This document shows, in pieces, positions 1 through 64,000 of a stretch of DNA of 64,000 nucleotides. The stretch is from positions 82,082 through 146,081 of the forward strand of contig JAGNIV010000007.1 in NCBI GenBank assembly GCA_018001015.1. Direction: 5' to 3'. This DNA comes from Phenylobacterium sp. Lineage in GTDB: Bacteria; Pseudomonadota; Alphaproteobacteria; Caulobacterales; Caulobacteraceae. The translations under genes were made by a program, and so were the position numbers. Every line of letters starts with the position of its first letter. Position 1 is the stretch's first letter. The notes beneath the pieces are model-generated. The model was not told the DNA's origin. It ran no database searches and saw nothing but the letters and a program-made list of their open reading frames with translations.

Positions 1-189
1 GGTGACGAAGGCGTGCATCAGGGCGGCGAAGGCCACCGCGACGCAGGCGAAGGCGGCGAGGCCCGCGCCGCCGCCGGCGCCGGCCAACACGCTTGAGCGC
101 CGCCAGCGGCCGACCACGGACAGCACCACCTGGGCCAGCGACAGCACCAGGGCGAGGATCAGGGCGAAGGCGCCGGTCTCGGCGATCAT
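1..189 (-). CDS. ccmF: Cytochrome c maturation protein CcmF, N-terminal fragment
   Basis: The first 63 codons of a gene that runs off the left edge. The start MIAETGAFALILALVL followed by a second hydrophobic run is the usual N terminus of CcmF, the large membrane component of the System I haem lyase that attaches haem to apocytochrome c in the periplasm. The ATG at 189 overlaps the ccmE stop codon in an ATGA, implying translational coupling. Position after ccmI and ccmE on the same strand supports the name. The WWD haem-handling motif and the other membrane segments lie outside the window. Confidence 0.85.
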   Translation of the reverse strand, partial: MIAETGAFALILALVLSLAQVVLSVVGRWRRSSVLAGAGGGAGLAAFACVAVAFAALMHAFVT

Positions 190-686
190 GTGACGGGGGA
201 CTTTTTCGGAGAGTCGTAGGCTGGAGCCGCACCGTCGCCGCGCCACTCGCCCTGTTCCTTGAGAGCCTTGGAGACCTCTCGGGGCATGTAGCGCTCATCG
301 TGCTTGGCCAGAACCTGCTTGGCCTGGAAGACGCCGTCCTCGCGGTAGGCGCCGGTGGCGACGATCCCCTGGCCCTCGCGGAACAGGTCGGGCAGGTCGC
401 CCTGGAAGACGATGCGGTCCGCGGCGAGGGAGTCGCGGACGGTGAACTCCACGCGGCCGTCGGGATGTTTCAACACGCTGCCCGCCTCCACCAGTCCGCC
501 CAGCTGGACGGTGCGGCCCACCGGCGGCTTGGCGGCGTCGGCCTGGCTGGGGGTGTAGAAGAAGGAGATGGAATCCGAGAGGCCCCAGAGCGTCAGGCCG
601 ACGGCCAGGGCCAGCACCGGAGCGATAGCCGCCAGCAGGGTCAGGCGGCGGCGCGCCTTGGGGGACTTGGGCAGCCAGCCGCTCAT
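186..686 (-). CDS. ccmE: Cytochrome c maturation haem chaperone CcmE
   Basis: 166-residue periplasmic haem chaperone. A positively charged N terminus is followed by one membrane anchor at about residues 16-38, then a beta-barrel (OB-fold) domain. The haem-binding motif is present as LAKHDERY, with the covalent haem ligand at H129 and the conserved Tyr at 133. CcmE takes haem from CcmC and passes it to CcmF. The start ATG overlaps the ccmI stop by four bases and its own stop overlaps the ccmF start, so the three genes form a tight operon. Length and motif match the family. Confidence 0.95.
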   Translation of the reverse strand: MSGWLPKSPKARRRLTLLAAIAPVLALAVGLTLWGLSDSISFFYTPSQADAAKPPVGRTVQLGGLVEAGSVLKHPDGRVEFTVRDSLAADRIVFQGDLPDLFREGQGIVATGAYREDGVFQAKQVLAKHDERYMPREVSKALKEQGEWRGDGAAPAYDSPKKSPVT

Positions 687-1759
687 CGCATGGGTTCCGT
701 CTTGGCGGCCGCGTCGAGGGCCTGGAGCAGTTCGGGGTCGGCGGCGAACCGTTTGCGGGCGGTGGCCAGGGCGGCGTCGCGCTTTCCGGTGTCGCCGAGC
801 ACGGCGTAGGACTTCACCAGCCGCACCCAGCCCTCGCCGTCGGAGGGATCGGCCTCAAGCTTGGCCGCGAGGCCCGCGACCATGCCGCGGATGGCCGCCA
901 TCTGCGGCATGGCGGGCGCGGGGGCCGGGCCGGTCTCCGCCTGGGAGATCGCCGCGGCGAGCGCGCCACGGCGGGGATCGGTCATGGGCAGGTCGGCCTG
1001 CAGGGCGCGCCAGGCGGCGATCCCGCCCGCCTTGTCGCCAGCGGCGATGAGGGCGCGGGCCAGGTGGAAGCGCGAGGTGACGGTCTTGGGGTCGAGTTTC
1101 AGGGCCTGCTCGAAGGCGCGCCGGGCCTGGGGCGTGACCTCGCCGCCCCCCTGGGCCACCTGGGCTTCGCCCAGCAGTTCCCAGAGGTCGGAGCGCTCGG
1201 GCGCCAGTTCGATGGCGCGGCGCAGGGCGCGGGCCGCGCCCGATGGGTTGTCGGAAGCGGCATGGGCCATGGCCAGATAGTGGAAGCCCTCGGGGTCCCT
1301 GGGCCGCTCCACCGTCAGGGCCTGGAGGACGGCGGCCATTTCGGGCGCCGACAGGGTCGCGGGATCGGTGGCGCGCCAGGCCGCCAACCGCGACCTGAAG
1401 GTCTGGTCAGGATAGCCGGGCGAACCGACCCAGAAATATAGGCCGAGCGCGATGAGCGGGACCAGGGCGGCCACGGCCAGCACCGGCTTGCGCAGGGCCG
1501 CGTCCGTCGTCCACGGACGGACGTCCGCGTCGGCGGCGTGCAGCAGGCGCCGGGCGGCCTCGGCATGGGCGCCCTTGCGCTCACCCGGGGCGATCAGGCC
1601 ACGGTCGGCAAGGTCGTCGATCTCGGTGAGCTGACGGCGATAGAGGGCCAGCGTCGGATCCTGGGACCCGGCGTTCAGCGCGGCTTGCGCGGCGGCATGC
1701 AGGACGAGGCCGGCCGCAACGGCGGAGATGAGAGCGGCGGCCACCCAAAAGGCGATCAT
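683..1759 (-). CDS. ccmI: Cytochrome c maturation protein CcmI
   Basis: 358 residues: an N-terminal membrane segment (about 3-22), a cytoplasmic stretch, a second membrane segment near 94-112 ending in the family hallmark G-S-P-G-Y-P-D, and a periplasmic TPR-like C-terminal domain (about 170-350). CcmI binds apocytochrome c C termini and presents them to the CcmFH lyase. It is the first gene of the ccmI-ccmE-ccmF order typical of alphaproteobacteria. The promoter should lie in the short gap 1760-1805. Confidence 0.9.
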   Translation of the reverse strand: MIAFWVAAALISAVAAGLVLHAAAQAALNAGSQDPTLALYRRQLTEIDDLADRGLIAPGERKGAHAEAARRLLHAADADVRPWTTDAALRKPVLAVAALVPLIALGLYFWVGSPGYPDQTFRSRLAAWRATDPATLSAPEMAAVLQALTVERPRDPEGFHYLAMAHAASDNPSGAARALRRAIELAPERSDLWELLGEAQVAQGGGEVTPQARRAFEQALKLDPKTVTSRFHLARALIAAGDKAGGIAAWRALQADLPMTDPRRGALAAAISQAETGPAPAPAMPQMAAIRGMVAGLAAKLEADPSDGEGWVRLVKSYAVLGDTGKRDAALATARKRFAADPELLQALDAAAKTEPMR

Positions 1760-1805
1760 GATGGGCGTTTAGCGGAAACCGGGATCGAGCGCGAGGTCCG
1801 TAAGA

Positions 1806-3185
1806 CTACTCAGCCGCGATGCCGGCCGTGGGCTTGATGGCGCCCAGGGCGGCGGTGGCCCGGCGGCGGATCACGTCGCCGGAACGCGGGTCGCGCAACA
1901 GGGTCGAGCAGTCGGCCGCGACGGTGAGGAAGGCGCGGGCGATCTCCGGGTCGGCCACCTCGCCCTCACGCAGCAGGGACAGCGCCTCCTCGACATAGTC
2001 GTCGATGGTCTCACCCATCTTCTCCACCACCTTGGCGCGGGTGGAGGCGAAGCCGCCGTAGTTGGCGCTGGAGCGGATCGACTCGATGAAGGTCAGCAGG
2101 GTGACGGCGCGGGTGACGGCCTTCTCCTCCGGCTCGCTGGTGAAGCGCGGCAGGCTCTTCATGCTGCGGGCGACACGCACGCTGTGCGACGGCAGGGCCT
2201 GGCCCATCACCTTGTCGGCCTCCCGCAGGCGGCCCTCGACCACACCCGCCAGGGCCTTCTTCTGCTTCTGGACGCGGCCGCCCCAGCCGCCTTCCTTGCC
2301 AAGATCGACGGAGTTCTCGATCTCGGCGATCTGCAGGGTGATCAGTTCGACGGTGGCGCCTGCGTCGCGGCCGGCCTGGGGCCCGCCGCTCAGGTCGAGC
2401 TGAGCCACCTTGGTGAGGTTCCGGTCAATCAGGTCCATGAGCTGCTCGGCGAAGACCGAGAACTCCGAGGCGGCAAGATAGTGTTCGGTGGGGCGGTCCA
2501 TCACCGCCGAGACGATGCGCAGGATGGTCCAGGGCTCGGCCAGCTGGGCGGCCAGCATCTCGAAGAACCGAGGGCCCGCGTCATCGGAGATGGCGACGGC
2601 GTCCTTATAGGCCAGACGCGCGGCGGCGGCGCGCTCTTCGGTGGTCCGGCTGATCCAGTCCGGCAGGCGCAGGGTGGCCTCGCGGATGATGGACGACAGC
2701 GCCAGGCAGGACAGCAGCAGTTCGGTCCCGTCTTCGCGGCTGGCGTCGGCCAGGTCAGCGGCGGCGGCGAAGTCGCGCTGCTCGCGGGCGCGCAGTCCGT
2801 CCGCGGCGGCGCTCACCAGGATATCGAAGGGCTCGGTGGAGGTCACGTCGGCCCGGTAGTCGACGAGCGTCCGCTCAGCCTTGAGGATCGCGGTGGGGCA
2901 GGTTTCCTTCAGGCCGCGCCAGATCAGGGCCAGGACGCGGGGCGGGAAACTGATGTGGTCCTGGTCGGCGGCCCCGGCCACGCACAGCGGGGCGATCGGC
3001 GACAGGACAGCGTTGCGCAGACGGCGGTCGGCGACCTCGCTCTCCACGAGACGGCGGACGCCAGCCAGGACAGAGTCCCCGGAGGCGGCGGCCAGCGCAT
3101 TCTGCAAACCGCCGACGATCTTGTCGGGCGCCGATTCGACAAGATGGCGGACGATTTCGATCTTGCGGTCAGACAGACCGGACAT
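1806..3185 (-). CDS. Hypothetical helical protein, unrecognised
   Basis: 459 residues, Ala/Leu/Arg-rich, with no signal peptide or convincing membrane segment; composition suggests an all-helical cytosolic protein. The N terminus (MSGLSDRKIEIVRHLVES) begins with an amphipathic helix. I do not recognise a domain. Its helical, repeat-like character is reminiscent of the DUF2336 proteins elsewhere in this window, but no shared motif is evident. It is monocistronic: 46 bases from ccmI and 84 from the kinase gene downstream of which it lies in the opposite reading order. A real gene is supported by consistent high-GC codon use over the full length. Confidence 0.7.
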   Translation of the reverse strand: MSGLSDRKIEIVRHLVESAPDKIVGGLQNALAAASGDSVLAGVRRLVESEVADRRLRNAVLSPIAPLCVAGAADQDHISFPPRVLALIWRGLKETCPTAILKAERTLVDYRADVTSTEPFDILVSAAADGLRAREQRDFAAAADLADASREDGTELLLSCLALSSIIREATLRLPDWISRTTEERAAAARLAYKDAVAISDDAGPRFFEMLAAQLAEPWTILRIVSAVMDRPTEHYLAASEFSVFAEQLMDLIDRNLTKVAQLDLSGGPQAGRDAGATVELITLQIAEIENSVDLGKEGGWGGRVQKQKKALAGVVEGRLREADKVMGQALPSHSVRVARSMKSLPRFTSEPEEKAVTRAVTLLTFIESIRSSANYGGFASTRAKVVEKMGETIDDYVEEALSLLREGEVADPEIARAFLTVAADCSTLLRDPRSGDVIRRRATAALGAIKPTAGIAAE

Positions 3186-3269
3186 TGGAACGCTCCAGGC
3201 GCGATCGGGGACGCGCGTCGCCGAAGAACATGGTTCGGACCGGGTTAAGGCTTTCCAAAGGCTGAGTAA

Positions 3270-4658
3270 TCAAGCCTCGGCCCGGGGAAGCTCCAGGACC
3301 ACCGAGAGACCGCCAAGCCTTCCCTCGTCAAGCCTGAGGGAGCCGCCATAGGCCCGGGCGAGTTCGTCGATGATGTTGAGGCCCAGCCCCGAACCGGGCG
3401 CGCTTTCGTCCAAACGGGCGCCCCGCTGAACCGCGGCTTCACGTTCGGCGGGAGACAGGCCCGGGCCATCATCCTCCACGGAAAGCCTTAGCCGCTCAGG
3501 AGTTAGGATCTCCGTGCGGACCCGGACCCGGCCCTTGCACCACTTGGCGGCGTTTTCCATGGCGTTGCCGGCCAGCTCCAGGAGGTCCTGGCGTTCCCCC
3601 AGGAAATAGAGATCGTCCTCGGCGTCCCAGTCGATGGTGACGCCCTTGTCCTGGAAGATTCGCTCCAGGGTCCGTGACAATTCGTCCAGGACATCGGCCA
3701 CCGATGTCCGCTCCCCCGAACCTTGGGTGCGGGCGGCCGCCCGAGCCCGACGCAGATGGTGATCGACCTGCTGCCGCATCGCCTCCGACTGGCGGCTCAC
3801 GACCTCGGCCAGGGGTCCGGGCTGGGCCTGAGACTCGGCCAGCATGACCGAGAGCGGGGTCTTCAGGGCATGGGCCAGGTTGCCGACGTGCGTCCGCTGA
3901 CGCTCCACGACCTCCTGGTTATGGGCCATGAGCGCATTGAGCTCGTCGGCCAGCGGCTTCAACTCGGTGGGATAGACGCCCTCGATGCGCTCTCGCTTGC
4001 CGCGCCGGACATAGGCCACCTCGTGGCGTAGGGCGAAGAGCGGGGTGAGGCCGACCCGGACCTGGATCACCACGGCGGCCACCATGCCGACGCCGAGCAG
4101 CAGGAAGGCGACGGACGTCGCGGTCATGAAGTTGCGGATGTCGCGGTCGACAGGACTGCGGTCCTCAGCGGCCATGAACACCACCGGGGTCTTGCCGCCC
4201 GGCAGTTCGGCCCGGGTCGCCATGGCGCGGAGAGGCTCGTTCAGGGGGCCGCGCGTGTCGTAAAAAATGGGTTTGCCCGGATCGGCGGCCAGCCGCAGGG
4301 CCAGGTCGGGCGGGGACTTCAGCTCGCTGTCCCATAGGGAGCGGGAGCGGACGCGGGTCTTGAGCAACCCGTTCACCGGCTCGCTGATCTGCCAGTACTT
4401 GCCGGAATAGGCGCGCAGGGCCCGCAGATCGGTCAGGGCCGGCGCCAGGGGCAGCTTGGTGGCGTCGTCGATCGTCGTACCGGCGGTGAGGTTATCGATC
4501 AGCTCGACCAGGCCCTGGTCGAACCGACGGATCGCCGCCTGCTGGAACAGCATCGAGAGCACCAGCGCCGTGACCAGCAGGACCGCCAGCGACCAGCCGG
4601 CGGCCAGGATCACCAGCCGCCGGACAAGGGAGGGTCGGCGAAGGAACTCGAATCTCAC
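3270..4658 (-). CDS. Sensor histidine kinase, FeuQ/PhoQ-like
   Basis: 462-residue membrane kinase. Membrane segments at about 15-37 and 179-200 enclose a periplasmic sensor domain of about 140 residues; a HAMP-like linker follows. The H box is N-L-A-H-A-L-K-T-P-L with the phospho-acceptor at H263, a form typical of FeuQ/PhoQ-type kinases. N, G1 (DDGPGLSP) and G2 (GSGLGL) ATP-binding boxes are present. The gene starts with GTG overlapping the response regulator stop (GTGA), so the pair is translationally coupled. The ligand is not evident; FeuQ-type relatives sense envelope or osmotic conditions, which is only an inference here. Confidence 0.88.
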   Translation of the reverse strand: MRFEFLRRPSLVRRLVILAAGWSLAVLLVTALVLSMLFQQAAIRRFDQGLVELIDNLTAGTTIDDATKLPLAPALTDLRALRAYSGKYWQISEPVNGLLKTRVRSRSLWDSELKSPPDLALRLAADPGKPIFYDTRGPLNEPLRAMATRAELPGGKTPVVFMAAEDRSPVDRDIRNFMTATSVAFLLLGVGMVAAVVIQVRVGLTPLFALRHEVAYVRRGKRERIEGVYPTELKPLADELNALMAHNQEVVERQRTHVGNLAHALKTPLSVMLAESQAQPGPLAEVVSRQSEAMRQQVDHHLRRARAAARTQGSGERTSVADVLDELSRTLERIFQDKGVTIDWDAEDDLYFLGERQDLLELAGNAMENAAKWCKGRVRVRTEILTPERLRLSVEDDGPGLSPAEREAAVQRGARLDESAPGSGLGLNIIDELARAYGGSLRLDEGRLGGLSVVLELPRAEA

Positions 4659-5347
4659 GAGCCGGCCGCCTGGCCCTCCAGCTCTTCAGGCGGCGCGGTG
4701 AGGCGATAGCCCAGGCCGCGCACCGTATCGATGCGGTCGGCGCCGATCTTTTTGCGCACCCGTCCGATGAACACCTCGATGGTGTTGGAGTCGCGGTCGA
4801 AGTCCTGGTCGTAGAGGTGTTCCACCAGCTCGGTGCGGCTGATCACCCGGCCCTGGTGCATCATCAGATAGTGCAGCAGGCGGTATTCCAGCGAGGTCAG
4901 GCGCAGGGGCTCGCCATTGACGGTCGCCCGCGCGGCGCGGGGATCCAGGCGCAGACCGCCCACCGACAGGCTGGGAGCCGCATGGCCGGCCGAGCGGCGC
5001 AGCAGGGCCCGCAGGCGGGCCAGCAGTTCCTCGGTGTGGAAGGGCTTGGTGAGGTAGTCGTCGGCCCCGGCGTCGAAGCCGGCCACCTTTTCGCTCCAGG
5101 CGCCGCGGGCGGTGAGGATCAGCACCGGGACGGCCATGGCGCCACGCCGCCAGCGCTCCAGGACCGAGACCCCGTCCACCTTGGGCAAACCCAGGTCGAG
5201 GATCACCGCGTCATAGGGCTCGGTCTCGCCCAGGAACTGGGCCTCCTCACCGTCGGGGGCGTGATCGACGGCGTAGCCGGCGTCGCCCAGGGCGGCCTTC
5301 AGTTGCCGCGACAGGTCCGGATCGTCTTCGACCAGCAGGATACGCAT
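4655..5347 (-). CDS. OmpR/PhoB-family response regulator, FeuP-like
   Basis: 230 residues: receiver domain (1-115) with acidic pair E7/D8, phospho-acceptor in V-I-L-D-L-G-L-P and the conserved Lys in L-T-K-P-F, then an OmpR-type winged helix (about 125-222) ending R-V-R-K-K-I-G and the usual R-G-L-G-Y-R-L signature. Partner of the downstream kinase. A strong AGGAGG ribosome site lies at 5353-5358. A perfect 13-bp inverted repeat at 5368-5395 sits just upstream of that site and could affect expression, although it is part of a dispersed intergenic repeat. Confidence 0.92.
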   Translation of the reverse strand: MRILLVEDDPDLSRQLKAALGDAGYAVDHAPDGEEAQFLGETEPYDAVILDLGLPKVDGVSVLERWRRGAMAVPVLILTARGAWSEKVAGFDAGADDYLTKPFHTEELLARLRALLRRSAGHAAPSLSVGGLRLDPRAARATVNGEPLRLTSLEYRLLHYLMMHQGRVISRTELVEHLYDQDFDRDSNTIEVFIGRVRKKIGADRIDTVRGLGYRLTAPPEELEGQAAGS

Positions 5348-5364
5348 GGGAACCTCCTAGAGCC

Positions 5365-5472
5365 TCTCTGCTTCAGATGAAATCATCTGAAGCAGATGAA
5401 CAGGCTCGTCGTATTTGCGCTTGGAGCGTGACGGGCGCCCGAACCGGTGTCCACTTCGGGCTGTCACGCTCT
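5365..5472. repeat. Bipartite intergenic palindromic repeat
   Basis: Two palindromes in tandem. The first is 13-2-13 (arm CTGCTTCAGATGA, 5368-5395). After 28 bases comes the second, with arms GAGCGTGAC (5424-5432) and GTCACGCTC (5463-5471) around a loop that contains AACCGGTGTCCACTT. The same architecture and loop core recur at 16088-16203. Such mosaic palindromes are common between alphaproteobacterial genes. It may form RNA hairpins between the PepSY gene and the response regulator. Confidence 0.75.
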
Positions 5473-5804
5473 TAGCCTTGGCGCGACAGGATCTGACCGC
5501 TCTCGGCGTCGACGATGAAAATCATCACCCGGCCGTCGGGGGTCTGCCACTGAACGAAATAGGCCGGGCGGCCGGAATAGTCGCCCATGGTGGTGTTGAG
5601 CTGGCGGCCCGGCGTGCTGCGGGCGATCATGCCGATCACCTGGGAGAGCGAGACCTGGCGACCGCCGCGCACAGCGTCGCGGGCTCGATCCTGGTCTCCA
5701 CGGGCGCCATAGGATGGCCGCCCGTAGTCAGGATAGCCCTGCGCCTGGGACGCCACCGGAGTGAGCGCCAGGAGAAGGGCGGCTATGGCGATGGAACGCT
5801 TCAT
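5472..5804 (-). CDS. Exported PepSY-domain protein
   Basis: 110 residues. A clear signal peptide (MKRSIAIAALLLALTPVASQAQ) ends near residue 22. The mature part is short and charged, then carries a PepSY-like unit (V-S-L-S-Q-V-I-G-M-I ... Y-F-V-Q-W-Q-T-P-D-G-R-V-M-I-F-I-V-D-A-E-S-G-Q-I-L). Small periplasmic PepSY proteins are thought to modulate proteases or sensor kinases. It lies upstream of, and on the same strand as, the regulator/kinase pair, with 124 bases of repeat between, so it may supply input to that kinase. A second PepSY gene precedes another two-component pair at 52.5 kb. Confidence 0.8.
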   Translation of the reverse strand: MKRSIAIAALLLALTPVASQAQGYPDYGRPSYGARGDQDRARDAVRGGRQVSLSQVIGMIARSTPGRQLNTTMGDYSGRPAYFVQWQTPDGRVMIFIVDAESGQILSRQG

Positions 5805-6053
5805 GCCCTGAGGTTTAAAGTCCCGCGACTGAACCCAGCCTGAATGGGGGGTTTATGAAGCCGGTGCGGCGGTCTGTCACGCCGAAGCCGCGCGGGAGGC
5901 GAGCAGGAGGGTTTGGGCGGCCGCCTTACGCCACGAGGACATCGCGGGTGTTCGCCTTTCGGGCGCGCCAGGGCACGGCTGCGGTGGCCCAACAGGCCGA
6001 GACCGGCTAAACCGACAGGAGAACCGTCAGCATGACGGTAGGCCAAGGTGCAG

Positions 6054-7130
6054 ATGCCCCCAGACGAGAGCCAGACCGGCATTGAACAACTGCTTGAGAG
6101 CCCCGACCTCGCGGTCGCTCTCGAAAGCGACCGGTTCAAGCAGTTCCTTGACCAAGTCCCAATCGCTGTCGCCGTCTCGCAGCTCAGTCCGGTCGAGAAG
6201 GTCATCTACGCCAATGTGGAATTCGAACGCCTCTCCGGCCAGTTGAACACCACGGTGCTGGGCCACGGTTGGCAAAGCCTTCCAGGCGAGGCCGCCCCGC
6301 CCCAGGCCCCTCGTTCCATGGGCGATGCGATCGCCCATGGGCGTGACTACCTCGGCTCCTTCAACATGCCGCATGGCGATGTCGGGCTGATGGTGGACGC
6401 CTGGTCCAATGTGATCGAGGACGAGACGGGCAAGCCCACCTTCAGGCTGGTGGCGTTGATCGCCTCGGCCAAGGGGGACCCTTCGGTGCTCGACATCCTG
6501 GAGGAGCAGATCCGGGAGAAGGACACCCAGCTGATGGAGTTGCAGCATCGGGTGAAGAACAATCTGCAGATGATCACCGCCCTGATCCGCGTCGAGGCGC
6601 GTGGGGTCTCTGATCTCTCCACCGGCGAGGGCTTTGATCGACTGGCCGGCCGCGTCGAGGCCCTGGGCCTGCTGTACCGGGCCCTGGGCGATTCGGCGGG
6701 CGAGGGCGTCGTCGATCTCGGAATTTATCTGAGCGAGATCGCGTCGGCCGTGATGCGCGCGCATGCCGTGGAGGGCATTCATCTCGACCTGCAGGTCGAC
6801 ACCTGGATGGCCTCGCTCGATGTGGCGATGCCGGCCGGGCTGGTGGTCAACGAACTGCTGACCAACGCCCTGAAGCACGCGTTCACGGGGCGTGAGGGCG
6901 GGACGATCACCCTGCACAGCACCTCCGACGCCGCAGGCGGCTGCCGGGTGCTGGTGGCCGACGACGGCGTCGGCCTGCCCGAAGGCTACGCTTGGCCCAA
7001 GCCGGGCAGGCTGTCGGCCCTGATCGTCCGCTCGTTGCTGCAGAACGCCAAGGCCCACATGGACGTCACCTCATCGCCGGGACAGGGCATGCAGGTGGAG
7101 ATCACGTTCGATTACAGCGAGGCTGACTGA
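6054..7130 (+). CDS. PAS-domain histidine kinase, HisKA_2 type
   Basis: 358 residues, cytosolic. An N-terminal PAS-like domain (about 25-140) is followed by the HisKA_2 H box E-L-Q-H-R-V-K-N-N-L-Q, with the phospho-His near residue 165, and a C-terminal HATPase domain (N box NELLTNALKHAF; G box ADDGVGLP). Kinases of this type are often blue-light or general-stress sensors; no LOV cysteine motif (NCRFLQ) is seen, so light sensing is not supported. ATG 6054 is chosen; GTG 6048 is in frame and possible. No response regulator is adjacent, so it is an orphan. Confidence 0.85.
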   Translation: MPPDESQTGIEQLLESPDLAVALESDRFKQFLDQVPIAVAVSQLSPVEKVIYANVEFERLSGQLNTTVLGHGWQSLPGEAAPPQAPRSMGDAIAHGRDYLGSFNMPHGDVGLMVDAWSNVIEDETGKPTFRLVALIASAKGDPSVLDILEEQIREKDTQLMELQHRVKNNLQMITALIRVEARGVSDLSTGEGFDRLAGRVEALGLLYRALGDSAGEGVVDLGIYLSEIASAVMRAHAVEGIHLDLQVDTWMASLDVAMPAGLVVNELLTNALKHAFTGREGGTITLHSTSDAAGGCRVLVADDGVGLPEGYAWPKPGRLSALIVRSLLQNAKAHMDVTSSPGQGMQVEITFDYSEAD

Positions 7131-7210
7131 GGCGCCAGGGTCGCAGGCGCGGTGTGACCGGCAGGCGCCCCCGAGCTCGGCCCCGCGGTCAAGCCCGTCC
7201 CTGGGCCGGC

Positions 7211-8140
7211 CTACTTGCGCTTCGGGGTGTACGGCCGTTCGGCGCGCCACTTTTCGGCGAAGGCTTCCAGGTCCGGGTCGATGGCCTCGGGCAGCATCAG
7301 GACGATGCGGGCCAGCAGGTCGCCGCGCTTGCCCTTGGCGTCCGACAGGCCGCGTCCCTTTAGACGCAGGGACGAGCCGCCGCCCTTGGGGACCGAGACA
7401 TTGACCGGGCCGTCGGGGGTCGGCGCCTGGACCTTGCCGCCCAGGATGGCGTCGGGGATGGAGACCGGCAGGTCCATCACCAGATTGTCGCCCTCGCGGC
7501 GGTAGATCGGGTGCGGGCGGATGGTCAGCTCAATAAATGCGTCGCCAGGGCCGGACCGGCCAGGGGAGCCCTGGCCCTTGAGGCGCAGGGTCTGGCCCTC
7601 CTCGGCCCCCTTGGGGATCGAGACGTCGATGGTGCGACCGTCGGAGAAGGCGATGCGCTTCTTCGGACCCTCGATGGTGTCTTCCAGGTCGATCTCAAGC
7701 CTGGCGCGCACGTCGGCGCCGCGCTGGGAGAAGCCCCCGAAGCCGCCGCCCTGAGCGCCCTGGGCGCCACGGCCACGGCCGAGCATCTCGCCCAGGATGT
7801 CGGAGAGGTCGATATCCGGGCCCTCGGCCTGGCCGCGCGGGCTCCAGCCGCCCCCGCCCGGTTGGCCCCAGGGCCCGCCGCTGCCGCCGCCGCCGCCGAA
7901 ACCGCGCATGGTCTCACGGCCGTCGGCGTCGATCTCGCCGGCGTCGAACTTCTTGCGCTTGTCGACATCGCCAATGATGTCGAAGGCGGCGCTGACCCGC
8001 TTGAACTTCTCTTCCGAAGCCTTGTCGCCCGGATTGGTGTCGGGGTGATGCTTCTTGGCCAGCTTGCGGAACGCCTTGCGGACCTCGTCAGCGCTCGCGC
8101 CGCGGGCTACGCCAAGTTCCTGATAGGGATCGCCGGCCAA
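7211..8140 (-). CDS. DnaJ-like co-chaperone (CbpA/DjlA-type DnaJ)
   Basis: About 309 residues. J domain at the N terminus with the HPD motif in K-K-H-H-P-D-T-N-P, a Gly-rich linker ([19 protein letters not shown] region), and two DnaJ C-terminal beta domains. There is no CxxCxGxG zinc finger, so it is CbpA-like rather than canonical DnaJ. It would stimulate Hsp70 ATPase. The frame is open to a TTG at 8185, but the TTG at 8140 fits better: AGGAAGG lies ten bases upstream and the protein then begins at the usual A-x-D-P-Y-x-E-L-G-V. No ATG is available near the J domain. Confidence 0.87.
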
Positions 8141-8216
8141 GGGTGAAAAACCTTCCTGTTCGCAGGGATAACGCGTGGCCCTCAATTAGGCTGTTTGACC
8201 CCCGGCGCAAGGGCCA

Positions 8217-8236
8217 ATGTGATATAAATACCACAT
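8217..8236. promoter_or_regulatory. Inverted repeat in a divergent promoter region
   Basis: ATGTGATAT-AA-ATACCACAT, a 9-bp inverted repeat with one mismatch, lies between the divergent DnaJ-like and DUF805 genes. It is AT-rich against a GC-rich background and has the size of a dimeric repressor operator. No cognate regulator is adjacent; it could be coincidental. Confidence 0.3.
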
Positions 8237-8287
8237 ACGGACGCCGCCGCCGAGCCGTTAGCCTGCCGTCGTTAGGATCGAGGCGCC

Positions 8288-8698
8288 ATGACCATCGTCA
8301 AACTCTTCCTCTGGCCGCGGGGCCGCATCGGGCGGCTTAGCTTCTGGCGCGCCCTGCTGGGGCTGCTGGTGACGGCGTTCGCGGCGGACCTCGCCAACTA
8401 CCTGGCGGGATGGGTCCACCCTCTGCAGATGCGGTTCTTCCTGGCGCTCTTTTGCCTGTTCTGCTGGCTGTGCCTGGCGGCCAAGCGGTTGGAGGACGCG
8501 GGGCGTTCGCGGTTCCTGGCCGCGATCCCGGCGGCGGTGCTGATCGTGGGCCTGGCCAGCGTCGGCTTCCTGGTGGGCGCGCTGGACGGGCGGGCCCCCG
8601 CGCCGTGGACGATGCTGGGCTTCTTCGGGCCGCTGACAGGGATCGTGGTGTTCCTGGGAGCCACCCTGTGGATCGGGCTGGCCAAGACCAGGGTCTAG
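8288..8698 (+). CDS. DUF805-like integral membrane protein
   Basis: 136 residues with four predicted membrane helices. The N-terminal GRIGRLSFW and the central A-K-R-L-E-D-A-G-R-S-R match the conserved G-R-x-x-R-x-x-F-W and R-L-H-D-x-G-R-S motifs of DUF805 inner-membrane proteins, whose function is not established. It stands alone between divergent and convergent neighbours. Confidence 0.75.
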   Translation: MTIVKLFLWPRGRIGRLSFWRALLGLLVTAFAADLANYLAGWVHPLQMRFFLALFCLFCWLCLAAKRLEDAGRSRFLAAIPAAVLIVGLASVGFLVGALDGRAPAPWTMLGFFGPLTGIVVFLGATLWIGLAKTRV

Positions 8699-8736
8699 CA
8701 AAACCCGCTTCTCCCGCCGGGAGGAGCGGAAGAGCT

Positions 8737-9201
8737 TCAGTCGTCGCCGCGCTCTTCCATCAGGTCGTAGGCGACATAGGCCATGGCGTCCTCGGGGTCT
8801 TCGAGTTCGTCCTCGCTGATGGTCTCGCCGCGGACGGAGACCCCGGCGCGGTGGACGCTCTCGGGGTCGCCGGAGATCAGCGGGTGCCAGTCGGCCAGGC
8901 CCCGGCCCTCATTGATCCGGCGATAGGCGCAGGACAGCGGCATCCACTGCAGCCGGTCGACATTCTGCGGGGTCAGCTTGATGCAGTCGGGGACGTGCTT
9001 TTTGCGGCCGACATAGTTACTGCAGGCGCAAGTCTGGGCGTCGAGCAGACGGCAATGCACGCGGGTGGGGATGATCTCGCCGGAATCCTCATCCTCGAAG
9101 CGAACAAGACAGCAGAGCCCGCAACCGTCGCATAGGCTCTCCCACTCCTGCACCGTCATCTGGCGGAGTGATTTCGTTTCCCAGTAAGGTCTCGTCGCCA
9201 T
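8737..9201 (-). CDS. YcgN-family cysteine-cluster protein
   Basis: 154 residues. Cysteine cluster CDGCGLCC near residue 25, then H-C-R-L-L-D-A-Q-T-C-A-C-S-N-Y, D-C-I-K-L-T-P and the conserved W-M-P-L-S-C-A-Y-R and W-H-P-L-I-S-G motifs of the YcgN (UPF0260) family. The conserved cysteines suggest metal or Fe-S binding, but the biochemical role is unknown. Length is normal for the family. It is divergent from the PBP1A gene with a 55-base gap. Confidence 0.88.
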   Translation of the reverse strand: MATRPYWETKSLRQMTVQEWESLCDGCGLCCLVRFEDEDSGEIIPTRVHCRLLDAQTCACSNYVGRKKHVPDCIKLTPQNVDRLQWMPLSCAYRRINEGRGLADWHPLISGDPESVHRAGVSVRGETISEDELEDPEDAMAYVAYDLMEERGDD

Positions 9202-9256
9202 GCTAGAGGCGTCCTAAACCAAAAAGTTCCCTGCCGCCCCTTATTCGTTTGACCAA

Positions 9257-11455
9257 GTGACCGACTGGAATCTCGACCCCTACAAGTTCCCGGATTCCAA
9301 GCCGAGCCCCCAGGCTCCGGCTGCGCCGACGCGCGAGCCCGAGCCGGAGGAACACTTCCGGGCCGATCTGCCGAAGCCCAAGAAGGCCAAGCTGAAGAAG
9401 GTAAAGCCCGTCAAGACCGGAGGCGGCGGATCGGGCGGCGGCGGGTTCACGCCTGGCGGTGGCGGGCCGCGCAAGGCCAGGAAACTCGGCTGGCTGTGGA
9501 CGACGCTGGCGGTGGTCGCCGCCGTCGTGGCCCTGCTCGGCCTCGGGGGCGCGGTCTATGTGCAGCAAGTCTATCTGAAGGACATCCCGGCCCTGCCCGA
9601 GCGCGAGGCGCTCTATGCGATCAACCGGGCGCCGGCCATCAAGTTCTTCGACAAGACCGGGGTGCTGATCGCCTCGCGTGGGCCGAAGTACGGCGACCGG
9701 GTCACCCTGGGCCAGCTCCCCGACTATGTGCCGCGCGCCTTCCTGGCCGCCGAGGACCGGCGCTTCTATCAGCACGGGGCCGTTGACCCGTGGGCGATCA
9801 TCCGCGCCGCGCGGGCCAACTACGCCGCCGGCCGGGTGGTGGAGGGCGGCTCGACCCTATCGCAGCAGCTGGCCAAAGGCCTGTTCCTGACGCCCGACCA
9901 GACCATGACCCGGAAGATCCAGGAGGCCGTCATGGCCCAGCGCCTGGAGAAGATGCTGACCAAGGACGAGGTGCTGGAGCTCTACCTCAACCGCATCTAT
10001 TTCGGGGCCAACACCTTCGGCATCGACGGCGCCAGCCGCACCTATTTCGGCAAGCCGGCCAGCCAGCTCAGCCTGTCGGAAGCCGCCCTGCTGGCCAGTC
10101 TGCCCAAGGCCCCCTCGCGCATGGCGCTGAACCGCAACATGTCCGGCGCCCTGGAGCGCCAGCGCCTGGTGCTGGAGCGGATGCAGGGCGAGGGTTGGAT
10201 CACCGCTGACGACGCGGCCGCGGCCGCGGCCCGGCCGCCGCTGATCAGCCCCAGCGCCTTGGCCAACGACGGAGACATGGGCTACGCCCTGGACTACGCC
10301 ACCAACGAAGTGCTGAAGCTCGTCGGCCCCAACTCGCCCGACCTGATGGTTCGGCTGACCATCGACCCCAAGCTCCAGGCGACCGGCGCGGGCATCCTGC
10401 GTCAGGTGATCGCCGCCGAGGGAAAGGCGGCCGGCGCCTCCCAGGCCAGCATGGTCGCCCTCTCCGCCGAGGGCGCGATCCGCACCATGGTGGGCGGTCT
10501 CGACTACAACGCCAGCGTCTTCAACCGCGCGGTCCAGGCCCGGCGGCAGCCTGGCTCGTCCTTCAAGCCCTTCGTCTATGCCGCCGCCCTGGAGAAGGGC
10601 GTCATGCCAACCGACATTCGCATCGACGGGCCGGTGAAGTTCGGCGACTGGAAGCCCGAGAACTACGGCGGCGGCTATCGCGGCGCGGTGACAGTGGAAA
10701 ACGCCTTGGCCCAGTCCATCAACACCGTGGCGGTGAAGCTGGCCCAGGAGGTCGGCGGTCCGGCGATCAGCGACCTGACCCGGCGCTTCGGCATCACCAC
10801 CATTCCGCCCAATCCGAATCTCTCCGTGGCGCTTGGCTCCTATGAGGTGCCGCTGATCGAAATGGTCTCCGGCTTCCAGGTCTTCCAGACCGGCGGCAAC
10901 CGGATCACGCCGTACATGGTCGATGAGATCAAGACGATCAGCGGCCAGCCCGTCTTCCTGCACCAGAGTTCTTCGCCCGTGCCCGCCTACGACATCGCCC
11001 GGGCCAGCATGATGGTGAAGATGATGAAGAAGGTCATCAACGGCGGCACCGGCGCCCGCGCCAACTTCGGCCGTCCCGCCGCCGGCAAGACCGGCACCAG
11101 CCAGAACTGGCGCGACGCCTGGTTCGTGGGCTTCACCCCCGACTATGTGGCCGGCATCTGGGTGGGCAACGACGACGACAAGCCGATGAACCGTATCACC
11201 GGCGGTGTGATGTCGGCGGCCATCTGGCGGCAGTTCATGGTGGTCGCCCACGAGAAGCTGCCGATCCGCGACTTCGACTGGCTGCTGCCCGATCCGGAAC
11301 CCGAGCTGGAGGCCGACCCGCGCAACGACTTCTATGAGGTCCTCGCCGACGAGTTTTCCGCCGCCGCCCGCGACGCCGAGGCCGCGATCCCGCCGGAACC
11401 GGTGGAGCCCCTACCCCAACCGATCGAGCCCTCGGTGGAAGAGATTCCGTTCTAA
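9257..11455 (+). CDS. Penicillin-binding protein 1A, bifunctional peptidoglycan synthase
   Basis: 732 residues from a GTG start. The cytoplasmic N terminus is Pro/Lys/Gly-rich; one membrane anchor lies near 78-102. The glycosyltransferase (GT51) domain has E-D-R-R-F-Y-Q-H-G (catalytic E166) and G-G-S-T-L-S-Q-Q-L-A-K. The transpeptidase domain has S-S-F-K (SxxK), S-I-N (SxN) and K-T-G-T-S. It polymerises glycan strands and cross-links stem peptides in the periplasm. The acidic tail after the KTGT box is Glu/Pro-rich. Single gene; a 7-bp hairpin follows it at 11469. Confidence 0.95.
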   Translation: MTDWNLDPYKFPDSKPSPQAPAAPTREPEPEEHFRADLPKPKKAKLKKVKPVKTGGGGSGGGGFTPGGGGPRKARKLGWLWTTLAVVAAVVALLGLGGAVYVQQVYLKDIPALPEREALYAINRAPAIKFFDKTGVLIASRGPKYGDRVTLGQLPDYVPRAFLAAEDRRFYQHGAVDPWAIIRAARANYAAGRVVEGGSTLSQQLAKGLFLTPDQTMTRKIQEAVMAQRLEKMLTKDEVLELYLNRIYFGANTFGIDGASRTYFGKPASQLSLSEAALLASLPKAPSRMALNRNMSGALERQRLVLERMQGEGWITADDAAAAAARPPLISPSALANDGDMGYALDYATNEVLKLVGPNSPDLMVRLTIDPKLQATGAGILRQVIAAEGKAAGASQASMVALSAEGAIRTMVGGLDYNASVFNRAVQARRQPGSSFKPFVYAAALEKGVMPTDIRIDGPVKFGDWKPENYGGGYRGAVTVENALAQSINTVAVKLAQEVGGPAISDLTRRFGITTIPPNPNLSVALGSYEVPLIEMVSGFQVFQTGGNRITPYMVDEIKTISGQPVFLHQSSSPVPAYDIARASMMVKMMKKVINGGTGARANFGRPAAGKTGTSQNWRDAWFVGFTPDYVAGIWVGNDDDKPMNRITGGVMSAAIWRQFMVVAHEKLPIRDFDWLLPDPEPELEADPRNDFYEVLADEFSAAARDAEAAIPPEPVEPLPQPIEPSVEEIPF

Positions 11456-11468
11456 CCTCTCCCGCTGG

Positions 11469-11585
11469 TCCCGGCGAAGGCCGGGATCCAGGTAAAGCCT
11501 CCAGAGTCGGGGGGTAGTCGCGCGTTCGATCCCTGGATCACCTCTGCCCGCACAGGATGAATCTGGGGCCCGGCCTTCGTCGGGA
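11469..11585. repeat. Paired CCCGGC hairpins after the PBP1A gene
   Basis: TCCCGGC-GAAG-GCCGGGA at 11469-11486 is a perfect 7-bp hairpin, and an inverted near-copy lies at 11569-11585, so the two can also pair with each other over about 16 bases. There is no T tract. The same hairpin core occurs at 39009. Probably a transcription terminator and/or dispersed repeat. Confidence 0.55.
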
Positions 11586-11644
11586 TGTGCCGATTGGTGG
11601 GTAGAGCTTGCTTCCCGGCCGCGCCTCGCTATGTCGGACGCCGC

Positions 11645-13447
11645 ATGAAGCCACCCATCCTCGCCCTGAAGAGCGTCCGTCTCGCCGACGGTCCGAAAAT
11701 GCTGTTCGACGGCGTCGACCTGTCGGTGGAGCCGCGTTCGCGCGCCTGCCTGGTGGGGCGCAACGGGGCCGGCAAAAGCACCCTATTGAAGATGCTGGCC
11801 GGGCAGATCACGCCGGACGACGGCGAGCGCGCCATCCAGCCCGCGATCCGTATCGCCTATGTGCCGCAGGAGCCGGAGATCGTCGGGGCGACCCTGCTGG
11901 AGCACGTCACCGCCGGGGGCGCCGCCGAGCATAGGGCTCAGGCGGCCTTGGCCATCTTCGGCATCGATCCGGAGAAACCGACCTCCGGCCTCTCGGGCGG
12001 CGAGATCCGTCGCGTGGCTCTGGCCCGCGCCTTCGCCGAGGACCCGGACCTGCTGCTGCTGGACGAGCCCACCAACCACCTGGACATCCTGGCCATCGAG
12101 ACCCTGGAGCAGGAGCTGGCGGCCAGTCGCGCGGCCATGGTCATCGTCAGCCACGACCGCGCCTTCCTAGAACGCACCACCCAGCGCTGCTTCTGGCTGG
12201 AACACCGCAAGGTGCGCCGCCTGGACAAGGGGTTCGCCGCCTTCGACGCCTGGGTCGAGCGCGTCCTGGCCGCCGAGGCCGAGGAAGGTCGGAAGATCGA
12301 CAAGAAGCTGGAGCAGGAAGAGCACTGGCTGCAGCGGGGCGTCACCGGCCGCCGCGCCCGCAACGAGGGCCGCCGCCGCGCCCTGATGGACCTGCGCCAG
12401 GTCAAGGTCGAACGCCTGAAAGAGGTGCGCGGCGAGATGAACATGGGCATCGCCTCTTCCGGCCTGTCGGGCCAGCGGGTGATCGAGGCCAAGGGCATCG
12501 CCAAGGGCTTCGGCGACCGCACCCTGCTGAAGAGCTTCTCGACCCGCATCCTGCGCGGCGACCGGGTGGCCATCGTCGGCCCCAACGGGGCGGGCAAGAC
12601 CACGCTGGTGAAGATGCTGCTGGGCGAGATGGCGCCGGACGAGGGCTCGGTGAAGCTGGGGGCCAATCTGGAGACGGCCTATATCGACCAGGCGCGGGCC
12701 GACCTGAAGCCCGACATGATGCTGCGCGACGTGTTGACCCCGCTTGGCGGTGACCAGGTGATGGTGCGCGGCCAGCCCAAGCACGTGAACGCCTACGCCA
12801 AGGACTTCCTGTTCACTGACGCCCAGATCCGCCAACCGGTGCGCAGCCTGTCAGGCGGCGAGCGCAACCGCCTGCTGCTGGCCCGCGCCCTCGCCACGCC
12901 CGCCAACCTGCTGATCCTGGACGAACCCACCAACGATCTGGACATGGACACGCTGGACTTGCTTGAGGACCTGCTGGCCGACTTCGAAGGCACGCTGATC
13001 CTGGTGAGCCACGACCGTGACTTCATCGACCGACTGGCGACATCGACCATCGCCCTGAATGGCCGCGGCGATGTGGTGGAGACCCCCGGCGGCTGGCAGG
13101 ACTTCCTGCGCCAGAACCCCGGCTACTTCGGCGCGATCGCCGGCCCTGCCTCCGCGCCGGCGGCCCCCAAGGCCGCGCCGAAGCCTCCCGAACCGAAGAA
13201 GGCCACCAAGCTGTCCTTCAAGGATCAGCATCGCCTGAAGGAAGCCGAGGGCCTGATGGCCACCCTCCCCGCGAAGATCGCCAAGCTGGAGGCCGACATG
13301 GCCGATCCGGCGCTCTACACCCGCGATCCCGCCGGCTTCGACAAGCTGAGCAAGGCCCACTCGGCCGCCCAGGCGCAACTCGTTAAGGCCGAGGAAGACT
13401 GGATGACGCTGGAAGAGATGCGCGAGGCGCTTGAGTCCGGACGGTAG
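11645..13447 (+). CDS. ABC-F family ATPase (Uup/EttA-like)
   Basis: 600 residues without membrane segments and with two ATP-binding cassettes. Cassette 1: Walker A G-R-N-G-A-G-K-S-T, signature L-S-G-G-E, Walker B with D-E-P-T-N-H-L-D. Cassette 2: G-P-N-G-A-G-K-T-T, L-S-G-G-E-R-N-R, D-E-P-T-N-D-L-D. A basic helical linker near 215-270 separates them, and a Lys/Pro-rich coiled-coil C-terminal tail (about 500-595) resembles Uup. ABC-F proteins act on ribosomes; Uup also affects DNA. The frame extends upstream to 11585, but ATG 11645 gives the family's normal start. Confidence 0.88.
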   Translation: MKPPILALKSVRLADGPKMLFDGVDLSVEPRSRACLVGRNGAGKSTLLKMLAGQITPDDGERAIQPAIRIAYVPQEPEIVGATLLEHVTAGGAAEHRAQAALAIFGIDPEKPTSGLSGGEIRRVALARAFAEDPDLLLLDEPTNHLDILAIETLEQELAASRAAMVIVSHDRAFLERTTQRCFWLEHRKVRRLDKGFAAFDAWVERVLAAEAEEGRKIDKKLEQEEHWLQRGVTGRRARNEGRRRALMDLRQVKVERLKEVRGEMNMGIASSGLSGQRVIEAKGIAKGFGDRTLLKSFSTRILRGDRVAIVGPNGAGKTTLVKMLLGEMAPDEGSVKLGANLETAYIDQARADLKPDMMLRDVLTPLGGDQVMVRGQPKHVNAYAKDFLFTDAQIRQPVRSLSGGERNRLLLARALATPANLLILDEPTNDLDMDTLDLLEDLLADFEGTLILVSHDRDFIDRLATSTIALNGRGDVVETPGGWQDFLRQNPGYFGAIAGPASAPAAPKAAPKPPEPKKATKLSFKDQHRLKEAEGLMATLPAKIAKLEADMADPALYTRDPAGFDKLSKAHSAAQAQLVKAEEDWMTLEEMREALESGR

Positions 13448-13451
13448 GCTG

Positions 13452-13556
13452 GCGATTCGCTACCCGCCACGCTTTGCTGTGGATAAGTTCCCGCGCTGAT
13501 TCTTAAGGGAAAAAGCCGAGAAATCCCCAGACCATCCACAGGTTATCCCCGGAGAT
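13452..13556. promoter_or_regulatory. Cluster of DnaA-box-like and GANTC sites
   Basis: TGTGGATAA at 13478-13486 is a perfect DnaA box on the minus strand (TTATCCACA). Weaker matches are CCATCCACA (13532-13540) and TTATCCCCG (13543-13551). Three GATTC (GANTC, CcrM methylation) sites lie in the same 100 bases near 13454, 13489-13500 and 13553. DnaA and CcrM sites together mark cell-cycle-timed promoters in Caulobacter. What they would control here is the RNA-like segment downstream or the hybrid kinase gene. The call rests on short motifs only. Confidence 0.35.
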
Positions 13557-13639
13557 TCGGCTCTCTGCCCACATCGGGGCGAGTCGCGGCGCTTGCTTCA
13601 TAGAGGGTTCGGGCGGAAGGTCAAGGGGTCGAGAGGGAC

Positions 13640-13866
13640 TGCGGCGCTGGCGAACACGGAAACGGGTTCTTCGAAGCGAGCATAAGGTTCTCGGAGGACT
13701 GGAAGCGGCGAAAGCTGGGACCTTCATCTCCGCGGGACACCGGTCGGCGACGGAAACCTGCGGGTAACCCCGCGTTCGAAGTCGCAAACCGACCTTTGGG
13801 CACAGATCCCCCAACGGATCTGGATGAGAGGGCGACGCAGCGGGAAACCGCCGCGCCGCCCTCTTG
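13640..13866 (+). ncRNA. Candidate structured RNA, family unrecognised
   Basis: Within the 527-base interval 13448-13974 no convincing protein gene is seen, but several strong hairpins are. They are GAAC-a-CG around GAAA (13652-13669); CGGAG/CTCCG (13692-13732); a junction closed by GGTCGGCGAC (13742-13751) with GTCG..CCGACC (13781-13794) and containing GCGGG-TAAC-CCCGC; CAGATCC/GGATCTG (13803-13822); and a 15-bp stem with two 1x1 mismatches capped by GAAA (13827-13864). GAAA loops on the plus strand indicate that polarity. RNase P, tmRNA and SRP signatures were looked for and not found. It may be free-standing or a leader of the kinase gene at 13975. Confidence 0.45.
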
Positions 13867-13974
13867 CTATGGACACTACCCAAATTGGTGCGGCATTCTG
13901 TCCCGACTTGGCACAGCTTTAAGTATTTCACCATTCGACTAGGGCATCATCTCGCGGTTTCTTAGGGACCCTCG

Positions 13975-16044
13975 ATGCTGGCCAAGCCTTCGCGCGACCT
14001 GATTCAGACCGTCAGCCTGACCGTGACCTTCATGGCGGCGACGCTGTTCAGCCTCGCCCTGACGAAGGGGTCGGCCGGGGTCGCCGCCATCTGGCTGTCG
14101 AACGGTGTGCTGGCGGCGATGTTCCTGCTGCTGCCGTGGCGCCTGACCCTGCCGGCCGCGGTCGTCTGCTTTGTGTTCAACTGGCTGATCGGCCTGGCCT
14201 TGGGCAATCCCACAGGGGTGGGCCTGGTCTTCCCGGTGCTGAATTTCACCGAGGCGTTCGCCACCGCCTGGCTGGCGCGCAAGGCCTGTGGCCAGACCAT
14301 GCGGCTCACCAGCCTCAAACGCGTCACCCAACTGCTGCTGTTCGCGATCGTCCCGGCGACCGCGGCCAGCTCCGTCGTGGCCGCGGACGTCCTGACCCTG
14401 TTCGGCCGTAGCTTCGATGAGGTGCTCAGCACCTGGTTCTACGCCCATGGTCTGGGCATGGCGATCGCCCTGCCCGCCGTCCTGCTGATCGCCCGCTCCG
14501 ACACCGTGCGCGACTTCCACCGCCAGTGGCCCGAGCAGTTCGGCCTCTATTGCCTGATGGCGGCGGTGAGCGTGCTGGCCTTCGTGCCGGTGCGGTTCCC
14601 GACCCCGATCATCGTCTTCCCGATGATGGCCCTGATCGCCTTCCGCCTGGGTCCGCGCGGCGCGGCGGTGGGGGCCATGGTGCTGGCCTCCATCTCCTCC
14701 AGCCTGCTGCTAGGCTCCCAGGAGACCCACACCGGCGCCACGTGGACGATGCTGGAGAAGACCCGCGGCATCCAGTTCCTGATCGGCCTCAACTTCTTCA
14801 CCAGCCTGGCCACGGCGCTGGCCATCGCCGACCAGAAGCGCCTGAAACGCCTGTGGGCCAGCCGCACCCGGGTGGCGCGCGCCGCCCAGGCCCGCGCGGT
14901 CGCCGCCGGCAAGGCCAAGTCGGAATTCCTGGCCACCATGAGCCACGAGATCCGCACACCGATGAACAGCATCATCGGTTTCACCGAGGTGCTGATGAAC
15001 CGCAGCGACCTGCCTGAGGGGGCGGGCCGCCAGCTGACCCTGATCGACCGGGCCGGCTCCTCCCTGCTTACCGTGGTCAACGACATCCTCGACTTCTCCA
15101 AGATGGAGGCCGGCGAGGTGGACCTGTCGCCACGTCCCGTCGAGCCGCGCGCCATCGCCCAGGACACCCTGGCCATCGTCGCCGAGGTAGCCCGCCGCAA
15201 GGGCCTGGATCTGCAGTTCAACGCCACCGGCGAGGTCGACCGTCCCGTGCTGATCGACGATCAGCGGGTGCGGCAAATCCTGCTCAACCTGCTGTCCAAC
15301 GCGTTGAAGTTCACCGAGCGCGGCCGGGTGCGCCTGGATCTGGAAGCCACGGCCGAGGGCGCGATGACCACCCTGCGGTTCGTGGTCACCGACACCGGCA
15401 TCGGCATCCCGACGGAGCAGGCGACAAAGCTGTTCAAGCGCTTCAGCCAGGCCGACTCCACGGTGAGCCGCAGCCACGGCGGCACCGGCCTGGGCCTGGC
15501 GATCTGCAAGGGCCTGACCGAGTTGATGGGCGGCCGCATTGGCCTCGACAGCGCCGCAGGGTTCGGTTCGGTCTTCTGGTTCGAGATCGACGCGCCCCAC
15601 GCCGAGGCCGAGGCGCCGGCCACGACGGGCATGCGCAAGATCGGCGACCTGGGCGCCAGGGTGCTGCTGGTGGACGATCACCCGGTGAACCGCGAACTGG
15701 GCGCCACCGTCCTGACCCTGCTGGGCTGCGAGGTGGTGCTGGCCGAGAATGGCGAGGAGGCCGTGGCCGCCGCCCGCGACGGGACCTGTGACCTGATCCT
15801 GATGGACGTGCATATGCCACGCATGGATGGGCTGGAGGCCACCCGACTGATCCGCGCCCTGGGCGGGGCCTGCGCCAAGGTCCCGATCATCGCCATGAGC
15901 GCCGACGTCATGCCGGAGATGGAGGAGCGCTGCCTGAAGGCCGGCATGGTGGACGCGGTCGGCAAGCCGATCCAGATCGAGGCCCTGCACGCGGTGCTGG
16001 CCAAATGGCTGGATGACGCCAGGTCAAAGGCTGACGCGGCCTAG
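13975..16044 (+). CDS. Hybrid sensor histidine kinase with MASE1-like sensor
   Basis: 689 residues. An N-terminal integral-membrane region of about eight helices (residues 10-290) resembles the MASE1 sensor domain. Next come HisKA with T-M-S-H-E-I-R-T-P-M-N, an HATPase domain (G1 DTGIGIP, G2 GTGLGLAICKGL), and a C-terminal receiver (about 560-680) with L-I-L-M-D-V-H-M-P as the phospho-acceptor site. A phosphorelay output protein is not encoded next to it. An AGGGA ribosome site precedes ATG 13975. The upstream gap holds the structured-RNA candidate, which could be its leader. Confidence 0.88.
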   Translation: MLAKPSRDLIQTVSLTVTFMAATLFSLALTKGSAGVAAIWLSNGVLAAMFLLLPWRLTLPAAVVCFVFNWLIGLALGNPTGVGLVFPVLNFTEAFATAWLARKACGQTMRLTSLKRVTQLLLFAIVPATAASSVVAADVLTLFGRSFDEVLSTWFYAHGLGMAIALPAVLLIARSDTVRDFHRQWPEQFGLYCLMAAVSVLAFVPVRFPTPIIVFPMMALIAFRLGPRGAAVGAMVLASISSSLLLGSQETHTGATWTMLEKTRGIQFLIGLNFFTSLATALAIADQKRLKRLWASRTRVARAAQARAVAAGKAKSEFLATMSHEIRTPMNSIIGFTEVLMNRSDLPEGAGRQLTLIDRAGSSLLTVVNDILDFSKMEAGEVDLSPRPVEPRAIAQDTLAIVAEVARRKGLDLQFNATGEVDRPVLIDDQRVRQILLNLLSNALKFTERGRVRLDLEATAEGAMTTLRFVVTDTGIGIPTEQATKLFKRFSQADSTVSRSHGGTGLGLAICKGLTELMGGRIGLDSAAGFGSVFWFEIDAPHAEAEAPATTGMRKIGDLGARVLLVDDHPVNRELGATVLTLLGCEVVLAENGEEAVAAARDGTCDLILMDVHMPRMDGLEATRLIRALGGACAKVPIIAMSADVMPEMEERCLKAGMVDAVGKPIQIEALHAVLAKWLDDARSKADAA

Positions 16045-16087
16045 AACTTTCGCTCGCCCATCTTGGAAGCGGGGCCGCCACGGCCTA

Positions 16088-16203
16088 GATCACGACGGTT
16101 TTGGATCGAAACGATCCAAAACCGTAAAACGTGATCGCCTCTTTTAATCTAGAGCGGGATTGACGCGAAAAACCGGTTCCCACTTTTTCGCATCCCGCTC
16201 TAG
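16088..16203. repeat. Bipartite intergenic palindromic repeat, second copy
   Basis: First palindrome: GATCACG plus ACGGTTTTGGATCG, mirrored around AAA with a short bulge (16088-16136). Second palindrome: CTAGAGCGGGAT (16149-16160) with ATCCCGCTCTAG (16192-16203), its loop containing AACCGGTTCCCACTT. It has the same two-part layout as 5365-5472. The second half matches the familiar alphaproteobacterial GAGCGGGAT...ATCCCGCTC repeat. It separates the hybrid kinase from the ABC importer and may terminate the former. Confidence 0.8.
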
Positions 16204-16233
16204 GCTCCGCGCGATCCAAGTTGTGGAGAGATC

Positions 16234-17244
16234 ATGCACGCCCTTCGCACCCTCGCGCTCGCCGCCCTCGCGGTTCTCGCCGTCGCCTGTTCGCCGGCCA
16301 AGAAGGCCGAGGCCCCCGCCGCGGGCCAACCCACGGTCATCAAGTTCGCCACCGACTGGCGCGCCCAGGCCGAGCATGGCGGGTTCTATGAGGCGCTGGC
16401 CAATGGTGAGTACGCCAAGCGCGGCCTGGACGTGCAGATCGTCCAGGGCGGCCCTGGCGTGAACGTGCCGCAACTGCTGGCCTCCGGCGCGGTCCAGGCC
16501 GGCATGGGCTCCAACAGCTTCATCGCCCTAAACATGGCCCAGGAGGGCGTGCCGGTGAAGGCGGTCGCGGCCATGATGCAGAAGGACCCGCAGGTGCTGA
16601 TCGCTCACCCCGACCAGGGGATCGAGAGCATCAGCGACCTGAAGGGTCACCCGATCCTGTTGTCGGACGCCTCGGTCACCGCCTTCTGGGTGTGGCTGAA
16701 GTCCAAGTACGGGTTCAGCGACGACCAGATCCGCAAGTACACCTTCAACTCCGCCCCCTTCCTGGCCGACAAGCGCGTGGCCCAGCAGGGCTATGTCACC
16801 AGCGAGCCCTACACCCTGGAGAAGGAGGCCAAGCTGAAGGCCAAGGTCTTCCTGCTCGCCGACAACGGCTACCCCAGCTACGCCACCATGATCATGGTTC
16901 CGCAGAGCCTGATCGACTCCAATCCGGCGGCGGTGAAGGCCTTCGTGGAGGCCTCGGCCCAGGGCTGGCACGACTACCTCTATGGCGACCCCAAGCCCGC
17001 CGACGCCCTGATCCGCAAGGACAATCCGGAGATGGCCCAGGACGTCCTCGACCAGGCCCGGGAGAAGATGAAATCCTACGGCATCGTCGACGGCGGCGAG
17101 GCCAAGACCACCGGCATCGGCACGATGAGCGACGCCCGCTGGGCCGAGTTCTTCAAGATCGCCTCGGACCAGGGGGTCTATCCCAAGACCCTGGATTACA
17201 AGAAGGCCTACACCCTGCAATTCGTAACTCCGGCGGCGAAGTAG
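16234..17244 (+). CDS. ABC importer substrate-binding lipoprotein, SsuA/NMT1-like
   Basis: 336 residues. A lipoprotein signal with lipobox L-A-V-A-C (Cys near 20) is followed by an NMT1/SsuA-type periplasmic binding fold: T-D-W-R-A-Q-A-E-H-G-G-F-Y near the N terminus, G-A-V-Q-A-G-M-G-S, and S-E-P-Y-T-L-E. Such proteins bind sulfonates, taurine, nitrate or thiamine precursors; the D-W-x-x-x-x-x-H-G-G-F-Y-x-A pattern is like THI5/riboflavin-precursor binders, so a heteroaromatic ligand is possible. GGAGAG lies six bases before ATG 16234. First gene of a three-gene importer operon. Confidence 0.85.
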   Translation: MHALRTLALAALAVLAVACSPAKKAEAPAAGQPTVIKFATDWRAQAEHGGFYEALANGEYAKRGLDVQIVQGGPGVNVPQLLASGAVQAGMGSNSFIALNMAQEGVPVKAVAAMMQKDPQVLIAHPDQGIESISDLKGHPILLSDASVTAFWVWLKSKYGFSDDQIRKYTFNSAPFLADKRVAQQGYVTSEPYTLEKEAKLKAKVFLLADNGYPSYATMIMVPQSLIDSNPAAVKAFVEASAQGWHDYLYGDPKPADALIRKDNPEMAQDVLDQAREKMKSYGIVDGGEAKTTGIGTMSDARWAEFFKIASDQGVYPKTLDYKKAYTLQFVTPAAK

Positions 17245-17245
17245 C

Positions 17246-17998
17246 TTGGCTGAGCCGGTCGTCGCCCTGGAGGCCGTCGAGGTCGACTACGCCAAGCGCG
17301 GCCGCGCGCTGGGGCCGTTCAGCCTGAGCATCGCGCCGGGCGAGATCGTCGCCCTGGTGGGCCCCTCCGGCTGCGGCAAGTCCACGGCCCTGCGGCTGCT
17401 GGCCGGGCTGGAGCAGCCCACCCGCGGGACCGTGGCCCGCACCGCCGGACGCGGCGAGACCTCGGTGGTCTTCCAGGCCCCGACGCTCGCGCCCTGGATG
17501 ACGGCGGTGGCCAATGTGGCCCTGCCCCTCGAGCTCTCCGGTGTCCCGAAGGCCCTGGCCCGAGCCCGCGCCGCCGCGGCCCTGGCCCGGGTCGGCCTGG
17601 CCGGCGCCGAGGAGGCCCGCCCGGCCCAGCTCTCCGGCGGCATGGCCATGCGGGCGTCCCTGGCTCGCGCCCTGGTCACCGAACCGCGCCTGCTGCTGCT
17701 GGACGAACCGTTCGCCGCCCTGGATGAGATCACCCGACGGTCGCTGGCCGACGACGTGCTGAAGCTGTGGCGCGAGACCCGGCCGGCCATCATCTTCGTC
17801 ACCCACAATGTCGAGGAGGCCGCCTATATGGCGTCCCGCGTGGCGGTGGTGACCCGGGGCCCGGGCCGGATCGCCGGGGAGGTTGTCGTACCCGGCCATC
17901 TGCCCCGGTTGATCGGCTTCCGCGCCACGCCGGAGTTCCGCGAGGCGGCCGAGGCGGTGTCGGACCTGCTGCTCAAGGGCTCGGAGATGGCGGCGTGA
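17246..17998 (+). CDS. ABC importer ATP-binding protein, SsuB/TauB-like
   Basis: 250 residues. Walker A G-P-S-G-C-G-K-S-T, signature L-S-G-G-M-A-M-R, Walker B L-L-L-L-D-E-P-F, H-loop T-H-N-V. Nucleotide-binding subunit of the SsuABC/TauABC class. The start is TTG at 17246, one base after the substrate-binding gene's stop, and its own stop overlaps the permease start by four bases. The call is firm for function, weak for substrate. Confidence 0.9.
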   Translation: MAEPVVALEAVEVDYAKRGRALGPFSLSIAPGEIVALVGPSGCGKSTALRLLAGLEQPTRGTVARTAGRGETSVVFQAPTLAPWMTAVANVALPLELSGVPKALARARAAAALARVGLAGAEEARPAQLSGGMAMRASLARALVTEPRLLLLDEPFAALDEITRRSLADDVLKLWRETRPAIIFVTHNVEEAAYMASRVAVVTRGPGRIAGEVVVPGHLPRLIGFRATPEFREAAEAVSDLLLKGSEMAA

Positions 17999-18762
17999 AC
18001 CGCGTCCTCGACATCCTGGCGCCCTTCGCCCTCATCACCCTGCTGCTGGCCGGCTGGGAGATCGCCTGCAGGGTGACGGGCGTGCCGGCCTATTTCCTGC
18101 CCGCCCCCTCCGACGTCGCCGTGGCCCTGGCCACCGATACGGCCAGCCTGATGCAGGCGGCCTGGAACACCCTTTCGGTCGCCCTGATCTCGTTGATCAT
18201 CGCCAGCCTGGTGGCCCAGGCCGTCGCCCTGCTGGTGGGCCTCAGCCCGCTGATAGACCGCGCGGTGCGGCCATTGGCCTCGGTTCTCCAGGTGACTCCG
18301 GTGGTGGCCATCGCCCCCCTGGTGCTGATCTGGGCGGGCATCGACCACCCCGAGCGGGCCATCGTGGCCCTGGCGGTGCTGGTGGCCTTCTTCCCGATCT
18401 TCTCCGGGGCGGTGACCGGCCTGAAGGCCGCCGACCCCGATCTGGAGCGGCTGTTTGATCTCTATGGCGCCAGCCGGTGGCAGCGGGTGCTGCGGCTGCG
18501 GCTGCCCTCGGCGGTGCCGTTTCTCCTGGAAGGTCATAAGGTTGGCGCCGGGCTGGCGGTGATCGGGGCCGTCGTGGCCGAGTTCGGCGCGGGGTCCGGG
18601 GGAGTGCGCGGCCTGGCTTGGCGCATCCTCGACGCGGGCAACAAACTTCAGACCGCCCGCATGATCGCCGCGCTGGTGGTGCTGGGCCTGATGGGGGTCG
18701 TGCTTCACGCCCTGCTTGAGCGCGCCGAGCGCGCGGGCCTCGCATGGTGGCGCGGGCGTTAA
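17995..18762 (+). CDS. ABC importer permease, SsuC/TauC-like
   Basis: 255 residues with about six membrane helices and the inner-membrane coupling motif E-x-x-x-x-L-x-G-A-S-R-x-x-x-x-x-x-x-x-x-P, here DLERLFDLYGASRWQRVLRL followed by RLPSAVP. The frame is open well upstream, but the GTG at 17995 overlaps the ATPase stop (GTGA) and gives the normal family length. It forms the membrane channel of the three-gene importer. Confidence 0.88.
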   Translation: MNRVLDILAPFALITLLLAGWEIACRVTGVPAYFLPAPSDVAVALATDTASLMQAAWNTLSVALISLIIASLVAQAVALLVGLSPLIDRAVRPLASVLQVTPVVAIAPLVLIWAGIDHPERAIVALAVLVAFFPIFSGAVTGLKAADPDLERLFDLYGASRWQRVLRLRLPSAVPFLLEGHKVGAGLAVIGAVVAEFGAGSGGVRGLAWRILDAGNKLQTARMIAALVVLGLMGVVLHALLERAERAGLAWWRGR

Positions 18763-18771
18763 AGACGCCCG

Positions 18772-18786
18772 TTAGCTCAGGGTTAA
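18772..18786 (+). promoter_or_regulatory. CtrA-box-like site
   Basis: TTAG-CTCAGGG-TTAA matches the CtrA pattern TTAA-N7-TTAA except for one base in the left half-site. It lies 24 bases upstream of the start at 18810, a position seen for CtrA-controlled promoters. One-base-off matches occur by chance, so this is only a candidate. Confidence 0.3.
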
Positions 18787-18809
18787 GCGACCGCGGCTAG
18801 CCTCGTGGG

Positions 18810-19511
18810 ATGATGCGCCTAGGCCTCGCCATCGCCGCCGTCGTGCGTGCGGTTACTCCCGGCTCCCAGGAGGATGACCGGGACCGATCCTATGAGCGCC
18901 CCGCCTACGAACAGCCGGCGCCGGCGCATACCGGCCCGATGCTGGGTTGGTCCAACAAGCGCGCCTATTCCACCACCGGCGGGCAACCCGGGCAGTTCCA
19001 GCGCCCCGAACCGATGGCGCTGGCCGGCCAGTTCACGCGCGGCCGCCAGGAAGCCGCCCCGGACCGTGACCTGCCGCCGCCGCCAGGCGAAGGCGGCCGG
19101 GTGACCTACCAGCCCCCCGCCTATACGCCCTTCATCCCCCAGGCCCCGTACCAGGCGCCGCGCCCCAGCGCGCCGGTCCCCTCCCTGGACCAGCAGACCA
19201 GCTCCTCGCCGCCGATCTACGCGCCGCCGCCCTCCAGCCTCTATGGCGGCCCCCCGCCCCTGCCGGAACAGGCCGCGGTGGCCGCCAGCCAGAAGGTCGC
19301 CGACGCCTCGGCGACCGCCCGCTCGGTGGGCGGCTCGTCCAAGCTCTATTCGATGCACCGGGCCTACGGCCTGGAACCCGACGTGATCACCGAGGTCGAA
19401 GGCGGCGACCGCTACGTCTTCATCGGCCCGCCCGATCCCCCCGCGCCCAAGGCCACCGACGACAGCGACGACGACAGTTCCGACAAGGCCGACGACGGTC
19501 GCCCGTTCTGA
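18810..19511 (+). CDS. Proline-rich hypothetical protein
   Basis: 233 residues. A short hydrophobic N terminus (MMRLGLAIAAVVRAV) could be an uncleaved anchor. The middle (about 30-150) is low-complexity, rich in Pro, Gln and Ala, and probably disordered. A more ordered segment follows near 165-205 (K-L-Y-S-M-H-R-A-Y-G-L-E-P-D), and the tail is strongly acidic (DDSDDDSSDKADDG). No domain is recognised. It lies seven bases upstream of a DUF2336 gene on the same strand, so the two are probably co-transcribed. Confidence 0.65.
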   Translation: MMRLGLAIAAVVRAVTPGSQEDDRDRSYERPAYEQPAPAHTGPMLGWSNKRAYSTTGGQPGQFQRPEPMALAGQFTRGRQEAAPDRDLPPPPGEGGRVTYQPPAYTPFIPQAPYQAPRPSAPVPSLDQQTSSSPPIYAPPPSSLYGGPPPLPEQAAVAASQKVADASATARSVGGSSKLYSMHRAYGLEPDVITEVEGGDRYVFIGPPDPPAPKATDDSDDDSSDKADDGRPF

Positions 19512-19518
19512 GACCCCG

Positions 19519-20616
19519 ATGACGCGCACCAAGCTTCACGACCTGATCGACCTGGCCCAGGAGCCCTCCAGCTCCCGGCGGCGTGAACTGCTGCGCGGCG
19601 TGACCGACCTGTTCTTCACCACCGACGAACCGCGCGCGGCGGCCGAGCTCTCCCTGTTCGACGATGTTCTGACCCAGCTGGCCGGGGAGATGGAGGAAGC
19701 CGTCCGCGTCGAGCTGGCGCAACGGATGTCGGGCGTCGATCCGGCGCCCGCCGGCCTGATCCGCAGCCTGGCCCGCGACGAGTCCATCGAGGTGGCGCGG
19801 CCGCTGCTTGAAGGCTCCACCGCGCTCACCGAGGACGACCTGCTTTCGGTGGCCCGCACGCGCGGCCAGGACCACCTGCGCGCCATCAGCCAACGCCCCG
19901 TGGTCTCCGAGGCGGTCTCCGAGGCTATTGTTGAACGTGGCGACGACGAGACGCTCGGGACCCTGCTGGCCAACCAGGGCGCGGAGATGTCGCGCGAGAC
20001 CCACGAGATGGTCGTCGACCGCGCCGCAGAGAACCCCGCCCTGCACGCCGCGGTGGTGGCCCGCAAGTCAATGCCGGCCGACCTGCTGAACGAGATGTAC
20101 TTTGTGGTGGAGGCCCGGCTGCGCGACCAGATCCTGGAGCGCAACCGCGACATCGATCCCGACGAACTGGACGAGGCCCTGGCCGTCGGCCGCAAGACCC
20201 TGGCCGCCCGCGACGGCGCCCTGCCCGCCGACTATGTGGAGGCCGAGAAGGCCGTGCGCATCCTGAGGCTGCGCGGGGCCATCACCCCGCCGGTGCTGGC
20301 AGGCTTCCTGCGCAACCGCGAGACCACCAAGTTCCTGGTGGCGCTGTGCGAGCTGGCCGACATCGATTTCCACACCGCGCGACGGATCCTGGAGCGCCGC
20401 GAGCTGGACGCGCTCTCCATCGTCTGCAAGGCGGCGGGCTTCGACCGCTCGCTGTACCTGACCTTCGCCGTTCTGATCCTCGACCGCGATAGCAACGCCA
20501 TGGGCCGGGCGCGCGAGTATGGCGAGCTCTACGAGAACCTGCCCCGCGAAGCCGCCCAACGCACCATCCGCTTCTGGCGCATGCGCCGCCAGACGGGCGA
20601 CGTGGCTGCGGCCTAA
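19519..20616 (+). CDS. DUF2336 family protein
   Basis: 365 residues, all-helical, HEAT-like. The order D-L-I-D-L-A-x-E...R-R-E-L-L-R-G-V-T-D-L-F at the N terminus and the central region with repeated L-A-R-D-E-S-I-E-V-A-R-P-L-L-E match DUF2336, an alphaproteobacterial family of unknown function. A second DUF2336 gene is at 31835-33046. Its partner upstream is the proline-rich protein. Cytosolic by lack of signal. Confidence 0.82.
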   Translation: MTRTKLHDLIDLAQEPSSSRRRELLRGVTDLFFTTDEPRAAAELSLFDDVLTQLAGEMEEAVRVELAQRMSGVDPAPAGLIRSLARDESIEVARPLLEGSTALTEDDLLSVARTRGQDHLRAISQRPVVSEAVSEAIVERGDDETLGTLLANQGAEMSRETHEMVVDRAAENPALHAAVVARKSMPADLLNEMYFVVEARLRDQILERNRDIDPDELDEALAVGRKTLAARDGALPADYVEAEKAVRILRLRGAITPPVLAGFLRNRETTKFLVALCELADIDFHTARRILERRELDALSIVCKAAGFDRSLYLTFAVLILDRDSNAMGRAREYGELYENLPREAAQRTIRFWRMRRQTGDVAAA

Positions 20617-20628
20617 GACTTCAACAGA

Positions 20629-22002
20629 TCAGTAGGCCGCGCGTGGGCTCGTGTGGGATAGGCGGCCCAGGGCGTCCGACGCGATGATGCTCAGCGAGCG
20701 CAGCCCCTGCTCGGCGAAAACGTCGAGGGCCGCGTTCAGGGCGTGGGCGGCGGCGGCCCGTTCGCCGCGGTCGCGGCCGGTGATGTCCAGACGAGCCTCA
20801 TAGAGACGCGCCAGGTTGACCTGCAGCAGAGCCCAGGCGGTGGGATCGCGGCCCGGCGACATGCTGGTCAGCTCGATGCGGAAGGCCGTCTCGGCGGCGT
20901 CGAGCACATTGAGATCGCCGGAAAGCTCGGCGCAACGGGCCAGGCACAGGGCGCGGTTGGAGGCGGCGACGGCGCGCAGGGCCAGGGCCGGAATCTCCTT
21001 CAGCACCATGGCGGCGCGGTCGTAGCAGGTGACGGCCTGTTCGTAGGCCCGTTCGCTGGCGCCGGCCTCGCCGAGCGCTTGCAGGCTTTCGGCCAGAGAG
21101 GTCTGGAGGCGGGCCCAGTCCATAGGACTGTGCTCGCGATTGAGTTCGTTGAGCACGTCGGCCAGGCCGTTGACGGCCTCGGCGACGCTGTCGATCTGGC
21201 CGGCGGCATCCCCCAGCAGGGCCATCGCCTGGCCGCGCATCGCGGCGGCGCGGGCCCAGGTCAAGGGTTCATAGGCGGAGTCCAGCCCATCGACGGCGGC
21301 CTCGGCGTCATCGAGCGCCTGCCGCAGCAGGTCACGATCCTTCAGGCGCGCGCCCCAGCCCAGCAACAGGTCGGCGCGGACCAGCCGGGCCTCGACCGCC
21401 AACAGGCGCGCGGCGCGGCAGCGTTTGGTGAGAACCATCAGGCCTTGGATGGGAACCGTGAAGCGGGCGGCCACCACGCGGGCGGCCTGGGCGTCTCCCG
21501 TGCCCATGCGCGAGCGGCCTTCCAGGGCGGCGATGCCGACATCGGCAAGCGGCAAGGCCAGACCGCCTCGGGCGGCGGCGCGGGCTTCGCGGAAGGCGAG
21601 GTCGGCGGCGGCGTTCAGGCCGTCATCACCGAACAGCTCAGCCCCCAGCATGGCGCAGAAGGCCTGTTCGCAGCGAGCGCGGGCCCAGCCGTCGGGGCGG
21701 CGGTTGCGGTCAAAGAGATCGGCGGCGGCCTCGGCGGTGGCGGCGGCCTTGCGCAGGGCCAAAGCGTCGCCCGACCGGCGGGCGACCTCGCGCCAGACGA
21801 TGGCGGCCTCCAACCGGCGCTGGGCGCGATCGGCGGCGCCGATCCGGCCGGCGGCGACGTCGGCGGCCTTGGCCTCGGTCTTCAAGAGTTCCAGGTCCAG
21901 CAATTCCAGCAGCGAGGAGTCGCCGCCGGTCAGGCCGTCGCGCGGGGTGTTCAGGCCTTCCGCGCCAAACAGGCGCTTAAGTTCACGACCGAACTCGAAC
22001 AT
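20629..22002 (-). CDS. TPR-like repeat protein, hypothetical
   Basis: 457 residues from ATG 22002 (an upstream in-frame start at 22035 is possible). It is Ala/Leu/Arg-rich and helical throughout. Repeating units carry P-x-x-W-A-R/L-x-x-x-x-x-L-A (for example SPMDWARLQTSLAESL and DPTAWALLQVNLARL), a TPR variant. No signal or membrane segment. The function is unknown; TPR proteins scaffold complexes. It is convergent with the DUF2336 gene and ends 12 bases from it. Confidence 0.7.
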   Translation of the reverse strand: MFEFGRELKRLFGAEGLNTPRDGLTGGDSSLLELLDLELLKTEAKAADVAAGRIGAADRAQRRLEAAIVWREVARRSGDALALRKAAATAEAAADLFDRNRRPDGWARARCEQAFCAMLGAELFGDDGLNAAADLAFREARAAARGGLALPLADVGIAALEGRSRMGTGDAQAARVVAARFTVPIQGLMVLTKRCRAARLLAVEARLVRADLLLGWGARLKDRDLLRQALDDAEAAVDGLDSAYEPLTWARAAAMRGQAMALLGDAAGQIDSVAEAVNGLADVLNELNREHSPMDWARLQTSLAESLQALGEAGASERAYEQAVTCYDRAAMVLKEIPALALRAVAASNRALCLARCAELSGDLNVLDAAETAFRIELTSMSPGRDPTAWALLQVNLARLYEARLDITGRDRGERAAAAHALNAALDVFAEQGLRSLSIIASDALGRLSHTSPRAAY

Positions 22003-22158
22003 GACGCGGCTCCGATCACCCTGGCGTCTCAACACGGGACGCCTGTCGTGGGTTCAGACCGGAAGGAGCAAAGCCGGGTCCGAGATCGTAAACAAGTGGT
22101 TAATCAGTGTGTTATGGTTAACGGAATACGAATTTTCGCTTTTGACGCGAAATCGGCC

Positions 22159-22893
22159 CTAGCCGAAGATCGCCGCCTCGCCGGCCTCATCCAGCACCCG
22201 CCATTGGCCGGCCGCCAAATCCCCCGGCAGGTCCAGCCCGCCAATCCGGTCGCGGTGCAGGGCCGTGACGTGGTTGCCGACGGCGGCGAACATCCGGCGG
22301 ACCTGATGATAACGACCCTCGGTGATGGTCAGCGACGCCTCGGTCGGCGAGATCACGGTCAGTTCGGCCGGCGCCAGCGGCGTGTCCTCGCTGTCGAGCA
22401 TCAGGTCGCCGGCGGCGAAGATCGCGCCCTCCTCCCCGCTCATCGGCCGGTCGAGGGTCGCCAGGTAACGCTTGGAGACGTGGGCGCGGGGTGAGATCAC
22501 CCGGTGCAGCAGATCGCCGTCATCGGTGATCAGCAATAGGCCGGACGTATCCTTGTCCAGGCGGCCGATGGTGGACAGGCCCGGCATGCGGGCGCGCCAG
22601 CGGGTGGGCAGCAGTTCATAGACGCTACGGCCGGCCTCGCGGTGGGAGCAGACCACGCCCAGCGGCTTGTGCATGATGAGCGTCAGAGGCGCGGGTGGAT
22701 CGACGGCCACGCCGGAAATTGTCAGGCGGGTCGGCAACTCGCGGACAATGGGAACCTTGGCGCCGGCGTCCTTCAGGGTCACGCCGTCCAGCACCACCCC
22801 GCCGGCGCGGACCAGGGCGTTGACCTCGCGCCGCGAGCCGTAGCCCAGATTGGCCAACAGGCGGTCAAGCCGCGCCATCGGCGGCCGGCTCAC
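22159..22893 (-). CDS. rsuA: 16S rRNA pseudouridine synthase, RsuA/RluB family
   Basis: 244 residues. N-terminal S4 RNA-binding domain (R-L-D-R-L-L-A-N-L-G-Y-G-S-R-R-E-V), then the catalytic domain with G-R-L-D-K-D-T-S-G-L-L-L, which contains the catalytic Asp. The family isomerises uridine in rRNA (U516 for RsuA). The GTG start at 22893 overlaps the stop of the upstream methyltransferase (GTGA), so the two rRNA-modification genes are coupled; ATG 22878 is an alternative. RluB and RluE cannot be excluded by sequence inspection. Confidence 0.85.
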   Translation of the reverse strand: MSRPPMARLDRLLANLGYGSRREVNALVRAGGVVLDGVTLKDAGAKVPIVRELPTRLTISGVAVDPPAPLTLIMHKPLGVVCSHREAGRSVYELLPTRWRARMPGLSTIGRLDKDTSGLLLITDDGDLLHRVISPRAHVSKRYLATLDRPMSGEEGAIFAAGDLMLDSEDTPLAPAELTVISPTEASLTITEGRYHQVRRMFAAVGNHVTALHRDRIGGLDLPGDLAAGQWRVLDEAGEAAIFG

Positions 22894-23786
22894 TTGCGCG
22901 CCTCGTAGATCTTGTAGCCGCCCGCCTCGGCCCGCAGCTCGACCTTGGAGAAGGCCGCGGTCAGGGGCCGCTCATAGGGCAGGTGGCGGTTGGCGGTGAG
23001 CCAGCAGGTCCCGCCCTTGCGCAGGGCCTTGGCTGCGGTCTCGATGAAGGCGACGCCCAACGCCCGGTCTTCCGCGCCCCCGTCGTGGAAGGGCGGGTTC
23101 ATCACCACGAAATCGAGATCGGTCAGGCCGGCCTGGCGCACATCGCCCCAGACGATGGTGGCGCGCGGGTCGGTGACGTTCCTGGCGGCCGCCTCGACGG
23201 CGCGGCGGTCGATGTCCATTAGGGTGAGGCTCTTCACATCCGGGCTGGCCAGGACGGTCAGGGCCAGGATGCCGATGCCGGCCCCGAAGTCCGCGCCCTT
23301 GCCCTTCAGGGGGCCGAGACTGGCGATCAGCAGGGCGCTGCCGGGATCGACCCGGTCCCAGCTGAAGACGCCGGGCTGGCTCCAAAGCTCGCCCATCTGC
23401 AGCGGAGCGCCCTTGGCGACGGCGGAGTCGAGGCCAGTGATGGCCTCGGGGCGGGCGACCGTGCAGATGCGGTTGTGCTTGCGGGACTCCTCGAAGACCT
23501 CGCAGCCGAAGGCCTCCAGTGACTTCTTCAGCCGCGAGCCGCCCTTGTCCTTGGGCGCGAAGGCGGTGAGCCGGCCGCCCGGCTTCAGCACCCGCAGGGC
23601 CTGGGCCAGGGCGTAGTCGCGCTCGGCCGTACCCGGCGGGGCGGCGATCACCGCCTCGTCCAGGCTGGCGGCGGCCAGACTCTCCAGGGCGGTCGAGCCC
23701 GGCAGAATCGGCGAGACCTGGAGCGCCCCGATCGGCACATCGACCAGATTATAGGGCGGCGTCCCGTAGACGATCGCGGCGGCCAC
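22890..23786 (-). CDS. Class I methyltransferase, RsmC-like
   Basis: 298 residues from a GTG start. A degenerate N-terminal domain (1-130) is followed by a Rossmann methyltransferase with G-A-D-F-G-A-G-I-G-I-L (SAM site) and the N2-guanine catalytic motif N-P-P-F-H-D-G. This arrangement is that of RsmC, which methylates G1207 of 16S rRNA, and of RlmG. It lies four bases after prfC and is coupled to rsuA, giving a translation-related operon prfC-rsmC-rsuA. Confidence 0.82.
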   Translation of the reverse strand: MAAAIVYGTPPYNLVDVPIGALQVSPILPGSTALESLAAASLDEAVIAAPPGTAERDYALAQALRVLKPGGRLTAFAPKDKGGSRLKKSLEAFGCEVFEESRKHNRICTVARPEAITGLDSAVAKGAPLQMGELWSQPGVFSWDRVDPGSALLIASLGPLKGKGADFGAGIGILALTVLASPDVKSLTLMDIDRRAVEAAARNVTDPRATIVWGDVRQAGLTDLDFVVMNPPFHDGGAEDRALGVAFIETAAKALRKGGTCWLTANRHLPYERPLTAAFSKVELRAEAGGYKIYEARK

Positions 23787-23790
23787 GGCC

Positions 23791-25392
<1,602 letters not shown>

Positions 25393-25436
25393 GGGCGGGG
25401 ACTAGCGCAGGCGGAGCCTCGACGCTAGCGGTCGGG

Positions 25437-25817
25437 CTAGGCCGCGAGGCGTTTCCAGACCTGCCGATCGGTCCAGATCTTGTCCATTTCCCCGTCGTGC
25501 TGCCGCTTGGCCAGGAGGGTCATGATCTCGAAGTCAACGTTCAGGTAGCGCATCGTCACCTCGTCCGGGTCGCAGCCGAAGTGCGGGGCGACGAACAGCG
25601 CGGCGTTGATGGCCGGAGCCTTGGCCATGATCAACAGGCCCAGGCGCTTGGCGCGCTCGGGGCGGCGATGATGCAGCAGGGGGCTTTCAGCATAGAGTTC
25701 CTGCCCCAGGCGGCTGACCGCGTTGAAGGGCAGCTCTCGGAACCGGCGGTTCGTGAGCTTGGGCGTCATCTTCATGCCGTCGAGGTTCAGAACCACGTCG
25801 TTCATCAGGAAAAGCAT
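25437..25817 (-). CDS. Hypothetical protein
   Basis: 126 residues from ATG 25817 (ATG 25805 also possible). The sequence is orderly, with no signal peptide: M-N-D-V-V-L-N-L-D-G near the start, a basic centre (HHRRPERAKRL) and a conserved-looking P-H-F-G-C-D-P-D-E-V. I do not recognise the family. Codon use is like that of its neighbours, which supports a real gene. Confidence 0.55.
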   Translation of the reverse strand: MLFLMNDVVLNLDGMKMTPKLTNRRFRELPFNAVSRLGQELYAESPLLHHRRPERAKRLGLLIMAKAPAINAALFVAPHFGCDPDEVTMRYLNVDFEIMTLLAKRQHDGEMDKIWTDRQVWKRLAA

Positions 25818-25925
25818 GGGCGAATACGCGAAGGGCTGGGCTTGGGGGAGCACAGCGCCAATGTCGCAGGCCTGACTTTCAGGTCAGTGCACAAAGGCGA
25901 TGAATTGGCCGGTAACTCTGTGGTC

Positions 25926-26258
25926 TCAGCCGTCCTCGACCGGCTCGGTCAAGAAGTGGCGGCCCTGCTTGTCCTCGATGTCGATCACCCAGAGATCGGG
26001 GTCGATGCGCAGGGCGCGCTGGATGTAGCGATCCAGGTCGGCCTCGCTGTCGAACAGGGACGGCCGCATCCAGATGCGCTCGCCGTCGCCACGGGTCGCC
26101 TCGGAATAGAGCCGGGTGGTCCTATCCCCCAGGTTCAGCACCTTGACCAACACGCTGCCCGCCCGTGCGTCACCCTTGCGCGCCACGACGCCGAAGCCGC
26201 CGGCCAGTTCGGCGCGGCGGATCAGGGCGGCCACCCAGATGTCCGTGGACAGCATCAT
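25926..26258 (-). CDS. DUF1491 family protein
   Basis: About 110 residues. The start is placed at the double ATG (26258/26255) because the DUF1491 pattern begins there: L-x-T-x-I-W-V-A-A-L-I-R-R-A-E, then G-D-A-R-A-G-S-V-L-V-K-V. The C terminus has D-P-D-L-W-V-I-D-I-E-D. A small alphaproteobacterial family of unknown function. The frame stays open upstream to 26360, but that extension is unlike the family. Confidence 0.78.
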   Translation of the reverse strand: MMLSTDIWVAALIRRAELAGGFGVVARKGDARAGSVLVKVLNLGDRTTRLYSEATRGDGERIWMRPSLFDSEADLDRYIQRALRIDPDLWVIDIEDKQGRHFLTEPVEDG

Positions 26259-26347
26259 GTCGCGGCAAAGGCTCTCGTAACGGACCGGAAAGGGCGAGCG
26301 GTCTAGGTTGGGGTCAAGGTCCCGAACATACGGGACAATGAGAGAGC

Positions 26348-27262
26348 ATGACGAGCACAACGCACAACAAAGTGCGGCGCCCGGCGTGTTGGTGGATGGG
26401 GACCAGCCTGGCCGTGGCGATCGCGGCCACGCCGGGGCTGGCGTGCGCAGGCAGTGTCGACCTCTTCTACGAACGCACGGTGATGACCGCGGCTGACGCG
26501 CGATGCGGCCTGTTCACAGGTCCCGTCGGTTCGGCCCTGGCCGCCGCCCAGGCCCAGGCGCGGGGCGCGGCCCTGCGCGCCGGCGCGGACCGGGCGACGC
26601 TCAACGCGGTGGCGCGCCGCGCCGCCCAGAAGGCTGAGGCCGTGCCGTGCGACTCCGCCGACATCGACGCCGCCGCCAGCCGGGTGCGGACCGCCTTCGA
26701 GGGTTATGCCAAGCTCATCAAGATGGACTATCCCGGCGATGTCTCGGCCTGGCGAGCCGACCGCAGCTCATCGTCCACAGGCGCTCGTTGGCGCTTGATC
26801 CAGGACGGCGGCTTCGATGGCGGCCGCATGGCCTTTGGCTTGGCAGGCCGCGCCGGCGCCAACCGGCTGATGGCGGTGGCCACCTTCACAGACGGGGGCG
26901 AGCCCTATGCCGCGCGGCTGGTGCTGCGCAATGTGGACCTGACGCTGGGTCCCTATCTGGACACCCGGGGCGAGAGCCTGGATCGACTGCCACTCACCCG
27001 CCGTCTGCCGCCGGTGAGCGCCCAGACCGCCTATTCCGCCGAGGCGCGCAGCCGCGCGGGCCTGGATCTGCTCCCCAAGGACGTGAAGACCGGTTGGGCC
27101 TTCCGCTTCCCGGCGGAGGCGGCCCGCGCGCTCTCGGGGCTGGATCCGCGCGAGGCGGTGATGGTGGAGTTCCTGTTCGCCGGCGACACCACGCGCAGAG
27201 CCTATGTCGAGGTCGGCGACTTCGCCGCGGGCCGGGCCTTCCTACAGACGGCTAGCCGGTAA
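26348..27262 (+). CDS. Exported hypothetical protein
   Basis: 304 residues. A signal peptide with basic start and hydrophobic core (S-L-A-V-A-I-A-A-T-P-G-L-A-C-A) ends near 35. The mature protein begins G-S-V-D-L-F-Y-E-R-T-V-M and carries two cysteines in the first 90 residues (R-C-G-L, P-C-D-S) that could form a disulfide. The C-terminal half looks like a beta-rich domain. No family recognised. It is divergent from the DUF1491 gene and ends at a bidirectional terminator. Confidence 0.65.
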   Translation: MTSTTHNKVRRPACWWMGTSLAVAIAATPGLACAGSVDLFYERTVMTAADARCGLFTGPVGSALAAAQAQARGAALRAGADRATLNAVARRAAQKAEAVPCDSADIDAAASRVRTAFEGYAKLIKMDYPGDVSAWRADRSSSSTGARWRLIQDGGFDGGRMAFGLAGRAGANRLMAVATFTDGGEPYAARLVLRNVDLTLGPYLDTRGESLDRLPLTRRLPPVSAQTAYSAEARSRAGLDLLPKDVKTGWAFRFPAEAARALSGLDPREAVMVEFLFAGDTTRRAYVEVGDFAAGRAFLQTASR

Positions 27263-27272
27263 GCCAAAAACA

Positions 27273-27304
27273 CCGCTCAACCCGGTCTTCGACGGGATGA
27301 GCGG
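27273..27304. terminator. Bidirectional hairpin between convergent genes
   Basis: CCGCTCA-a-CCCG pairs with CGGG-a-TGAGCGG around an 8-base loop, between the exported protein (ends 27262) and the DivJ-like kinase (ends 27313). The right arm CGGGATGAGCGG is identical to the right arm of the hairpin at 39003-39034. Confidence 0.65.
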
Positions 27305-27312
27305 ATTGTGGG

Positions 27313-28986
27313 TCAGCCCGCAGTCTCTTCGGGATGGGGCGCGGGTTCGACCTCAGCCTCCGCCATATCCATGACCGGCAGGCGAACCGTAACCGTTGTC
27401 CCCTCCCCCAGCTGGCTCTCGATGGCCATCTCACCGCCGTGCAGTTCGGCGAAGGCGCGAACCAGTGACAAGCCCAGGCCGGTGCCGGCCGCTCGCTGAT
27501 CGGCGCCGCCGGCCTGTTCGAAGGGTTTGCCCAGCCTTTGCAGGTCCGCCGCGCTGATGCCGGTGCCGCTGTCGGCGACGATCAGTTCCAGCATCGGACC
27601 CTCAGCGTGGGCGGTCACGGTCACCGTCCCGCCCTTGGGGGTGAATTTCAGGGCGTTGGAGATCAGGTTCAGGGCGATCTGCTTCATGGCCCGGCGGTCG
27701 GCGGTGACCTCCAGGGGCTCCTTGGGCATCAGGCCGCGCAGGCTGACTCCCGCCCGGTCAGCCTGGCCGCGCATCAGACGCATGACGGCGGAGATGGCGT
27801 CGCGCGCGTCGAATTCCTCGCGATAGAGTTCGAACCGCTCGGCCTCGATCTTCGACATGTCCAGAACGTCGTTGATCAGCTCCAGCAAGTGCTCGCCAGA
27901 TTCGTGGATCAGGGCGGAGTACTCGGCGTACTTCTCCGGCATGGGACCAAACAGCGACTGCCGCATGATGTCTGAGAAGCCCATGATGGCGTTGAGTGGC
28001 GTGCGCAGCTCATGGCTCATATTGGCCAGGAACCGAGACTTGCCGGCATTGGCGGTCTCGGCGTCGATCCGGGCCTGATCGAGCGCCGCCTCACGGGCCC
28101 GTTGAACGCCCGCGTCGCGGATCGAGCCGGTCAACCGCTGCGGGTTCACCCGGCGCAGGGACAGCTCATGCCAGAGGGTGGGCGCGCCGGCCGGCGCGAA
28201 GCCGACTTCGGAGCGGCCTTCGACGATGGCCTCACGCAGCGCCGCCTCCAGACGGGGGCGGTCGGCGGGGGTCGCCAGCTGCGACAGATGCCGGCCGGCC
28301 AGGATCTGGCCCTTCAGGCCGCGCGGGGCGTTCCCCCAGGCGGTGACCAGCTTGCCGCCGGGCTGCGCCAGGATCAGCAGGTGCGGCTGGTCGCCCAGGG
28401 CCTCCCGCAGGCGGGCCTCCATCAACGCCCGGCGGCGCGTGTCCAGGATCACCCGGCGTTGCAGAACGATGAGCGCCAGGCCCAGGCCCACGGCGGTGGT
28501 GATGATCGCCACCGCCCCCAGGCCCGAAGCCAGATCGTAGGGCGGCGGCGGCGGCAGGCTGAGGGTCACGCCCGCCAGCAAGGAGACACAGATCGCCGCC
28601 AGGCTGATTGCGGTGCCCAAGGCCAGGCGGTCGATTCGCCCCATGGCGGCGGCGGCGGCGAGAGGCGCGAGGTGCCAGACCGCCATCGGACCCGCGATCC
28701 CGCCCGTCAGCAGGGCCGCGAGCACACCTCCCGCACCCCAGTTGAACAGGATCAGGCTATGGGCCGCGACGTGACGCGACCGGGCCAGCAGCAGGCCCGC
28801 CAGGGCCGGCGCGGCGCCGAGCGCCAGCGCGGCCAGGGCCGCGGTGGTTTGCAGGATCGGCGCGAACAGCAGGACGCCCACGCCAAGAGCCAGCACCGCG
28901 AGCCAGGTCGCGTGCCACCATATGAGCTCCCGCGGCGGCTGGCCGCCGGGGGTCCCCATGGGTCGGGTGGACACGTTCTCGACCAC
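27313..28986 (-). CDS. DivJ/PleC-family membrane histidine kinase
   Basis: 557 residues. About six membrane helices (25-180), a weak PAS-like region (190-290), then HisKA with A-N-M-S-H-E-L-R-T-P-L-N-A-I-M-G-F (phospho-His H325) and an HATPase domain (G1 DSGTGI, G2 GTGLGLSLVRAF). The segment after the H box (F-S-D-I-M-R-Q-S-L-F-G-P) and the many-helix N terminus fit DivJ, the Caulobacter kinase for DivK; PleC is the closest alternative. Divergent from a second, soluble kinase at 29184. The gene symbol is withheld because orthology was not tested. Confidence 0.75.
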   Translation of the reverse strand: MVENVSTRPMGTPGGQPPRELIWWHATWLAVLALGVGVLLFAPILQTTAALAALALGAAPALAGLLLARSRHVAAHSLILFNWGAGGVLAALLTGGIAGPMAVWHLAPLAAAAAMGRIDRLALGTAISLAAICVSLLAGVTLSLPPPPPYDLASGLGAVAIITTAVGLGLALIVLQRRVILDTRRRALMEARLREALGDQPHLLILAQPGGKLVTAWGNAPRGLKGQILAGRHLSQLATPADRPRLEAALREAIVEGRSEVGFAPAGAPTLWHELSLRRVNPQRLTGSIRDAGVQRAREAALDQARIDAETANAGKSRFLANMSHELRTPLNAIMGFSDIMRQSLFGPMPEKYAEYSALIHESGEHLLELINDVLDMSKIEAERFELYREEFDARDAISAVMRLMRGQADRAGVSLRGLMPKEPLEVTADRRAMKQIALNLISNALKFTPKGGTVTVTAHAEGPMLELIVADSGTGISAADLQRLGKPFEQAGGADQRAAGTGLGLSLVRAFAELHGGEMAIESQLGEGTTVTVRLPVMDMAEAEVEPAPHPEETAG

Positions 28987-29183
28987 GTCTAGCCTCGGAA
29001 CCTCCGACCATCGGCGCGCATACGGCGCCAGCCGGGAACCTTACCTTTGCAGGTGAGTCCCTGCGAGGCTGCTCGCGTCCTGGGGGATGAAGTCCAAGCC
29101 CATGATCTTTCAGGAAGAAACGAAATCGTAAGCGCCCGCGCCCCACATTGAGGCGCAACATTTCAAAGGCGCGTACGTCCTTC

Positions 29184-29969
29184 ATGGCCCAGCCGGCGGC
29201 CCTTCCCGAAAATGACGATATCTCCCCGGCGGCCGCAACACCCCGGTCGAGCGCCCGCGCGCGCCGTCAGGCGGCGCTGGACGAAAAGCAACGCTCGTTC
29301 CTGCGGATGGTCAGTCACGAGCTGCGGACCCCGCTGAATTCCATCCTCGGCTTTTCCGAAATCATCGCCCAGGAGCTCTACGGCCCGCTCGGCGCGCCGC
29401 AGTACAAGGAATACGCAGGCATCATCCGCGCCAGCGGCCAACGCCTGCTGAACCTGGTGAACCAGATCCTGGAGATCGCGCGCCTGGAGGGCCGGGCCAT
29501 GGACCTGGACTTGCGGATCGAGGCTCTGGACCACGCCATGGACGACGCCCTGGACGGCCTGCGCGACGAGATCACTCATCGCCGCACGGTGTTGGTGGTC
29601 CGCGATGAAGGCGCCCTGCCCTCAGTAAAGGCAGACCCGCGCGGCCTGCGCACCGTGCTCACCAACCTGATCCACAACGCCGCGGTCTTCTCTCCCGAGG
29701 GATCGCGCATCGAGATCACCGCCGTCCGTGACGGCGAAGAGATCGATATCCGCATCCTCGACCAGGGCCCTGGCATCGATCCCGCCGACATCGCTCGGCT
29801 GCTGCGGCCCTTCGAACAGGGCGACAGCGCGCTCACCCGGCGCAGCGAGGGGGCGGGCCTGGGCCTGCCAATCGTCAACCTCCTGTGCCAGGCGATGGGC
29901 GGCCGGCTGAAGCTGTTACCGGGTCCGCAGGGCGGCCTGCTCGCCAATGTCCGCCTCCCCGCGGGCTGA
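29184..29969 (+). CDS. Soluble histidine kinase, DivJ/PleC-like catalytic core
   Basis: About 261 residues: a short Ala/Arg tail, then HisKA with M-V-S-H-E-L-R-T-P-L-N-S-I-L-G-F-S-E-I and an HATPase domain (DQGPGIDPAD; GAGLGLPIVNLL). It has no sensor or membrane segment, so it is essentially a bare kinase core. ATG 29184 is preferred over TTG 29148. Divergent from the DivJ-like kinase; the intergenic stretch 28987-29183 must hold both promoters. It may act on the same DivK/PleD-type regulators, an inference from the H-box type. Confidence 0.8.
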   Translation: MAQPAALPENDDISPAAATPRSSARARRQAALDEKQRSFLRMVSHELRTPLNSILGFSEIIAQELYGPLGAPQYKEYAGIIRASGQRLLNLVNQILEIARLEGRAMDLDLRIEALDHAMDDALDGLRDEITHRRTVLVVRDEGALPSVKADPRGLRTVLTNLIHNAAVFSPEGSRIEITAVRDGEEIDIRILDQGPGIDPADIARLLRPFEQGDSALTRRSEGAGLGLPIVNLLCQAMGGRLKLLPGPQGGLLANVRLPAG

Positions 29970-30015
29970 GCGCGCGGTTGCGCCCGACCGCCCGGCCCCT
30001 TAAGTCGCCGACAGC

Positions 30016-30438
30016 ATGCGCACCATCGAAGACGACCTTGCCGACCTGGTCTCGGAGTTCGACCTCCTGGAGGACTGGGAGGAACGCTATCGCTACGTGA
30101 TCGATCTAGGGAAGGACCTCGCGCCCCTCACCGACGCCGAACGCAGCGAAACCAACAAGGTGCGCGGCTGCGCCAGCCAGGTCTGGCTGGTGACCGAACC
30201 CCACGCCGACGGCAGCGTCACCTTCCGGGGAGACTCCGACGCCCACATCGTGAGCGGACTGATCGCCGTGGTGCTGCGGCTCTATTCGGGCAAGGCCGCC
30301 GCGGCGATCCGCGATTTCGACGCCAAGGACGCCTTTGATCAGCTGGGGCTGAGCGGCCACCTGTCGGCGCAAAGGTCCAATGGGCTGGCTTCGATGGTGG
30401 CGCGCATCCGCCGCGACGCCGAGGCGCTGGCCGCTTAG
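30016..30438 (+). CDS. sufE: Cysteine desulfuration protein SufE
   Basis: 140 residues. The sulfur-accepting cysteine is C52 in V-R-G-C-A-S-Q-V-W-L, the hallmark of SufE. It takes persulfide from SufS for Fe-S cluster assembly. The C-terminal helices R-S-N-G-L-A-S-M fit the family. No other suf gene is adjacent. The stop overlaps that of the convergent PAS_5 gene by four bases. Confidence 0.93.
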   Translation: MRTIEDDLADLVSEFDLLEDWEERYRYVIDLGKDLAPLTDAERSETNKVRGCASQVWLVTEPHADGSVTFRGDSDAHIVSGLIAVVLRLYSGKAAAAIRDFDAKDAFDQLGLSGHLSAQRSNGLASMVARIRRDAEALAA

Positions 30439-30929
30439 GCGGCGCGGATCCCACTGCTGGATCCGGTCTGGCCCTGAATGCCGACCACGGCGTCGTAGCC
30501 TAGGATCATGTCGACATCGACGCCATTGCTGGCCAGCGGCAGGCGTAGCCACAGGATCGACATGTGCGAGGCGCCACGCCAGGAGAGGCTGTGGACCCCC
30601 ACGGCGGGGCGGCGCTCCTCGACGATCTTGCCCAGTTCGACGCGCCAGTAGTCAGCGGCGGCGCTGTTGTAGACATCGTCCAGACCGCGACCGGTGATCT
30701 CACGGCCATAGACACTGTAGAGGCCCGTGCCGGCCAGGCGCAGGCGGAAATCCAAAGGATCGCGGCGCACGTCGATCAGACTGACCGTCGGCAAGAGACG
30801 CTTGAAGTCCTCGGGCTTGATATCGCCCCGCCCAGGCAACCTGGGCCCGGTCCGGAGTCCCGCCCAATAGGCATAGAGCTCCTCATGGGCGCGGGCGGCC
30901 GCTGCTGATGATCCGATCTGTGCCGCCAT
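30435..30929 (-). CDS. PAS-domain (PAS_5) protein
   Basis: 164 residues from ATG 30929; an upstream start at 30971 is possible. L-Y-A-Y-W-A-G-L-R-x-G-x-x-L-P-x-R-x-D-I near the start and D-F-R-L-R-L-A-G-T-G-L, then G-R-E-I-T-G-R, match the alphaproteobacterial PAS_5 family. A single PAS domain with no output domain. Its role is unknown; it may sense a small ligand and regulate through protein contacts. It lies downstream of the mucR terminator. Confidence 0.75.
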   Translation of the reverse strand: MAAQIGSSAAAARAHEELYAYWAGLRTGPRLPGRGDIKPEDFKRLLPTVSLIDVRRDPLDFRLRLAGTGLYSVYGREITGRGLDDVYNSAAADYWRVELGKIVEERRPAVGVHSLSWRGASHMSILWLRLPLASNGVDVDMILGYDAVVGIQGQTGSSSGIRAA

Positions 30930-31066
30930 ATTCAGATTCCTTAACAACCCCTTGGAATCACGACGAATCACTTATCGCCCGAGCCGCGAATCTGCGGCAA
31001 GGCGAAATCGTGACCGGGGCCAAGAAAACCAAATTTGCCGCAGGGCTGGAGGCTGTGTTCAGACAG

Positions 31067-31094
31067 CAAAACGCCCGCCGGGTGGGCGGGCGTT
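31067..31094 (-). terminator. Rho-independent terminator of mucR
   Basis: Read on the minus strand, AACGCCCGCC pairs with GGCGGGCGTT around a 5-base loop (31070-31094) and is followed by a T run. It lies 33 bases after the mucR stop codon. Confidence 0.85.
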
Positions 31095-31126
31095 CCGTCT
31101 TTCAACGCGAAAGAACCGAGAAAGTC

Positions 31127-31546
31127 TTACTTGCGCTTGCGCGGGGCCTGACGGCCGCCCTGGCCCAGACCCATCTGCTTGGCGAGGTCCGAGCGCGCCT
31201 TGGCGTAATTCGGCGCGACCATCGGATAATCCTTCGGCAGGCTCCACTTGGCCCGGTATTCCTCGGGGCTCATATTGTACTTGGTGCGCAGGTGCCGCTT
31301 CAGAGACTTGAACTTGCGGCCATCTTCCAGGCAAACTAGATGGTCCGGAGTGATCGAGCGGCGCACGGGAACCGCGGGTTCCTTGGGCGCAGCTTCCTGA
31401 ACGTCGGAACCCTGCGAAATACCCGAAAGCGCGCGGTGGATGCTCTGGATAAGCGCGGGCAGATCCGAGGCCGCGACCGAATTGTTGCCAACGTAGGCGG
31501 AGACAATATCCGCCGTCATCTCAATGACTTCCGACTTCTCGTCCAT
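31127..31546 (-). CDS. mucR: MucR/Ros-family transcriptional regulator
   Basis: 139 residues. Helical N-terminal oligomerisation region (1-45), Pro-rich linker, then the Ros/MucR DNA-binding domain: C72-L-E-D75-G-R-K-F-K-S-L-K-R-H85-L-R-T-K89-Y and a basic tail (APRKRK). In the classical Ros finger the metal ligands are Cys-Cys-His-His. Here the second position is Asp and the fourth is Lys, so zinc binding may be weak or lost; zinc-free relatives with the same fold are known. MucR proteins silence cell-cycle and virulence promoters with SciP/CtrA. Followed by a strong terminator. Confidence 0.9.
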   Translation of the reverse strand: MDEKSEVIEMTADIVSAYVGNNSVAASDLPALIQSIHRALSGISQGSDVQEAAPKEPAVPVRRSITPDHLVCLEDGRKFKSLKRHLRTKYNMSPEEYRAKWSLPKDYPMVAPNYAKARSDLAKQMGLGQGGRQAPRKRK

Positions 31547-31834
31547 AATTCTCGATTCCGTATTGGGAAACTACCCAAGTTGGGGGGATGACTGATTCAC
31601 GACATCAGTTAAGGCGTCATTATAGGGGACTCAACCCAAGCACAAGTGGCGGAAAGCCGCATCATCTTGACCGAACGCGTTCGATGCAAAGACGAACGGA
31701 CGTTTTCGCCGAATGGTGGCGCCGCACCGCAGTAGCGAGAACGCGATAATCTCGATCATGACAGTCCGGTCGCCGCGTGATGATCAACAGCGCCTACCGG
31801 GCAACTTCAAAGGAGGCTTTTGCTCGCGTCGAGC
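31547..31834. promoter_or_regulatory. mucR upstream region with GANTC sites
   Basis: A 288-base gap between mucR and the DUF2336 gene. It has three CcrM-type GANTC sites in 80 bases (31554, 31594, 31628) and an AT-rich stretch near 31610-31622 that suits a MucR autoregulatory promoter. Nothing further was recognised in 31640-31834. Confidence 0.35.
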
Positions 31835-33046
31835 CTAACGACCGAATTCCTTCGACAGCGCCAACATGGCTGCGCGCTGCGGCACCGAGTATTCATCGAC
31901 ACCGTCTTCATCGCCGTCACGAATGGCCTTCAGCAACGCAGGCGTGAGCGCCGACGACAGAGACCAGTTCCAGTAGCGCAGAACGGTTTGCGCGCGATCG
32001 ACCGCGATCATGTCGTAGGTGGTAAGCACCCGTTCGAGGTTCGGATTGAGGCTTCCATCCGCCTCGGTTTCAGGGCGCCGCAAGCCCCGCCACAGAGCCC
32101 GAACCGCCAGCTTAGGCAGCCCCGTGGCCTTGCACAGGATCGCCAATGGCTCACCACCGGGGTCGGTGAAGATCTTCGCCCCGGTCATCGGCTTCAGGCC
32201 CGAGAGGTAGGAGATTTCCTCCGCCGTTTCGCGGGTCAGCCCGCTTTGCGCCGCAGCAACGGCGGCCTCAAGACTATCAAAAGGCGATTTGTCGATCGCC
32301 GCCCGGTTGCGCTGGCGGCGTTCAATGAATTGCAGAGCCTTTCTCGCGAGCGGATCCTGCCAATTCTCGGCCGCCGCCATGGGAAAGATGTCGCCGGCGG
32401 CCTCCTGCAGCACTTCGCGGGAGACGGCGAACCGCTGGAGGATGGTGCGCCTGGCCTCAGCATCGGCCCACCAGAACAGCACATAGGCGTGGGCCGGCCG
32501 CAGTTCCGGACGGCGCAACAGGGTGGGGGCGGTGCGCGCATCCCCCCGGGTTGAGGCGACGATGGCCTCGACACAGGGGTTGGAGAGCTTGGCCAGGTCG
32601 TTCTTCAGCAGGCACTCGATGACCAGGGCCTCGCCGAACTCGATCAGCACCTCGCAGACCACTTCGCTGACCCCGCGCCGCATGGCGATCAGGCGGCGAT
32701 GCTCCAGGCCCGCCGAACGGGCGCAGTCCAGCAGATCGGAGTCGGTCAGCGACGCGCAGTTGGTCAGCAAGGCCTCGGCGATCTCGACGTGGTCGCGCAG
32801 CAACAGCCGCACCAGGCTGGCCGGGATCTCCGAAAGGTTGGCCAACCGGCGGGCCACCTTCAGGCGATCCTCCGGCTCGGCTTCGCGCAGCATGTCCACC
32901 AGCAGGTCGGCGGTCATCGAACGCTCGAAGGCGTTCACTCGCGATGACGGCAGGCAGACAACGTCTGCCATGCGCTTGAGCAAGGCGGCGCGCGCCCGGA
33001 AGGCGATGGGTTGGCCGGGTTGGTTGGGCGTCGCGGCTGGGTTCAT
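31835..33046 (-). CDS. DUF2336 family protein, second copy
   Basis: 403 residues, helical, cytosolic. N-terminal S-M-T-A-D-L-L-V-D-M-L-R-E-A-E-P-E-D-R-L-K-V-A-R-R-L-A-N-L, then L-L-R-D-H-V-E-I-A-E-A-L-L and repeated short helices, match DUF2336. It resembles the protein at 19519-20616 in layout (HEAT-like array, C-terminal D-M-I-A-V-D-R-A segment with the same character as I-L-D-R-D-S-N-A). The function is unknown. It is transcribed towards mucR. Confidence 0.8.
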   Translation of the reverse strand: MNPAATPNQPGQPIAFRARAALLKRMADVVCLPSSRVNAFERSMTADLLVDMLREAEPEDRLKVARRLANLSEIPASLVRLLLRDHVEIAEALLTNCASLTDSDLLDCARSAGLEHRRLIAMRRGVSEVVCEVLIEFGEALVIECLLKNDLAKLSNPCVEAIVASTRGDARTAPTLLRRPELRPAHAYVLFWWADAEARRTILQRFAVSREVLQEAAGDIFPMAAAENWQDPLARKALQFIERRQRNRAAIDKSPFDSLEAAVAAAQSGLTRETAEEISYLSGLKPMTGAKIFTDPGGEPLAILCKATGLPKLAVRALWRGLRRPETEADGSLNPNLERVLTTYDMIAVDRAQTVLRYWNWSLSSALTPALLKAIRDGDEDGVDEYSVPQRAAMLALSKEFGR

Positions 33047-33091
33047 GGCGGACTGATCACACCATAGCCGCCTTAACCGGACGTATTCACC

Positions 33092-33976
33092 TCACTTGAA
33101 CGTGGGCGCGCTCCAGGTCTCCCAGATGTCCGGCACGTCGGTGGAAACCTTGTCGGTGAAGGCCGGCGGACGCTTCTCAAGGAAGGACATGACGCCTTCG
33201 CGGGCGTCGGACATGGCGCCGCGGGTCTGGATGCCCCGGCTGTCGGCGCGGTGGGCCTCCATGGGGTGATTGGCGCCGGCCATGCGCCACAGCAACTGGC
33301 GGGTGAGGGCGATGGAGACCGGCGCGGTGTTGTCGGCGATCTCACGGGCCAGGGCGCGGGCGGCCGGCAGCAAGTCTTCCGGCGCGTGCAGCGAGCGGAC
33401 CAGACCCTTATCCAGCGCCTCCTGGGCCGAGAAGATGCGGCCCGTATAGCACCACTCCAGGGCGGTCTGCACGCCCACCACCTTGGGCAGGAACCAGGAT
33501 GAGGCCGCCTCGGGGTTGAGGCCGCGCCGGGCGAACACCAGGCCGAACCGCGCCTCGGTGGAGGCCAGGCGGATGTCCATGGGCAGTTGCATCGTGACCC
33601 CGACCCCCACCGCCGGGCCGTTCACGGCGGCGATCACCGGCTTGAGGCTCTCATAGATGCGCAGGGTCAGCAGACCGCCGCCGTCGCGCTGCACGCCGTC
33701 GCGGGTGCGGGCGGCCTTATCTTCCCCGCCGCGCGCGTCGTAGTCGAAGGTTTGGGCGCCGCCCGACAGATCAGCCCCGGCGCAGAAGCCGCGCCCGGCC
33801 CCGGTGACGATCACCGCCTTGACCGCGTCATCGGCGTCGGTGACGTCGAAGGCGGCGATCATGTCCTTCATCATCTGGGTGTTGAAGGCGTTCAGCTTGT
33901 CGGGCCGGTTCAGCGTGATCGTGGCGATCCCGTCCTCGACGGCATAGGCGAGCGTCTCGAAAGTCGGCGTGGCCAT
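33092..33976 (-). CDS. Enoyl-CoA hydratase/isomerase family protein
   Basis: 294 residues from ATG 33976. Crotonase fold with I-T-L-N-R-P-D-K-L-N-A-F, the oxyanion-hole motif G-R-G-F-C-A-G-A-D-L, A-V-N-G-P-A-V-G-V-G, and G-L-N-P-E-A-A-S-S-W with the probable catalytic Glu. It hydrates 2-enoyl-CoA thioesters in beta-oxidation or a related pathway. Divergent from an acyl-CoA synthetase; a perfect palindrome lies between them. The open frame upstream to 34036 would run through that palindrome, which argues for 33976. Confidence 0.88.
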   Translation of the reverse strand: MATPTFETLAYAVEDGIATITLNRPDKLNAFNTQMMKDMIAAFDVTDADDAVKAVIVTGAGRGFCAGADLSGGAQTFDYDARGGEDKAARTRDGVQRDGGGLLTLRIYESLKPVIAAVNGPAVGVGVTMQLPMDIRLASTEARFGLVFARRGLNPEAASSWFLPKVVGVQTALEWCYTGRIFSAQEALDKGLVRSLHAPEDLLPAARALAREIADNTAPVSIALTRQLLWRMAGANHPMEAHRADSRGIQTRGAMSDAREGVMSFLEKRPPAFTDKVSTDVPDIWETWSAPTFK

Positions 33977-34012
33977 CGTGTCTTCCTCCCTGATTTTCTT
34001 CAGTTCGCACCG

Positions 34013-34033
34013 CTTGACGGACGGTCCGTCAAG
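34013..34033. promoter_or_regulatory. TetR-type palindromic operator
   Basis: Arms CTTGACGGAC and GTCCGTCAAG flank a single G, a perfect 10-1-10 palindrome in the divergent promoter region of the enoyl-CoA hydratase and acyl-CoA synthetase genes. Size and symmetry are those of TetR-family operators that control fatty-acid genes. No tetR gene is present in the window. Confidence 0.7.
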
Positions 34034-34120
34034 CACCGCATCGTCGGATCAAGAACGATAGTTTGGGAGGAGGTCCGGAGCGCTGCAAAGGCGCCCGGGC
34101 CCCAGTTTTCAGGACCCGCC

Positions 34121-35659
34121 ATGCATCCGGCCACCCACGCCAAGACCCACCCCGACCGCGCCGCCTACATCATGGCGGGAACCGGGGAGACGGTGACCTA
34201 CAAACAGTTGGACGACCGCTCGAACCAGGGCGCGCAGCTCTTCCGGTCGCTGGGCCTGGCGACCGGCGACGTCATCGCCATCCTGATGGACAACAGCCCG
34301 CGCTTCTTCGAGATCGCCTGGGCCGCCCAGCGCTCGGGGCTCTACTACGCCTGCATCTCGTCCAAGCTGACCTCGGGCGAGATCGACTACATCATGCAGG
34401 ATTGCGCCGCGAAGCTGCTGGTCACCTCGGCGGGCGTCGGACCGGTGATTGACGAGCTGCCGGCCCTGTTGCCGGGCGTGCGGCTCTACATGGTCGGCGA
34501 CGCGCGCGCGCCCTATGAGAGCTTCGAGTCGGCGCGGGACAAGATGCCGGCCACGCCTGTAGCCGACGAGACCGCCGGCCGCGACATGCTCTATTCGTCA
34601 GGCACCACGGGCCGCCCCAAGGGCATCAAGCCGCCCCTGACCGGGGGACCGATCGACGAACCGGGCGGCGTGGCGAACCTCGCGGCCGGCCTGTTCGGCT
34701 TCAAGCCCGACAGCGTCTACATCTCGCCCGCCCCGCTCTATCACGCCGCGCCCCTGCGCTGGTGCATGGCCGTGCATCAGCTGGGCGGCACGGTCATCGT
34801 GATGGAGAAATTCGACCCCGAGGCGATGCTGGCCCTGATCGAGAAGTACAAGGTCGATGTCGGCCAGTTCGTCCCCACCCACTTCGTGCGCATGCTGAAG
34901 CTGCCGGAAGAGGTGCGCAGCCGGTACGACGTCTCCTCCATGCGCTCAGCGGTGCACGCCGCCGCCCCCTGCCCGATCCCGGTCAAGGAACAGATGCTGG
35001 CCTGGTGGGGGCCGGTGATCCACGAGTACTACGCCGGGTCCGAGGGCAACGGCTTCTGCTATGTCGGCCCGCAGGACTGGCTGACCCACAAGGGCACGGT
35101 GGGCCGCGCCATCCTGGGCCAAGCCAAGATCGTCGGCGAGGACGGCGAGGAACTGCCGCCCCGCGGCGAGGGCACGGTCTATTTCGCCGGCGGCGCGCCG
35201 CTAACCTATCACAACGCCCCCGACAAGATCGCCGAGAACACCAACAAGCTGGGCTGGACGACGCTCGGCGACGTTGGCTGGCTGGACGAGGAGGGCTTCC
35301 TCTACCTCACCGACCGCAAGAGCTTCATGATCATCTCCGGCGGGGTGAACATCTATCCGCAGGAACTCGAGAACCTGCTGATCACCCACCCCAAGGTGGC
35401 CGACGCCGCCGTGGTGGGGGCGCCGCATGAGGAGATGGGCGAACAGGTGGCCGCGGTGATCCAGCCGATGAACTGGGACGAGGCCGGCGACGCCCTGAAG
35501 GACGAGCTGATGGCCTTCTGCCGGGCCAACCTGTCCCACGTGAAGTCACCGCGCATCCTGGACTTCATGCAGGAACTGCCGCGCCACCCCACCGGCAAGC
35601 TCTACAAGCGCCTCATCCGCGACGCCTACTGGGGCAAGGAAGGCTCCAAGATCGTCTAG
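34121..35659 (+). CDS. Acyl-CoA synthetase (AMP-binding)
   Basis: 512 residues. Adenylate-forming motifs: Y-S-S-G-T-T-G-R-P-K-G (P-loop), Y-A-G-S-E-G-N-G-F (A5), T-L-G-D-V-G-W-L-D-E-E-G-F (A7/A8), D-R-K-S-F-M-I-I-S-G-G-V-N-I-Y-P-Q-E, and the C-terminal catalytic Lys in P-T-G-K-L-Y-K. It activates a carboxylic acid as its CoA thioester. The start ATG 34121 gives the family length and begins within the usual H-A-x-x-x-P-D-R-x-A pattern. Controlled, presumably with the divergent hydratase, by the shared palindrome. Confidence 0.88.
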   Translation: MHPATHAKTHPDRAAYIMAGTGETVTYKQLDDRSNQGAQLFRSLGLATGDVIAILMDNSPRFFEIAWAAQRSGLYYACISSKLTSGEIDYIMQDCAAKLLVTSAGVGPVIDELPALLPGVRLYMVGDARAPYESFESARDKMPATPVADETAGRDMLYSSGTTGRPKGIKPPLTGGPIDEPGGVANLAAGLFGFKPDSVYISPAPLYHAAPLRWCMAVHQLGGTVIVMEKFDPEAMLALIEKYKVDVGQFVPTHFVRMLKLPEEVRSRYDVSSMRSAVHAAAPCPIPVKEQMLAWWGPVIHEYYAGSEGNGFCYVGPQDWLTHKGTVGRAILGQAKIVGEDGEELPPRGEGTVYFAGGAPLTYHNAPDKIAENTNKLGWTTLGDVGWLDEEGFLYLTDRKSFMIISGGVNIYPQELENLLITHPKVADAAVVGAPHEEMGEQVAAVIQPMNWDEAGDALKDELMAFCRANLSHVKSPRILDFMQELPRHPTGKLYKRLIRDAYWGKEGSKIV

Positions 35660-35781
35660 ACCGCACCGGCATAAGGTGTAGTCTGGCGCCAGCATGAGCC
35701 TCCGGACCCGCCTCGCCCAGACCGTAGCCAATCCCTCTCCGGGGATTGGGCGCGCGCGAGTCTAGACAGACCTCTTCGCTC

Positions 35782-35814
35782 ACCGATCCCCCGCAAGCCT
35801 GCGGATGGATCGGT
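35782..35814. terminator. Hairpin between the synthetase and methyltransferase genes
   Basis: ACCGATCC and GGATCGGT enclose a second stem CCGCA/TGCGG (35782-35814), a strong two-part hairpin with no T tract. It is 123 bases after the acyl-CoA synthetase stop and 40 before the methyltransferase start. It could be a terminator or a leader element. Confidence 0.5.
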
Positions 35815-35853
35815 CAGCCCCTTCTCCATCCGCGTTCCAAGATGGAGACAGAC

Positions 35854-36543
35854 ATGACCCAACCCGACTGGTGGTACGACGACCTCAAGCAGGTCGGCCT
35901 GGACTTCGCCGATGAGGCGCAGGTGGCGACCTATGACGAGCGCCAGGGGTCCACGGTGGCCGAGGCGCGGCGCCTTCTGATGCGACTTGGCGTCGGGCCT
36001 GCGACGGCCCTGGCCGATATCGGCTGCGGCACGGGGCTGCTGACCTGCGAGGCGGCGGGGATGGCGCGCAGCGTGCGGGCCATCGACATCTCGGGCGCGA
36101 TGCTGGACGCCGCCAAGCGCCGGGCCGAGGCGCAGCGCCTGCGCAACATCGCCTTCGAGCAGGCCGGATTCCTGACCTTCGCGGCGTCGGACGACCTGGA
36201 CCTGATCGTCGCCAAGAACGCCCTGCATCACCTGCCCGACATGTGGAAGGCGGTGGCCCTGACCCGCATGCGCGACGCCTTGAAGCCCGGTGGGCGGCTC
36301 TATATTCGCGATGTGGCTTTCAACTGCGGTCCGGACGCCATCCCGCGCACCGTTGAAAGCTGGATCGGCCACATGACCCGAGACAGCGGCTACAGCCGCG
36401 CCGAGGTCGCCACCCATGTGCGCGAGGAGCACTCCACCTTCGCCTGGATCCTGGAGCGGTTGATCACCGAGGCGGGCTTCCGGCTGATCAGCCGCGAACA
36501 TGACGGGGTCTATGCCGAGTTCGTGGCCCAGGCGGTGGCTTGA
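35854..36543 (+). CDS. Class I SAM-dependent methyltransferase
   Basis: 229 residues from ATG 35854, with GGAG about seven bases upstream. SAM-binding motif I is A-D-I-G-C-G-T-G-L-L, motif II V-R-A-I-D-I-S, and later L-K-P-G-G-R-L-Y-I-R-D. UbiE/Coq5-like methyltransferase fold with undefined substrate. The starting segment T-Q-P-D-W-W-Y-D-D-L-K-Q-V-G-x-D-F is distinctive. Single gene. Confidence 0.82.
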   Translation: MTQPDWWYDDLKQVGLDFADEAQVATYDERQGSTVAEARRLLMRLGVGPATALADIGCGTGLLTCEAAGMARSVRAIDISGAMLDAAKRRAEAQRLRNIAFEQAGFLTFAASDDLDLIVAKNALHHLPDMWKAVALTRMRDALKPGGRLYIRDVAFNCGPDAIPRTVESWIGHMTRDSGYSRAEVATHVREEHSTFAWILERLITEAGFRLISREHDGVYAEFVAQAVA

Positions 36544-36778
36544 GCTGGCGCGCGCGTCATGCATGAGCGACGCCTATCAGGCGGATGATCTTTTCTCATT
36601 GGTGAATTGGGAGGGCCTGGGGCATCTTGTATCGGCGACCCGGGCCCCTCTGACGATCATTGTGATCGTGATGTCGGTTCGCATCGGGTGCGCTCGATGA
36701 CGGGGTCCGGCTTTCCATCCCCCATCGAATTCCGGCGACCATGAGTCGAGCGCGCCCTTCACGAGAAGGAGTGGCTCC

Positions 36779-36955
36779 ATGTCTATCATCCGTGCGTCCC
36801 TGGGACGCTTTCAGGCCTTGCTGCGGAACGCGGCCCCGAAACCGCGCCGGCTTCGCGCGCTGCGGCGGCTCATTCTTGGCCCGGCGTCGCCCCCGAACAC
36901 CTGGCTCCTCGCCCCCTACCTCGCCCTCCAGCCGGCCAAGGCGCGCAAGCGATAG
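36779..36955 (+). CDS. Small basic hypothetical protein
   Basis: 58 residues. An AAGGAG ribosome site lies eight bases before ATG 36779. The product is Arg/Leu-rich (S-I-I-R-A-S-L-G-R-F-Q at the start; R-R-L-R-A-L-R-R-L in the middle) with a short hydrophobic patch (TWLLAPYLAL). It has no known domain. The strong ribosome site is the main support. The region 36544-36778 before it holds no other gene that I can see. Confidence 0.45.
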   Translation: MSIIRASLGRFQALLRNAAPKPRRLRALRRLILGPASPPNTWLLAPYLALQPAKARKR

Positions 36956-37004
36956 CCGATCCCTGTCAGGTTCCCCTTTGGGGGAGAGAAGAGTGAGAGA
37001 CCAG

Positions 37005-37475
37005 ATGACCTACGCAACGCAAAGCCGCCGGACCCCGGTGGCGCACGAGACCCTCGAGACCTGGACGCCCGGCGACGAGATCGAGATGGACGCCCTGATC
37101 GCCGCCTGCGTCCTGGTGGCCCAGGCCGATGGCTGGGTCACCCACGACGAACGCCGGCGCATGATCGAACGGATGCGCCGGTCGCCGACCATCGCCCTGT
37201 TTGGCGTCGAAGAAGTCCTTCAGGGCTTCGAAACGCTCAATGATCGGCTTGACCGCGACCTCGACGAGGGTGTCGAGGCCGCCGAGACGGCGATCCAACG
37301 CCTCGCCGGACGGGCCGGCCCATCGCGCCTGCTGGTGGAAACCGCCTGCGCGGTCGCCGAGGCCGACGGCGGGTTCGACGCCGAGGAGCGAGACATCGTT
37401 CTTCGTCTGTGCGAGCTGCTCGATCTTCATCCCGGCGCCTTCGGCGTCGTCACCCCAGAAGGGGCGAGACGATGA
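37005..37475 (+). CDS. TerB-like protein
   Basis: 156 residues. Two related helical halves carry acidic motifs: L-V-A-Q-A-D-G-W-V-T-H-D-E-R-R-R-M and A-V-A-E-A-D-G-G-F-D-A-E-E-R-D. The A-D-G-x-x-x-x-x-E pattern is that of TerB-type metal-binding domains, linked to tellurite and envelope stress. ATG 37005 follows a GA-rich ribosome site. Its stop overlaps the start of the next small gene (ATGA). Confidence 0.75.
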   Translation: MTYATQSRRTPVAHETLETWTPGDEIEMDALIAACVLVAQADGWVTHDERRRMIERMRRSPTIALFGVEEVLQGFETLNDRLDRDLDEGVEAAETAIQRLAGRAGPSRLLVETACAVAEADGGFDAEERDIVLRLCELLDLHPGAFGVVTPEGARR

Positions 37476-37648
37476 GGATCGGGGCCCCCATCCCACAGGT
37501 TTGGACGGCGCACATGGCCCAGGCGGTGGCCCATGCCGCGAGCCATAGCAGCACCCCGACGCATCAGCCCGTCGCGCCCCCAAATCCCACGCCAGACCAG
37601 ATCACCACCCGCCGGACCAGTTCTCACACCTTCGACATTCGCGTCTGA
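37472..37648 (+). CDS. Small hypothetical protein coupled to the TerB-like gene
   Basis: 58 residues. ATG 37472 overlaps the TerB-like stop codon as ATGA, which suggests translational coupling. The product is His/Pro/Thr-rich (H-M-A-Q-A-V-A-H-A-A-S-H; P-P-N-P-T-P-D-Q) and probably unstructured. No family recognised; three spaced His in the middle might bind a metal, a guess. Confidence 0.45.
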   Translation: MRIGAPIPQVWTAHMAQAVAHAASHSSTPTHQPVAPPNPTPDQITTRRTSSHTFDIRV

Positions 37649-37688
37649 ATCCGGCTCGGCGTGCCTCCGAGCCCCGAAAGGAGTCGTC

Positions 37689-38432
37689 ATGGAAAACTAC
37701 AATCCCGCGCTGGAGCGCGGTTCAGCCACCACCGACATGTCGATCGATGCGGGGCTGCGGGCTTTCATGCTCGGGGTCTACAACAAGATGGGCCTTGGCC
37801 TGCTGGTCTCGGCCGGCCTCGCCTGGACCACAGCCAACTGGGCGCCGGCGCGAGACGCGTTGTTTGTCGTCTCTGACGGTCGTCTGTCCGGCTATACCCT
37901 GGCCGGGACGATCCTGGTGTTCTCGCCCCTGGTTATCCTGCTGGGGTCGGCCTTCCTGATGCGCAACGCCTCGGCTCGGACCGCCAGCGCGCTCTACTGG
38001 ACCGTCGTGGCCCTGATCGGCGCCTCGTTCGGCGCCCTGGCCCTGCGCTATACCGGCCAGAGCCTGGCCTCCACCTTCCTCGTGACCGCCGCGGCCTTTG
38101 GCGGGCTCAGCCTCTATGGCTACACCACCAAGCGGGACCTCACCGGTTTGGGTTCCTTCCTGATCATGGGGGTCGTCGGCCTGCTGCTCGCCAGCCTGGT
38201 CAACCTCTGGCTCCAGTCGTCGCTGATGATGTTGATGATCAGCGGAATCGGGGTTCTGATCTTCGCCGGCCTCACCGCCCACGACACTCAGCGCCTGAAG
38301 TTCACCTATCATGAGCTCGGCGGCGATCAGGCCGCCTTGAGTTCGGCCACCAGTTTTGGCGCGCTGAGCCTCTACCTCGACTTCGTGAACCTATTCCAGT
38401 TCCTGCTGGCGTTTCTGGGCGACCGGCGCTGA
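37689..38432 (+). CDS. Bax inhibitor-1/YccA family membrane protein
   Basis: 247 residues with about seven membrane helices. D-A-G-L-R-A-F-M-L-G-V-Y-N-K-M at the N terminus and A-H-D-T-Q-R-L-K, then F-G-A-L-S-L-Y-L-D-F-V-N-L-F at the C terminus, are the BI-1 family landmarks (aspartates in the pore region). In E. coli YccA modulates FtsH. AAGGAG lies seven bases before ATG 37689. The neighbouring TerB-like gene suggests membrane stress. Confidence 0.88.
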   Translation: MENYNPALERGSATTDMSIDAGLRAFMLGVYNKMGLGLLVSAGLAWTTANWAPARDALFVVSDGRLSGYTLAGTILVFSPLVILLGSAFLMRNASARTASALYWTVVALIGASFGALALRYTGQSLASTFLVTAAAFGGLSLYGYTTKRDLTGLGSFLIMGVVGLLLASLVNLWLQSSLMMLMISGIGVLIFAGLTAHDTQRLKFTYHELGGDQAALSSATSFGALSLYLDFVNLFQFLLAFLGDRR

Positions 38433-38543
38433 GGCCCCGGGGCGCATCCCCAGGGTCAGAGCCTCGTCGGCGGATGCGCCCTTGCCCACCGCACCCTAGC
38501 TGCTAGAGGTCGAACACCTGTTTCAAAGACGAGGACTTGAACG

Positions 38544-38993
38544 ATGAACCCCGTGGAATTCAAAGATCTGCCCGGCCTGGTTGGCCAGGAAACCGGCGTG
38601 TCGGATTGGCTGGAAATCACCCAGGAGCGCGTGAACCAGTTCGCCGAGGCCACCGGCGATCATCAGTGGATCCACGTGGATGTCGAGCGCGCCAACCGCG
38701 AAATGGGCGGCCCGATCGCCCACGGTTACCTGACCCTTTCGCTGCTGCCGTTCCTGGGCGGCGGCCTGATGCCGGTGAAGGGCGTCACCCGCGGGATCAA
38801 CTACGGCTCCGACAAGGTGCGCTTCGTGAACATGGTCCGGGTCGGCAAGCGGGTGCGCCTGCGCCAGAAGCTGATCGGCGTCGACGCCAAGGCCGGTGGC
38901 GTGCAGATCCGCATGGAATGCACCATCGAGATCGAAGGCGAGGACAAGCCCGCCTGCATCGCCGAGACCTTGTCCCTGCTGTACGGAGCGTAA
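38544..38993 (+). CDS. MaoC-like (R)-specific enoyl-CoA hydratase
   Basis: 149 residues, hot-dog fold. The hydratase 2 motif is A-T-G-D-H-Q-W-I-H-V-D, with catalytic Asp and His, followed by G-P-I-A-H-G-Y-L-T-L-S-L-L. It hydrates enoyl-CoA to (R)-3-hydroxyacyl-CoA; NodN-like proteins belong here too. Single gene ending at the hairpin at 39003. Confidence 0.9.
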   Translation: MNPVEFKDLPGLVGQETGVSDWLEITQERVNQFAEATGDHQWIHVDVERANREMGGPIAHGYLTLSLLPFLGGGLMPVKGVTRGINYGSDKVRFVNMVRVGKRVRLRQKLIGVDAKAGGVQIRMECTIEIEGEDKPACIAETLSLLYGA

Positions 38994-39002
38994 GAGCAAA
39001 AG

Positions 39003-39034
39003 CCGCTCATCCCGGCAAAGGCCGGGATGAGCGG
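39003..39034. terminator. Perfect 14-bp hairpin between convergent genes
   Basis: CCGCTCATCCCGGC pairs perfectly with GCCGGGATGAGCGG around AAAG, between the MaoC gene (ends 38993) and the protease gene (ends 39044). It serves both strands. The CCCGGC-RAAG-GCCGGG core also occurs at 11470 and the right arm at 27293. Confidence 0.75.
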
Positions 39035-39043
39035 ATATGCCCC

Positions 39044-39874
39044 CTACCAGTCGGGCGAGACGGCCTCTTCGGCCGAGGCGGCCTTGGCGCCGGTGACGAC
39101 TTCGTTGGAAGCCGTGGTCACCGGGGCATAGGGATCTTCCACCAGACCGATGGTCTCGCGGATGTACTTGGCCTGGGTGACGATACCGATCTCCAGGCGC
39201 TCATTATTCAATTCGACCTGCTGGGTCAGCAGACCGGCGATGAACTGCGCCGGCTGGGCCTCGGTCGCGCCGCTCCGCCGTCGCGAGTTGTCGGCCATGA
39301 ACACCGGGCCGCCCGAATTGCCTGGGAAGACGTTGAAATCGAGCAGGAAGGTCGGGAAGATTTTGGCCGGCGCGATCGGATAGGAGGCCACCCGGCCGGC
39401 CCGCAGGATCGGGAAGCCGGCGCGGTTGGCGGCCAAGCCGCGCGGGAACCCCAGAGCCATCATCTCATCGCCCGCGCCCACCTGCAGGGCGGCGAAGGTC
39501 TGATCGTCGGCCAGCCAGCTCAGCGGGATGGCGGCCTTGGCGAATTCTTCCGGCGCCGTGATCGAGATGGCGGCCACGTCGCGCGACGGGTGCTGGGTCC
39601 AGAGCTGGCGGCCCGCGGCATCGCGAATCTTCAGGGTCTGGGGCGAATAGGTCCAGGAGCCGTCGGGGTTCTCGATCCGATAGCCGACACGCGCCTCGGC
39701 GCCGGGCATCTTGGCGAGCACGTGGTTTGCGGTGACGAGGACTGTGTGCGGCTGGCCGTCCGGGCTCAGCGACTGGATCAGGAAGCCGGTGCCGACCGTG
39801 CGGGTGCCGTCCCCAAGGGGCTGCTCCACCTGCACCGTCGCGTGGATGAGCTCCACGGATAGGTCATAGACCAT
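39044..39874 (-). CDS. Trypsin-like serine protease
   Basis: 276 residues from ATG 39874, preceded by GGGGA. Catalytic triad visible as H51 (T-A-N-H-V-L), D99 (S-R-D-V-A-A-I) and S187 (P-G-N-S-G-G-P). There is no PDZ domain, so it is shorter than DegP/DegQ. No convincing signal peptide is present, suggesting a cytosolic or non-classically exported enzyme. The C-terminal tail after about 250 is low-complexity and acidic. Divergent from oligopeptidase B, with 169 bases between the two starts. Confidence 0.8.
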   Translation of the reverse strand: MVYDLSVELIHATVQVEQPLGDGTRTVGTGFLIQSLSPDGQPHTVLVTANHVLAKMPGAEARVGYRIENPDGSWTYSPQTLKIRDAAGRQLWTQHPSRDVAAISITAPEEFAKAAIPLSWLADDQTFAALQVGAGDEMMALGFPRGLAANRAGFPILRAGRVASYPIAPAKIFPTFLLDFNVFPGNSGGPVFMADNSRRRSGATEAQPAQFIAGLLTQQVELNNERLEIGIVTQAKYIRETIGLVEDPYAPVTTASNEVVTGAKAASAEEAVSPDW

Positions 39875-40043
39875 CGACGTCCCCGACAAAATTTCCGCAA
39901 CTCGCGGAACCAATTAACGGGATACTTCCTTAAGAACGTCGTTAACGCAAAGGCCCATCTGTGCTCCAGCCGATGCGCCATGTTGCCGCGTGCTCCAAGG
40001 GTTACGCCTTGAGGGCGCTGCGTGCCTGGGCCATCTAACGGGA

Positions 40044-42134
40044 ATGACCCGCCCCACACCGCCTGCCGCCCGGCGCGAGCCGAAATCCATCACCCAGCTC
40101 GGCCGCACCCGCGTCGACGACTATGCCTGGATGAAGGACGAAAACTGGAAAGATGTCCTGCGCGACCCAAAGGTCCTGCGCGCCGACATCCGGGAACATC
40201 TGGACGCCGAGAACGCCTACACCAAGGCCCTGCTCGACGACCCCACCAAACCGCTGCAGGACGCGCTGTTCGCTGAGATGAAGGGGCGGATCAAGGAGGA
40301 CGATTCGTCGGTCCCCGCCTCCGACGGCGCCTGGGACTACTACGTCCGCTACGAGATCGGCGCCGAACATCCGGTGCATGGCCGCCGCCCGCGCGGCCGG
40401 ACCGACGGCGAGGTTGTGCTGCTGGACGAAGAGGCGCTGTCCAAGGGCAAGGCCTTCTTCCAGGTCGGCGCGGCTCATCACAGCCCTGACCATCGCCTCT
40501 ACGCCTGGGCGGCCGACGAGCAGGGGTCGGAGTACTACACGATCCGCCTGAAGGATCTGGCCACCGGCGAAACTCTCCCCGTCGAGATCGAGAGCGCCTA
40601 TGGCGACTTCACGTTCTCGCCCGACAGCCAGTGGCTCTTCTGGATCTGGCGCGACGAGAACGCCCGACCCTCCAAGGTCTTCAGGCGCCCAGCGCGCGGC
40701 GGCGAGGACACGCTCGTCTATGAGGAAACCGACGACGGCATGTTCCTGGGCGTCGGGACCACTTCCGACGACAGCCACATCGTCGTCCATGTCGGCAACC
40801 AGGAGACCACCGAGATCTGGCTGATCCCGGCCGCCGACCCGACCCGCCCGCCCTTCGTGGCCGAGCCGCGCCGGGTGGGGGTGAAGTACGAGCTGGACCA
40901 CTGGACCGACCGCTGGATAATCCGCACCAACGACGACGGCGCCCTGGACTTCAAGCTGGCGACCTCCACCGCCGAGATCCCCGCCAAGTCCACCTGGACT
41001 GACCTCGTCCCCCACCAGCCAGGCCACTATGTCACCGGCTTTTCGGCCTATGCCGGCCACCTGGTGCGGCTGGAGCGGGTGAACGCCAATGACCGCATCG
41101 TGGTCATGGCGCGGTCCGGCGGCGAGCACGAGATCATCTTCGACGAGGAGGCCTGCGCCCTGTCGCTGAGTGGGGGCTATGAGTACGACACCCCGGTCAC
41201 GCGCTTCATCTACCAGTCCCCCACCACGCCGCGGCAGTGGTTCGACTACGACATGGCCAGCCGCGAGCGGACCCTGCGCAAGACCCAGGAAATCCCCTCC
41301 GGCCATGATCCCGCCAGGTACGTGGCGAGGCGCCTGATGGCCAAGGCGGCCGACGGCGCGGAGGTCCCGGTCACCGTCCTGATGCTGAAGGACACCCCGC
41401 TGGATGGCTCGGCGCCGCTGCTGCTCTACGGTTACGGCGCCTATGGCCACGCCATGGAGCCCAGCTTCTCGATCCGCAATCTGAGCCTGGTGGACCGGGG
41501 CTGGATCTGGGCTACGGCCCACGTGCGCGGCGGCTCCGACAAGGGCTGGGGCTGGTTCCTGGACGGCCGCAAGGAGAAGAAGCCCAACAGCTTCACCGAC
41601 TTCATCGCCTGCGCCGAGCATCTGTCGGCCAACGGCTACGGCAAGGCTGGACGGATGGTGGCCTATGGCGGCTCGGCGGGCGGGATGCTGATGGGCGCCA
41701 TCGCCAACCTGCGGCCTGATCTCTGGGCCGGGGTGATCGCCGCCGTGCCCTTCGTCGATGTGCTCAACACCATGAGCGACACCACCCTGCCGCTCACCCC
41801 GCCGGAATGGCCCGAGTGGGGTAACCCGCTGGAGGACGCCGCCGCCTACGACACGATCGCGTCCTACAGTCCGTATGACCAGGTGTCCGCCCTGCCCTAT
41901 CCGCCGGTGCTGGCGACAGGTGGGTTGTCGGACCCCCGCGTCACCTATTGGGAACCGCAGAAGTGGGTGGCCAAGCTGCGCCAGTTCTCGACATCCGACG
42001 CCCCGATCCTGCTCAAGATCAACATGGAGGCCGGCCACGGCGGCGCCTCGGGGCGGTTCGACTTCCTCAAGGAGATCGCGCTGGACTATGCCTTCGCCAT
42101 CTGGGCGATGGACAAGGGGTGGGAACAGGCCTGA
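40044..42134 (+). CDS. ptrB: Oligopeptidase B (S9 family)
   Basis: 696 residues: N-terminal beta-propeller (about 70-400), then the alpha/beta-hydrolase domain with G-G-S-A-G-G as the nucleophile elbow, L-S-D-P-R-V-T-Y-W-E-P-Q-K for the Asp loop, and A-G-H-G-G-A-S-G-R-F for the His. These match oligopeptidase B, which cleaves after basic residues in small peptides. ATG 40044 is chosen by the family start; the frame is open to 39990. Followed immediately by the GNAT remnant at 42132. Confidence 0.9.
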   Translation: MTRPTPPAARREPKSITQLGRTRVDDYAWMKDENWKDVLRDPKVLRADIREHLDAENAYTKALLDDPTKPLQDALFAEMKGRIKEDDSSVPASDGAWDYYVRYEIGAEHPVHGRRPRGRTDGEVVLLDEEALSKGKAFFQVGAAHHSPDHRLYAWAADEQGSEYYTIRLKDLATGETLPVEIESAYGDFTFSPDSQWLFWIWRDENARPSKVFRRPARGGEDTLVYEETDDGMFLGVGTTSDDSHIVVHVGNQETTEIWLIPAADPTRPPFVAEPRRVGVKYELDHWTDRWIIRTNDDGALDFKLATSTAEIPAKSTWTDLVPHQPGHYVTGFSAYAGHLVRLERVNANDRIVVMARSGGEHEIIFDEEACALSLSGGYEYDTPVTRFIYQSPTTPRQWFDYDMASRERTLRKTQEIPSGHDPARYVARRLMAKAADGAEVPVTVLMLKDTPLDGSAPLLLYGYGAYGHAMEPSFSIRNLSLVDRGWIWATAHVRGGSDKGWGWFLDGRKEKKPNSFTDFIACAEHLSANGYGKAGRMVAYGGSAGGMLMGAIANLRPDLWAGVIAAVPFVDVLNTMSDTTLPLTPPEWPEWGNPLEDAAAYDTIASYSPYDQVSALPYPPVLATGGLSDPRVTYWEPQKWVAKLRQFSTSDAPILLKINMEAGHGGASGRFDFLKEIALDYAFAIWAMDKGWEQA

Positions 42135-42193
42135 TCGTCAGACCCTCTCAGGCGAGCGACGCGCAGGCCCTGGCGGCCATCTATGGCCGCTAA
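42132..42193 (+). pseudogene. Truncated GNAT acetyltransferase start
   Basis: A 20-codon reading frame, [20 protein letters not shown] then TAA, matches the standard N terminus of phosphinothricin-type GNAT acetyltransferases (I-x-x-R-x-A-x-x-x-D-x-x-A-I-x-A-I-Y). It overlaps the ptrB stop and its stop overlaps the copA stop from the other side. The rest of the gene is not in the window. It is likely a scar at the edge of the acquired metal region. Confidence 0.6.
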
Positions 42194-44481
42194 AGCTTCG
42201 CCACCCTCAGGCGCAGGGCGTTGGAGATGACGCTCACCGAGGACAGCGACATGGCCGCCGCGGCGATGGCCGGGGTCAGCAAGAGGCCGAAGGCGGGATA
42301 GAGCACCCCCGCCGCGATGGGCACGCCCAGGACGTTGTAGACAAAGGCCAGGATCAGGTTCTGGCGGATGTTGCCCATCACCGACCGCGACAGCCGCCGG
42401 GCCCGCAACAGGGCGCTAAGTTCCCCCCGCAGCAGCGTGATCCCGGCGCTCTCGATGGCGACGTCGGAGCCGGCGCCCATGGCGATCCCGACCTCGGCGG
42501 CGGCCAGGGCCGGGGCGTCGTTCACCCCGTCTCCGGCCATGGCGACGATACGCCCCTCCGACCGCAGGCGGGCAACGACGGCGGCCTTGTCCTGGGGCAG
42601 AACCTCGGCCTCCACCTCGTCAATCCCCAGGCTGGCGGCGACCGCACGGGCGGTGACCCGGTTGTCGCCGGTGAGCATGACCACCCGCACGCCCGCCGCG
42701 CGCAGCTCGGCCACCACCTCGGCGGCGTCGGGTTTGACGGGGTCGGCGATGCCGAACAGTCCGGCCAGGGCGCCATCGACGGCGACGAGGATCCCCGTCG
42801 CACCTTCCCCGCGCAGCGTCTCGGCCGCGGTCCGCAGCGGGCCGATGTCGATCCCCGCTTCTGTCAGGAAGCGGTCGCTGCCGATGGTCAGGCGGCGGCC
42901 TTCCACCGACCCGGTGACGCCCTTGCCGACCGGGGAGTCGAAGCCCTGGGGCTCCGCCAGGACCAGGCCGCGATCCAGGGCCGCGCGGACCACCGCCTCG
43001 GCCAGGGGGTGCTCGCTCGCCCGCTCCAGGCCGGCGGCCAGGCGCAGCAGGTCGACCTCCGCGAAGCCTTGCACAGTATGGATCGCGATCACGGCGGGGC
43101 GCCCTTCGGTGAGGGTTCCGGTCTTGTCGATCACCAGGGTGTCGACCTTCTCCAGGCGCTCCAGGGCCTCGGCGTTCTTGATCAGCACCCCGGCCCGGGC
43201 GCCGCGTCCGACCCCCACCATGATCGACATCGGCGTGGCTAGGCCGAGCGCGCAGGGGCAGGCGATGATCAGCACCGAGACCGCGGCCACCAGGGCGTGG
43301 GCCAGCCTGGGGTCAGGACCGAGGAACCACCAGGCGGCGAAGGCGGCCAGAGCGGCGGCGATCACCGTCGGCACGAACCAGGCCGAGACCTGGTCGGCCA
43401 GGCGCTGGATGGGCGCGCGCGAGCGCTGGGCCTGGGCGACCATCGCGACGATCTGGGACAGCAGAGTGTCGGCGCCCACCTTGTCGGCGCGCAGGATGAA
43501 GGCGCCGGTCCGGTTGATGGACCCGGCCACGAGGAGGGCGCCCTTGGCCTTCTCCACCGGCATGGACTCGCCGGTGACCAGGCTCTCGTCCACGGCGCCG
43601 GAGCCCTCCAGCACCTCGCCGTCCACCGGGACCTTCTCGCCCGGCCGGACGCGGAGGCGGTCGCCGAGGGCCACCTGGTCGATGGCGACCTCGTGGTCGG
43701 TCCCGTCGGGGCTGATCCGCCGGGCGGTCCTGGGCGCCAGGTGCAGCAGGGCCTTGATGGCGCCGGAGGTGGCCTCGCGGGCCCGGAGCTCAAGCATCTG
43801 GCCCAGAAGCACCAGGACGACGATCACCGCGGCGGCCTCGAAGTAGAGCGGCGCCGCGCCCATCGGCCCCTTGAAATCGTTGGGGATCAGAGCCGGGAAC
43901 AGGGTGGCGAAGGCCGAGTAGAGCCAGGCGGTTCCGGCCCCCAGCGCGATCAGGGTGAACATGTTGAGGTGGCCCGAGCGCAGGCTGGCGGCCCCGCGCT
44001 GGAAGAAGGGCCAGCCCGCCCAGAGCACCACCGGGGTGGCCAGGGCCAGCTGGATCCAGCCGTTCCAGGCCATGGGCCAGGGGGTCCTCAGCCCGAACAG
44101 ATGGCCCCCCATCTCCAGGGCGAAGACCGGGGCGGTGAGGGCCGCGCCGATCCAGAAGCGGCGGGTGAAGTCCACCAGCTCGGGGTTGGGGCCGTGGTCC
44201 AGGCTGACCAGGTCGGGCTCCAGGGCCATGCCGCAGATCGGGCAGGAGCCGGGCCCCTCCTGGCGGATCTCCGGGTGCATGGGGCAGGTGTAGATGGTCC
44301 CCCGCGGGGGCGCGGGCTCGGGCTCCCGCTCGCCAAGGTACTTGCCCGGGTCGGCCGCGAACTTGGTCTTGCAGCCCGCCGAGCAGAACCCGAACGTCGC
44401 GCCGTCGTGGACGTGGCGGTGGGTGTCGGTCTTCACGGTCATGCCGCAGACGGGGTCGATGAGGGGGGCTTGCTCGGACAT
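42190..44481 (-). CDS. copA: Copper-translocating P1B-type ATPase
   Basis: 763 residues. N-terminal YHS-like motif D-P-V-C-G-M-T-V with C-S-A-G-C, then the heavy-metal-binding motif Y-T-C-P-M-H-P-E-I and S-C-P-I-C-G-M-A-L. These replace a classical CxxC HMA domain, as in SilP-like copper or silver pumps. The membrane C-P-C motif (A-C-P-C-A-L-G-L), phosphorylation site D-K-T-G-T-L-T, H-P-L-A-E-A and [10 protein letters not shown] are all present. It exports Cu(I) (or Ag(I)) to the periplasm. Divergent from csoR with CsoR-type operators between. Confidence 0.9.
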
Positions 44482-44520
44482 GTCGGTCGCCACGGATGGA
44501 GGATAACGGCCAATTGCAAT

Positions 44521-44564
44521 TATACCCCCCAGGGGCATATTGCAATTACCCCATGGGGGTATAC
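44521..44564. promoter_or_regulatory. Two CsoR-type operators between copA and csoR
   Basis: Operator 1 is TATACCCCCCAGGGGCATAT (44521-44540); operator 2 is ATTACCCCATGGGGGTATA (44546-44564). Both fit the CsoR pattern of an AT-flanked C4-6/G4-5 palindrome. Each is preceded by TTGCAATTA, so the two form a 26-base direct repeat. They are placed to control both divergent genes. Confidence 0.85.
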
Positions 44565-44573
44565 AACGGCGAC

Positions 44574-44849
44574 ATGAAGCGCGAGAACAAACCCAAGCTG
44601 CTGACGCGGTTGAGCCGGATCGAGGGCCAGGTGCGGGGCATCGCCCGGATGGTCGACGAAGACCGCTACTGCATCGACATCCTCACCCAGCTGCAGGCGG
44701 TGCGCGCCGCCCTGGCCAAGGTGGAGACCGAGATGCTGCGCGACCACCTGGGCCACTGCATCGAGAGCGCCATCGTCAGCGGCGACATCGAAGAACAGCG
44801 CCAAAAGGCCAATGAACTCATCACGCTGCTGGAGCGCAGCGCCCGTTAG
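44574..44849 (+). CDS. csoR: CsoR-family copper-sensing repressor
   Basis: 91 residues, all-helical, from ATG 44574. Metal ligands of the Cys-His-Cys type are visible: the Cys in R-Y-C-I-D-I-L, and H-x-x-x-C in R-D-H-L-G-H-C. In CsoR, Cu(I) binding to these releases DNA. The preceding in-frame extension to 44496 runs through the operators and is rejected. Transcribed with the outer-membrane-type gene 18 bases downstream. Confidence 0.9.
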
Positions 44850-44867
44850 AGACGAGCGACCTCCCCC

Positions 44868-46244
44868 ATGAAGACGATCCTCCTCGCCGCCACCGCGACG
44901 CTGGCCCTGGCCTCCGCCGCCCAAGCCCAGGACCCCCACGCCGGCCACGCCATGGGCGGCCAACATACGCCGACAGGTGACGGTCCGGGCGCCGCCGATC
45001 CCCATGCCGGCCACGACATGGGCGGCATGACAGCTCCCGCCGCCGCTGCGCCCGTCGATATCCACGAGCACGAGATGCTCGCCACCGGCGGCATGACCAG
45101 CGCGCTGGGCCCCTTCCCCATGAGCCGCGACGGCTCGGGCACCGCCTGGCAGCCGGACGCCAGCCCGCACATGGGCGGCATGGCTCACCACGGCGAATGG
45201 ATGACCATGAGCCACGCCCTGCTCAACGTCGTCTATTCCGACCAGGGCGGGCCGCGCGGCGACGACAAGGCCTTCCTGGCCGGCATGGTGATGGGCATGG
45301 CCCAGCGGCCCCTGGGCGCCGGCACACTTGGGTTGCGCGCCATGCTCAGCCCCGACCCCTTCATGGGCGCCAAGGGCTATCCCCTGCTGCTGGCGGCCGG
45401 CGAGAGCGCCGACGGCAAGACCCCCCTGATCGACCGCCAGCATCCGCACGACCTGTTCATGGAACTGTCGGCCAGCTACAGCCTGCCGGTGGGCGAGCGC
45501 GGCAGCCTCTTGCTCTATGGCGGCCTGCCGGGCGAGCCGGCCTATGGCCCGGCCAGCTTCATGCACCGGCTGTCGGCCCTCGACAGCCCCGAGGCGCCGA
45601 TCACCCACCACTGGCTCGATAGCACCCACATCACCTTCGGGGTGCTGACCGCGGGCTATGTCCAGGGCGACTGGAAGATCGAGGCCTCCCGCTTCCGCGG
45701 CCGCGAGCCCGACGAGAAACGCTACGACATCGAGACCGGCGCGCTCGACTCCACCGCCGCGCGGGTCTCCTGGAACCCCACCCGGAACTGGTCGCTGCAG
45801 GCCAGCTGGGCCGACATCAAGAGCCCCGAGGCCCTGGAGCCGCACCACGACGAGATCCGGTTCTCGGCCAGCGGCGCCTATGTGCGGCGCCTGGACAGCG
45901 GCGGCCTGATCGCCGCGACCCTGGCGGTGTCGCAGAAGAACCGCCAGCCCGGCCCCATCCTCTGGGGCTACCTGGCCGAGGCCGCCTGGGCGCCCAACGA
46001 CGCCTGGACCCTGTTCACCCGCGCCGAACAGATCGACGCCGACGAACTGGCCGGCGGCCATGGCTCGCCGCCGGTGACGGTGGGCAAGCTCTCAGTGGGG
46101 GTGGTGCGCGACTGGCAGGTCCGGCCAGGGGTGAAGCTGGGGCTCGGGGGGCTGGTGTCGGCCTTCGACATTCCGGGGGCGCTGGGGACGAGCTACGGCG
46201 AGCCGTCGGCCGGGATGGTGTTCGTGCGGTTGAAGGTGGGGTGA
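44868..46244 (+). CDS. His/Met-rich exported protein of the copper cluster
   Basis: 458 residues. A signal peptide ends at A-Q-A-Q near 21. The mature N terminus (22-125) is rich in His and Met: H-A-G-H-A-M-G-G, H-A-G-H-D-M-G-G-M, H-M-G-G-M-A-H-H-G-E-W-M, as in copper-binding periplasmic proteins. The remainder has alternating hydrophobic strands and ends in a terminal V-F-V-R-L-K-V-G, suggesting an outer-membrane beta-barrel. The family is not named, but proteins of this layout accompany cop genes. It follows csoR, so probably copper-induced. Confidence 0.75.
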   Translation: MKTILLAATATLALASAAQAQDPHAGHAMGGQHTPTGDGPGAADPHAGHDMGGMTAPAAAAPVDIHEHEMLATGGMTSALGPFPMSRDGSGTAWQPDASPHMGGMAHHGEWMTMSHALLNVVYSDQGGPRGDDKAFLAGMVMGMAQRPLGAGTLGLRAMLSPDPFMGAKGYPLLLAAGESADGKTPLIDRQHPHDLFMELSASYSLPVGERGSLLLYGGLPGEPAYGPASFMHRLSALDSPEAPITHHWLDSTHITFGVLTAGYVQGDWKIEASRFRGREPDEKRYDIETGALDSTAARVSWNPTRNWSLQASWADIKSPEALEPHHDEIRFSASGAYVRRLDSGGLIAATLAVSQKNRQPGPILWGYLAEAAWAPNDAWTLFTRAEQIDADELAGGHGSPPVTVGKLSVGVVRDWQVRPGVKLGLGGLVSAFDIPGALGTSYGEPSAGMVFVRLKVG

Positions 46245-46345
46245 GGAATAGAATGTGGGAGCACGCACGACTTAAGCGTGTCGCACCTGCCTCCCAGATG
46301 AGTCCTGCATGCCGGCCCTTAAAGTGTGCCTGGAAAGTAGGAACA

Positions 46346-46364
46346 CGACCGGATTAGCCGGTCG
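46346..46364. terminator. Hairpin between convergent genes
   Basis: CGACCGG-ATTAG-CCGGTCG, a perfect 7-bp stem in the 172-base gap between the His/Met-rich gene and the convergent acetolactate-decarboxylase-like gene. It has no T tract. Nothing else was recognised in this gap. Confidence 0.45.
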
Positions 46365-46416
46365 AACCCCTTGGCCCGGATAGGTCGTGTGTGTCCCCCC
46401 GTTCCGGCGCGAAGGC

Positions 46417-47160
46417 TCAAGGCTGCTGAAGCCATAGCTTCGCGCCATCTTGCAGATCGATTGTCTGCAGATGGCCCGCGGCGTCGGTCGCCGGGACGAC
46501 GATGTGAGCATGGAAGCGCCGGCCGCCGGGCATGGCGTGTCGCGCGCCGTCGATCGTGGTGTAGAGCCCGACGATGACGACCGGCGCCGCAAGCGTGGTG
46601 AGCCGCGCCGGAGTCGGGAGCGTATCCAGGCTCCAACTCGCCGCCTTGGCGCGCCCCTCGATGCGGAAGGCCAGCCGCGCCCCGGTTGGGCAGCCCGCCT
46701 TGGCGACGGCCTCGTCCAGGCGCTCGCCCAGTTCGTCGAGTGAGGTGATGGCCCGCAGCCTCGCCGGGCGCGACCAGGCGGCAGGCGAGATGACCTGCAC
46801 CATGAAGGCCCCTTCGCCATCGGCCGCGGCGTGACGGGTGCGAACACCCCCTGCCCCGTCCGGCCTGACCAGATAAAGCCGGCCGTCCGCTATGGTGATC
46901 TCATCGCTTCGCCCGCCAGCGGCGCCATAGCCGACGCTGCGGGCGCTCAGCGGAACCTGCGAGAACAGGACATTCGGCGAGACGTCGCCGCGCGCGCCCT
47001 TCTCCGGACTGCTCACGGCGGTCACGGGCGCATAGCACTCTGTGGTCGCCGCCGAGGCTGTGCTCGTCACGCCGAACGTCAGCCCCAGCGCGACGGCGAG
47101 GCTCGCGGCCTCTCCCAGGGGACGGAAGGGCCGGCGGGGCAAGTGGGCATTGATCGGCAT
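46417..47160 (-). CDS. Exported acetolactate-decarboxylase-like protein
   Basis: 247 residues from ATG 47160, with AGGAGAG just upstream. A signal peptide ends near A-S-A-A-T. The C-terminal half has L-A-F-R-I-E-G and later F-H-A-H-I-V...G-H-L, resembling the family's F-x-I-x-G and zinc-site H-x-H...H of alpha-acetolactate decarboxylase (BudA). BudA turns acetolactate into acetoin in the cytosol; an exported copy is unusual. It is divergent from arsR and shares its operator region. Function may differ from decarboxylation; the fold call is moderate. Confidence 0.6.
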   Translation of the reverse strand: MPINAHLPRRPFRPLGEAASLAVALGLTFGVTSTASAATTECYAPVTAVSSPEKGARGDVSPNVLFSQVPLSARSVGYGAAGGRSDEITIADGRLYLVRPDGAGGVRTRHAAADGEGAFMVQVISPAAWSRPARLRAITSLDELGERLDEAVAKAGCPTGARLAFRIEGRAKAASWSLDTLPTPARLTTLAAPVVIVGLYTTIDGARHAMPGGRRFHAHIVVPATDAAGHLQTIDLQDGAKLWLQQP

Positions 47161-47188
47161 CCATCTCTCCTGGGGCAAGGTCGCCTAG

Positions 47189-47208
47189 ATATGCGCTTGT
47201 GCGCATAT
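47189..47208. promoter_or_regulatory. Palindromic operator of the arsR promoter
   Basis: ATATGCGC-TTGT-GCGCATAT, a perfect 8-4-8 palindrome in the 70-base gap between the divergent acetolactate-decarboxylase-like gene and arsR. ArsR-family regulators bind such inverted repeats. Its right edge reaches 47208, which argues against an arsR start at 47207. Confidence 0.75.
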
Positions 47209-47230
47209 GCGCAAAGGCGTATTGCACGGT

Positions 47231-47530
47231 ATGCTTCAGACGGTCCAGTTCCTCAACGCCCTGGCCGAACCCACCCGGCTCGCCGCTGTCCGGCTGCTGT
47301 GGGACGGCGCCGAACATTGCCTTTGCGAACTGATGGCCGAACTTGGCGCCACGCAGTCGCGGATGTCCCGCCACATGGCGGCCCTCAAACAGGTCGGTCT
47401 GGTGGTGGATCGACGTGACGCCCAATGGGTCCGCTACCGCCGAAACCCCGACCTCTCGCCCGCCGCCGCCGCCATGGTCGACGCAGTTCTCCTGAGCATC
47501 CCTGAACTTGAAATGCAGAGGGCCGCATGA
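47231..47530 (+). CDS. arsR: ArsR-family metalloregulator
   Basis: 99 residues from ATG 47231. Winged helix with N-A-L-A-E-P-T-R-L, T-Q-S-R-M-S-R-H-M-A-A-L and R-D-A-Q-W-V-R-Y-R. C30-L-C32-E-L at the start of the recognition unit is the C-x-C arsenic(III) motif typical of ArsR. Its stop overlaps the permease start (ATGA). It should repress this operon and perhaps the divergent gene. Confidence 0.87.
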   Translation: MLQTVQFLNALAEPTRLAAVRLLWDGAEHCLCELMAELGATQSRMSRHMAALKQVGLVVDRRDAQWVRYRRNPDLSPAAAAMVDAVLLSIPELEMQRAA

Positions 47531-48591
47531 ACGCCGACACCACAATGATCCAGCGCAAGCCGCCGCTGGATCGGACCTCGATGGTCTGGCTGGGCGCGAC
47601 GGTCCTGGCGATCGGCGCCTGGTTCGCCATCTATGGCCAGCTCAAGCCCTTCTCGGAATGGGCGGTCTCGCACATGCCGCTGACGCCCGGCAGCCATGCC
47701 GCCGAGGCCATCACCTTCTTCATCTACGATACGCCCAAGGTGCTGATGCTGCTGACCCTGGTGGTGTTCGGCATGGGGGTGGTGCGCAGCTTCTTCTCGC
47801 CCGAGCGCACCCGCGCCGTGCTCGCCGGTCGGCGGGAGGGCGTCGGCAACGTCGCGGCGGCCTCGCTCGGGATCGTGACTCCCTTCTGCTCCTGCTCGGC
47901 CGTGCCGATCTTCGTGGGCTTCGTCTCCGCTGGCGTCCCTCTGGGCGTCACCTTTTCGTTCCTGATCGCCGCCCCGATGGTCAACGAGGTGGCCCTGGGC
48001 CTGCTGTTCGCCCTGGTGGGCTGGAAGGTCGCCCTGACCTATCTCGCCTTCGGGCTGAGTATCGCGATCGTCGCTGGTTGGGTGATCGGTCGCCTGCACC
48101 TCGAGGGCTGGCTGGAGCCCTGGGTTCGGGAGGTCCGCGCCGCCGACTCAGAGCTGTCGGATGAGCACCTGACGATCGTCGACCGGCTGAAGGCCGGGCT
48201 CGCGGCCATGGGCGAAATCGTCGGCAAGGTCTGGCTCTGGATCATCGCCGGCATCGCGGCCGGCGCCTTCATCCACGGCTATGTTCCGGCTGAGCTCCTG
48301 GCCCAGGTGATGGGCCGCGACGCCTGGTGGTCGGTGCCAGCCGCTGTGCTGCTCGGAATCCCGATGTACTCCAACGCCGCAGGCATCATCCCGGTGATCG
48401 AGGCCTTGCTGGGCAAGGGCGCCGCGCTCGGCACGGTGCTGGCCTTCATGATGTCGGTGATCGCCCTGTCGCTGCCCGAAATGATCATCCTGCGAAAGGT
48501 GCTCAGCGTGAAGCTGATCGCCGTCTTCGTCGGGGTCGTCGCCATTGGAATCCTCAGCGTCGGCTACCTGTTCAACCTGCTCTTCACCTAA
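47527..48591 (+). CDS. ArsP-type permease (organoarsenical exporter family)
   Basis: 354 residues with about eight membrane helices. The conserved T-P-F-C-S-C-S-A-V-P-I-F and A-A-P-M-V-N-E-V-A-L motifs define the ArsP/YraQ permease family (PF03773-type). In ArsP the cysteines bind trivalent organoarsenicals. Second gene of the arsR operon, overlapping arsR by four bases. The substrate could also be another thiophile. Confidence 0.85.
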   Translation: MNADTTMIQRKPPLDRTSMVWLGATVLAIGAWFAIYGQLKPFSEWAVSHMPLTPGSHAAEAITFFIYDTPKVLMLLTLVVFGMGVVRSFFSPERTRAVLAGRREGVGNVAAASLGIVTPFCSCSAVPIFVGFVSAGVPLGVTFSFLIAAPMVNEVALGLLFALVGWKVALTYLAFGLSIAIVAGWVIGRLHLEGWLEPWVREVRAADSELSDEHLTIVDRLKAGLAAMGEIVGKVWLWIIAGIAAGAFIHGYVPAELLAQVMGRDAWWSVPAAVLLGIPMYSNAAGIIPVIEALLGKGAALGTVLAFMMSVIALSLPEMIILRKVLSVKLIAVFVGVVAIGILSVGYLFNLLFT

Positions 48592-48604
48592 GAAAGCGCG
48601 CGCG

Positions 48605-48841
48605 ATGAAAAATGTGAAAGTCCTGGGTCCCGGCTGCAAGCGTTGCGAGGCGACGGAGGAGATGGTCCGCAAAGAGGCGGCAAAGCAGGGCGTCGAGGTC
48701 GCCATCGAGAAGGTCAGCGACTACGCCGCCATCGCCGGATACGGAATCCTCTCGACGCCTGGCATCGTCATCGACGGCAAGGTCGTCCATGCGGGCGGGC
48801 TGCCCAAACCGGATGATCTCGCCAAGTGGCTCTCGGCCTAG
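48605..48841 (+). CDS. Small thioredoxin-like redox protein
   Basis: 78 residues from ATG 48605. The active site is G-C-K-R-C near residue 10; cis-Pro is in L-S-T-P-G-I-V-I-D-G. This is the small thioredoxin family (MTH895/TM0996 type) that regularly follows ArsP-type permeases. It probably supplies thiol redox for the transport system. It sits 13 bases after the permease. Confidence 0.85.
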   Translation: MKNVKVLGPGCKRCEATEEMVRKEAAKQGVEVAIEKVSDYAAIAGYGILSTPGIVIDGKVVHAGGLPKPDDLAKWLSA

Positions 48842-48849
48842 GCGCGAAA

Positions 48850-49254
48850 ATGCTGACCTACCGCGTCAACGCCACCCGCCAGGACCAGCATGGGAGCCTG
48901 GCCACCTGCAAGAATGCCGAGGTGGTCCTCGATACCGACGTCAACGGCCGGCCCGACGCCTTCAACCCGGCGGAGCTGTTCCTGGCCTCGATCGCGGCCT
49001 GCATGATCAAGGGGATCGAGCGGGTCACGCCGATGCTGGACTTCCAGCTGCGCGGGGTCGAGGTGCGCCTGCACGGCGTGCGCCAGGACACCCCGCCGAA
49101 GATGATCTCGGTCGACTACGAACTGATCATCGACACCGATGAGGACGATCAGCGTCTCGAACTGCTGCATAAGAACGTGCGCAAGTACGGGACGATCTCC
49201 AACACCGTGGCCGCCGCCCTGCCGTTGACCGGCACGATCGGCCGCCTCGGCTGA
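48850..49254 (+). CDS. OsmC family protein
   Basis: 135 residues from ATG 48850. OsmC fold landmarks: G-R-P-D-A-F-N-P-A-E-L-F-L-A-S-I-A-A-C-M with the peroxidatic Cys, and K-Y-G-T-I-S-N-T-V. The second, resolving Cys of OsmC/Ohr is replaced by Gly. It may still act on peroxides with an external thiol such as the adjacent thioredoxin. Nine bases separate it from that gene, so it completes the arsR operon. Confidence 0.82.
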   Translation: MLTYRVNATRQDQHGSLATCKNAEVVLDTDVNGRPDAFNPAELFLASIAACMIKGIERVTPMLDFQLRGVEVRLHGVRQDTPPKMISVDYELIIDTDEDDQRLELLHKNVRKYGTISNTVAAALPLTGTIGRLG

Positions 49255-49404
49255 CCCTGGCTCTCGGGGCTGACGCGGGCTCTTGCCTGGACAGTTCACG
49301 CTCTTGGCTCGGGGCTTTGCGTCGCCGCGATGATGGCCGCCTCGGTCGGGGGGGTGTCGCAAAGTGGGGGCGCGCACTCGCGAACCTGTCCTCCCATCTC
49401 GCCC

Positions 49405-49680
49405 TCACCCTGCCGGCTCGAACTCCTTCGGCGCCGACACCTTGCGTTCCCGCGTCTGGGCCTTGGGCTTGGGCAGCAGGCGGAAGCGGGTCTGGCACCA
49501 GGCGAAGTCGACGCCGATGTCCAGCAGGGCGTCGGCGCGGCCGCAGGGGCAGGCGAATTCCATGACGGCGAAGACGCGGTAGCTCTCGCCGGCCACCAGG
49601 GGGACCGGCCGGCCGGTGGCGTGGTTGGGGGCGACGTTGACGCAGATGACCAGGTCGCCGGGACCGACGGCGTCGCTCAT
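49405..49680 (-). CDS. Small hypothetical cysteine-containing protein
   Basis: 91 residues from ATG 49680. Short beta-rich N terminus (G-D-L-V-I-C-V-N-V), then Y-R-V-F-A-V-M-E-F-A-C-P-C-G-R-A-D and F-A-W-C-Q-T-R-F-R-L-L-P. The four Cys in two groups suggest possible metal binding. The tail is basic and Pro-rich. No named family. The 49255-49404 gap before it holds nothing I recognise. Confidence 0.6.
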   Translation of the reverse strand: MSDAVGPGDLVICVNVAPNHATGRPVPLVAGESYRVFAVMEFACPCGRADALLDIGVDFAWCQTRFRLLPKPKAQTRERKVSAPKEFEPAG

Positions 49681-49777
49681 GACTTCGATGCTCCGTGCGG
49701 CGGGGATATTAGGCCCTGCCTCGCGACGGGCAAGGCCCCGGCGCTGGCCGCCAAGGTGGGGACCCGCGGGCGGCGTC

Positions 49778-51184
49778 CTACGGGTAACCGTCGGCGGGGA
49801 TGGTGTCTGCGCGGTTGAACGTGGGGAGCGGCGGCGCGGCTGGAAACACGCAGGTGAAAACCGCACCGGCGTCGGCGGTGTTATCGGCCTCCACCGCGCC
49901 CCCGTGGGCCTCAACGATGCTGCGCACGATGCCGAGGCCAAGGCCGGCGCCGCCGTCCTGGGCGCGGGACTGGCGCCAGAAGCGGTCGAAAATCTTCTCG
50001 CCCTCGGCGGGAAGGCCCGGCCCGAAGTCGCGGACAGAAAAGCGGGCGCCGGGTCCGACGCTCACCTCGATCGGACGTCCCCCTTGTGTGTGATGGATGG
50101 CGTTCTCGACGAGATTTCGCAGGGCGCGGCCCAGCGCATCGCGATGGCCAAGGGCCGGCGTCGAACCGAGGTCCGTCAACTGAATGTCGTGACCCGCGGC
50201 GAAGGCGTGCGGCGCGATCTGGGCCACGACCTCAGCGGCCATCGCCTGGAGATCGACGGGCTCGGCGCCGTCCAGACGCAGGACGTCGGCCTGCGCCAGG
50301 TCCAGCATCTGATTGACGAGGCGGATCATGGTCTGGATCTCCTCCCCCAGGCGCACCTTGGTGGCGCTGTCGGGCAAGGCGTCGGTTCGCAGACGGAGCA
50401 CCGACAGGGGGGTGCGCAGTTCGTGGGCCGCGTCGGCGGTGAAGGTCTTCAACAGCGCCATGGCCTTCTGTAGGCGGTCGAGGGCGCGGTTGACGGCGCT
50501 GACCAGGGCGGCGACCTCACGCGAGGTGGTGGGGGGGCTCAGGCGCGCGTCCATGCGCGCGGGGTCCAGGGCATCGACCTCGAGGGCGGCCCGCTCCAGG
50601 GGCGCCAGCATGCGCCGCACCACTTGGGCGTTGAACACCAGCAACAGGATCAGCAGCGGCGCCAACGGCAGGGCGACGTGGGCCAGAAGCTCCTGGCCAA
50701 TCACCGGCCAGTAGGCGCGCGTCCCCACCACGTGCGCGGAAACAAAGATCCAGTAGGGACCGTGCTGACCGGAAAACCGCCGCAGGCCGGTGACCAGGGT
50801 TCCAGATGGCGTGGCGTCTCGCTGGGTGAAGTCGAGGGCGCGCGCGCCGGGCCGGGGGAGCGGCGCCAGAGCCCCCACCCGCAGGGCCGGTTCGCGGTCC
50901 GCGGCGATCACCTCGAAGCCCCAGGACTCGACGCCTGGCGGGGGTTCCAGCCGCGCCGCGGCTGACGCAGCCCAGCCCAACCCGCTGGGATCGCCAAGCC
51001 GGTGATCGATGCGCTCGGCCTGCTGCTCGATGAAGTCCTCCGCCAGGGCCTGCTGGTCGAAGGCGTACATCGGCACCACGATGGCGACGTCGAGCAGGGC
51101 GAAGATCGCGGTCAGAATACCGAGCCGGACGGCGATCTGCCGAAAGAGGCTCGGCTGTCGAGACACCCCTCCAGCCTCAACCAT
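49778..51184 (-). CDS. Sensor histidine kinase (QseC/PmrB-like)
   Basis: 468 residues. Membrane helices near 18-38 and 178-198 flank a periplasmic domain. HAMP-like region, then HisKA with A-D-A-A-H-E-L-R-T-P-L-S-V and an HATPase domain (D-F-G-P-G-L-P; G-A-G-L-G-L-G-I-V). The start overlaps the response regulator stop by eight bases. It belongs to an operon with PepSY and cytochrome b561 genes, so it may sense redox, metal or peptide stress in the envelope. Confidence 0.87.
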   Translation of the reverse strand: MVEAGGVSRQPSLFRQIAVRLGILTAIFALLDVAIVVPMYAFDQQALAEDFIEQQAERIDHRLGDPSGLGWAASAAARLEPPPGVESWGFEVIAADREPALRVGALAPLPRPGARALDFTQRDATPSGTLVTGLRRFSGQHGPYWIFVSAHVVGTRAYWPVIGQELLAHVALPLAPLLILLLVFNAQVVRRMLAPLERAALEVDALDPARMDARLSPPTTSREVAALVSAVNRALDRLQKAMALLKTFTADAAHELRTPLSVLRLRTDALPDSATKVRLGEEIQTMIRLVNQMLDLAQADVLRLDGAEPVDLQAMAAEVVAQIAPHAFAAGHDIQLTDLGSTPALGHRDALGRALRNLVENAIHHTQGGRPIEVSVGPGARFSVRDFGPGLPAEGEKIFDRFWRQSRAQDGGAGLGLGIVRSIVEAHGGAVEADNTADAGAVFTCVFPAAPPLPTFNRADTIPADGYP

Positions 51185-51872
51185 GGGGCGCGGCGCGGGC
51201 GGGTTCGGCGATCAGGGCGTAACCCACGCCATGGGCGGTGCGCAGCATGAGATCCGCGCCGGCGGCGGAGAGCCGCTTGCGCAGCCGCGAGACGGCCACC
51301 TCCAGGGCGTTGGGCGTCACCTCGGCGTCCATGGCGTAGAGCTGATCCTCAAGGAGCGGCTTGGGCACGACCTGGCCGGCCCGGCGCAGGAGATGCTCCA
51401 GCAAGGCCAGCTCGCGCGGCGTGATTCCCACGGGGACGCCGCCGATCTCGAGGCTGCGACTGGCGGTGTCGAGGGCGACATTGCCGGCCCGCAACACGAC
51501 CCCCAGACAGGCGCCGGGGCGCCGCAGCAGGGCCCGGCATCGGGCCGCCAGCTCGGCGATGTCGAAGGGCTTGACGAGGTAGTCGTCGGCGCCGACGTCC
51601 AGTCCGGCGATCCTGTCGCCCAGGCCGCCCCGGGCGGTCAGGATCAGGATCGGGACGGCGTCGTGGTTGCGCCGCAACCGCTTGACCAGGTCCAGGCCGT
51701 CGCCGTCTGGCAGCCCCAGGTCGAGGAGCACGAGGTCGTAGGCCGCGAGGCTCCGCGCCTCGATCCCGCCTTCCAGGGTCTCGCGCCAGTCCACCACGAA
51801 TCCATCCTGGGTCAGGCCCTCGACGACCAGTCCGCCCAGACGTGCGTTGTCCTCAATCAGCAGCAGGCGCAT
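51177..51872 (-). CDS. OmpR-family response regulator
   Basis: 231 residues from ATG 51872, with AAGGGAG about ten bases upstream. Receiver with E-D-N, the phospho-acceptor in V-L-L-D-L-G-L-P and L-V-K-P-F; the winged helix ends V-S-R-L-R-K-R-L and T-A-H-G-V-G-Y-A-L. Overlaps the cytochrome b561 gene by about 20 bases. Partner of the kinase downstream. QseB/PmrA-like by sequence type. Confidence 0.9.
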   Translation of the reverse strand: MRLLLIEDNARLGGLVVEGLTQDGFVVDWRETLEGGIEARSLAAYDLVLLDLGLPDGDGLDLVKRLRRNHDAVPILILTARGGLGDRIAGLDVGADDYLVKPFDIAELAARCRALLRRPGACLGVVLRAGNVALDTASRSLEIGGVPVGITPRELALLEHLLRRAGQVVPKPLLEDQLYAMDAEVTPNALEVAVSRLRKRLSAAGADLMLRTAHGVGYALIAEPARAAPHG

Positions 51873-52464
51873 GGCTGACATCGCTCCCTTGCGGCGCCCG
51901 CTTGAAGCCGGTGACCATCGCGGCCACCAGGTTCTCGCGGTGACGCCAGCTTTCCACCAGTGCGGCCAGAACATGCGCCCCGGCCATGACCAGGATCACA
52001 TTGGCGGCGGCCTCGTGCAGGGTTTCAAGCCAGCGCTCGCCCCAGAAGGCGTCCAGACCCATCATCCAGCCCGTCACGCCGCAGACGCTCACCAGAGCCA
52101 TCAGCGCCAGCATCATGACCGCGCCGGCCGGATTGTGCCCAAGGTAGCGAGGCTCGCGACCACGGACCAAGGCCGCGAGATAGCCGAGCAGCCGCCCGGG
52201 ACCGGGGGCGAAGTCGGCGAACCGGGCATGGCGCGAGCCGACGAACCCCCAGACCAGGCGGATCGCCACGGCCGCCAGAACGACGTAGCCGACATAGCGG
52301 TGAACCGGTTTCACCTCCCGCAGGACCGTGAGATTGGCGATGCAGCCAAGGGCGACTGTCCAATGGAACAGACGGACCACGGGGTCCCACACCTTGACGC
52401 GGGGCGGGGGGAGCTGACGCGTCAAGGCGGCGGGCCCGGGATCTCCCGGGGAGGTGAAGGGCAT
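51853..52464 (-). CDS. Cytochrome b561-type membrane protein
   Basis: 203 residues, four membrane helices. V-W-D-P-V-V-R-L-F-H-W-T at the first helix, H-R-Y-V-G-Y-V, and H-E-A-A-A-N with G-A-H-V at the later helices give the haem-b ligands of bacterial cytochrome b561 / Ni-Fe hydrogenase-type b subunits. It probably passes electrons to a periplasmic partner. Lies between PepSY and regulator genes in one operon. Confidence 0.85.
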   Translation of the reverse strand: MPFTSPGDPGPAALTRQLPPPRVKVWDPVVRLFHWTVALGCIANLTVLREVKPVHRYVGYVVLAAVAIRLVWGFVGSRHARFADFAPGPGRLLGYLAALVRGREPRYLGHNPAGAVMMLALMALVSVCGVTGWMMGLDAFWGERWLETLHEAAANVILVMAGAHVLAALVESWRHRENLVAAMVTGFKRAPQGSDVSHAPAAD

Positions 52465-52470
52465 GGGCGC

Positions 52471-52749
52471 CTAGTCCTCGTTGTTCTGGACGACGGCGCC
52501 GGTGACGGGATTGAAATAGACTTCGGCCTTCTTGCCGGCCTTGTTCAGCGCGTAGATCTCGTAGCAACTGCCGCTGACCTGGAAGACCTTGATCTTGGAG
52601 TAGCCGAGCGCGGCGATCTTGGTCTTCATCTGGGCCTCGCTCAGCCACTTGGCCTTGGGCTCCTTGGTGCAGACCGGGCTAGCCGCCGCGGCGCCGGCGA
52701 TGGACAGGGCGGCGGCCGTGATCGCCGCGGACATCAAGAACTTGCGCAT
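52471..52749 (-). CDS. Exported PepSY-domain protein, second copy
   Basis: 92 residues from ATG 52749. Signal peptide to A-A-A-A-S near 24. The mature protein has two cysteines (V-C-T-K; G-S-C-Y-E) able to form a disulfide, and the PepSY unit K-A-E-V-Y-F-N-P-V-T-G-A-V-V. First gene of the operon with cytochrome b561, regulator and kinase. Possible input to that kinase, or a substrate for the b561 electron path. Confidence 0.85.
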   Translation of the reverse strand: MRKFLMSAAITAAALSIAGAAAASPVCTKEPKAKWLSEAQMKTKIAALGYSKIKVFQVSGSCYEIYALNKAGKKAEVYFNPVTGAVVQNNED

Positions 52750-52934
52750 GGGGTTACTCCTTCGAGGCGCCTGAAGCCGTTGCTCCATGACCCCGAGATT
52801 GGCCGGGCGACCTGACCGAAACCTGACGGGATCGCTTTTGGTGGCGCCTGTAGAGCCTGCCCCCGTCAGGTTTTCGTCAGGCCCCGGGGTCAGCTTGCCG
52901 ACAGCGCAATCAGCGCCAGATTCGGAGACTTCCC

Positions 52935-53402
52935 ATGACCCTCACCAACCTGCTGACGGGCGCCGCTCTCGTGTTCTCGATCTCGGCGGGATCAGCCTTC
53001 GCCGCCGATGCCCTGGCGCCCCAGACCCGCGAGAACCTGCAGGCCGCCATGCATGGCGAGGCTTTCGCCAACCTGAAGTACCATCGGTACGCCGAGGTGG
53101 CCCGCGAGGCGGGCGACGAAGAGCTGGCCAAGCTGTTCGAGGACTCCGCGAACGTCGAGGCCAATGAACACTTCGCCCGCGAGGCCGACGCCCTGAAGCT
53201 CGACGGGACCAGCGCCGCCAACCTGCTCGACGCCATGGCCGGCGAGAAATACGAGAACAAGACCATGTACATCACCTTCGCCGACCAGGCGGAGAAGGCC
53301 GGGGATGTGAAGACGGCCGCCCTGTTCCGCCAGATCGCGGCGGACGAAGGCGACCACTATGACCGCTACAAGGCGGCGCACGATCAGCTGGTCTCGAAGT
53401 AG
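52935..53402 (+). CDS. Exported rubrerythrin-like di-iron protein
   Basis: 155 residues. A signal peptide (M-T-L-T-N-L-L-T-G-A-A-L-V-F-S) ends near A-F-A-A at about 24. The mature part has the four-helix ferritin-like pattern: E-A-F-A-N-L-K-Y-H-R, E-A-N-E-H-F, E-K-Y-E-N and D-E-G-D-H-Y supply Glu/His iron ligands. There is no C-terminal rubredoxin domain. Rubrerythrins reduce peroxide, and a periplasmic one needs an electron donor; the cytochromes b561 on both sides are candidates. Confidence 0.85.
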   Translation: MTLTNLLTGAALVFSISAGSAFAADALAPQTRENLQAAMHGEAFANLKYHRYAEVAREAGDEELAKLFEDSANVEANEHFAREADALKLDGTSAANLLDAMAGEKYENKTMYITFADQAEKAGDVKTAALFRQIAADEGDHYDRYKAAHDQLVSK

Positions 53403-53403
53403 C

Positions 53404-53442
53404 CGACGGCTCCCCTGGCGCATGGGCGCCCGGGGAGCGTCG
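53404..53442 (+). terminator. Strong hairpin after the rubrerythrin gene
   Basis: CGACG-g-CTCCCC-t-GGCGC pairs with GCGCC-c-GGGGAG-CGTCG around a 4-base loop, starting at the rubrerythrin stop codon. It has no T tract. It probably stabilises or terminates that transcript. Confidence 0.65.
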
Positions 53443-53512
53443 CGACCGATGCGCATCCCAACCCAATGCGCCGCAAGCCCATCGCGGCGCCATAACACAG
53501 GCAGGATAGGCC

Positions 53513-54112
53513 ATGCCGGCACGCCTAAGAGTTTATCACGCGCTGCTCGCCATCGGCGTCGTCGCGGCCTATTTCAGCACCGAGTGGGGCGGGGTTCACG
53601 CCTGGCTCGGTTATGGCGTCGCGGGGGTCATCCTGTTTCGGCTGGTGTTGGCGCTGACCGGCGCCCCGCAACTCGGCCTGATGCGGTTCTATCCCCATTT
53701 CCACGGCCTCAAGCTTGGTAACGCCTTCACCCATCCGGCCATCAGCCGCGTGCTGTTGGTCGGCATCGCCGTCTGCCTGATCGGCGTCACGGCGACCGGG
53801 ATCGCCATGGACAAGGGACGCACGCTCTCGCTGGGCGCGCCGCCCGCCGTATCCGCCGCGTCGCCGGAGATCGGCGCCCGCGCGAGCTCGGAGGGCGAAG
53901 ACGCCGACGAAGGGCGCGGGGATGAAGAGGAAGAAGGTGACGGACAGGAGGGGGAGGAAGGCGGTCCGCTCGGTGAGCTACATGAGCTGTTCGGCAATGG
54001 CCTGATGCTGCTCGTCGCCGTCCATGTCAGCTATCTGTTCCTGTTCAAGCGTCCCCTCGCCCGGTTCATGCTGTTCGCCGCCCCCAAGCGACCGTCGGCG
54101 CAGGACAAGTGA
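53513..54112 (+). CDS. Cytochrome b561 with an acidic loop
   Basis: 199 residues, four membrane helices: R-V-Y-H-A-L-L-A-I-G-V-V near the start, then helices at about 29-48, 77-97 and 155-175. His residues in the first and last helices (H-A-L-L; V-H-V-S-Y-L-F) are likely haem ligands. Between helices 3 and 4 lies a strongly Asp/Glu-rich stretch (about 120-150) not usual for the family. The b561 fold and the rubrerythrin neighbour suggest electron supply to periplasmic redox proteins. Confidence 0.8.
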   Translation: MPARLRVYHALLAIGVVAAYFSTEWGGVHAWLGYGVAGVILFRLVLALTGAPQLGLMRFYPHFHGLKLGNAFTHPAISRVLLVGIAVCLIGVTATGIAMDKGRTLSLGAPPAVSAASPEIGARASSEGEDADEGRGDEEEEGDGQEGEEGGPLGELHELFGNGLMLLVAVHVSYLFLFKRPLARFMLFAAPKRPSAQDK

Positions 54113-54142
54113 ATTCCGAGGATAGGATCTGAAGGCGCCCGT

Positions 54143-54340
54143 TCAGGTGGGCGGGAAGTCGTCGATCACCGCTTCAAGGGGCGGGACGCTCAGCTCGCTC
54201 TCGGGCGGGTCGCCGGCGATTTTCAGGTGGTGGGCGGCGGCTTCGCTGATCAGGCGGCTGCGCTCGTTCAGGTCGACAGCGGCCGCGGCGGCGGTGAGCA
54301 GCCGGTCCATCCCCTGACCGTCGAGTTGCGATATCGGCAT
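54143..54340 (-). CDS. Small hypothetical protein
   Basis: 65 residues, helical, with no membrane segment: M-D-R-L-L-T-A-A-A-A-A-V-D-L-N-E-R-S-R-L-I. Ends with a Pro-rich acidic tail. No family recognised. It is convergent with the cytochrome b561 gene and divergent from the methyltransferase gene. Confidence 0.5.
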   Translation of the reverse strand: MPISQLDGQGMDRLLTAAAAAVDLNERSRLISEAAAHHLKIAGDPPESELSVPPLEAVIDDFPPT

Positions 54341-54473
54341 GCGCGGCCCCTCCCAGGGTCAGGTGGCGAGGTTAGGCCAGAACACAAAACGTCGGGTTAA
54401 CCAAGGCGCCGGCGCGGCGTGGTTGCGCCGGGCAGGATTGCCTGACCGGCGAATCGCCAATAGCAGAGCAGGC

Positions 54474-55214
54474 ATGGCGCGCATCGAACTCCCCAGCATC
54501 GGCACCCCCGACACGATCCACGGCGGCCGCTCGGCCCGCGACGGCTATCAGCGGGGCTGGGGGCTGATGCACACCGACCTGGCGGCGAAGGTCGCGGCCG
54601 ATCCCCTCTATCAGGCCGCCGCGGAGGCCAGCGACGGGTGGTCGCTGATGGTGGAGGCCAAGCGGATGAACCTGTTCCTGCTGCTCACCGACTTCTTCGA
54701 GAAGCTCGAGGGCAAGGACGTCATCGAGTTCGGCTCCTACCGGGGCGGCAACGCACTGTTCATGGCCCATGTCCTGAAGGCCGTCGCGCCCAAGGCCCGC
54801 GTCTATGCCTGCGACACCTATGCCGGCATGCCGGTGACCGACGCAGCCCGCGACCTGCACGGGGCGGGCGACTTTTCCGAGGCCTCCTTCGAGGCGCTGT
54901 CGAAGCGGCGCGACAAGCTGAAGCTGAAGAACCTGGTGGTGGTGAAGGGCCTGTTCGAGGACACCTTCCCCGGCATCGCCAGGAAGAAGCCGAGCTTCGG
55001 CCTGGCCCACATCGATTGCGATATCTATTCCGGCGTGAAGTACGCCCAGGAAGCCGTCTGGCCGTTCATGACCAAGGGCGGCTACGTCGTCTATGACGAC
55101 GCCGACGCGCCCTCCTGCATCGGCGCCACCGAGGCGGTGGAGGAACTGGTGATGGCGCGCCGCCTGCACTCCGAGCAGGTCTGGCCCCACTGGGTGTTCC
55201 GCGCGGGGCTTTAG
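54474..55214 (+). CDS. TylF/macrocin O-methyltransferase-like protein
   Basis: 246 residues from ATG 54474. V-I-E-F-G-S-Y-R-G-G-N-A-L (SAM site), Y-A-C-D-T-Y-A-G-M-P, and H-I-D-C-D-I-Y-S-G-V-K, then Y-V-V-Y-D-D-A-D-A-P are the TylF-family motifs (metal-dependent methyltransferase). Members modify sugars of macrolides or surface glycans. Alone here, so a glycan or lipid role is a guess. The upstream frame to 54339 is unlike the family. Confidence 0.82.
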   Translation: MARIELPSIGTPDTIHGGRSARDGYQRGWGLMHTDLAAKVAADPLYQAAAEASDGWSLMVEAKRMNLFLLLTDFFEKLEGKDVIEFGSYRGGNALFMAHVLKAVAPKARVYACDTYAGMPVTDAARDLHGAGDFSEASFEALSKRRDKLKLKNLVVVKGLFEDTFPGIARKKPSFGLAHIDCDIYSGVKYAQEAVWPFMTKGGYVVYDDADAPSCIGATEAVEELVMARRLHSEQVWPHWVFRAGL

Positions 55215-55339
55215 GACTCCACCTAACCCTGGCGCGTCTCGATCACGATGCGTTTGGACGGAATGGTCTGAGCGTTGAATGGTGATCTGATTTCAAAATC
55301 ATAGAGCCGGTTTCAGGCTTCGAGAGAAGCCATCCGACT

Positions 55340-55528
55340 CTACGAGGCGTCCCGAGGATCGAACCGGGTCATGTCGGTCTGGGAGAGGCTGATGAGCTGA
55401 GGCGTCGGGGGCTCGGTGGTCTCCTCCGGACCCAGCCGCAGGGCCGCGCCGCTGGCGGCGCCCACGCAGGTGGCCGAGGCCAGGGCGGCGAGCCACAGTC
55501 GGGCGCTGAGACGGGTGGAGAGCGGCAT
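55340..55528 (-). CDS. Possible small exported protein
   Basis: 62 residues if started at ATG 55528. Basic N terminus plus a hydrophobic stretch (L-W-L-A-A-L-A-S-A-T-C-V-G-A-A-S-G-A) resembling a signal peptide or anchor, then a short acidic tail. No clear ribosome site. Weak call. Confidence 0.3.
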   Translation of the reverse strand: MPLSTRLSARLWLAALASATCVGAASGAALRLGPEETTEPPTPQLISLSQTDMTRFDPRDAS

Positions 55529-55809
55529 GGGCGGCGGGACCGGTTGGAGGCGTCTTTCAAACCACCGCGCGCGACATCGGTTCCACCCCACGGGCCGACA
55601 CCCCGACAATCGGGCGCCGCGCATCTTCGAGGGCGGGAAAGATTGGCTGGGGAACTAGGACCCTCAGCGAAACCCTAAAAGACCAACAAAAACAATAGAC
55701 AGTTCGCGACTTGAGAAACGTTTTGTAGCAGTCTTTTGTAGCAGTTGGAAGATCGGCTCACCGATGTGGCGCAAGCCCGTTGTCCTCAAGCGCATGTGCC
55801 ACCTACCGC
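55529..55809. other. Gap without a recognised gene
   Basis: 281 bases between the small exported protein and the hypothetical gene ending at 55810. It marks the change to the less GC-rich variable region. A repeat of TTTTGTAGCAG occurs at about 55722-55744, once complete (TTTTGTAGCAGT) and once overlapping. Nothing else is seen. Confidence 0.4.
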
Positions 55810-56364
55810 CTAAACGCTGATCCTCGACTTCGCGGCGAAGTCCTTCCAATACCCCTGCGTGGCATCGGAAAGCGTCTCCAAAAGCGGAAGAGACCAAACC
55901 ACATGGCCCACCAAGCCAGAGGTCTTGGGGCTATCGCTGAATCCCATGTCGGTCAGGAAGGCTTTTAGAAGCGGCTGATCCATCATGCTGTGCTGGGCGG
56001 CATCTGCTTCGATGTAGCGAAACACCGCAGTCGGAAACCAGTGGCTCTCAGACCCGCTAGACAGGGCACGACGCATCGCAGCCATGACGGCATCCGCAGC
56101 CCCTGGACTGAGGCACACCCCAATTCCAGCAGCTTCCCGTGCCAGAATCGCCGCCGCGTACTGGTGGTTCAGTGGCCGTTTCTCATGCTGGTGGGTGAGA
56201 AAAGCCGCGATCCCGTCGGCGTCCATCTTGCACGCATTTGCCATCGTGAGCGTCAACGCTTGGTGCCAGTTGTCGAACGTCGAATTGGCCACGGCGAACA
56301 TGTGCGCGACGAAGGCGTCAGCCGCGTCCTGCGGAGTGACTTTCCGCTTAAGGAAACCAAGCAT
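55810..56364 (-). CDS. Hypothetical protein of the variable region
   Basis: 184 residues, helical, soluble. M-L-G-F-L-K-R-K-V-T-P-Q-D-A-A-D-A-F at the start; H-Q-A-L-T-L-T-M-A-N-A-C-K later; no known motif. Codon use is somewhat less GC-biased than in the core genes, in line with acquisition. It is the last gene of the minus-strand series that starts with the PP2C gene, but spacing shows it is likely separate. Confidence 0.55.
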   Translation of the reverse strand: MLGFLKRKVTPQDAADAFVAHMFAVANSTFDNWHQALTLTMANACKMDADGIAAFLTHQHEKRPLNHQYAAAILAREAAGIGVCLSPGAADAVMAAMRRALSSGSESHWFPTAVFRYIEADAAQHSMMDQPLLKAFLTDMGFSDSPKTSGLVGHVVWSLPLLETLSDATQGYWKDFAAKSRISV

Positions 56365-56478
56365 CGAATGCTTCCCCCACCGCTTTTTGACAGCCTATCA
56401 TAGCCTGTCACCCCGGCAGTACGGGGCCGTAGCCGTTCGCACTGTCCGCGTTCCCAGCCGTCTGTCGGTGTCCAATCA

Positions 56479-56535
56479 TCACCGCAGCCCCTCCACACGC
56501 TCCCAGTACCTAGCCAGGGCCGGAGCATCGGCGTG
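56479..56535 (-). pseudogene. Remnant of a repeated small ORF (copy 1)
   Basis: Minus-strand frame H-A-D-A-P-A-L-A-R-Y-W-E-R-V-E-G-L-R then TGA, matching the tail A-D-A-x-A-L-x-G-Y-R-E-H-L-E-G-L of the small ORFs at 60187 and 62764. The upstream part of those ORFs is absent here. Nucleotide likeness (GGAGCATCGGCG; CCGCAGCCCCTC) shows common descent. Confidence 0.55.
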
Positions 56536-56573
56536 ACCGGTGCTCAGCACGACTAACTTATCGGACCGAGGAG

Positions 56574-56843
56574 CTAGTCGTTCCGATACCAAATTTTCGG
56601 TGGACATTGGAGTTGATCAAGAGGGACCCCTCGTCTCTTCACATGCCAATATTCAGAACGACCGGGTCGGGAATGTCGATAATCTGAGCCCTTATTAGCC
56701 CATGGGTGCGGGTCTAGAATGTATCGCCCGTCAACTATTTCGCGGACGTCGGCAAAGCCGTGCGAGCCACGACCAGTCCAGAAATATACAAGATCACCGG
56801 GTTCAGGTCGGTACGGCGGGAGGTTGGCCAGATAGTCGTGCAA
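56574..56843 (-). CDS. Small hypothetical protein downstream of the MBL gene
   Basis: 89 residues rich in aromatic residues and Arg: Y-L-A-N-L-P-P-Y-R-P-E-P-G-D-L-V-Y-F-W-T-G-R-G-S-H-G-F. The pattern P-G-D-L-V-Y-F near the start resembles the opening of small SH3-like or NlpC-like folds, but the similarity is weak. It is 48 bases after the MBL gene on the same strand and might belong to that operon. Confidence 0.5.
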   Translation of the reverse strand: MHDYLANLPPYRPEPGDLVYFWTGRGSHGFADVREIVDGRYILDPHPWANKGSDYRHSRPGRSEYWHVKRRGVPLDQLQCPPKIWYRND

Positions 56844-56891
56844 GGTCGAGCCCCTGAAGTCGTGCGTGATCCATCGAAAGCAGGCGGTCTC

Positions 56892-58136
56892 CTATAGGAG
56901 TAGGGGCTCACCATCGGCGAGGCGGCGGATCGGCGGAAACCCATCTGTCTCGCTGTCCCACGCCACCCCATGAATTGGCACGAGCCACGTGGGGTCCATG
57001 CTCTTGGCGAAGGCTCGGAGATTGGTCGGAGAGGCGTGGCCGCTGGTGTGGATATGCGCCGCGCGGGCGCCCCCACGCTCAAACCATTCCTGCAACCGGG
57101 CGCCATCATCATTCTTGAGGTAGCCGCGCCACATCGACCAACTCCAAGCGTCGTCAGCGTTCGGCGCCACACCAGCCGGTTCATAGTCCCTAACTAGCGA
57201 CGGACGAACCATGATCACCCACTTCTCTGGCGTGGCCGCGAGCTTCTTCGCCGACATGCCATGGGGGACCATTCGCTTTACGAAAGCTTCGTCACCCTTG
57301 CGGCGATACATCCGAGCGAACGCACCGGTGACCACGATCTTCATCGCGGGCCAGTCTGGCTGCGGTAGCTTCCCAAACGCAGCGAGGGCTTCGAGAACTT
57401 CGGCTGTGTAGAGATCAACAACGAGCGTCCGGCCAGTCTTCAAGCAGGCCCGATAGAGGGTGACTGTTCGGTCGATGTTCTGGGCTGACCACGCCACAAA
57501 CACCCGCCCCTTCGTCTCTCGGAAGAGAGCCTCGAAATCCCCTTCGAGATCGCTTTCGCTCATGCTGGGCTTGTCGCTACCGAGATTTGTCCCTTCCATA
57601 AGCAGGACATCGATCGCAGGCGGCGGGTTAGCCATCATGCGCTCAACAAGCTTGGACTTCCGACCATGGGTTCGGAAATCACCGGAATAGAGGATGCGTT
57701 TCCCACCGATCCCAATCAGCAGCATGTGCGCGTCGAACGCTGAGTGATCCGTCAGATAGGGAGTCACTGTGAACGGTCCGACCTGGGACGGTTGACCGCT
57801 GATCCACGGCCTGAAGTCCCGTTCGATGGGTTTCCCGAAGATGCCCGAGGTCAGGCGGATGAGCTTGGTGGTGGCCTCGCCACAGTAGACTGGCCAATCG
57901 GCGGGGGTCTCTTCCAGCAGGCCATAATGGTCTTGGTGCGGGTGGGAGATCAGCACGCCGTCGAGGGGAGCCGTAAGGTCCAAGGTCCTGGGCAAAAGCC
58001 CGGTCGCCCCGTTCGGAGCGTCCAGCGGCCTGCCAACGTCGAGGATGACGCGGGCGCCGTTATCGACGGCAACCTCAATGCAGTTGCCGCCGATCTGATC
58101 GGTGGACCGGTGAACGGTTAGTTTGACGCCAGTCAA
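56892..58136 (-). CDS. MBL-fold hydrolase, beta-CASP/RNase J-like
   Basis: 414 residues. Metal motif H65-x-H67-x-D69-H70 (S-H-P-H-Q-D-H-Y-G), a later Y-S-G-D-F-R and H-T-S-G-H-A-S...P-I-H-G at the C terminus, in the order seen in RNase J and other beta-CASP nucleases. These cut RNA or DNA; the substrate here is unknown. Start is TTG at 58136, overlapping the stop of the upstream gene (TTGA), so they are translated together. Third gene of the PP2C operon. Confidence 0.75.
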   Translation of the reverse strand: MTGVKLTVHRSTDQIGGNCIEVAVDNGARVILDVGRPLDAPNGATGLLPRTLDLTAPLDGVLISHPHQDHYGLLEETPADWPVYCGEATTKLIRLTSGIFGKPIERDFRPWISGQPSQVGPFTVTPYLTDHSAFDAHMLLIGIGGKRILYSGDFRTHGRKSKLVERMMANPPPAIDVLLMEGTNLGSDKPSMSESDLEGDFEALFRETKGRVFVAWSAQNIDRTVTLYRACLKTGRTLVVDLYTAEVLEALAAFGKLPQPDWPAMKIVVTGAFARMYRRKGDEAFVKRMVPHGMSAKKLAATPEKWVIMVRPSLVRDYEPAGVAPNADDAWSWSMWRGYLKNDDGARLQEWFERGGARAAHIHTSGHASPTNLRAFAKSMDPTWLVPIHGVAWDSETDGFPPIRRLADGEPLLL

Positions 58137-59104
58137 GCTCGGGCGCCCCCTGGAGCTTCCGGGGGGTCTAGTCGGTATGCATCGGTCTTAATGGCAAGGA
58201 TTGGCACAGACAGTCTCGCCAGCTTTGCTTGGTGATCCTTCCAACCGGGCGAGGCCAGTTGCTCCTCGGTGCCGAAAATGACGAGGCGGGGCGTGGTGTC
58301 GAGGTCCAGCTTTCTTGGGATTTTGGCGGCCTTCCGCACCAGTGGATCAAGGGCGAGTGGCTTTCCGCCGACGCCCGCCCATTCCGCGAAATCGCCCAGC
58401 AACGAGCAGGTTTGAGCGTATGCCTCTATGACAGCCTGCCGATGAATTTCGTCGGCGAGATAGTTCCTATAGGCCGCGACCTGCGTCATCACCTCCGGGT
58501 CTTTGGACCCGCTGGCCCGTAGGCGCGCGTCCGTGATGCGTTTCGCTTCCCAAAACACAATGCGCGCGCCACTGGCGACCGGCTCAAGTGCGATAAGGTC
58601 CATACGCAGGGCCGTCGTCTGCTCGCCGTGGGCGGGCAAGCCCATCTCCAAGTCGATGACCCCGCCGCTGTCCGCGACAACCCGCTCGACCTCAGCCTTC
58701 TCAGGGGTCTCCCAGCGCGCCGCGCGCGCCATCCACTCCCAAAGGGTTGAGGCTCCCGCATATCGGACGGTCTGGCCAGACTTCGCGTGGGCGACCTCGC
58801 CGTCGATCAAGCGCGCGTAGGCTTGTTCGGTCGATTTCTCGAAGGCGTATTTGACGTGCACGTCAACGTAGGGACGGCTTTGTCCATTGAAGCCGACGCG
58901 GGCGACCGACTGACCTCGTAGGTAGAAGTTCAGGTAGTTGTCACGCACAGCGAGGCGTAGCGGTCGCTCAACCTTACCCGTTCCGCTTGGCCCCCACAGC
59001 GCAAGAAGGTCTTTCCACCAGTTGTCGGTGGGACTTGCCGCCAAGTCCTCAAGACGCCCCTTCGCGTCGGGGGTCAGGCCCCGCTTGAATCCCCTTACCG
59101 CCAT
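58133..59104 (-). CDS. PD-(D/E)XK nuclease-like protein
   Basis: 323 residues from ATG 59104, with GGGAGAG six bases upstream; an earlier ATG at 59158 is less favoured. Residues 150-190 carry E153, D169 (R-M-D-L-I-A-L) and E186-A-K188 (V-F-W-E-A-K-R), the D...E-x-K core of the restriction-endonuclease fold. The N-terminal half (W-G-P-S-G-T-G-K-V...) is unlike known domains. Its partner phosphatase and MBL enzyme suggest defence or DNA-damage processing. The family is not named. Confidence 0.6.
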   Translation of the reverse strand: MAVRGFKRGLTPDAKGRLEDLAASPTDNWWKDLLALWGPSGTGKVERPLRLAVRDNYLNFYLRGQSVARVGFNGQSRPYVDVHVKYAFEKSTEQAYARLIDGEVAHAKSGQTVRYAGASTLWEWMARAARWETPEKAEVERVVADSGGVIDLEMGLPAHGEQTTALRMDLIALEPVASGARIVFWEAKRITDARLRASGSKDPEVMTQVAAYRNYLADEIHRQAVIEAYAQTCSLLGDFAEWAGVGGKPLALDPLVRKAAKIPRKLDLDTTPRLVIFGTEEQLASPGWKDHQAKLARLSVPILAIKTDAYRLDPPEAPGGARA

Positions 59105-59121
59105 GCACGTCTCTCCCGCTT

Positions 59122-59144
59122 CGTTCCCCGTGCTTGGGGGAACG
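59122..59144. promoter_or_regulatory. Inverted repeat before the nuclease-like gene
   Basis: CGTTCCCC and GGGGAACG, an 8-bp perfect inverted repeat with a 7-base spacer, 17 bases upstream of ATG 59104. It lies inside the longer alternative frame. It may be an operator or an RNA hairpin that affects initiation. Confidence 0.4.
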
Positions 59145-59195
59145 GCATTACCTGTCATTCTTGTGGGGGTATTCGTCGCCCCAATGGCGCCGCGT

Positions 59196-60041
59196 TCAAA
59201 GCACGCAGTGCCGTCCTGCCGAGATCACCGTTAACGCCCTACGACGCACCGCAACTTCGGATTCGACGTGCCGCCGATTGACTGTCACCGCAGTTGCGTT
59301 GTCGTCAACGTGCAACCCCAGTGCGCTGCGCCCAAGGACTTCACCAATCCCAAAATCTCCGGCCACTGAGACGATTGAAGTCAGATCGACGTCGGAATGG
59401 AAGCCGTCCGAGGTCAGCAGCAAGGTCTCGCTTGGGTCTGAGGACAGGTCGAACGCCTGATGCATTAGGCCGTCGCCAATACCGACATATTGCATCAGCC
59501 CGCTGTCGAAGGGGCCGAGGTCATCAAGGCCCAAGAGCCCAGCCAGGGTATCGTCCGTGGTGACCTGACATAGGGTCGGGTTGGTGCAGTAGAGTCGGCT
59601 GTCACCCACATGGACGGCCCGACATTCACCACCCTGGGTCATGGCTACCGCCGTCAGCGTGGTTCCCCCACGCCCTTGCATCATCGCCCAGACAGCCTCA
59701 TTGACCTCCAGGATCGCGACCTCAAGGACGCTGGCGAGATCAGGTTCAGGCGCGATAGCGAGTGATTGAATGAACGCGGTGGCCGCAATGCTCGCGGCTT
59801 TTGCGCCATCGTCCATACCACCCATCCCATCGAGAACGGCGGCCACGAAGTAGGCTTGCTTGGCGCCATGCTGAGGGATGAAGGCAACGAACGCGCGGTC
59901 CTGGTTCTCAGCCCGCGCGCCCCTGAATGTGACCAGTGAGGCGCCTCCCTCTACAACATGGCCGCCATCGCTCGGCGGGCATGCAAAGAAGGACGCTAGC
60001 CGATCAGTCGTGGCTTTGGCGTCTCTCGTGTTCGATCCCAT
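59196..60041 (-). CDS. PP2C-family protein phosphatase
   Basis: 281 residues. All PP2C landmarks occur: E45-N-Q-D-R, D71-G-M-G-G, G125-G-T-T, V-G-D-S-R (145-149), S-D-G (211-213), D246-D-N. Metal-binding aspartates are complete, so it should be active on phospho-Ser/Thr. No kinase gene is adjacent. It heads the operon with the nuclease-like and MBL genes (37-91 bases to the next start). PP2C genes beside nucleases occur in bacterial stress and defence islands. Confidence 0.85.
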   Translation of the reverse strand: MGSNTRDAKATTDRLASFFACPPSDGGHVVEGGASLVTFRGARAENQDRAFVAFIPQHGAKQAYFVAAVLDGMGGMDDGAKAASIAATAFIQSLAIAPEPDLASVLEVAILEVNEAVWAMMQGRGGTTLTAVAMTQGGECRAVHVGDSRLYCTNPTLCQVTTDDTLAGLLGLDDLGPFDSGLMQYVGIGDGLMHQAFDLSSDPSETLLLTSDGFHSDVDLTSIVSVAGDFGIGEVLGRSALGLHVDDNATAVTVNRRHVESEVAVRRRALTVISAGRHCVL

Positions 60042-60186
60042 CCCTACTATTCAATCGGCGACCGTTTGAATTGCGGGCTGGGACCACATTTCCTCGTTTT
60101 GCCACGACTCTCCTGTGGATAACTCGGCAGACGGGCGACGCAGATCGCTCAGATCACAGGACAGCGGCGCCGCTTAGACGCCCTGA

Positions 60187-60444
60187 TCAGCGCGCTTCAG
60201 AGGACCGCAGCCCCTCTAGATGTTCCCGGTATCCAGCCAACGCTAGAGCATCGGCGCCGACCTTGGCCACGGCCTCATCCACTTCAGCCAGGGCCTTCTG
60301 GACCGTCAAGCGCGGACAATCGACTTGCAGCAACGCGACCTGCCCCGGTAGCACTGTCGCGGCGACAGTCGCTTCGTGCGACCGATTGCTTCTGGGGGTA
60401 GCGGACAAGCAATGTATCACACGCTCGAAGATCGGCGCGTTCAC
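60187..60444 (-). CDS. Small repeated ORF (copy 2)
   Basis: 85 residues from a GTG start. The C-terminal half L-T-V-Q-K-A-L-A-E-V-D-E-A-V-A-K-V-G-A-D-A-L-A-L-A-G-Y closely matches copy 3 at 62764; the N-terminal half does not and may be out of register. It lies divergent to the DGQHR-like gene with a 12-base gap. A real product is uncertain. Confidence 0.4.
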   Translation of the reverse strand: MNAPIFERVIHCLSATPRSNRSHEATVAATVLPGQVALLQVDCPRLTVQKALAEVDEAVAKVGADALALAGYREHLEGLRSSEAR

Positions 60445-60456
60445 TGCACCTCGGTG

Positions 60457-61590
60457 ATGACCGCCCTTACGGTTGGTCGCTACCTAGAACTCGTCGAAGG
60501 CGTCTACGCAAAGCGCGGCGGCTTGGACGGTCAGAGGGCACCGCTCAAGACCAAGACCGGCATCACGATCCGATCGCGGATGGTTAGTGATTTGCAGCAG
60601 GGTGCCGTCATTCCGCCCGTGGTGTTGGGTGTGCTCGCCGATGATCCACAGATCGCTGAGTTAGCGACCGTTGGAGACTCCGAGGCTTTTTCCACTTGGT
60701 TCTCGGCTCTTGACCCAGAGGCCATCTCGATCATCGACGGGATGCAGCGAACGACGGCTCTGAAGGAGGCGGTCGTCGTTCACGGTGCAATCGCTAACAC
60801 GTCCATTCGGGTCGAGTTCTGGATTTCAAAATACCTCAACAGCCTGATCTACCGGATGCTCGTGCTAAATACGGGTCAGGTGCCGTGGGAGTTGGGTCGT
60901 CAACTAGAAACGGTATACAGCCAATTCTTAAAGCGCATTTCCGATGAAGTCGGTGGCGAAGCCGAAATATTCGAGCGCGATGAGAAGCGACGCCGCGCGT
61001 CTGCCGGGCAATATCAAAGCAGCAACATCATTGAATTGCTTTTGATATTCTCTTCTCGTAAATCCGAAATCGACATCAAAGATCGTGTTGCTGAAGATTT
61101 TGCTCGTCTCGATGCTATTGAAACGACGGCACACGCGGAATTTCTGGAATATTTCATTCAGATGCTCCGGCTGATGGTTGCGCTGGACAAGGCATTTTCA
61201 AAACTGCCGAGACAGAATGGCGAAGAACCCGTGGGCCGCCTTCAGTCTGGCAAAGACATCTTCGCTAGCTTCCCCGCGATGGCCGGGTTCGCGGCGGCTG
61301 TCTCGGTGTTTTTGTTCGACGAGCCCGGCTTCAAGATCGAATGGGCGGATGCAGGCGCCAAGATGGATCAGGTGCAGCAGGCCATCGAGACGTTGACGGC
61401 GCGCATTGACGGTTTCGACCCAGATGGTCTCAGGCAATTCATGCAGATGGAGACTCTCGCAGAACGCCTTAGTGGGCGGCGCGGAGGTGTTGGACGGTTC
61501 GAGCGGGAGATGTTCCGCCGCGCGTTCACAACCATGATCAAGAATGCCGAGCGGCTTGAAAGCATGGAACCTTGCTGGCTCGCGTCGTAA
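60457..61590 (+). CDS. DGQHR/DUF262-like protein
   Basis: 377 residues from ATG 60457; ATG 60412 is possible. The ParB-like motif I-I-D-G-M-Q-R-T-T-A-L at about 92-102 resembles D-G-Q-x-R of DndB/DGQHR and DUF262 proteins, and V-L-N-T-G-Q-V-P-W follows. Such domains act in DNA-modification-dependent defence. The later sequence is helical with no known motif. It overlaps nothing and precedes the HEPN-like gene by one base, so the two form an operon. AT-richer codon use than the core genome. Confidence 0.6.
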   Translation: MTALTVGRYLELVEGVYAKRGGLDGQRAPLKTKTGITIRSRMVSDLQQGAVIPPVVLGVLADDPQIAELATVGDSEAFSTWFSALDPEAISIIDGMQRTTALKEAVVVHGAIANTSIRVEFWISKYLNSLIYRMLVLNTGQVPWELGRQLETVYSQFLKRISDEVGGEAEIFERDEKRRRASAGQYQSSNIIELLLIFSSRKSEIDIKDRVAEDFARLDAIETTAHAEFLEYFIQMLRLMVALDKAFSKLPRQNGEEPVGRLQSGKDIFASFPAMAGFAAAVSVFLFDEPGFKIEWADAGAKMDQVQQAIETLTARIDGFDPDGLRQFMQMETLAERLSGRRGGVGRFEREMFRRAFTTMIKNAERLESMEPCWLAS

Positions 61591-61591
61591 A

Positions 61592-62752
61592 ATGGCCCGC
61601 TACCTCAAACACTGCGTTGAGAGCGCGTTCGCGCCGTTTGTAGCGGCTGCTGGAGGTCCCAATTACGCGGCCCAGCTTACAACGGCAGACCTGCCGGAGG
61701 AGCGGAAGGCCGCTCAGTTCTCCAAATTTAGGTCGCTAAAACCGTTCGGCGGCGACCCGCTTTACCTTCCCGGCAACGGATTCATCGCTCGCTTCGCACA
61801 TTCGGCGGGGGCGTTTCTATGCGTGTCAGACCATCACCTCGATGACGAGGGAAAAGAAGAACTCAATGAGTGGGCCGCTGGCGAAGGCTTGTTGGAAGGG
61901 GCTCTAGATGAAGCGTCATTTCTCGTTCTTTGCGATGAACTAGGTGGCTTCTATAAGCCGCTAGGCTTGAACATGAAGAAAGAACGCGCAGAGAACCTTC
62001 TCGGGGTGGTCAATGATGCCTATGAGGGCCACGACATCAACGACATAATTGAGTGGTATCAGTCTGTTTCAATCTTTGACATTCCTGAAGACCACTACGC
62101 GCTGACAGCAAACGCCTACCGTATCGCCGCCGGACTTGTGAGCAGCAATCGCGCCTACCGTCCCGAAATCATCGGCGATGAAATGGCCACCGCGATCCAC
62201 GCCTTGAATCTTCTTCCAAACATCAATCCTGAAAACTTATATTTCGCGCTCACCTCGACCCACTGGAAGCACACTTTCCTCGATCTATACAAATGTTTGG
62301 AGGCGATATTTTACTTGCCGTGGACATCTGTTCTTCGAGATTCTTTGAAATCTGAATTGACCGCCTTGGCGTTAGCCAAGGAGTGCAGACGAAGTCTTAT
62401 TTGGCGCGAAAGAGAAAAAGTGTCGATTGCCCGCCTGTTCGAGACGTTGCCTGATTTGATATGCAAGCCTCCTACACTTGCGGCGATCGCTCCGCTCCAA
62501 GACTTAGTTGGCAATAACGCTAACAAGGACAAATATGGAGAGCGAATTTATAAGATTCGAAACGAACTAGTTCACCAAGAAGACTATGAAGACCCCACAC
62601 CAATCGAAATTCCAAAGAACTTCTGGCTCCCCATTTGTCTCTATTTAAGCGGAATACTGAAGGAACTCTACACCAGCAGGGCTCCCGACATTGACTATGT
62701 GTTCGAGCTTGAGGTTGGCGAACTTCCGACGAAGGCCGTCAAGCCTGCCTGA
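61592..62752 (+). CDS. HEPN-motif protein, candidate ribonuclease effector
   Basis: 386 residues from ATG 61592, two bases after the previous stop. Near the C terminus I-R323-N-E-L-V-H328 is the R-x4-H active site of HEPN ribonucleases, in a helical context (K-I-R-N-E-L-V-H-Q-E) like Apea/MAE_28990-type HEPN domains. The N-terminal 280 residues are not recognised. HEPN proteins often cut RNA when an infection is sensed. Coupled to the DGQHR-like gene. The motif alone is short, so the call is moderate. Confidence 0.6.
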   Translation: MARYLKHCVESAFAPFVAAAGGPNYAAQLTTADLPEERKAAQFSKFRSLKPFGGDPLYLPGNGFIARFAHSAGAFLCVSDHHLDDEGKEELNEWAAGEGLLEGALDEASFLVLCDELGGFYKPLGLNMKKERAENLLGVVNDAYEGHDINDIIEWYQSVSIFDIPEDHYALTANAYRIAAGLVSSNRAYRPEIIGDEMATAIHALNLLPNINPENLYFALTSTHWKHTFLDLYKCLEAIFYLPWTSVLRDSLKSELTALALAKECRRSLIWREREKVSIARLFETLPDLICKPPTLAAIAPLQDLVGNNANKDKYGERIYKIRNELVHQEDYEDPTPIEIPKNFWLPICLYLSGILKELYTSRAPDIDYVFELEVGELPTKAVKPA

Positions 62753-62763
62753 CCGCTTCGGCA

Positions 62764-63057
62764 TTATTCCCCGTCCCCAGCGACCTCCACAGATGCGTTC
62801 GCCCGATCGTCTTCTCCAACGATCTCGAAACCCTCATCCGAAGATAGCCCCTCTAGATGCTCCCGGTATCCGACCAACGCCGGGGCGTCGACGCCGACCT
62901 TGGCCAAAGCCTCATCCAATTCAGCCAAAGCCTTCTCGACCGTCAGCCATGGCGGTGCGTCGTGACCCTCCCCAACCAGACGGCGCCGCAACTCGGCGGC
63001 CATCATATCGCGATCGGCGTCGGCCAGCAGATCGGGCCGTTCGAAGTAAATCAGCAT
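62764..63057 (-). CDS. Small repeated ORF (copy 3)
   Basis: 97 residues, helical: Y-F-E-R-P-D-L-L-A-D-A-D-R-D-M-M-A-A-E-L-R-R-R-L, then L-T-V-E-K-A-L-A-E-L-D-E-A-L-A-K-V. The tail V-D-A-P-A-L-V-G-Y-R-E-H-L-E-G-L is shared with copies 1 and 2. This is the most complete copy. It is convergent with the HEPN gene. It may be a small antitoxin or a conserved element of the region. Confidence 0.5.
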   Translation of the reverse strand: MLIYFERPDLLADADRDMMAAELRRRLVGEGHDAPPWLTVEKALAELDEALAKVGVDAPALVGYREHLEGLSSDEGFEIVGEDDRANASVEVAGDGE

Positions 63058-63304
63058 CAGGCATTTTTTGGAGTCCGATCAGAAGTAACTGCGCATATTT
63101 ATGAGCTATCCACTCCCGCAACTATCGCTGGAATCCACACAACCTAAGATACCTCACCATCAAAATACTTGGTGAAGTTTGCGAAGCACGGCAATCCATA
63201 GATTGAAGGTGCGGTCCGAGGTAGCGGTACTTGGCCTAATTTCAGTCAGACCCCAGTTGCCCTAAGGTCGCAAAACTGGGCTCTTGCGGAGCGGTGGATT
63301 GACC

Positions 63305-64000
63305 ATGGTCAGCAGCACTGGGCGAAAAGCCCCAAACGCCGAACTGCGGCGGCAAGCCTTCATGCTTGGCGCGACATACCTCCTTCAGGCGGCACGGCTG
63401 GCGGGGGCGGCGATTGACCGTGAATTGATCCAGACCCTCCTATTTCTTGCAATTTCGCGCGCAAATGTGGCCGGGATCACTGAGGCCCCAGAAGCGGGTA
63501 CGCGGTTTGCGGGCCTCACCTCGATACCCCCAGACACAATGCGTCTGCCCATCAGCGTCTACGCGCTCTCAAGGGACCTCCGGCTTCCACAAGAGACCGT
63601 CCGGCGACATGTCGGGAAGCTAAAGGCGGATGGGCTGTGCATCGAGGCCGCCGGTGGGTTAATTATACCCCGCTCGGTCCTTGTGGGACCAAATTACCTG
63701 ATGGCTATAGATCAGAATTGGTCCCTTACCAGAGACTTTGTGGATGAATTGGCGCGTCTTGGACTTTTCGTCCCCTCACAGTCGGATGCGCAACACAGCG
63801 ATGTTCGACGCCAGACGGTCCGCATCTCCGTTGATTACTTCGTTGACGGACTTAATCTTCTTGCCCGCCTAGGAGGAGGCAATCTTCGAGCCGCCCTCGT
63901 ACTGTGCGCGGTGTCAGCCTACGAGCTTGAACGCCACTCCCCTGACGAGACACTCGGTCAGACTATGACGAGGGTGGGCGACATAGCCTTGGATTACTTC
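63305..64000 (+). CDS. Winged-helix-like protein, 3' end outside window
   Basis: Reads open from ATG 63305 to the end of the window (232 codons, no stop). Helical start (R-R-Q-A-F-M-L-G-A-T-Y-L-L-Q). Around residues 80-115, I-S-V-Y-A-L-S-R-D-L-R-L-P-Q-E-T-V-R-R-H-V-G-K-L looks like a helix-turn-helix of a winged-helix regulator (S-R-x-L-x-x-P-x-E-T-V-R-R-H). The remaining part continues helical. A transcription factor or HTH adaptor is likely. The gap 63058-63304 before it holds nothing recognised. Confidence 0.6.
   Translation, partial: MVSSTGRKAPNAELRRQAFMLGATYLLQAARLAGAAIDRELIQTLLFLAISRANVAGITEAPEAGTRFAGLTSIPPDTMRLPISVYALSRDLRLPQETVRRHVGKLKADGLCIEAAGGLIIPRSVLVGPNYLMAIDQNWSLTRDFVDELARLGLFVPSQSDAQHSDVRRQTVRISVDYFVDGLNLLARLGGGNLRAALVLCAVSAYELERHSPDETLGQTMTRVGDIALDYF

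Follow-up and report, generated by a model that had tools for sequence, protein, structure and literature searches.

A candidate two-nuclease defence module with exchangeable phosphatase partners in Phenylobacterium sp.

The window, a 64,000-nucleotide stretch of contig JAGNIV010000007.1 of Phenylobacterium sp., contains three minus-strand genes encoding a PP2C-type phosphatase, a putative PD-(D/E)XK-type nuclease and a beta-CASP metallo-beta-lactamase (MBL), flanked by a divergent gene pair resembling Dazbog and by copies of a short repeat:

56481..56533, minus strand: repeat copy 1 (degenerate), on the downstream side of the trio; 79% to copy 2 across 53 nt
56892..58136, minus strand: beta-CASP MBL gene, RNase J-like fold (414 aa, TTG start)
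58133..58136, minus strand: TTGA stop/start overlap of the nuclease and MBL genes, read from the sequence
58133..59104, minus strand: middle gene, for a 323-aa putative nuclease of PD-(D/E)XK type whose family has no name
59196..60041, minus strand: PP2C-type (PPM) phosphatase gene (281 aa, ATG start)
60204..60308, minus strand: repeat copy 2, separating the trio from the Dazbog pair; 86% to copy 3 across 100 nt
60376..61590, plus strand: DzbA-like gene (Dazbog), divergent context outside the core (PADLOC 8.5e-52)
61544..62752, plus strand: DzbB-like gene (Dazbog), context (PADLOC 1.1e-5)
62841..62945, minus strand: repeat copy 3, beyond the Dazbog pair and inside a 97-aa ORF (62764-63057)

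The preliminary description had reported three minus-strand genes at 56892..60041 with an intact PP2C gene and translational coupling of the last two, and this was confirmed by the open reading frames and their coordinates. The TTG start of the MBL gene at 58136 overlaps the TGA stop of the upstream nuclease gene, and a 4-base overlap of these two genes was found in 11 of the 33 loci (described below) in which both are near full length. The nuclease start, ATG 59104, is preceded by a Shine-Dalgarno-like GGGAG (59117-59113, 8 nt upstream); an alternative start at ATG 59158 could give a 341-aa form, and the gap between the PP2C gene and the downstream pair is 37-91 bp. GC content in the window drops from 68% to 61% and 54%, the island having 54-62%. 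The three copies of the repeat delimit both the trio and the Dazbog pair. The latter is the immediate neighbour of the trio in the same island but is an operon of its own, transcribed divergently and with a repeat copy on either side.

PP2C enzymes are protein phosphatases. The PP2C motifs RxxNQD, DGMGG, GGTT, GDSR, TSDG and DDN are legible in the window PP2C. The protein barely passed the Pfam PF13672 threshold (24.1 bits, cut-off 24), scored 78 bits against the Stp1-type model NF033484 (below its cut-off of 230), and was the sole PF13672 match of its genome. The earlier remark that no kinase was visible extends beyond the window: no PF00069 kinase was found on the window's contig (C26), and the 2 PF00069 matches of the genome lie on contigs C64 and C76.

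The middle protein had no convincing family match in Pfam, NCBIfam or PADLOC. A Pfam scan of its homologues gave no consistent family (single-member matches only, the best 0.0031), and a PADLOC scan of 33 members returned two single-member matches, to PbeA (0.025) and an unnamed effector (0.03). Its catalytic positions were nevertheless strongly conserved. E135 and E153 were invariant in 36 of 36 homologues, and D169, E186, K188, Q208 and Y212 were present in 35, the remaining row (L050) being a fused frame whose nuclease half aligns over its N-terminal part only and is gapped from D169 on. The motifs E186xK188 and Q208xxxY212 showed no substitution among the 36 homologues, that one row being gapped; the split-frame nucleases of L045 and L048 were excluded from residue counts and trees. 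The family thus carries the D...(D/E)xK catalytic residues of PD-(D/E)XK nucleases. An AlphaFold model built with 21 sequences (pLDDT 92) gave a helix at 134-145, strands at 149-155, 167-176 and 179-189, a helix at 205-216 and, further on, a strand at 273-277; as judged by DSSP order, this is consistent with the alpha-beta-beta-beta-alpha-beta core of PD-(D/E)XK nucleases.

Structural and profile searches with this protein were less productive. Foldseek against the PDB returned no match at E<=0.001, the listed alignments being poor (rmsd mostly 15-22), and a PDB sequence search with the profile gave nothing below E 0.2. The BFVD search gave weak matches, several of them named PD-(D/E)XK, Cas4 or RecB, and none at E<=0.001. 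The fold proposed for the 323-residue protein from its E...D...ExK core was not refuted, the active-site residues and the predicted topology agreeing with it, though Foldseek gave no PDB match; the protein is most likely a PD-(D/E)XK nuclease.

Shedu is a single-gene system, and its nuclease domain, SduA_C (PF14082), was compared with the middle protein. Profile alignment with hhalign against seven SduA_C sequences scored 24.8 (P 0.022, program probability 2%), compared with a maximum of 19.6 in 60 column shuffles, 15.7 for the reversed alignment and 16.0 for the MBL alignment, and the motif order E..., D, ExK, Q aligned in register. In contrast to Shedu, the middle protein is paired with an MBL and has no PF14082 match, 21 members having failed to match that family at E<=5. 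The modest profile support suggests resemblance to Shedu rather than membership.

The third protein matched Lactamase_B_2 (48.9 bits) and the RNase J family model TIGR00649 (69 bits, far under the curated cut-off of 400). D33, HxHxDH 65-70, H131, D153 and E181 were present in 36 of 36 homologues (34 of the 38 loci, L051 and L063), and H367 and H389 in 35, the remaining row (L018) being gapped. These conserved positions, which correspond to MBL motifs I-IV and beta-CASP motifs A-C, were all found in the family. The MBL has the beta-CASP fold, as the MBL part of a modelled Shewanella fusion protein matched both RNase J and PDB 2az4 (TM 0.75, normalised to target length). By a rule in the literature, the histidine that the MBL has at beta-CASP motif C would favour RNA over DNA, and RNA would be the favoured substrate on this account. 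Fold and motifs are common to the MBL, RNase J and EF2904 (PDB 2az4), whereas the MBL falls far under the RNase J cut-off and is shorter (~415 aa, compared with ~550 aa for the RNase J chains listed). It is probably not the housekeeping RNase J, a candidate role that was dropped because two other, much more weakly matching proteins of the genome (562- and 610-aa frames on contigs C5 and C29) are likelier candidates. The Type VII CRISPR Cas14 model scored 14.9 bits in the window against a cut-off of 800, and no CRISPR array was found among repeats of at least 20 bases in 54000-64000.

Recurrence of the genes was assessed in 38 loci carrying the middle protein, namely the window, 21 loci on GTDB contigs, 10 obtained by searching genomes and six on plasmids. 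Seven plasmid records carry the nuclease; one of them matches another in coordinates and size, and the other six were used. An MBL belonging to the same family adjoins the middle gene in 36 of the 38, including two with an incomplete MBL (L022 and L042, the latter a fragment); L021 and L045 have the nuclease without the MBL. The loci span alpha-, beta- and gammaproteobacteria and Acidobacteriota; searches of viral contigs and phage records yielded no homologue. Where both genes are near full length they are co-directional (33 of 33), with the nuclease first in 20, the MBL first in 11 and a single frame in two, a clean fusion in Shewanella (L012) and L050 with its incomplete nuclease half. The model of the L012 fusion (pTM 0.59) was uninformative on the interface. 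About 630 bases separate the genes in three closely related loci (L005, L024 and L026).

Co-occurrence was also tested across 397 genomes of the phylum, with at most four or five candidates scored per genome. Eight of these genomes have the nuclease and 7 have the MBL, with 6 having both, query genome included (Fisher p 3.7e-11; 1.6e-9 without the query genome). Nuclease and MBL distances were correlated (Mantel r 0.69, n 33, p 0.0001). Frequencies of 4/385 genomes in the class, 2/60 in the genus and 8/397 in the phylum, each including the query, indicate a rare and patchy module present in about 1-2% of the genomes sampled. These data identify the nuclease pair, PD-(D/E)XK and MBL, as the conserved unit. 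Homologues are therefore not confined to unrelated single-gene contexts, and recurrence, which the preliminary description had sought for the trio, held for the pair but not for the PP2C gene, recognised in only 4 of the 38 loci.

This nuclease family does not always accompany the MBL. Of the 10 plasmid records with an MBL match at E 1e-20, 7 bear the nuclease and 3 do not, and of the 7 MBL-bearing genomes one (L063) lacks it. In L063 a frame upstream of the MBL, joined to it by a TTGA overlap, carries a different, D...ELK nuclease-like motif, and a motif of the same kind was seen at a Butyrivibrio MBL locus, both read by eye; hhalign lent no support to homology. At a Rhizobium leguminosarum locus (L051) the gene next to the MBL is small, and no nuclease was seen there.

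A PP2C gene adjoins the pair in 4 of the 38 loci (the window, L044, L004 and L025), as found with a profile built from three of these four that may miss remote PP2Cs. They form two subfamilies, window and L044 (43% identity) and L004 and L025 (55%), the PP2C gene being divergently transcribed in the latter two. In the closest relative, L008 (84% for the MBL, 72% for the nuclease), the upstream sequence at hand extends for 357 bases and contains no PP2C. The idea that the PP2C belongs to the minimal module was dropped in view of its presence in only 4 of the 38 loci. Six other loci have an adjacent calcineurin-like phosphoesterase gene (L003, L009, L010, L015, L017 and L019, the last with two genes), at most 353 bases from the pair (L015); L010 and one of the L019 genes were called by cluster and motif and the others by Pfam. 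A phosphatase family is thus adjacent in 10 of the 38 loci (11 genes) and none in 28, some of whose contigs end short. At the rate of the query genome (5 metallophosphoesterase and 1 PP2C matches, ~3,900 genes assumed), 0.11 phosphatases would be expected in the 72 flanking slots against the 11 observed; we judge that the 11 genes go back to about five or six separate acquisitions (P 1.3e-7 or 2.3e-9). This baseline is that of one genome, and phosphatases may in any case be commoner in defence islands. The phosphatase thus recurs beside the nuclease pair as an exchangeable partner and may plausibly control the module. At a Prevotella locus an MBL gene overlaps a calcineurin-like gene, with no recognised nuclease.

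The same-genus locus L044 has the window's order of PP2C, nuclease and MBL, with a TGATG overlap of the PP2C and nuclease genes. Identity to the window was 71% for the MBL and 43% for the PP2C but 24% for the nuclease, which falls in a different branch of the tree, and parts of the module have apparently been swapped.

The neighbourhood was compared with PADLOC models using 115 of 120 selected proteins, up to two genes of at least 200 aa per side of each locus, with the window and L026 excluded; the five dropped were three of a Tn3-type transposase cluster and two near-duplicates. At E 1e-10, two batches of these neighbours gave 50 and 37 families. The controls, 98 proteins encoded in 20 arbitrarily chosen stretches from five genomes, gave 10. 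These figures count families rather than proteins, with several families per protein and some generic models. Among the matches listed were type IIG restriction enzymes, GajB-model helicases, a CBASS cyclase, IetA, ShosA, SoFic, PsyrA, MzaA and WYL regulators, the last in four loci. The module is present on plasmids, in the seven nuclease-bearing records, and the Tn3-type transposase cluster lies close to L002, L003 and L006 (named in L003 only). Proximity to known defence genes, which the preliminary description had named as a source of support, was seen in the Dazbog pair of the window and in the excess over controls elsewhere, and the genomic context suggests defence.

The preliminary description had found no named system with this gene set, and none was matched in PADLOC or in the literature searched. 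No PADLOC-DB 2.0.0 model clearly matches the nuclease or the MBL, and no description of the pair was found in the literature searched, which was mostly open-access with few preprints; newer defence lists may include it. The pair is likewise undescribed in the accessible portions of PMC12799240, PMC11341870, PMC11090510, PMC10952713 and PMC12839542. The juxtaposition of a phosphatase with two predicted nucleases, also proposed earlier, is supported.

Two described systems share elements with the trio. In KKP, a mobile anti-phage operon, a PF13672 PP2C doubles as antitoxin and as sensor of phage (PMC11341870). The trio resembles it in having a PF13672 PP2C in an operon, but KKP has two Ser/Thr kinase genes and no nuclease, whereas the trio has two predicted nucleases and no kinase. 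HamM is an MBL nuclease inactive until a partner enzyme activates it, and pairs of HamM-type MBL nuclease and trypsin-like protease occur with Hachiman, AVAST, Lamassu and DRT (PMC12799240). In both cases a nuclease of MBL fold is accompanied by another enzyme in the company of defence systems; the HamM-type MBL is ComEC-like and protease-activated, whereas that of the trio is beta-CASP and usually partnered with a PD-(D/E)XK-type protein. No trypsin-like protease was found among the 10 window proteins scanned with Pfam.

The trio is most likely an undescribed defence module, and we consider it fairly probable that it is a mobile two-nuclease immune module, anti-phage or anti-plasmid, with an exchangeable phosphatase. 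The gene set, the catalytic conservation, the co-occurrence and fusion of the pair, the recurrence of phosphatases, the context and the presence on plasmids come from computation. We infer nuclease activity, cutting order, substrate, defence function and the role of the phosphatase as follows. The PD-(D/E)XK protein and the beta-CASP enzyme would work as one unit, the former making an initial cut that leaves a 5′-phosphate end, from which the RNase J-like enzyme would then degrade the nucleic acid inward in the 5′ to 3′ direction. The on/off state of the pair may be set by the phosphatase, a PP2C in the window and a calcineurin-like enzyme elsewhere, whether it removes phosphate from a protein of the module or reacts to changes in phosphorylation during infection. 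A tentative extension is a new kind of immunity in which a phosphatase-gated complex pairing a PD-(D/E)XK cutter with an unrelated beta-CASP 5′ exonuclease would destroy invader or infected-cell nucleic acid, the MBL serving as a stable hub while cutter and phosphatase are swapped to change target and trigger.

The PP2C could instead be an unrelated passenger of the island beside a genuine nuclease-pair defence module, as its presence in only 4 of the 38 loci, its divergent transcription in L004 and L025 and the 37-91 bp gap in the window would allow. We regard this as rather doubtful: L044 keeps the gene order, with an overlap, despite a strongly different nuclease, two distinct PP2C subfamilies were gained beside the pair, and the window PP2C is the only PF13672 match in its genome. 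In a toxin-antitoxin or addiction function, the phosphatase or another small partner would restrain host toxicity of one nuclease or of both, chiefly to stabilise plasmids. Such a function would suit the seven plasmid records, the nearby Tn3-type transposase cluster and the precedent of a PP2C antitoxin in KKP (PMC11341870). It is unlikely, given that 28 of the 38 loci have no recognised adjacent phosphatase and that the WYL regulators and defence-gene neighbours fit defence, and it is also compatible with abortive-infection defence. Repair or end-processing, with the nucleases trimming and the phosphatases cleaning ends after damage or phage or toxin cuts, is somewhat less likely still: the calcineurin-like enzymes of L009 and L010 do look to us like general phosphoesterases rather than protein phosphatases, and the surroundings of L017, L019 and L063 contain an ADP-ribosylglycohydrolase, additional phosphatase domains and genes that look Nudix-like by eye, but PP2C enzymes act on proteins, no ligase or helicase was recognised as common to most loci in the part of the neighbours annotated, and the distribution is patchy.

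If the two-nuclease module is protective, it would add to bacterial immunity a nuclease pair without a clear model in PADLOC-DB 2.0.0, and would link phosphatases of unrelated folds to the control of nucleases. The two loci of the same genus, with similar MBL and PP2C and different nucleases, would then offer a testable case of part-swapping in immunity.

The trio (PP2C phosphatase, PD-(D/E)XK-type nuclease and beta-CASP MBL genes) and the neighbouring Dazbog pair (DzbA-like and DzbB-like genes) were set apart by three copies of a short repeat, an arrangement resembling cassette borders.

Window 56481-56533, 60204-60308, 62841-62945: short repeat, three copies

The repeat was part of a 97-aa ORF, and in a protein search of the genome (E 0.01) repeat-related matches were confined to the low-GC island holding both gene sets.

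Among the loci collected from other genomes and plasmids, a small protein of ~130 aa was found repeatedly close to the nuclease-MBL pair.

L005, L006, L007, L016, L021-L024, L026, L046, L051: small protein, pattern GIFW...PRGR...HYR

A profile built from six members gave 11 strong and 2 weak matches across 42 loci, and no Pfam family was matched by the two members scanned.

Further gene sets were recorded in individual loci.

L025:14062-18722, L018:12259-16253: conserved gene pair c26/c27, close to the nuclease-MBL module; its larger gene is AAA-type in L018
L052:4053-7173: distant beta-CASP MBL, Butyrivibrio plasmid, with a WYL regulator and a D...ELK protein
L053:1-8024: distant beta-CASP MBL, Prevotella plasmid, with WYL, DUF262 and metallophosphatase genes
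L017:4875-8862, L019:4822-8821, L063:9880-12217: ADP-ribosylglycohydrolase/phosphatase fusion region, near the module

In the last three loci the ADP-ribosylglycohydrolase carried a fused phosphatase domain, of the inositol-phosphatase or the dual-specificity type, and was accompanied by a gene that appeared Nudix-like by eye; together these genes possibly constitute a second, ADP-ribose-linked module.
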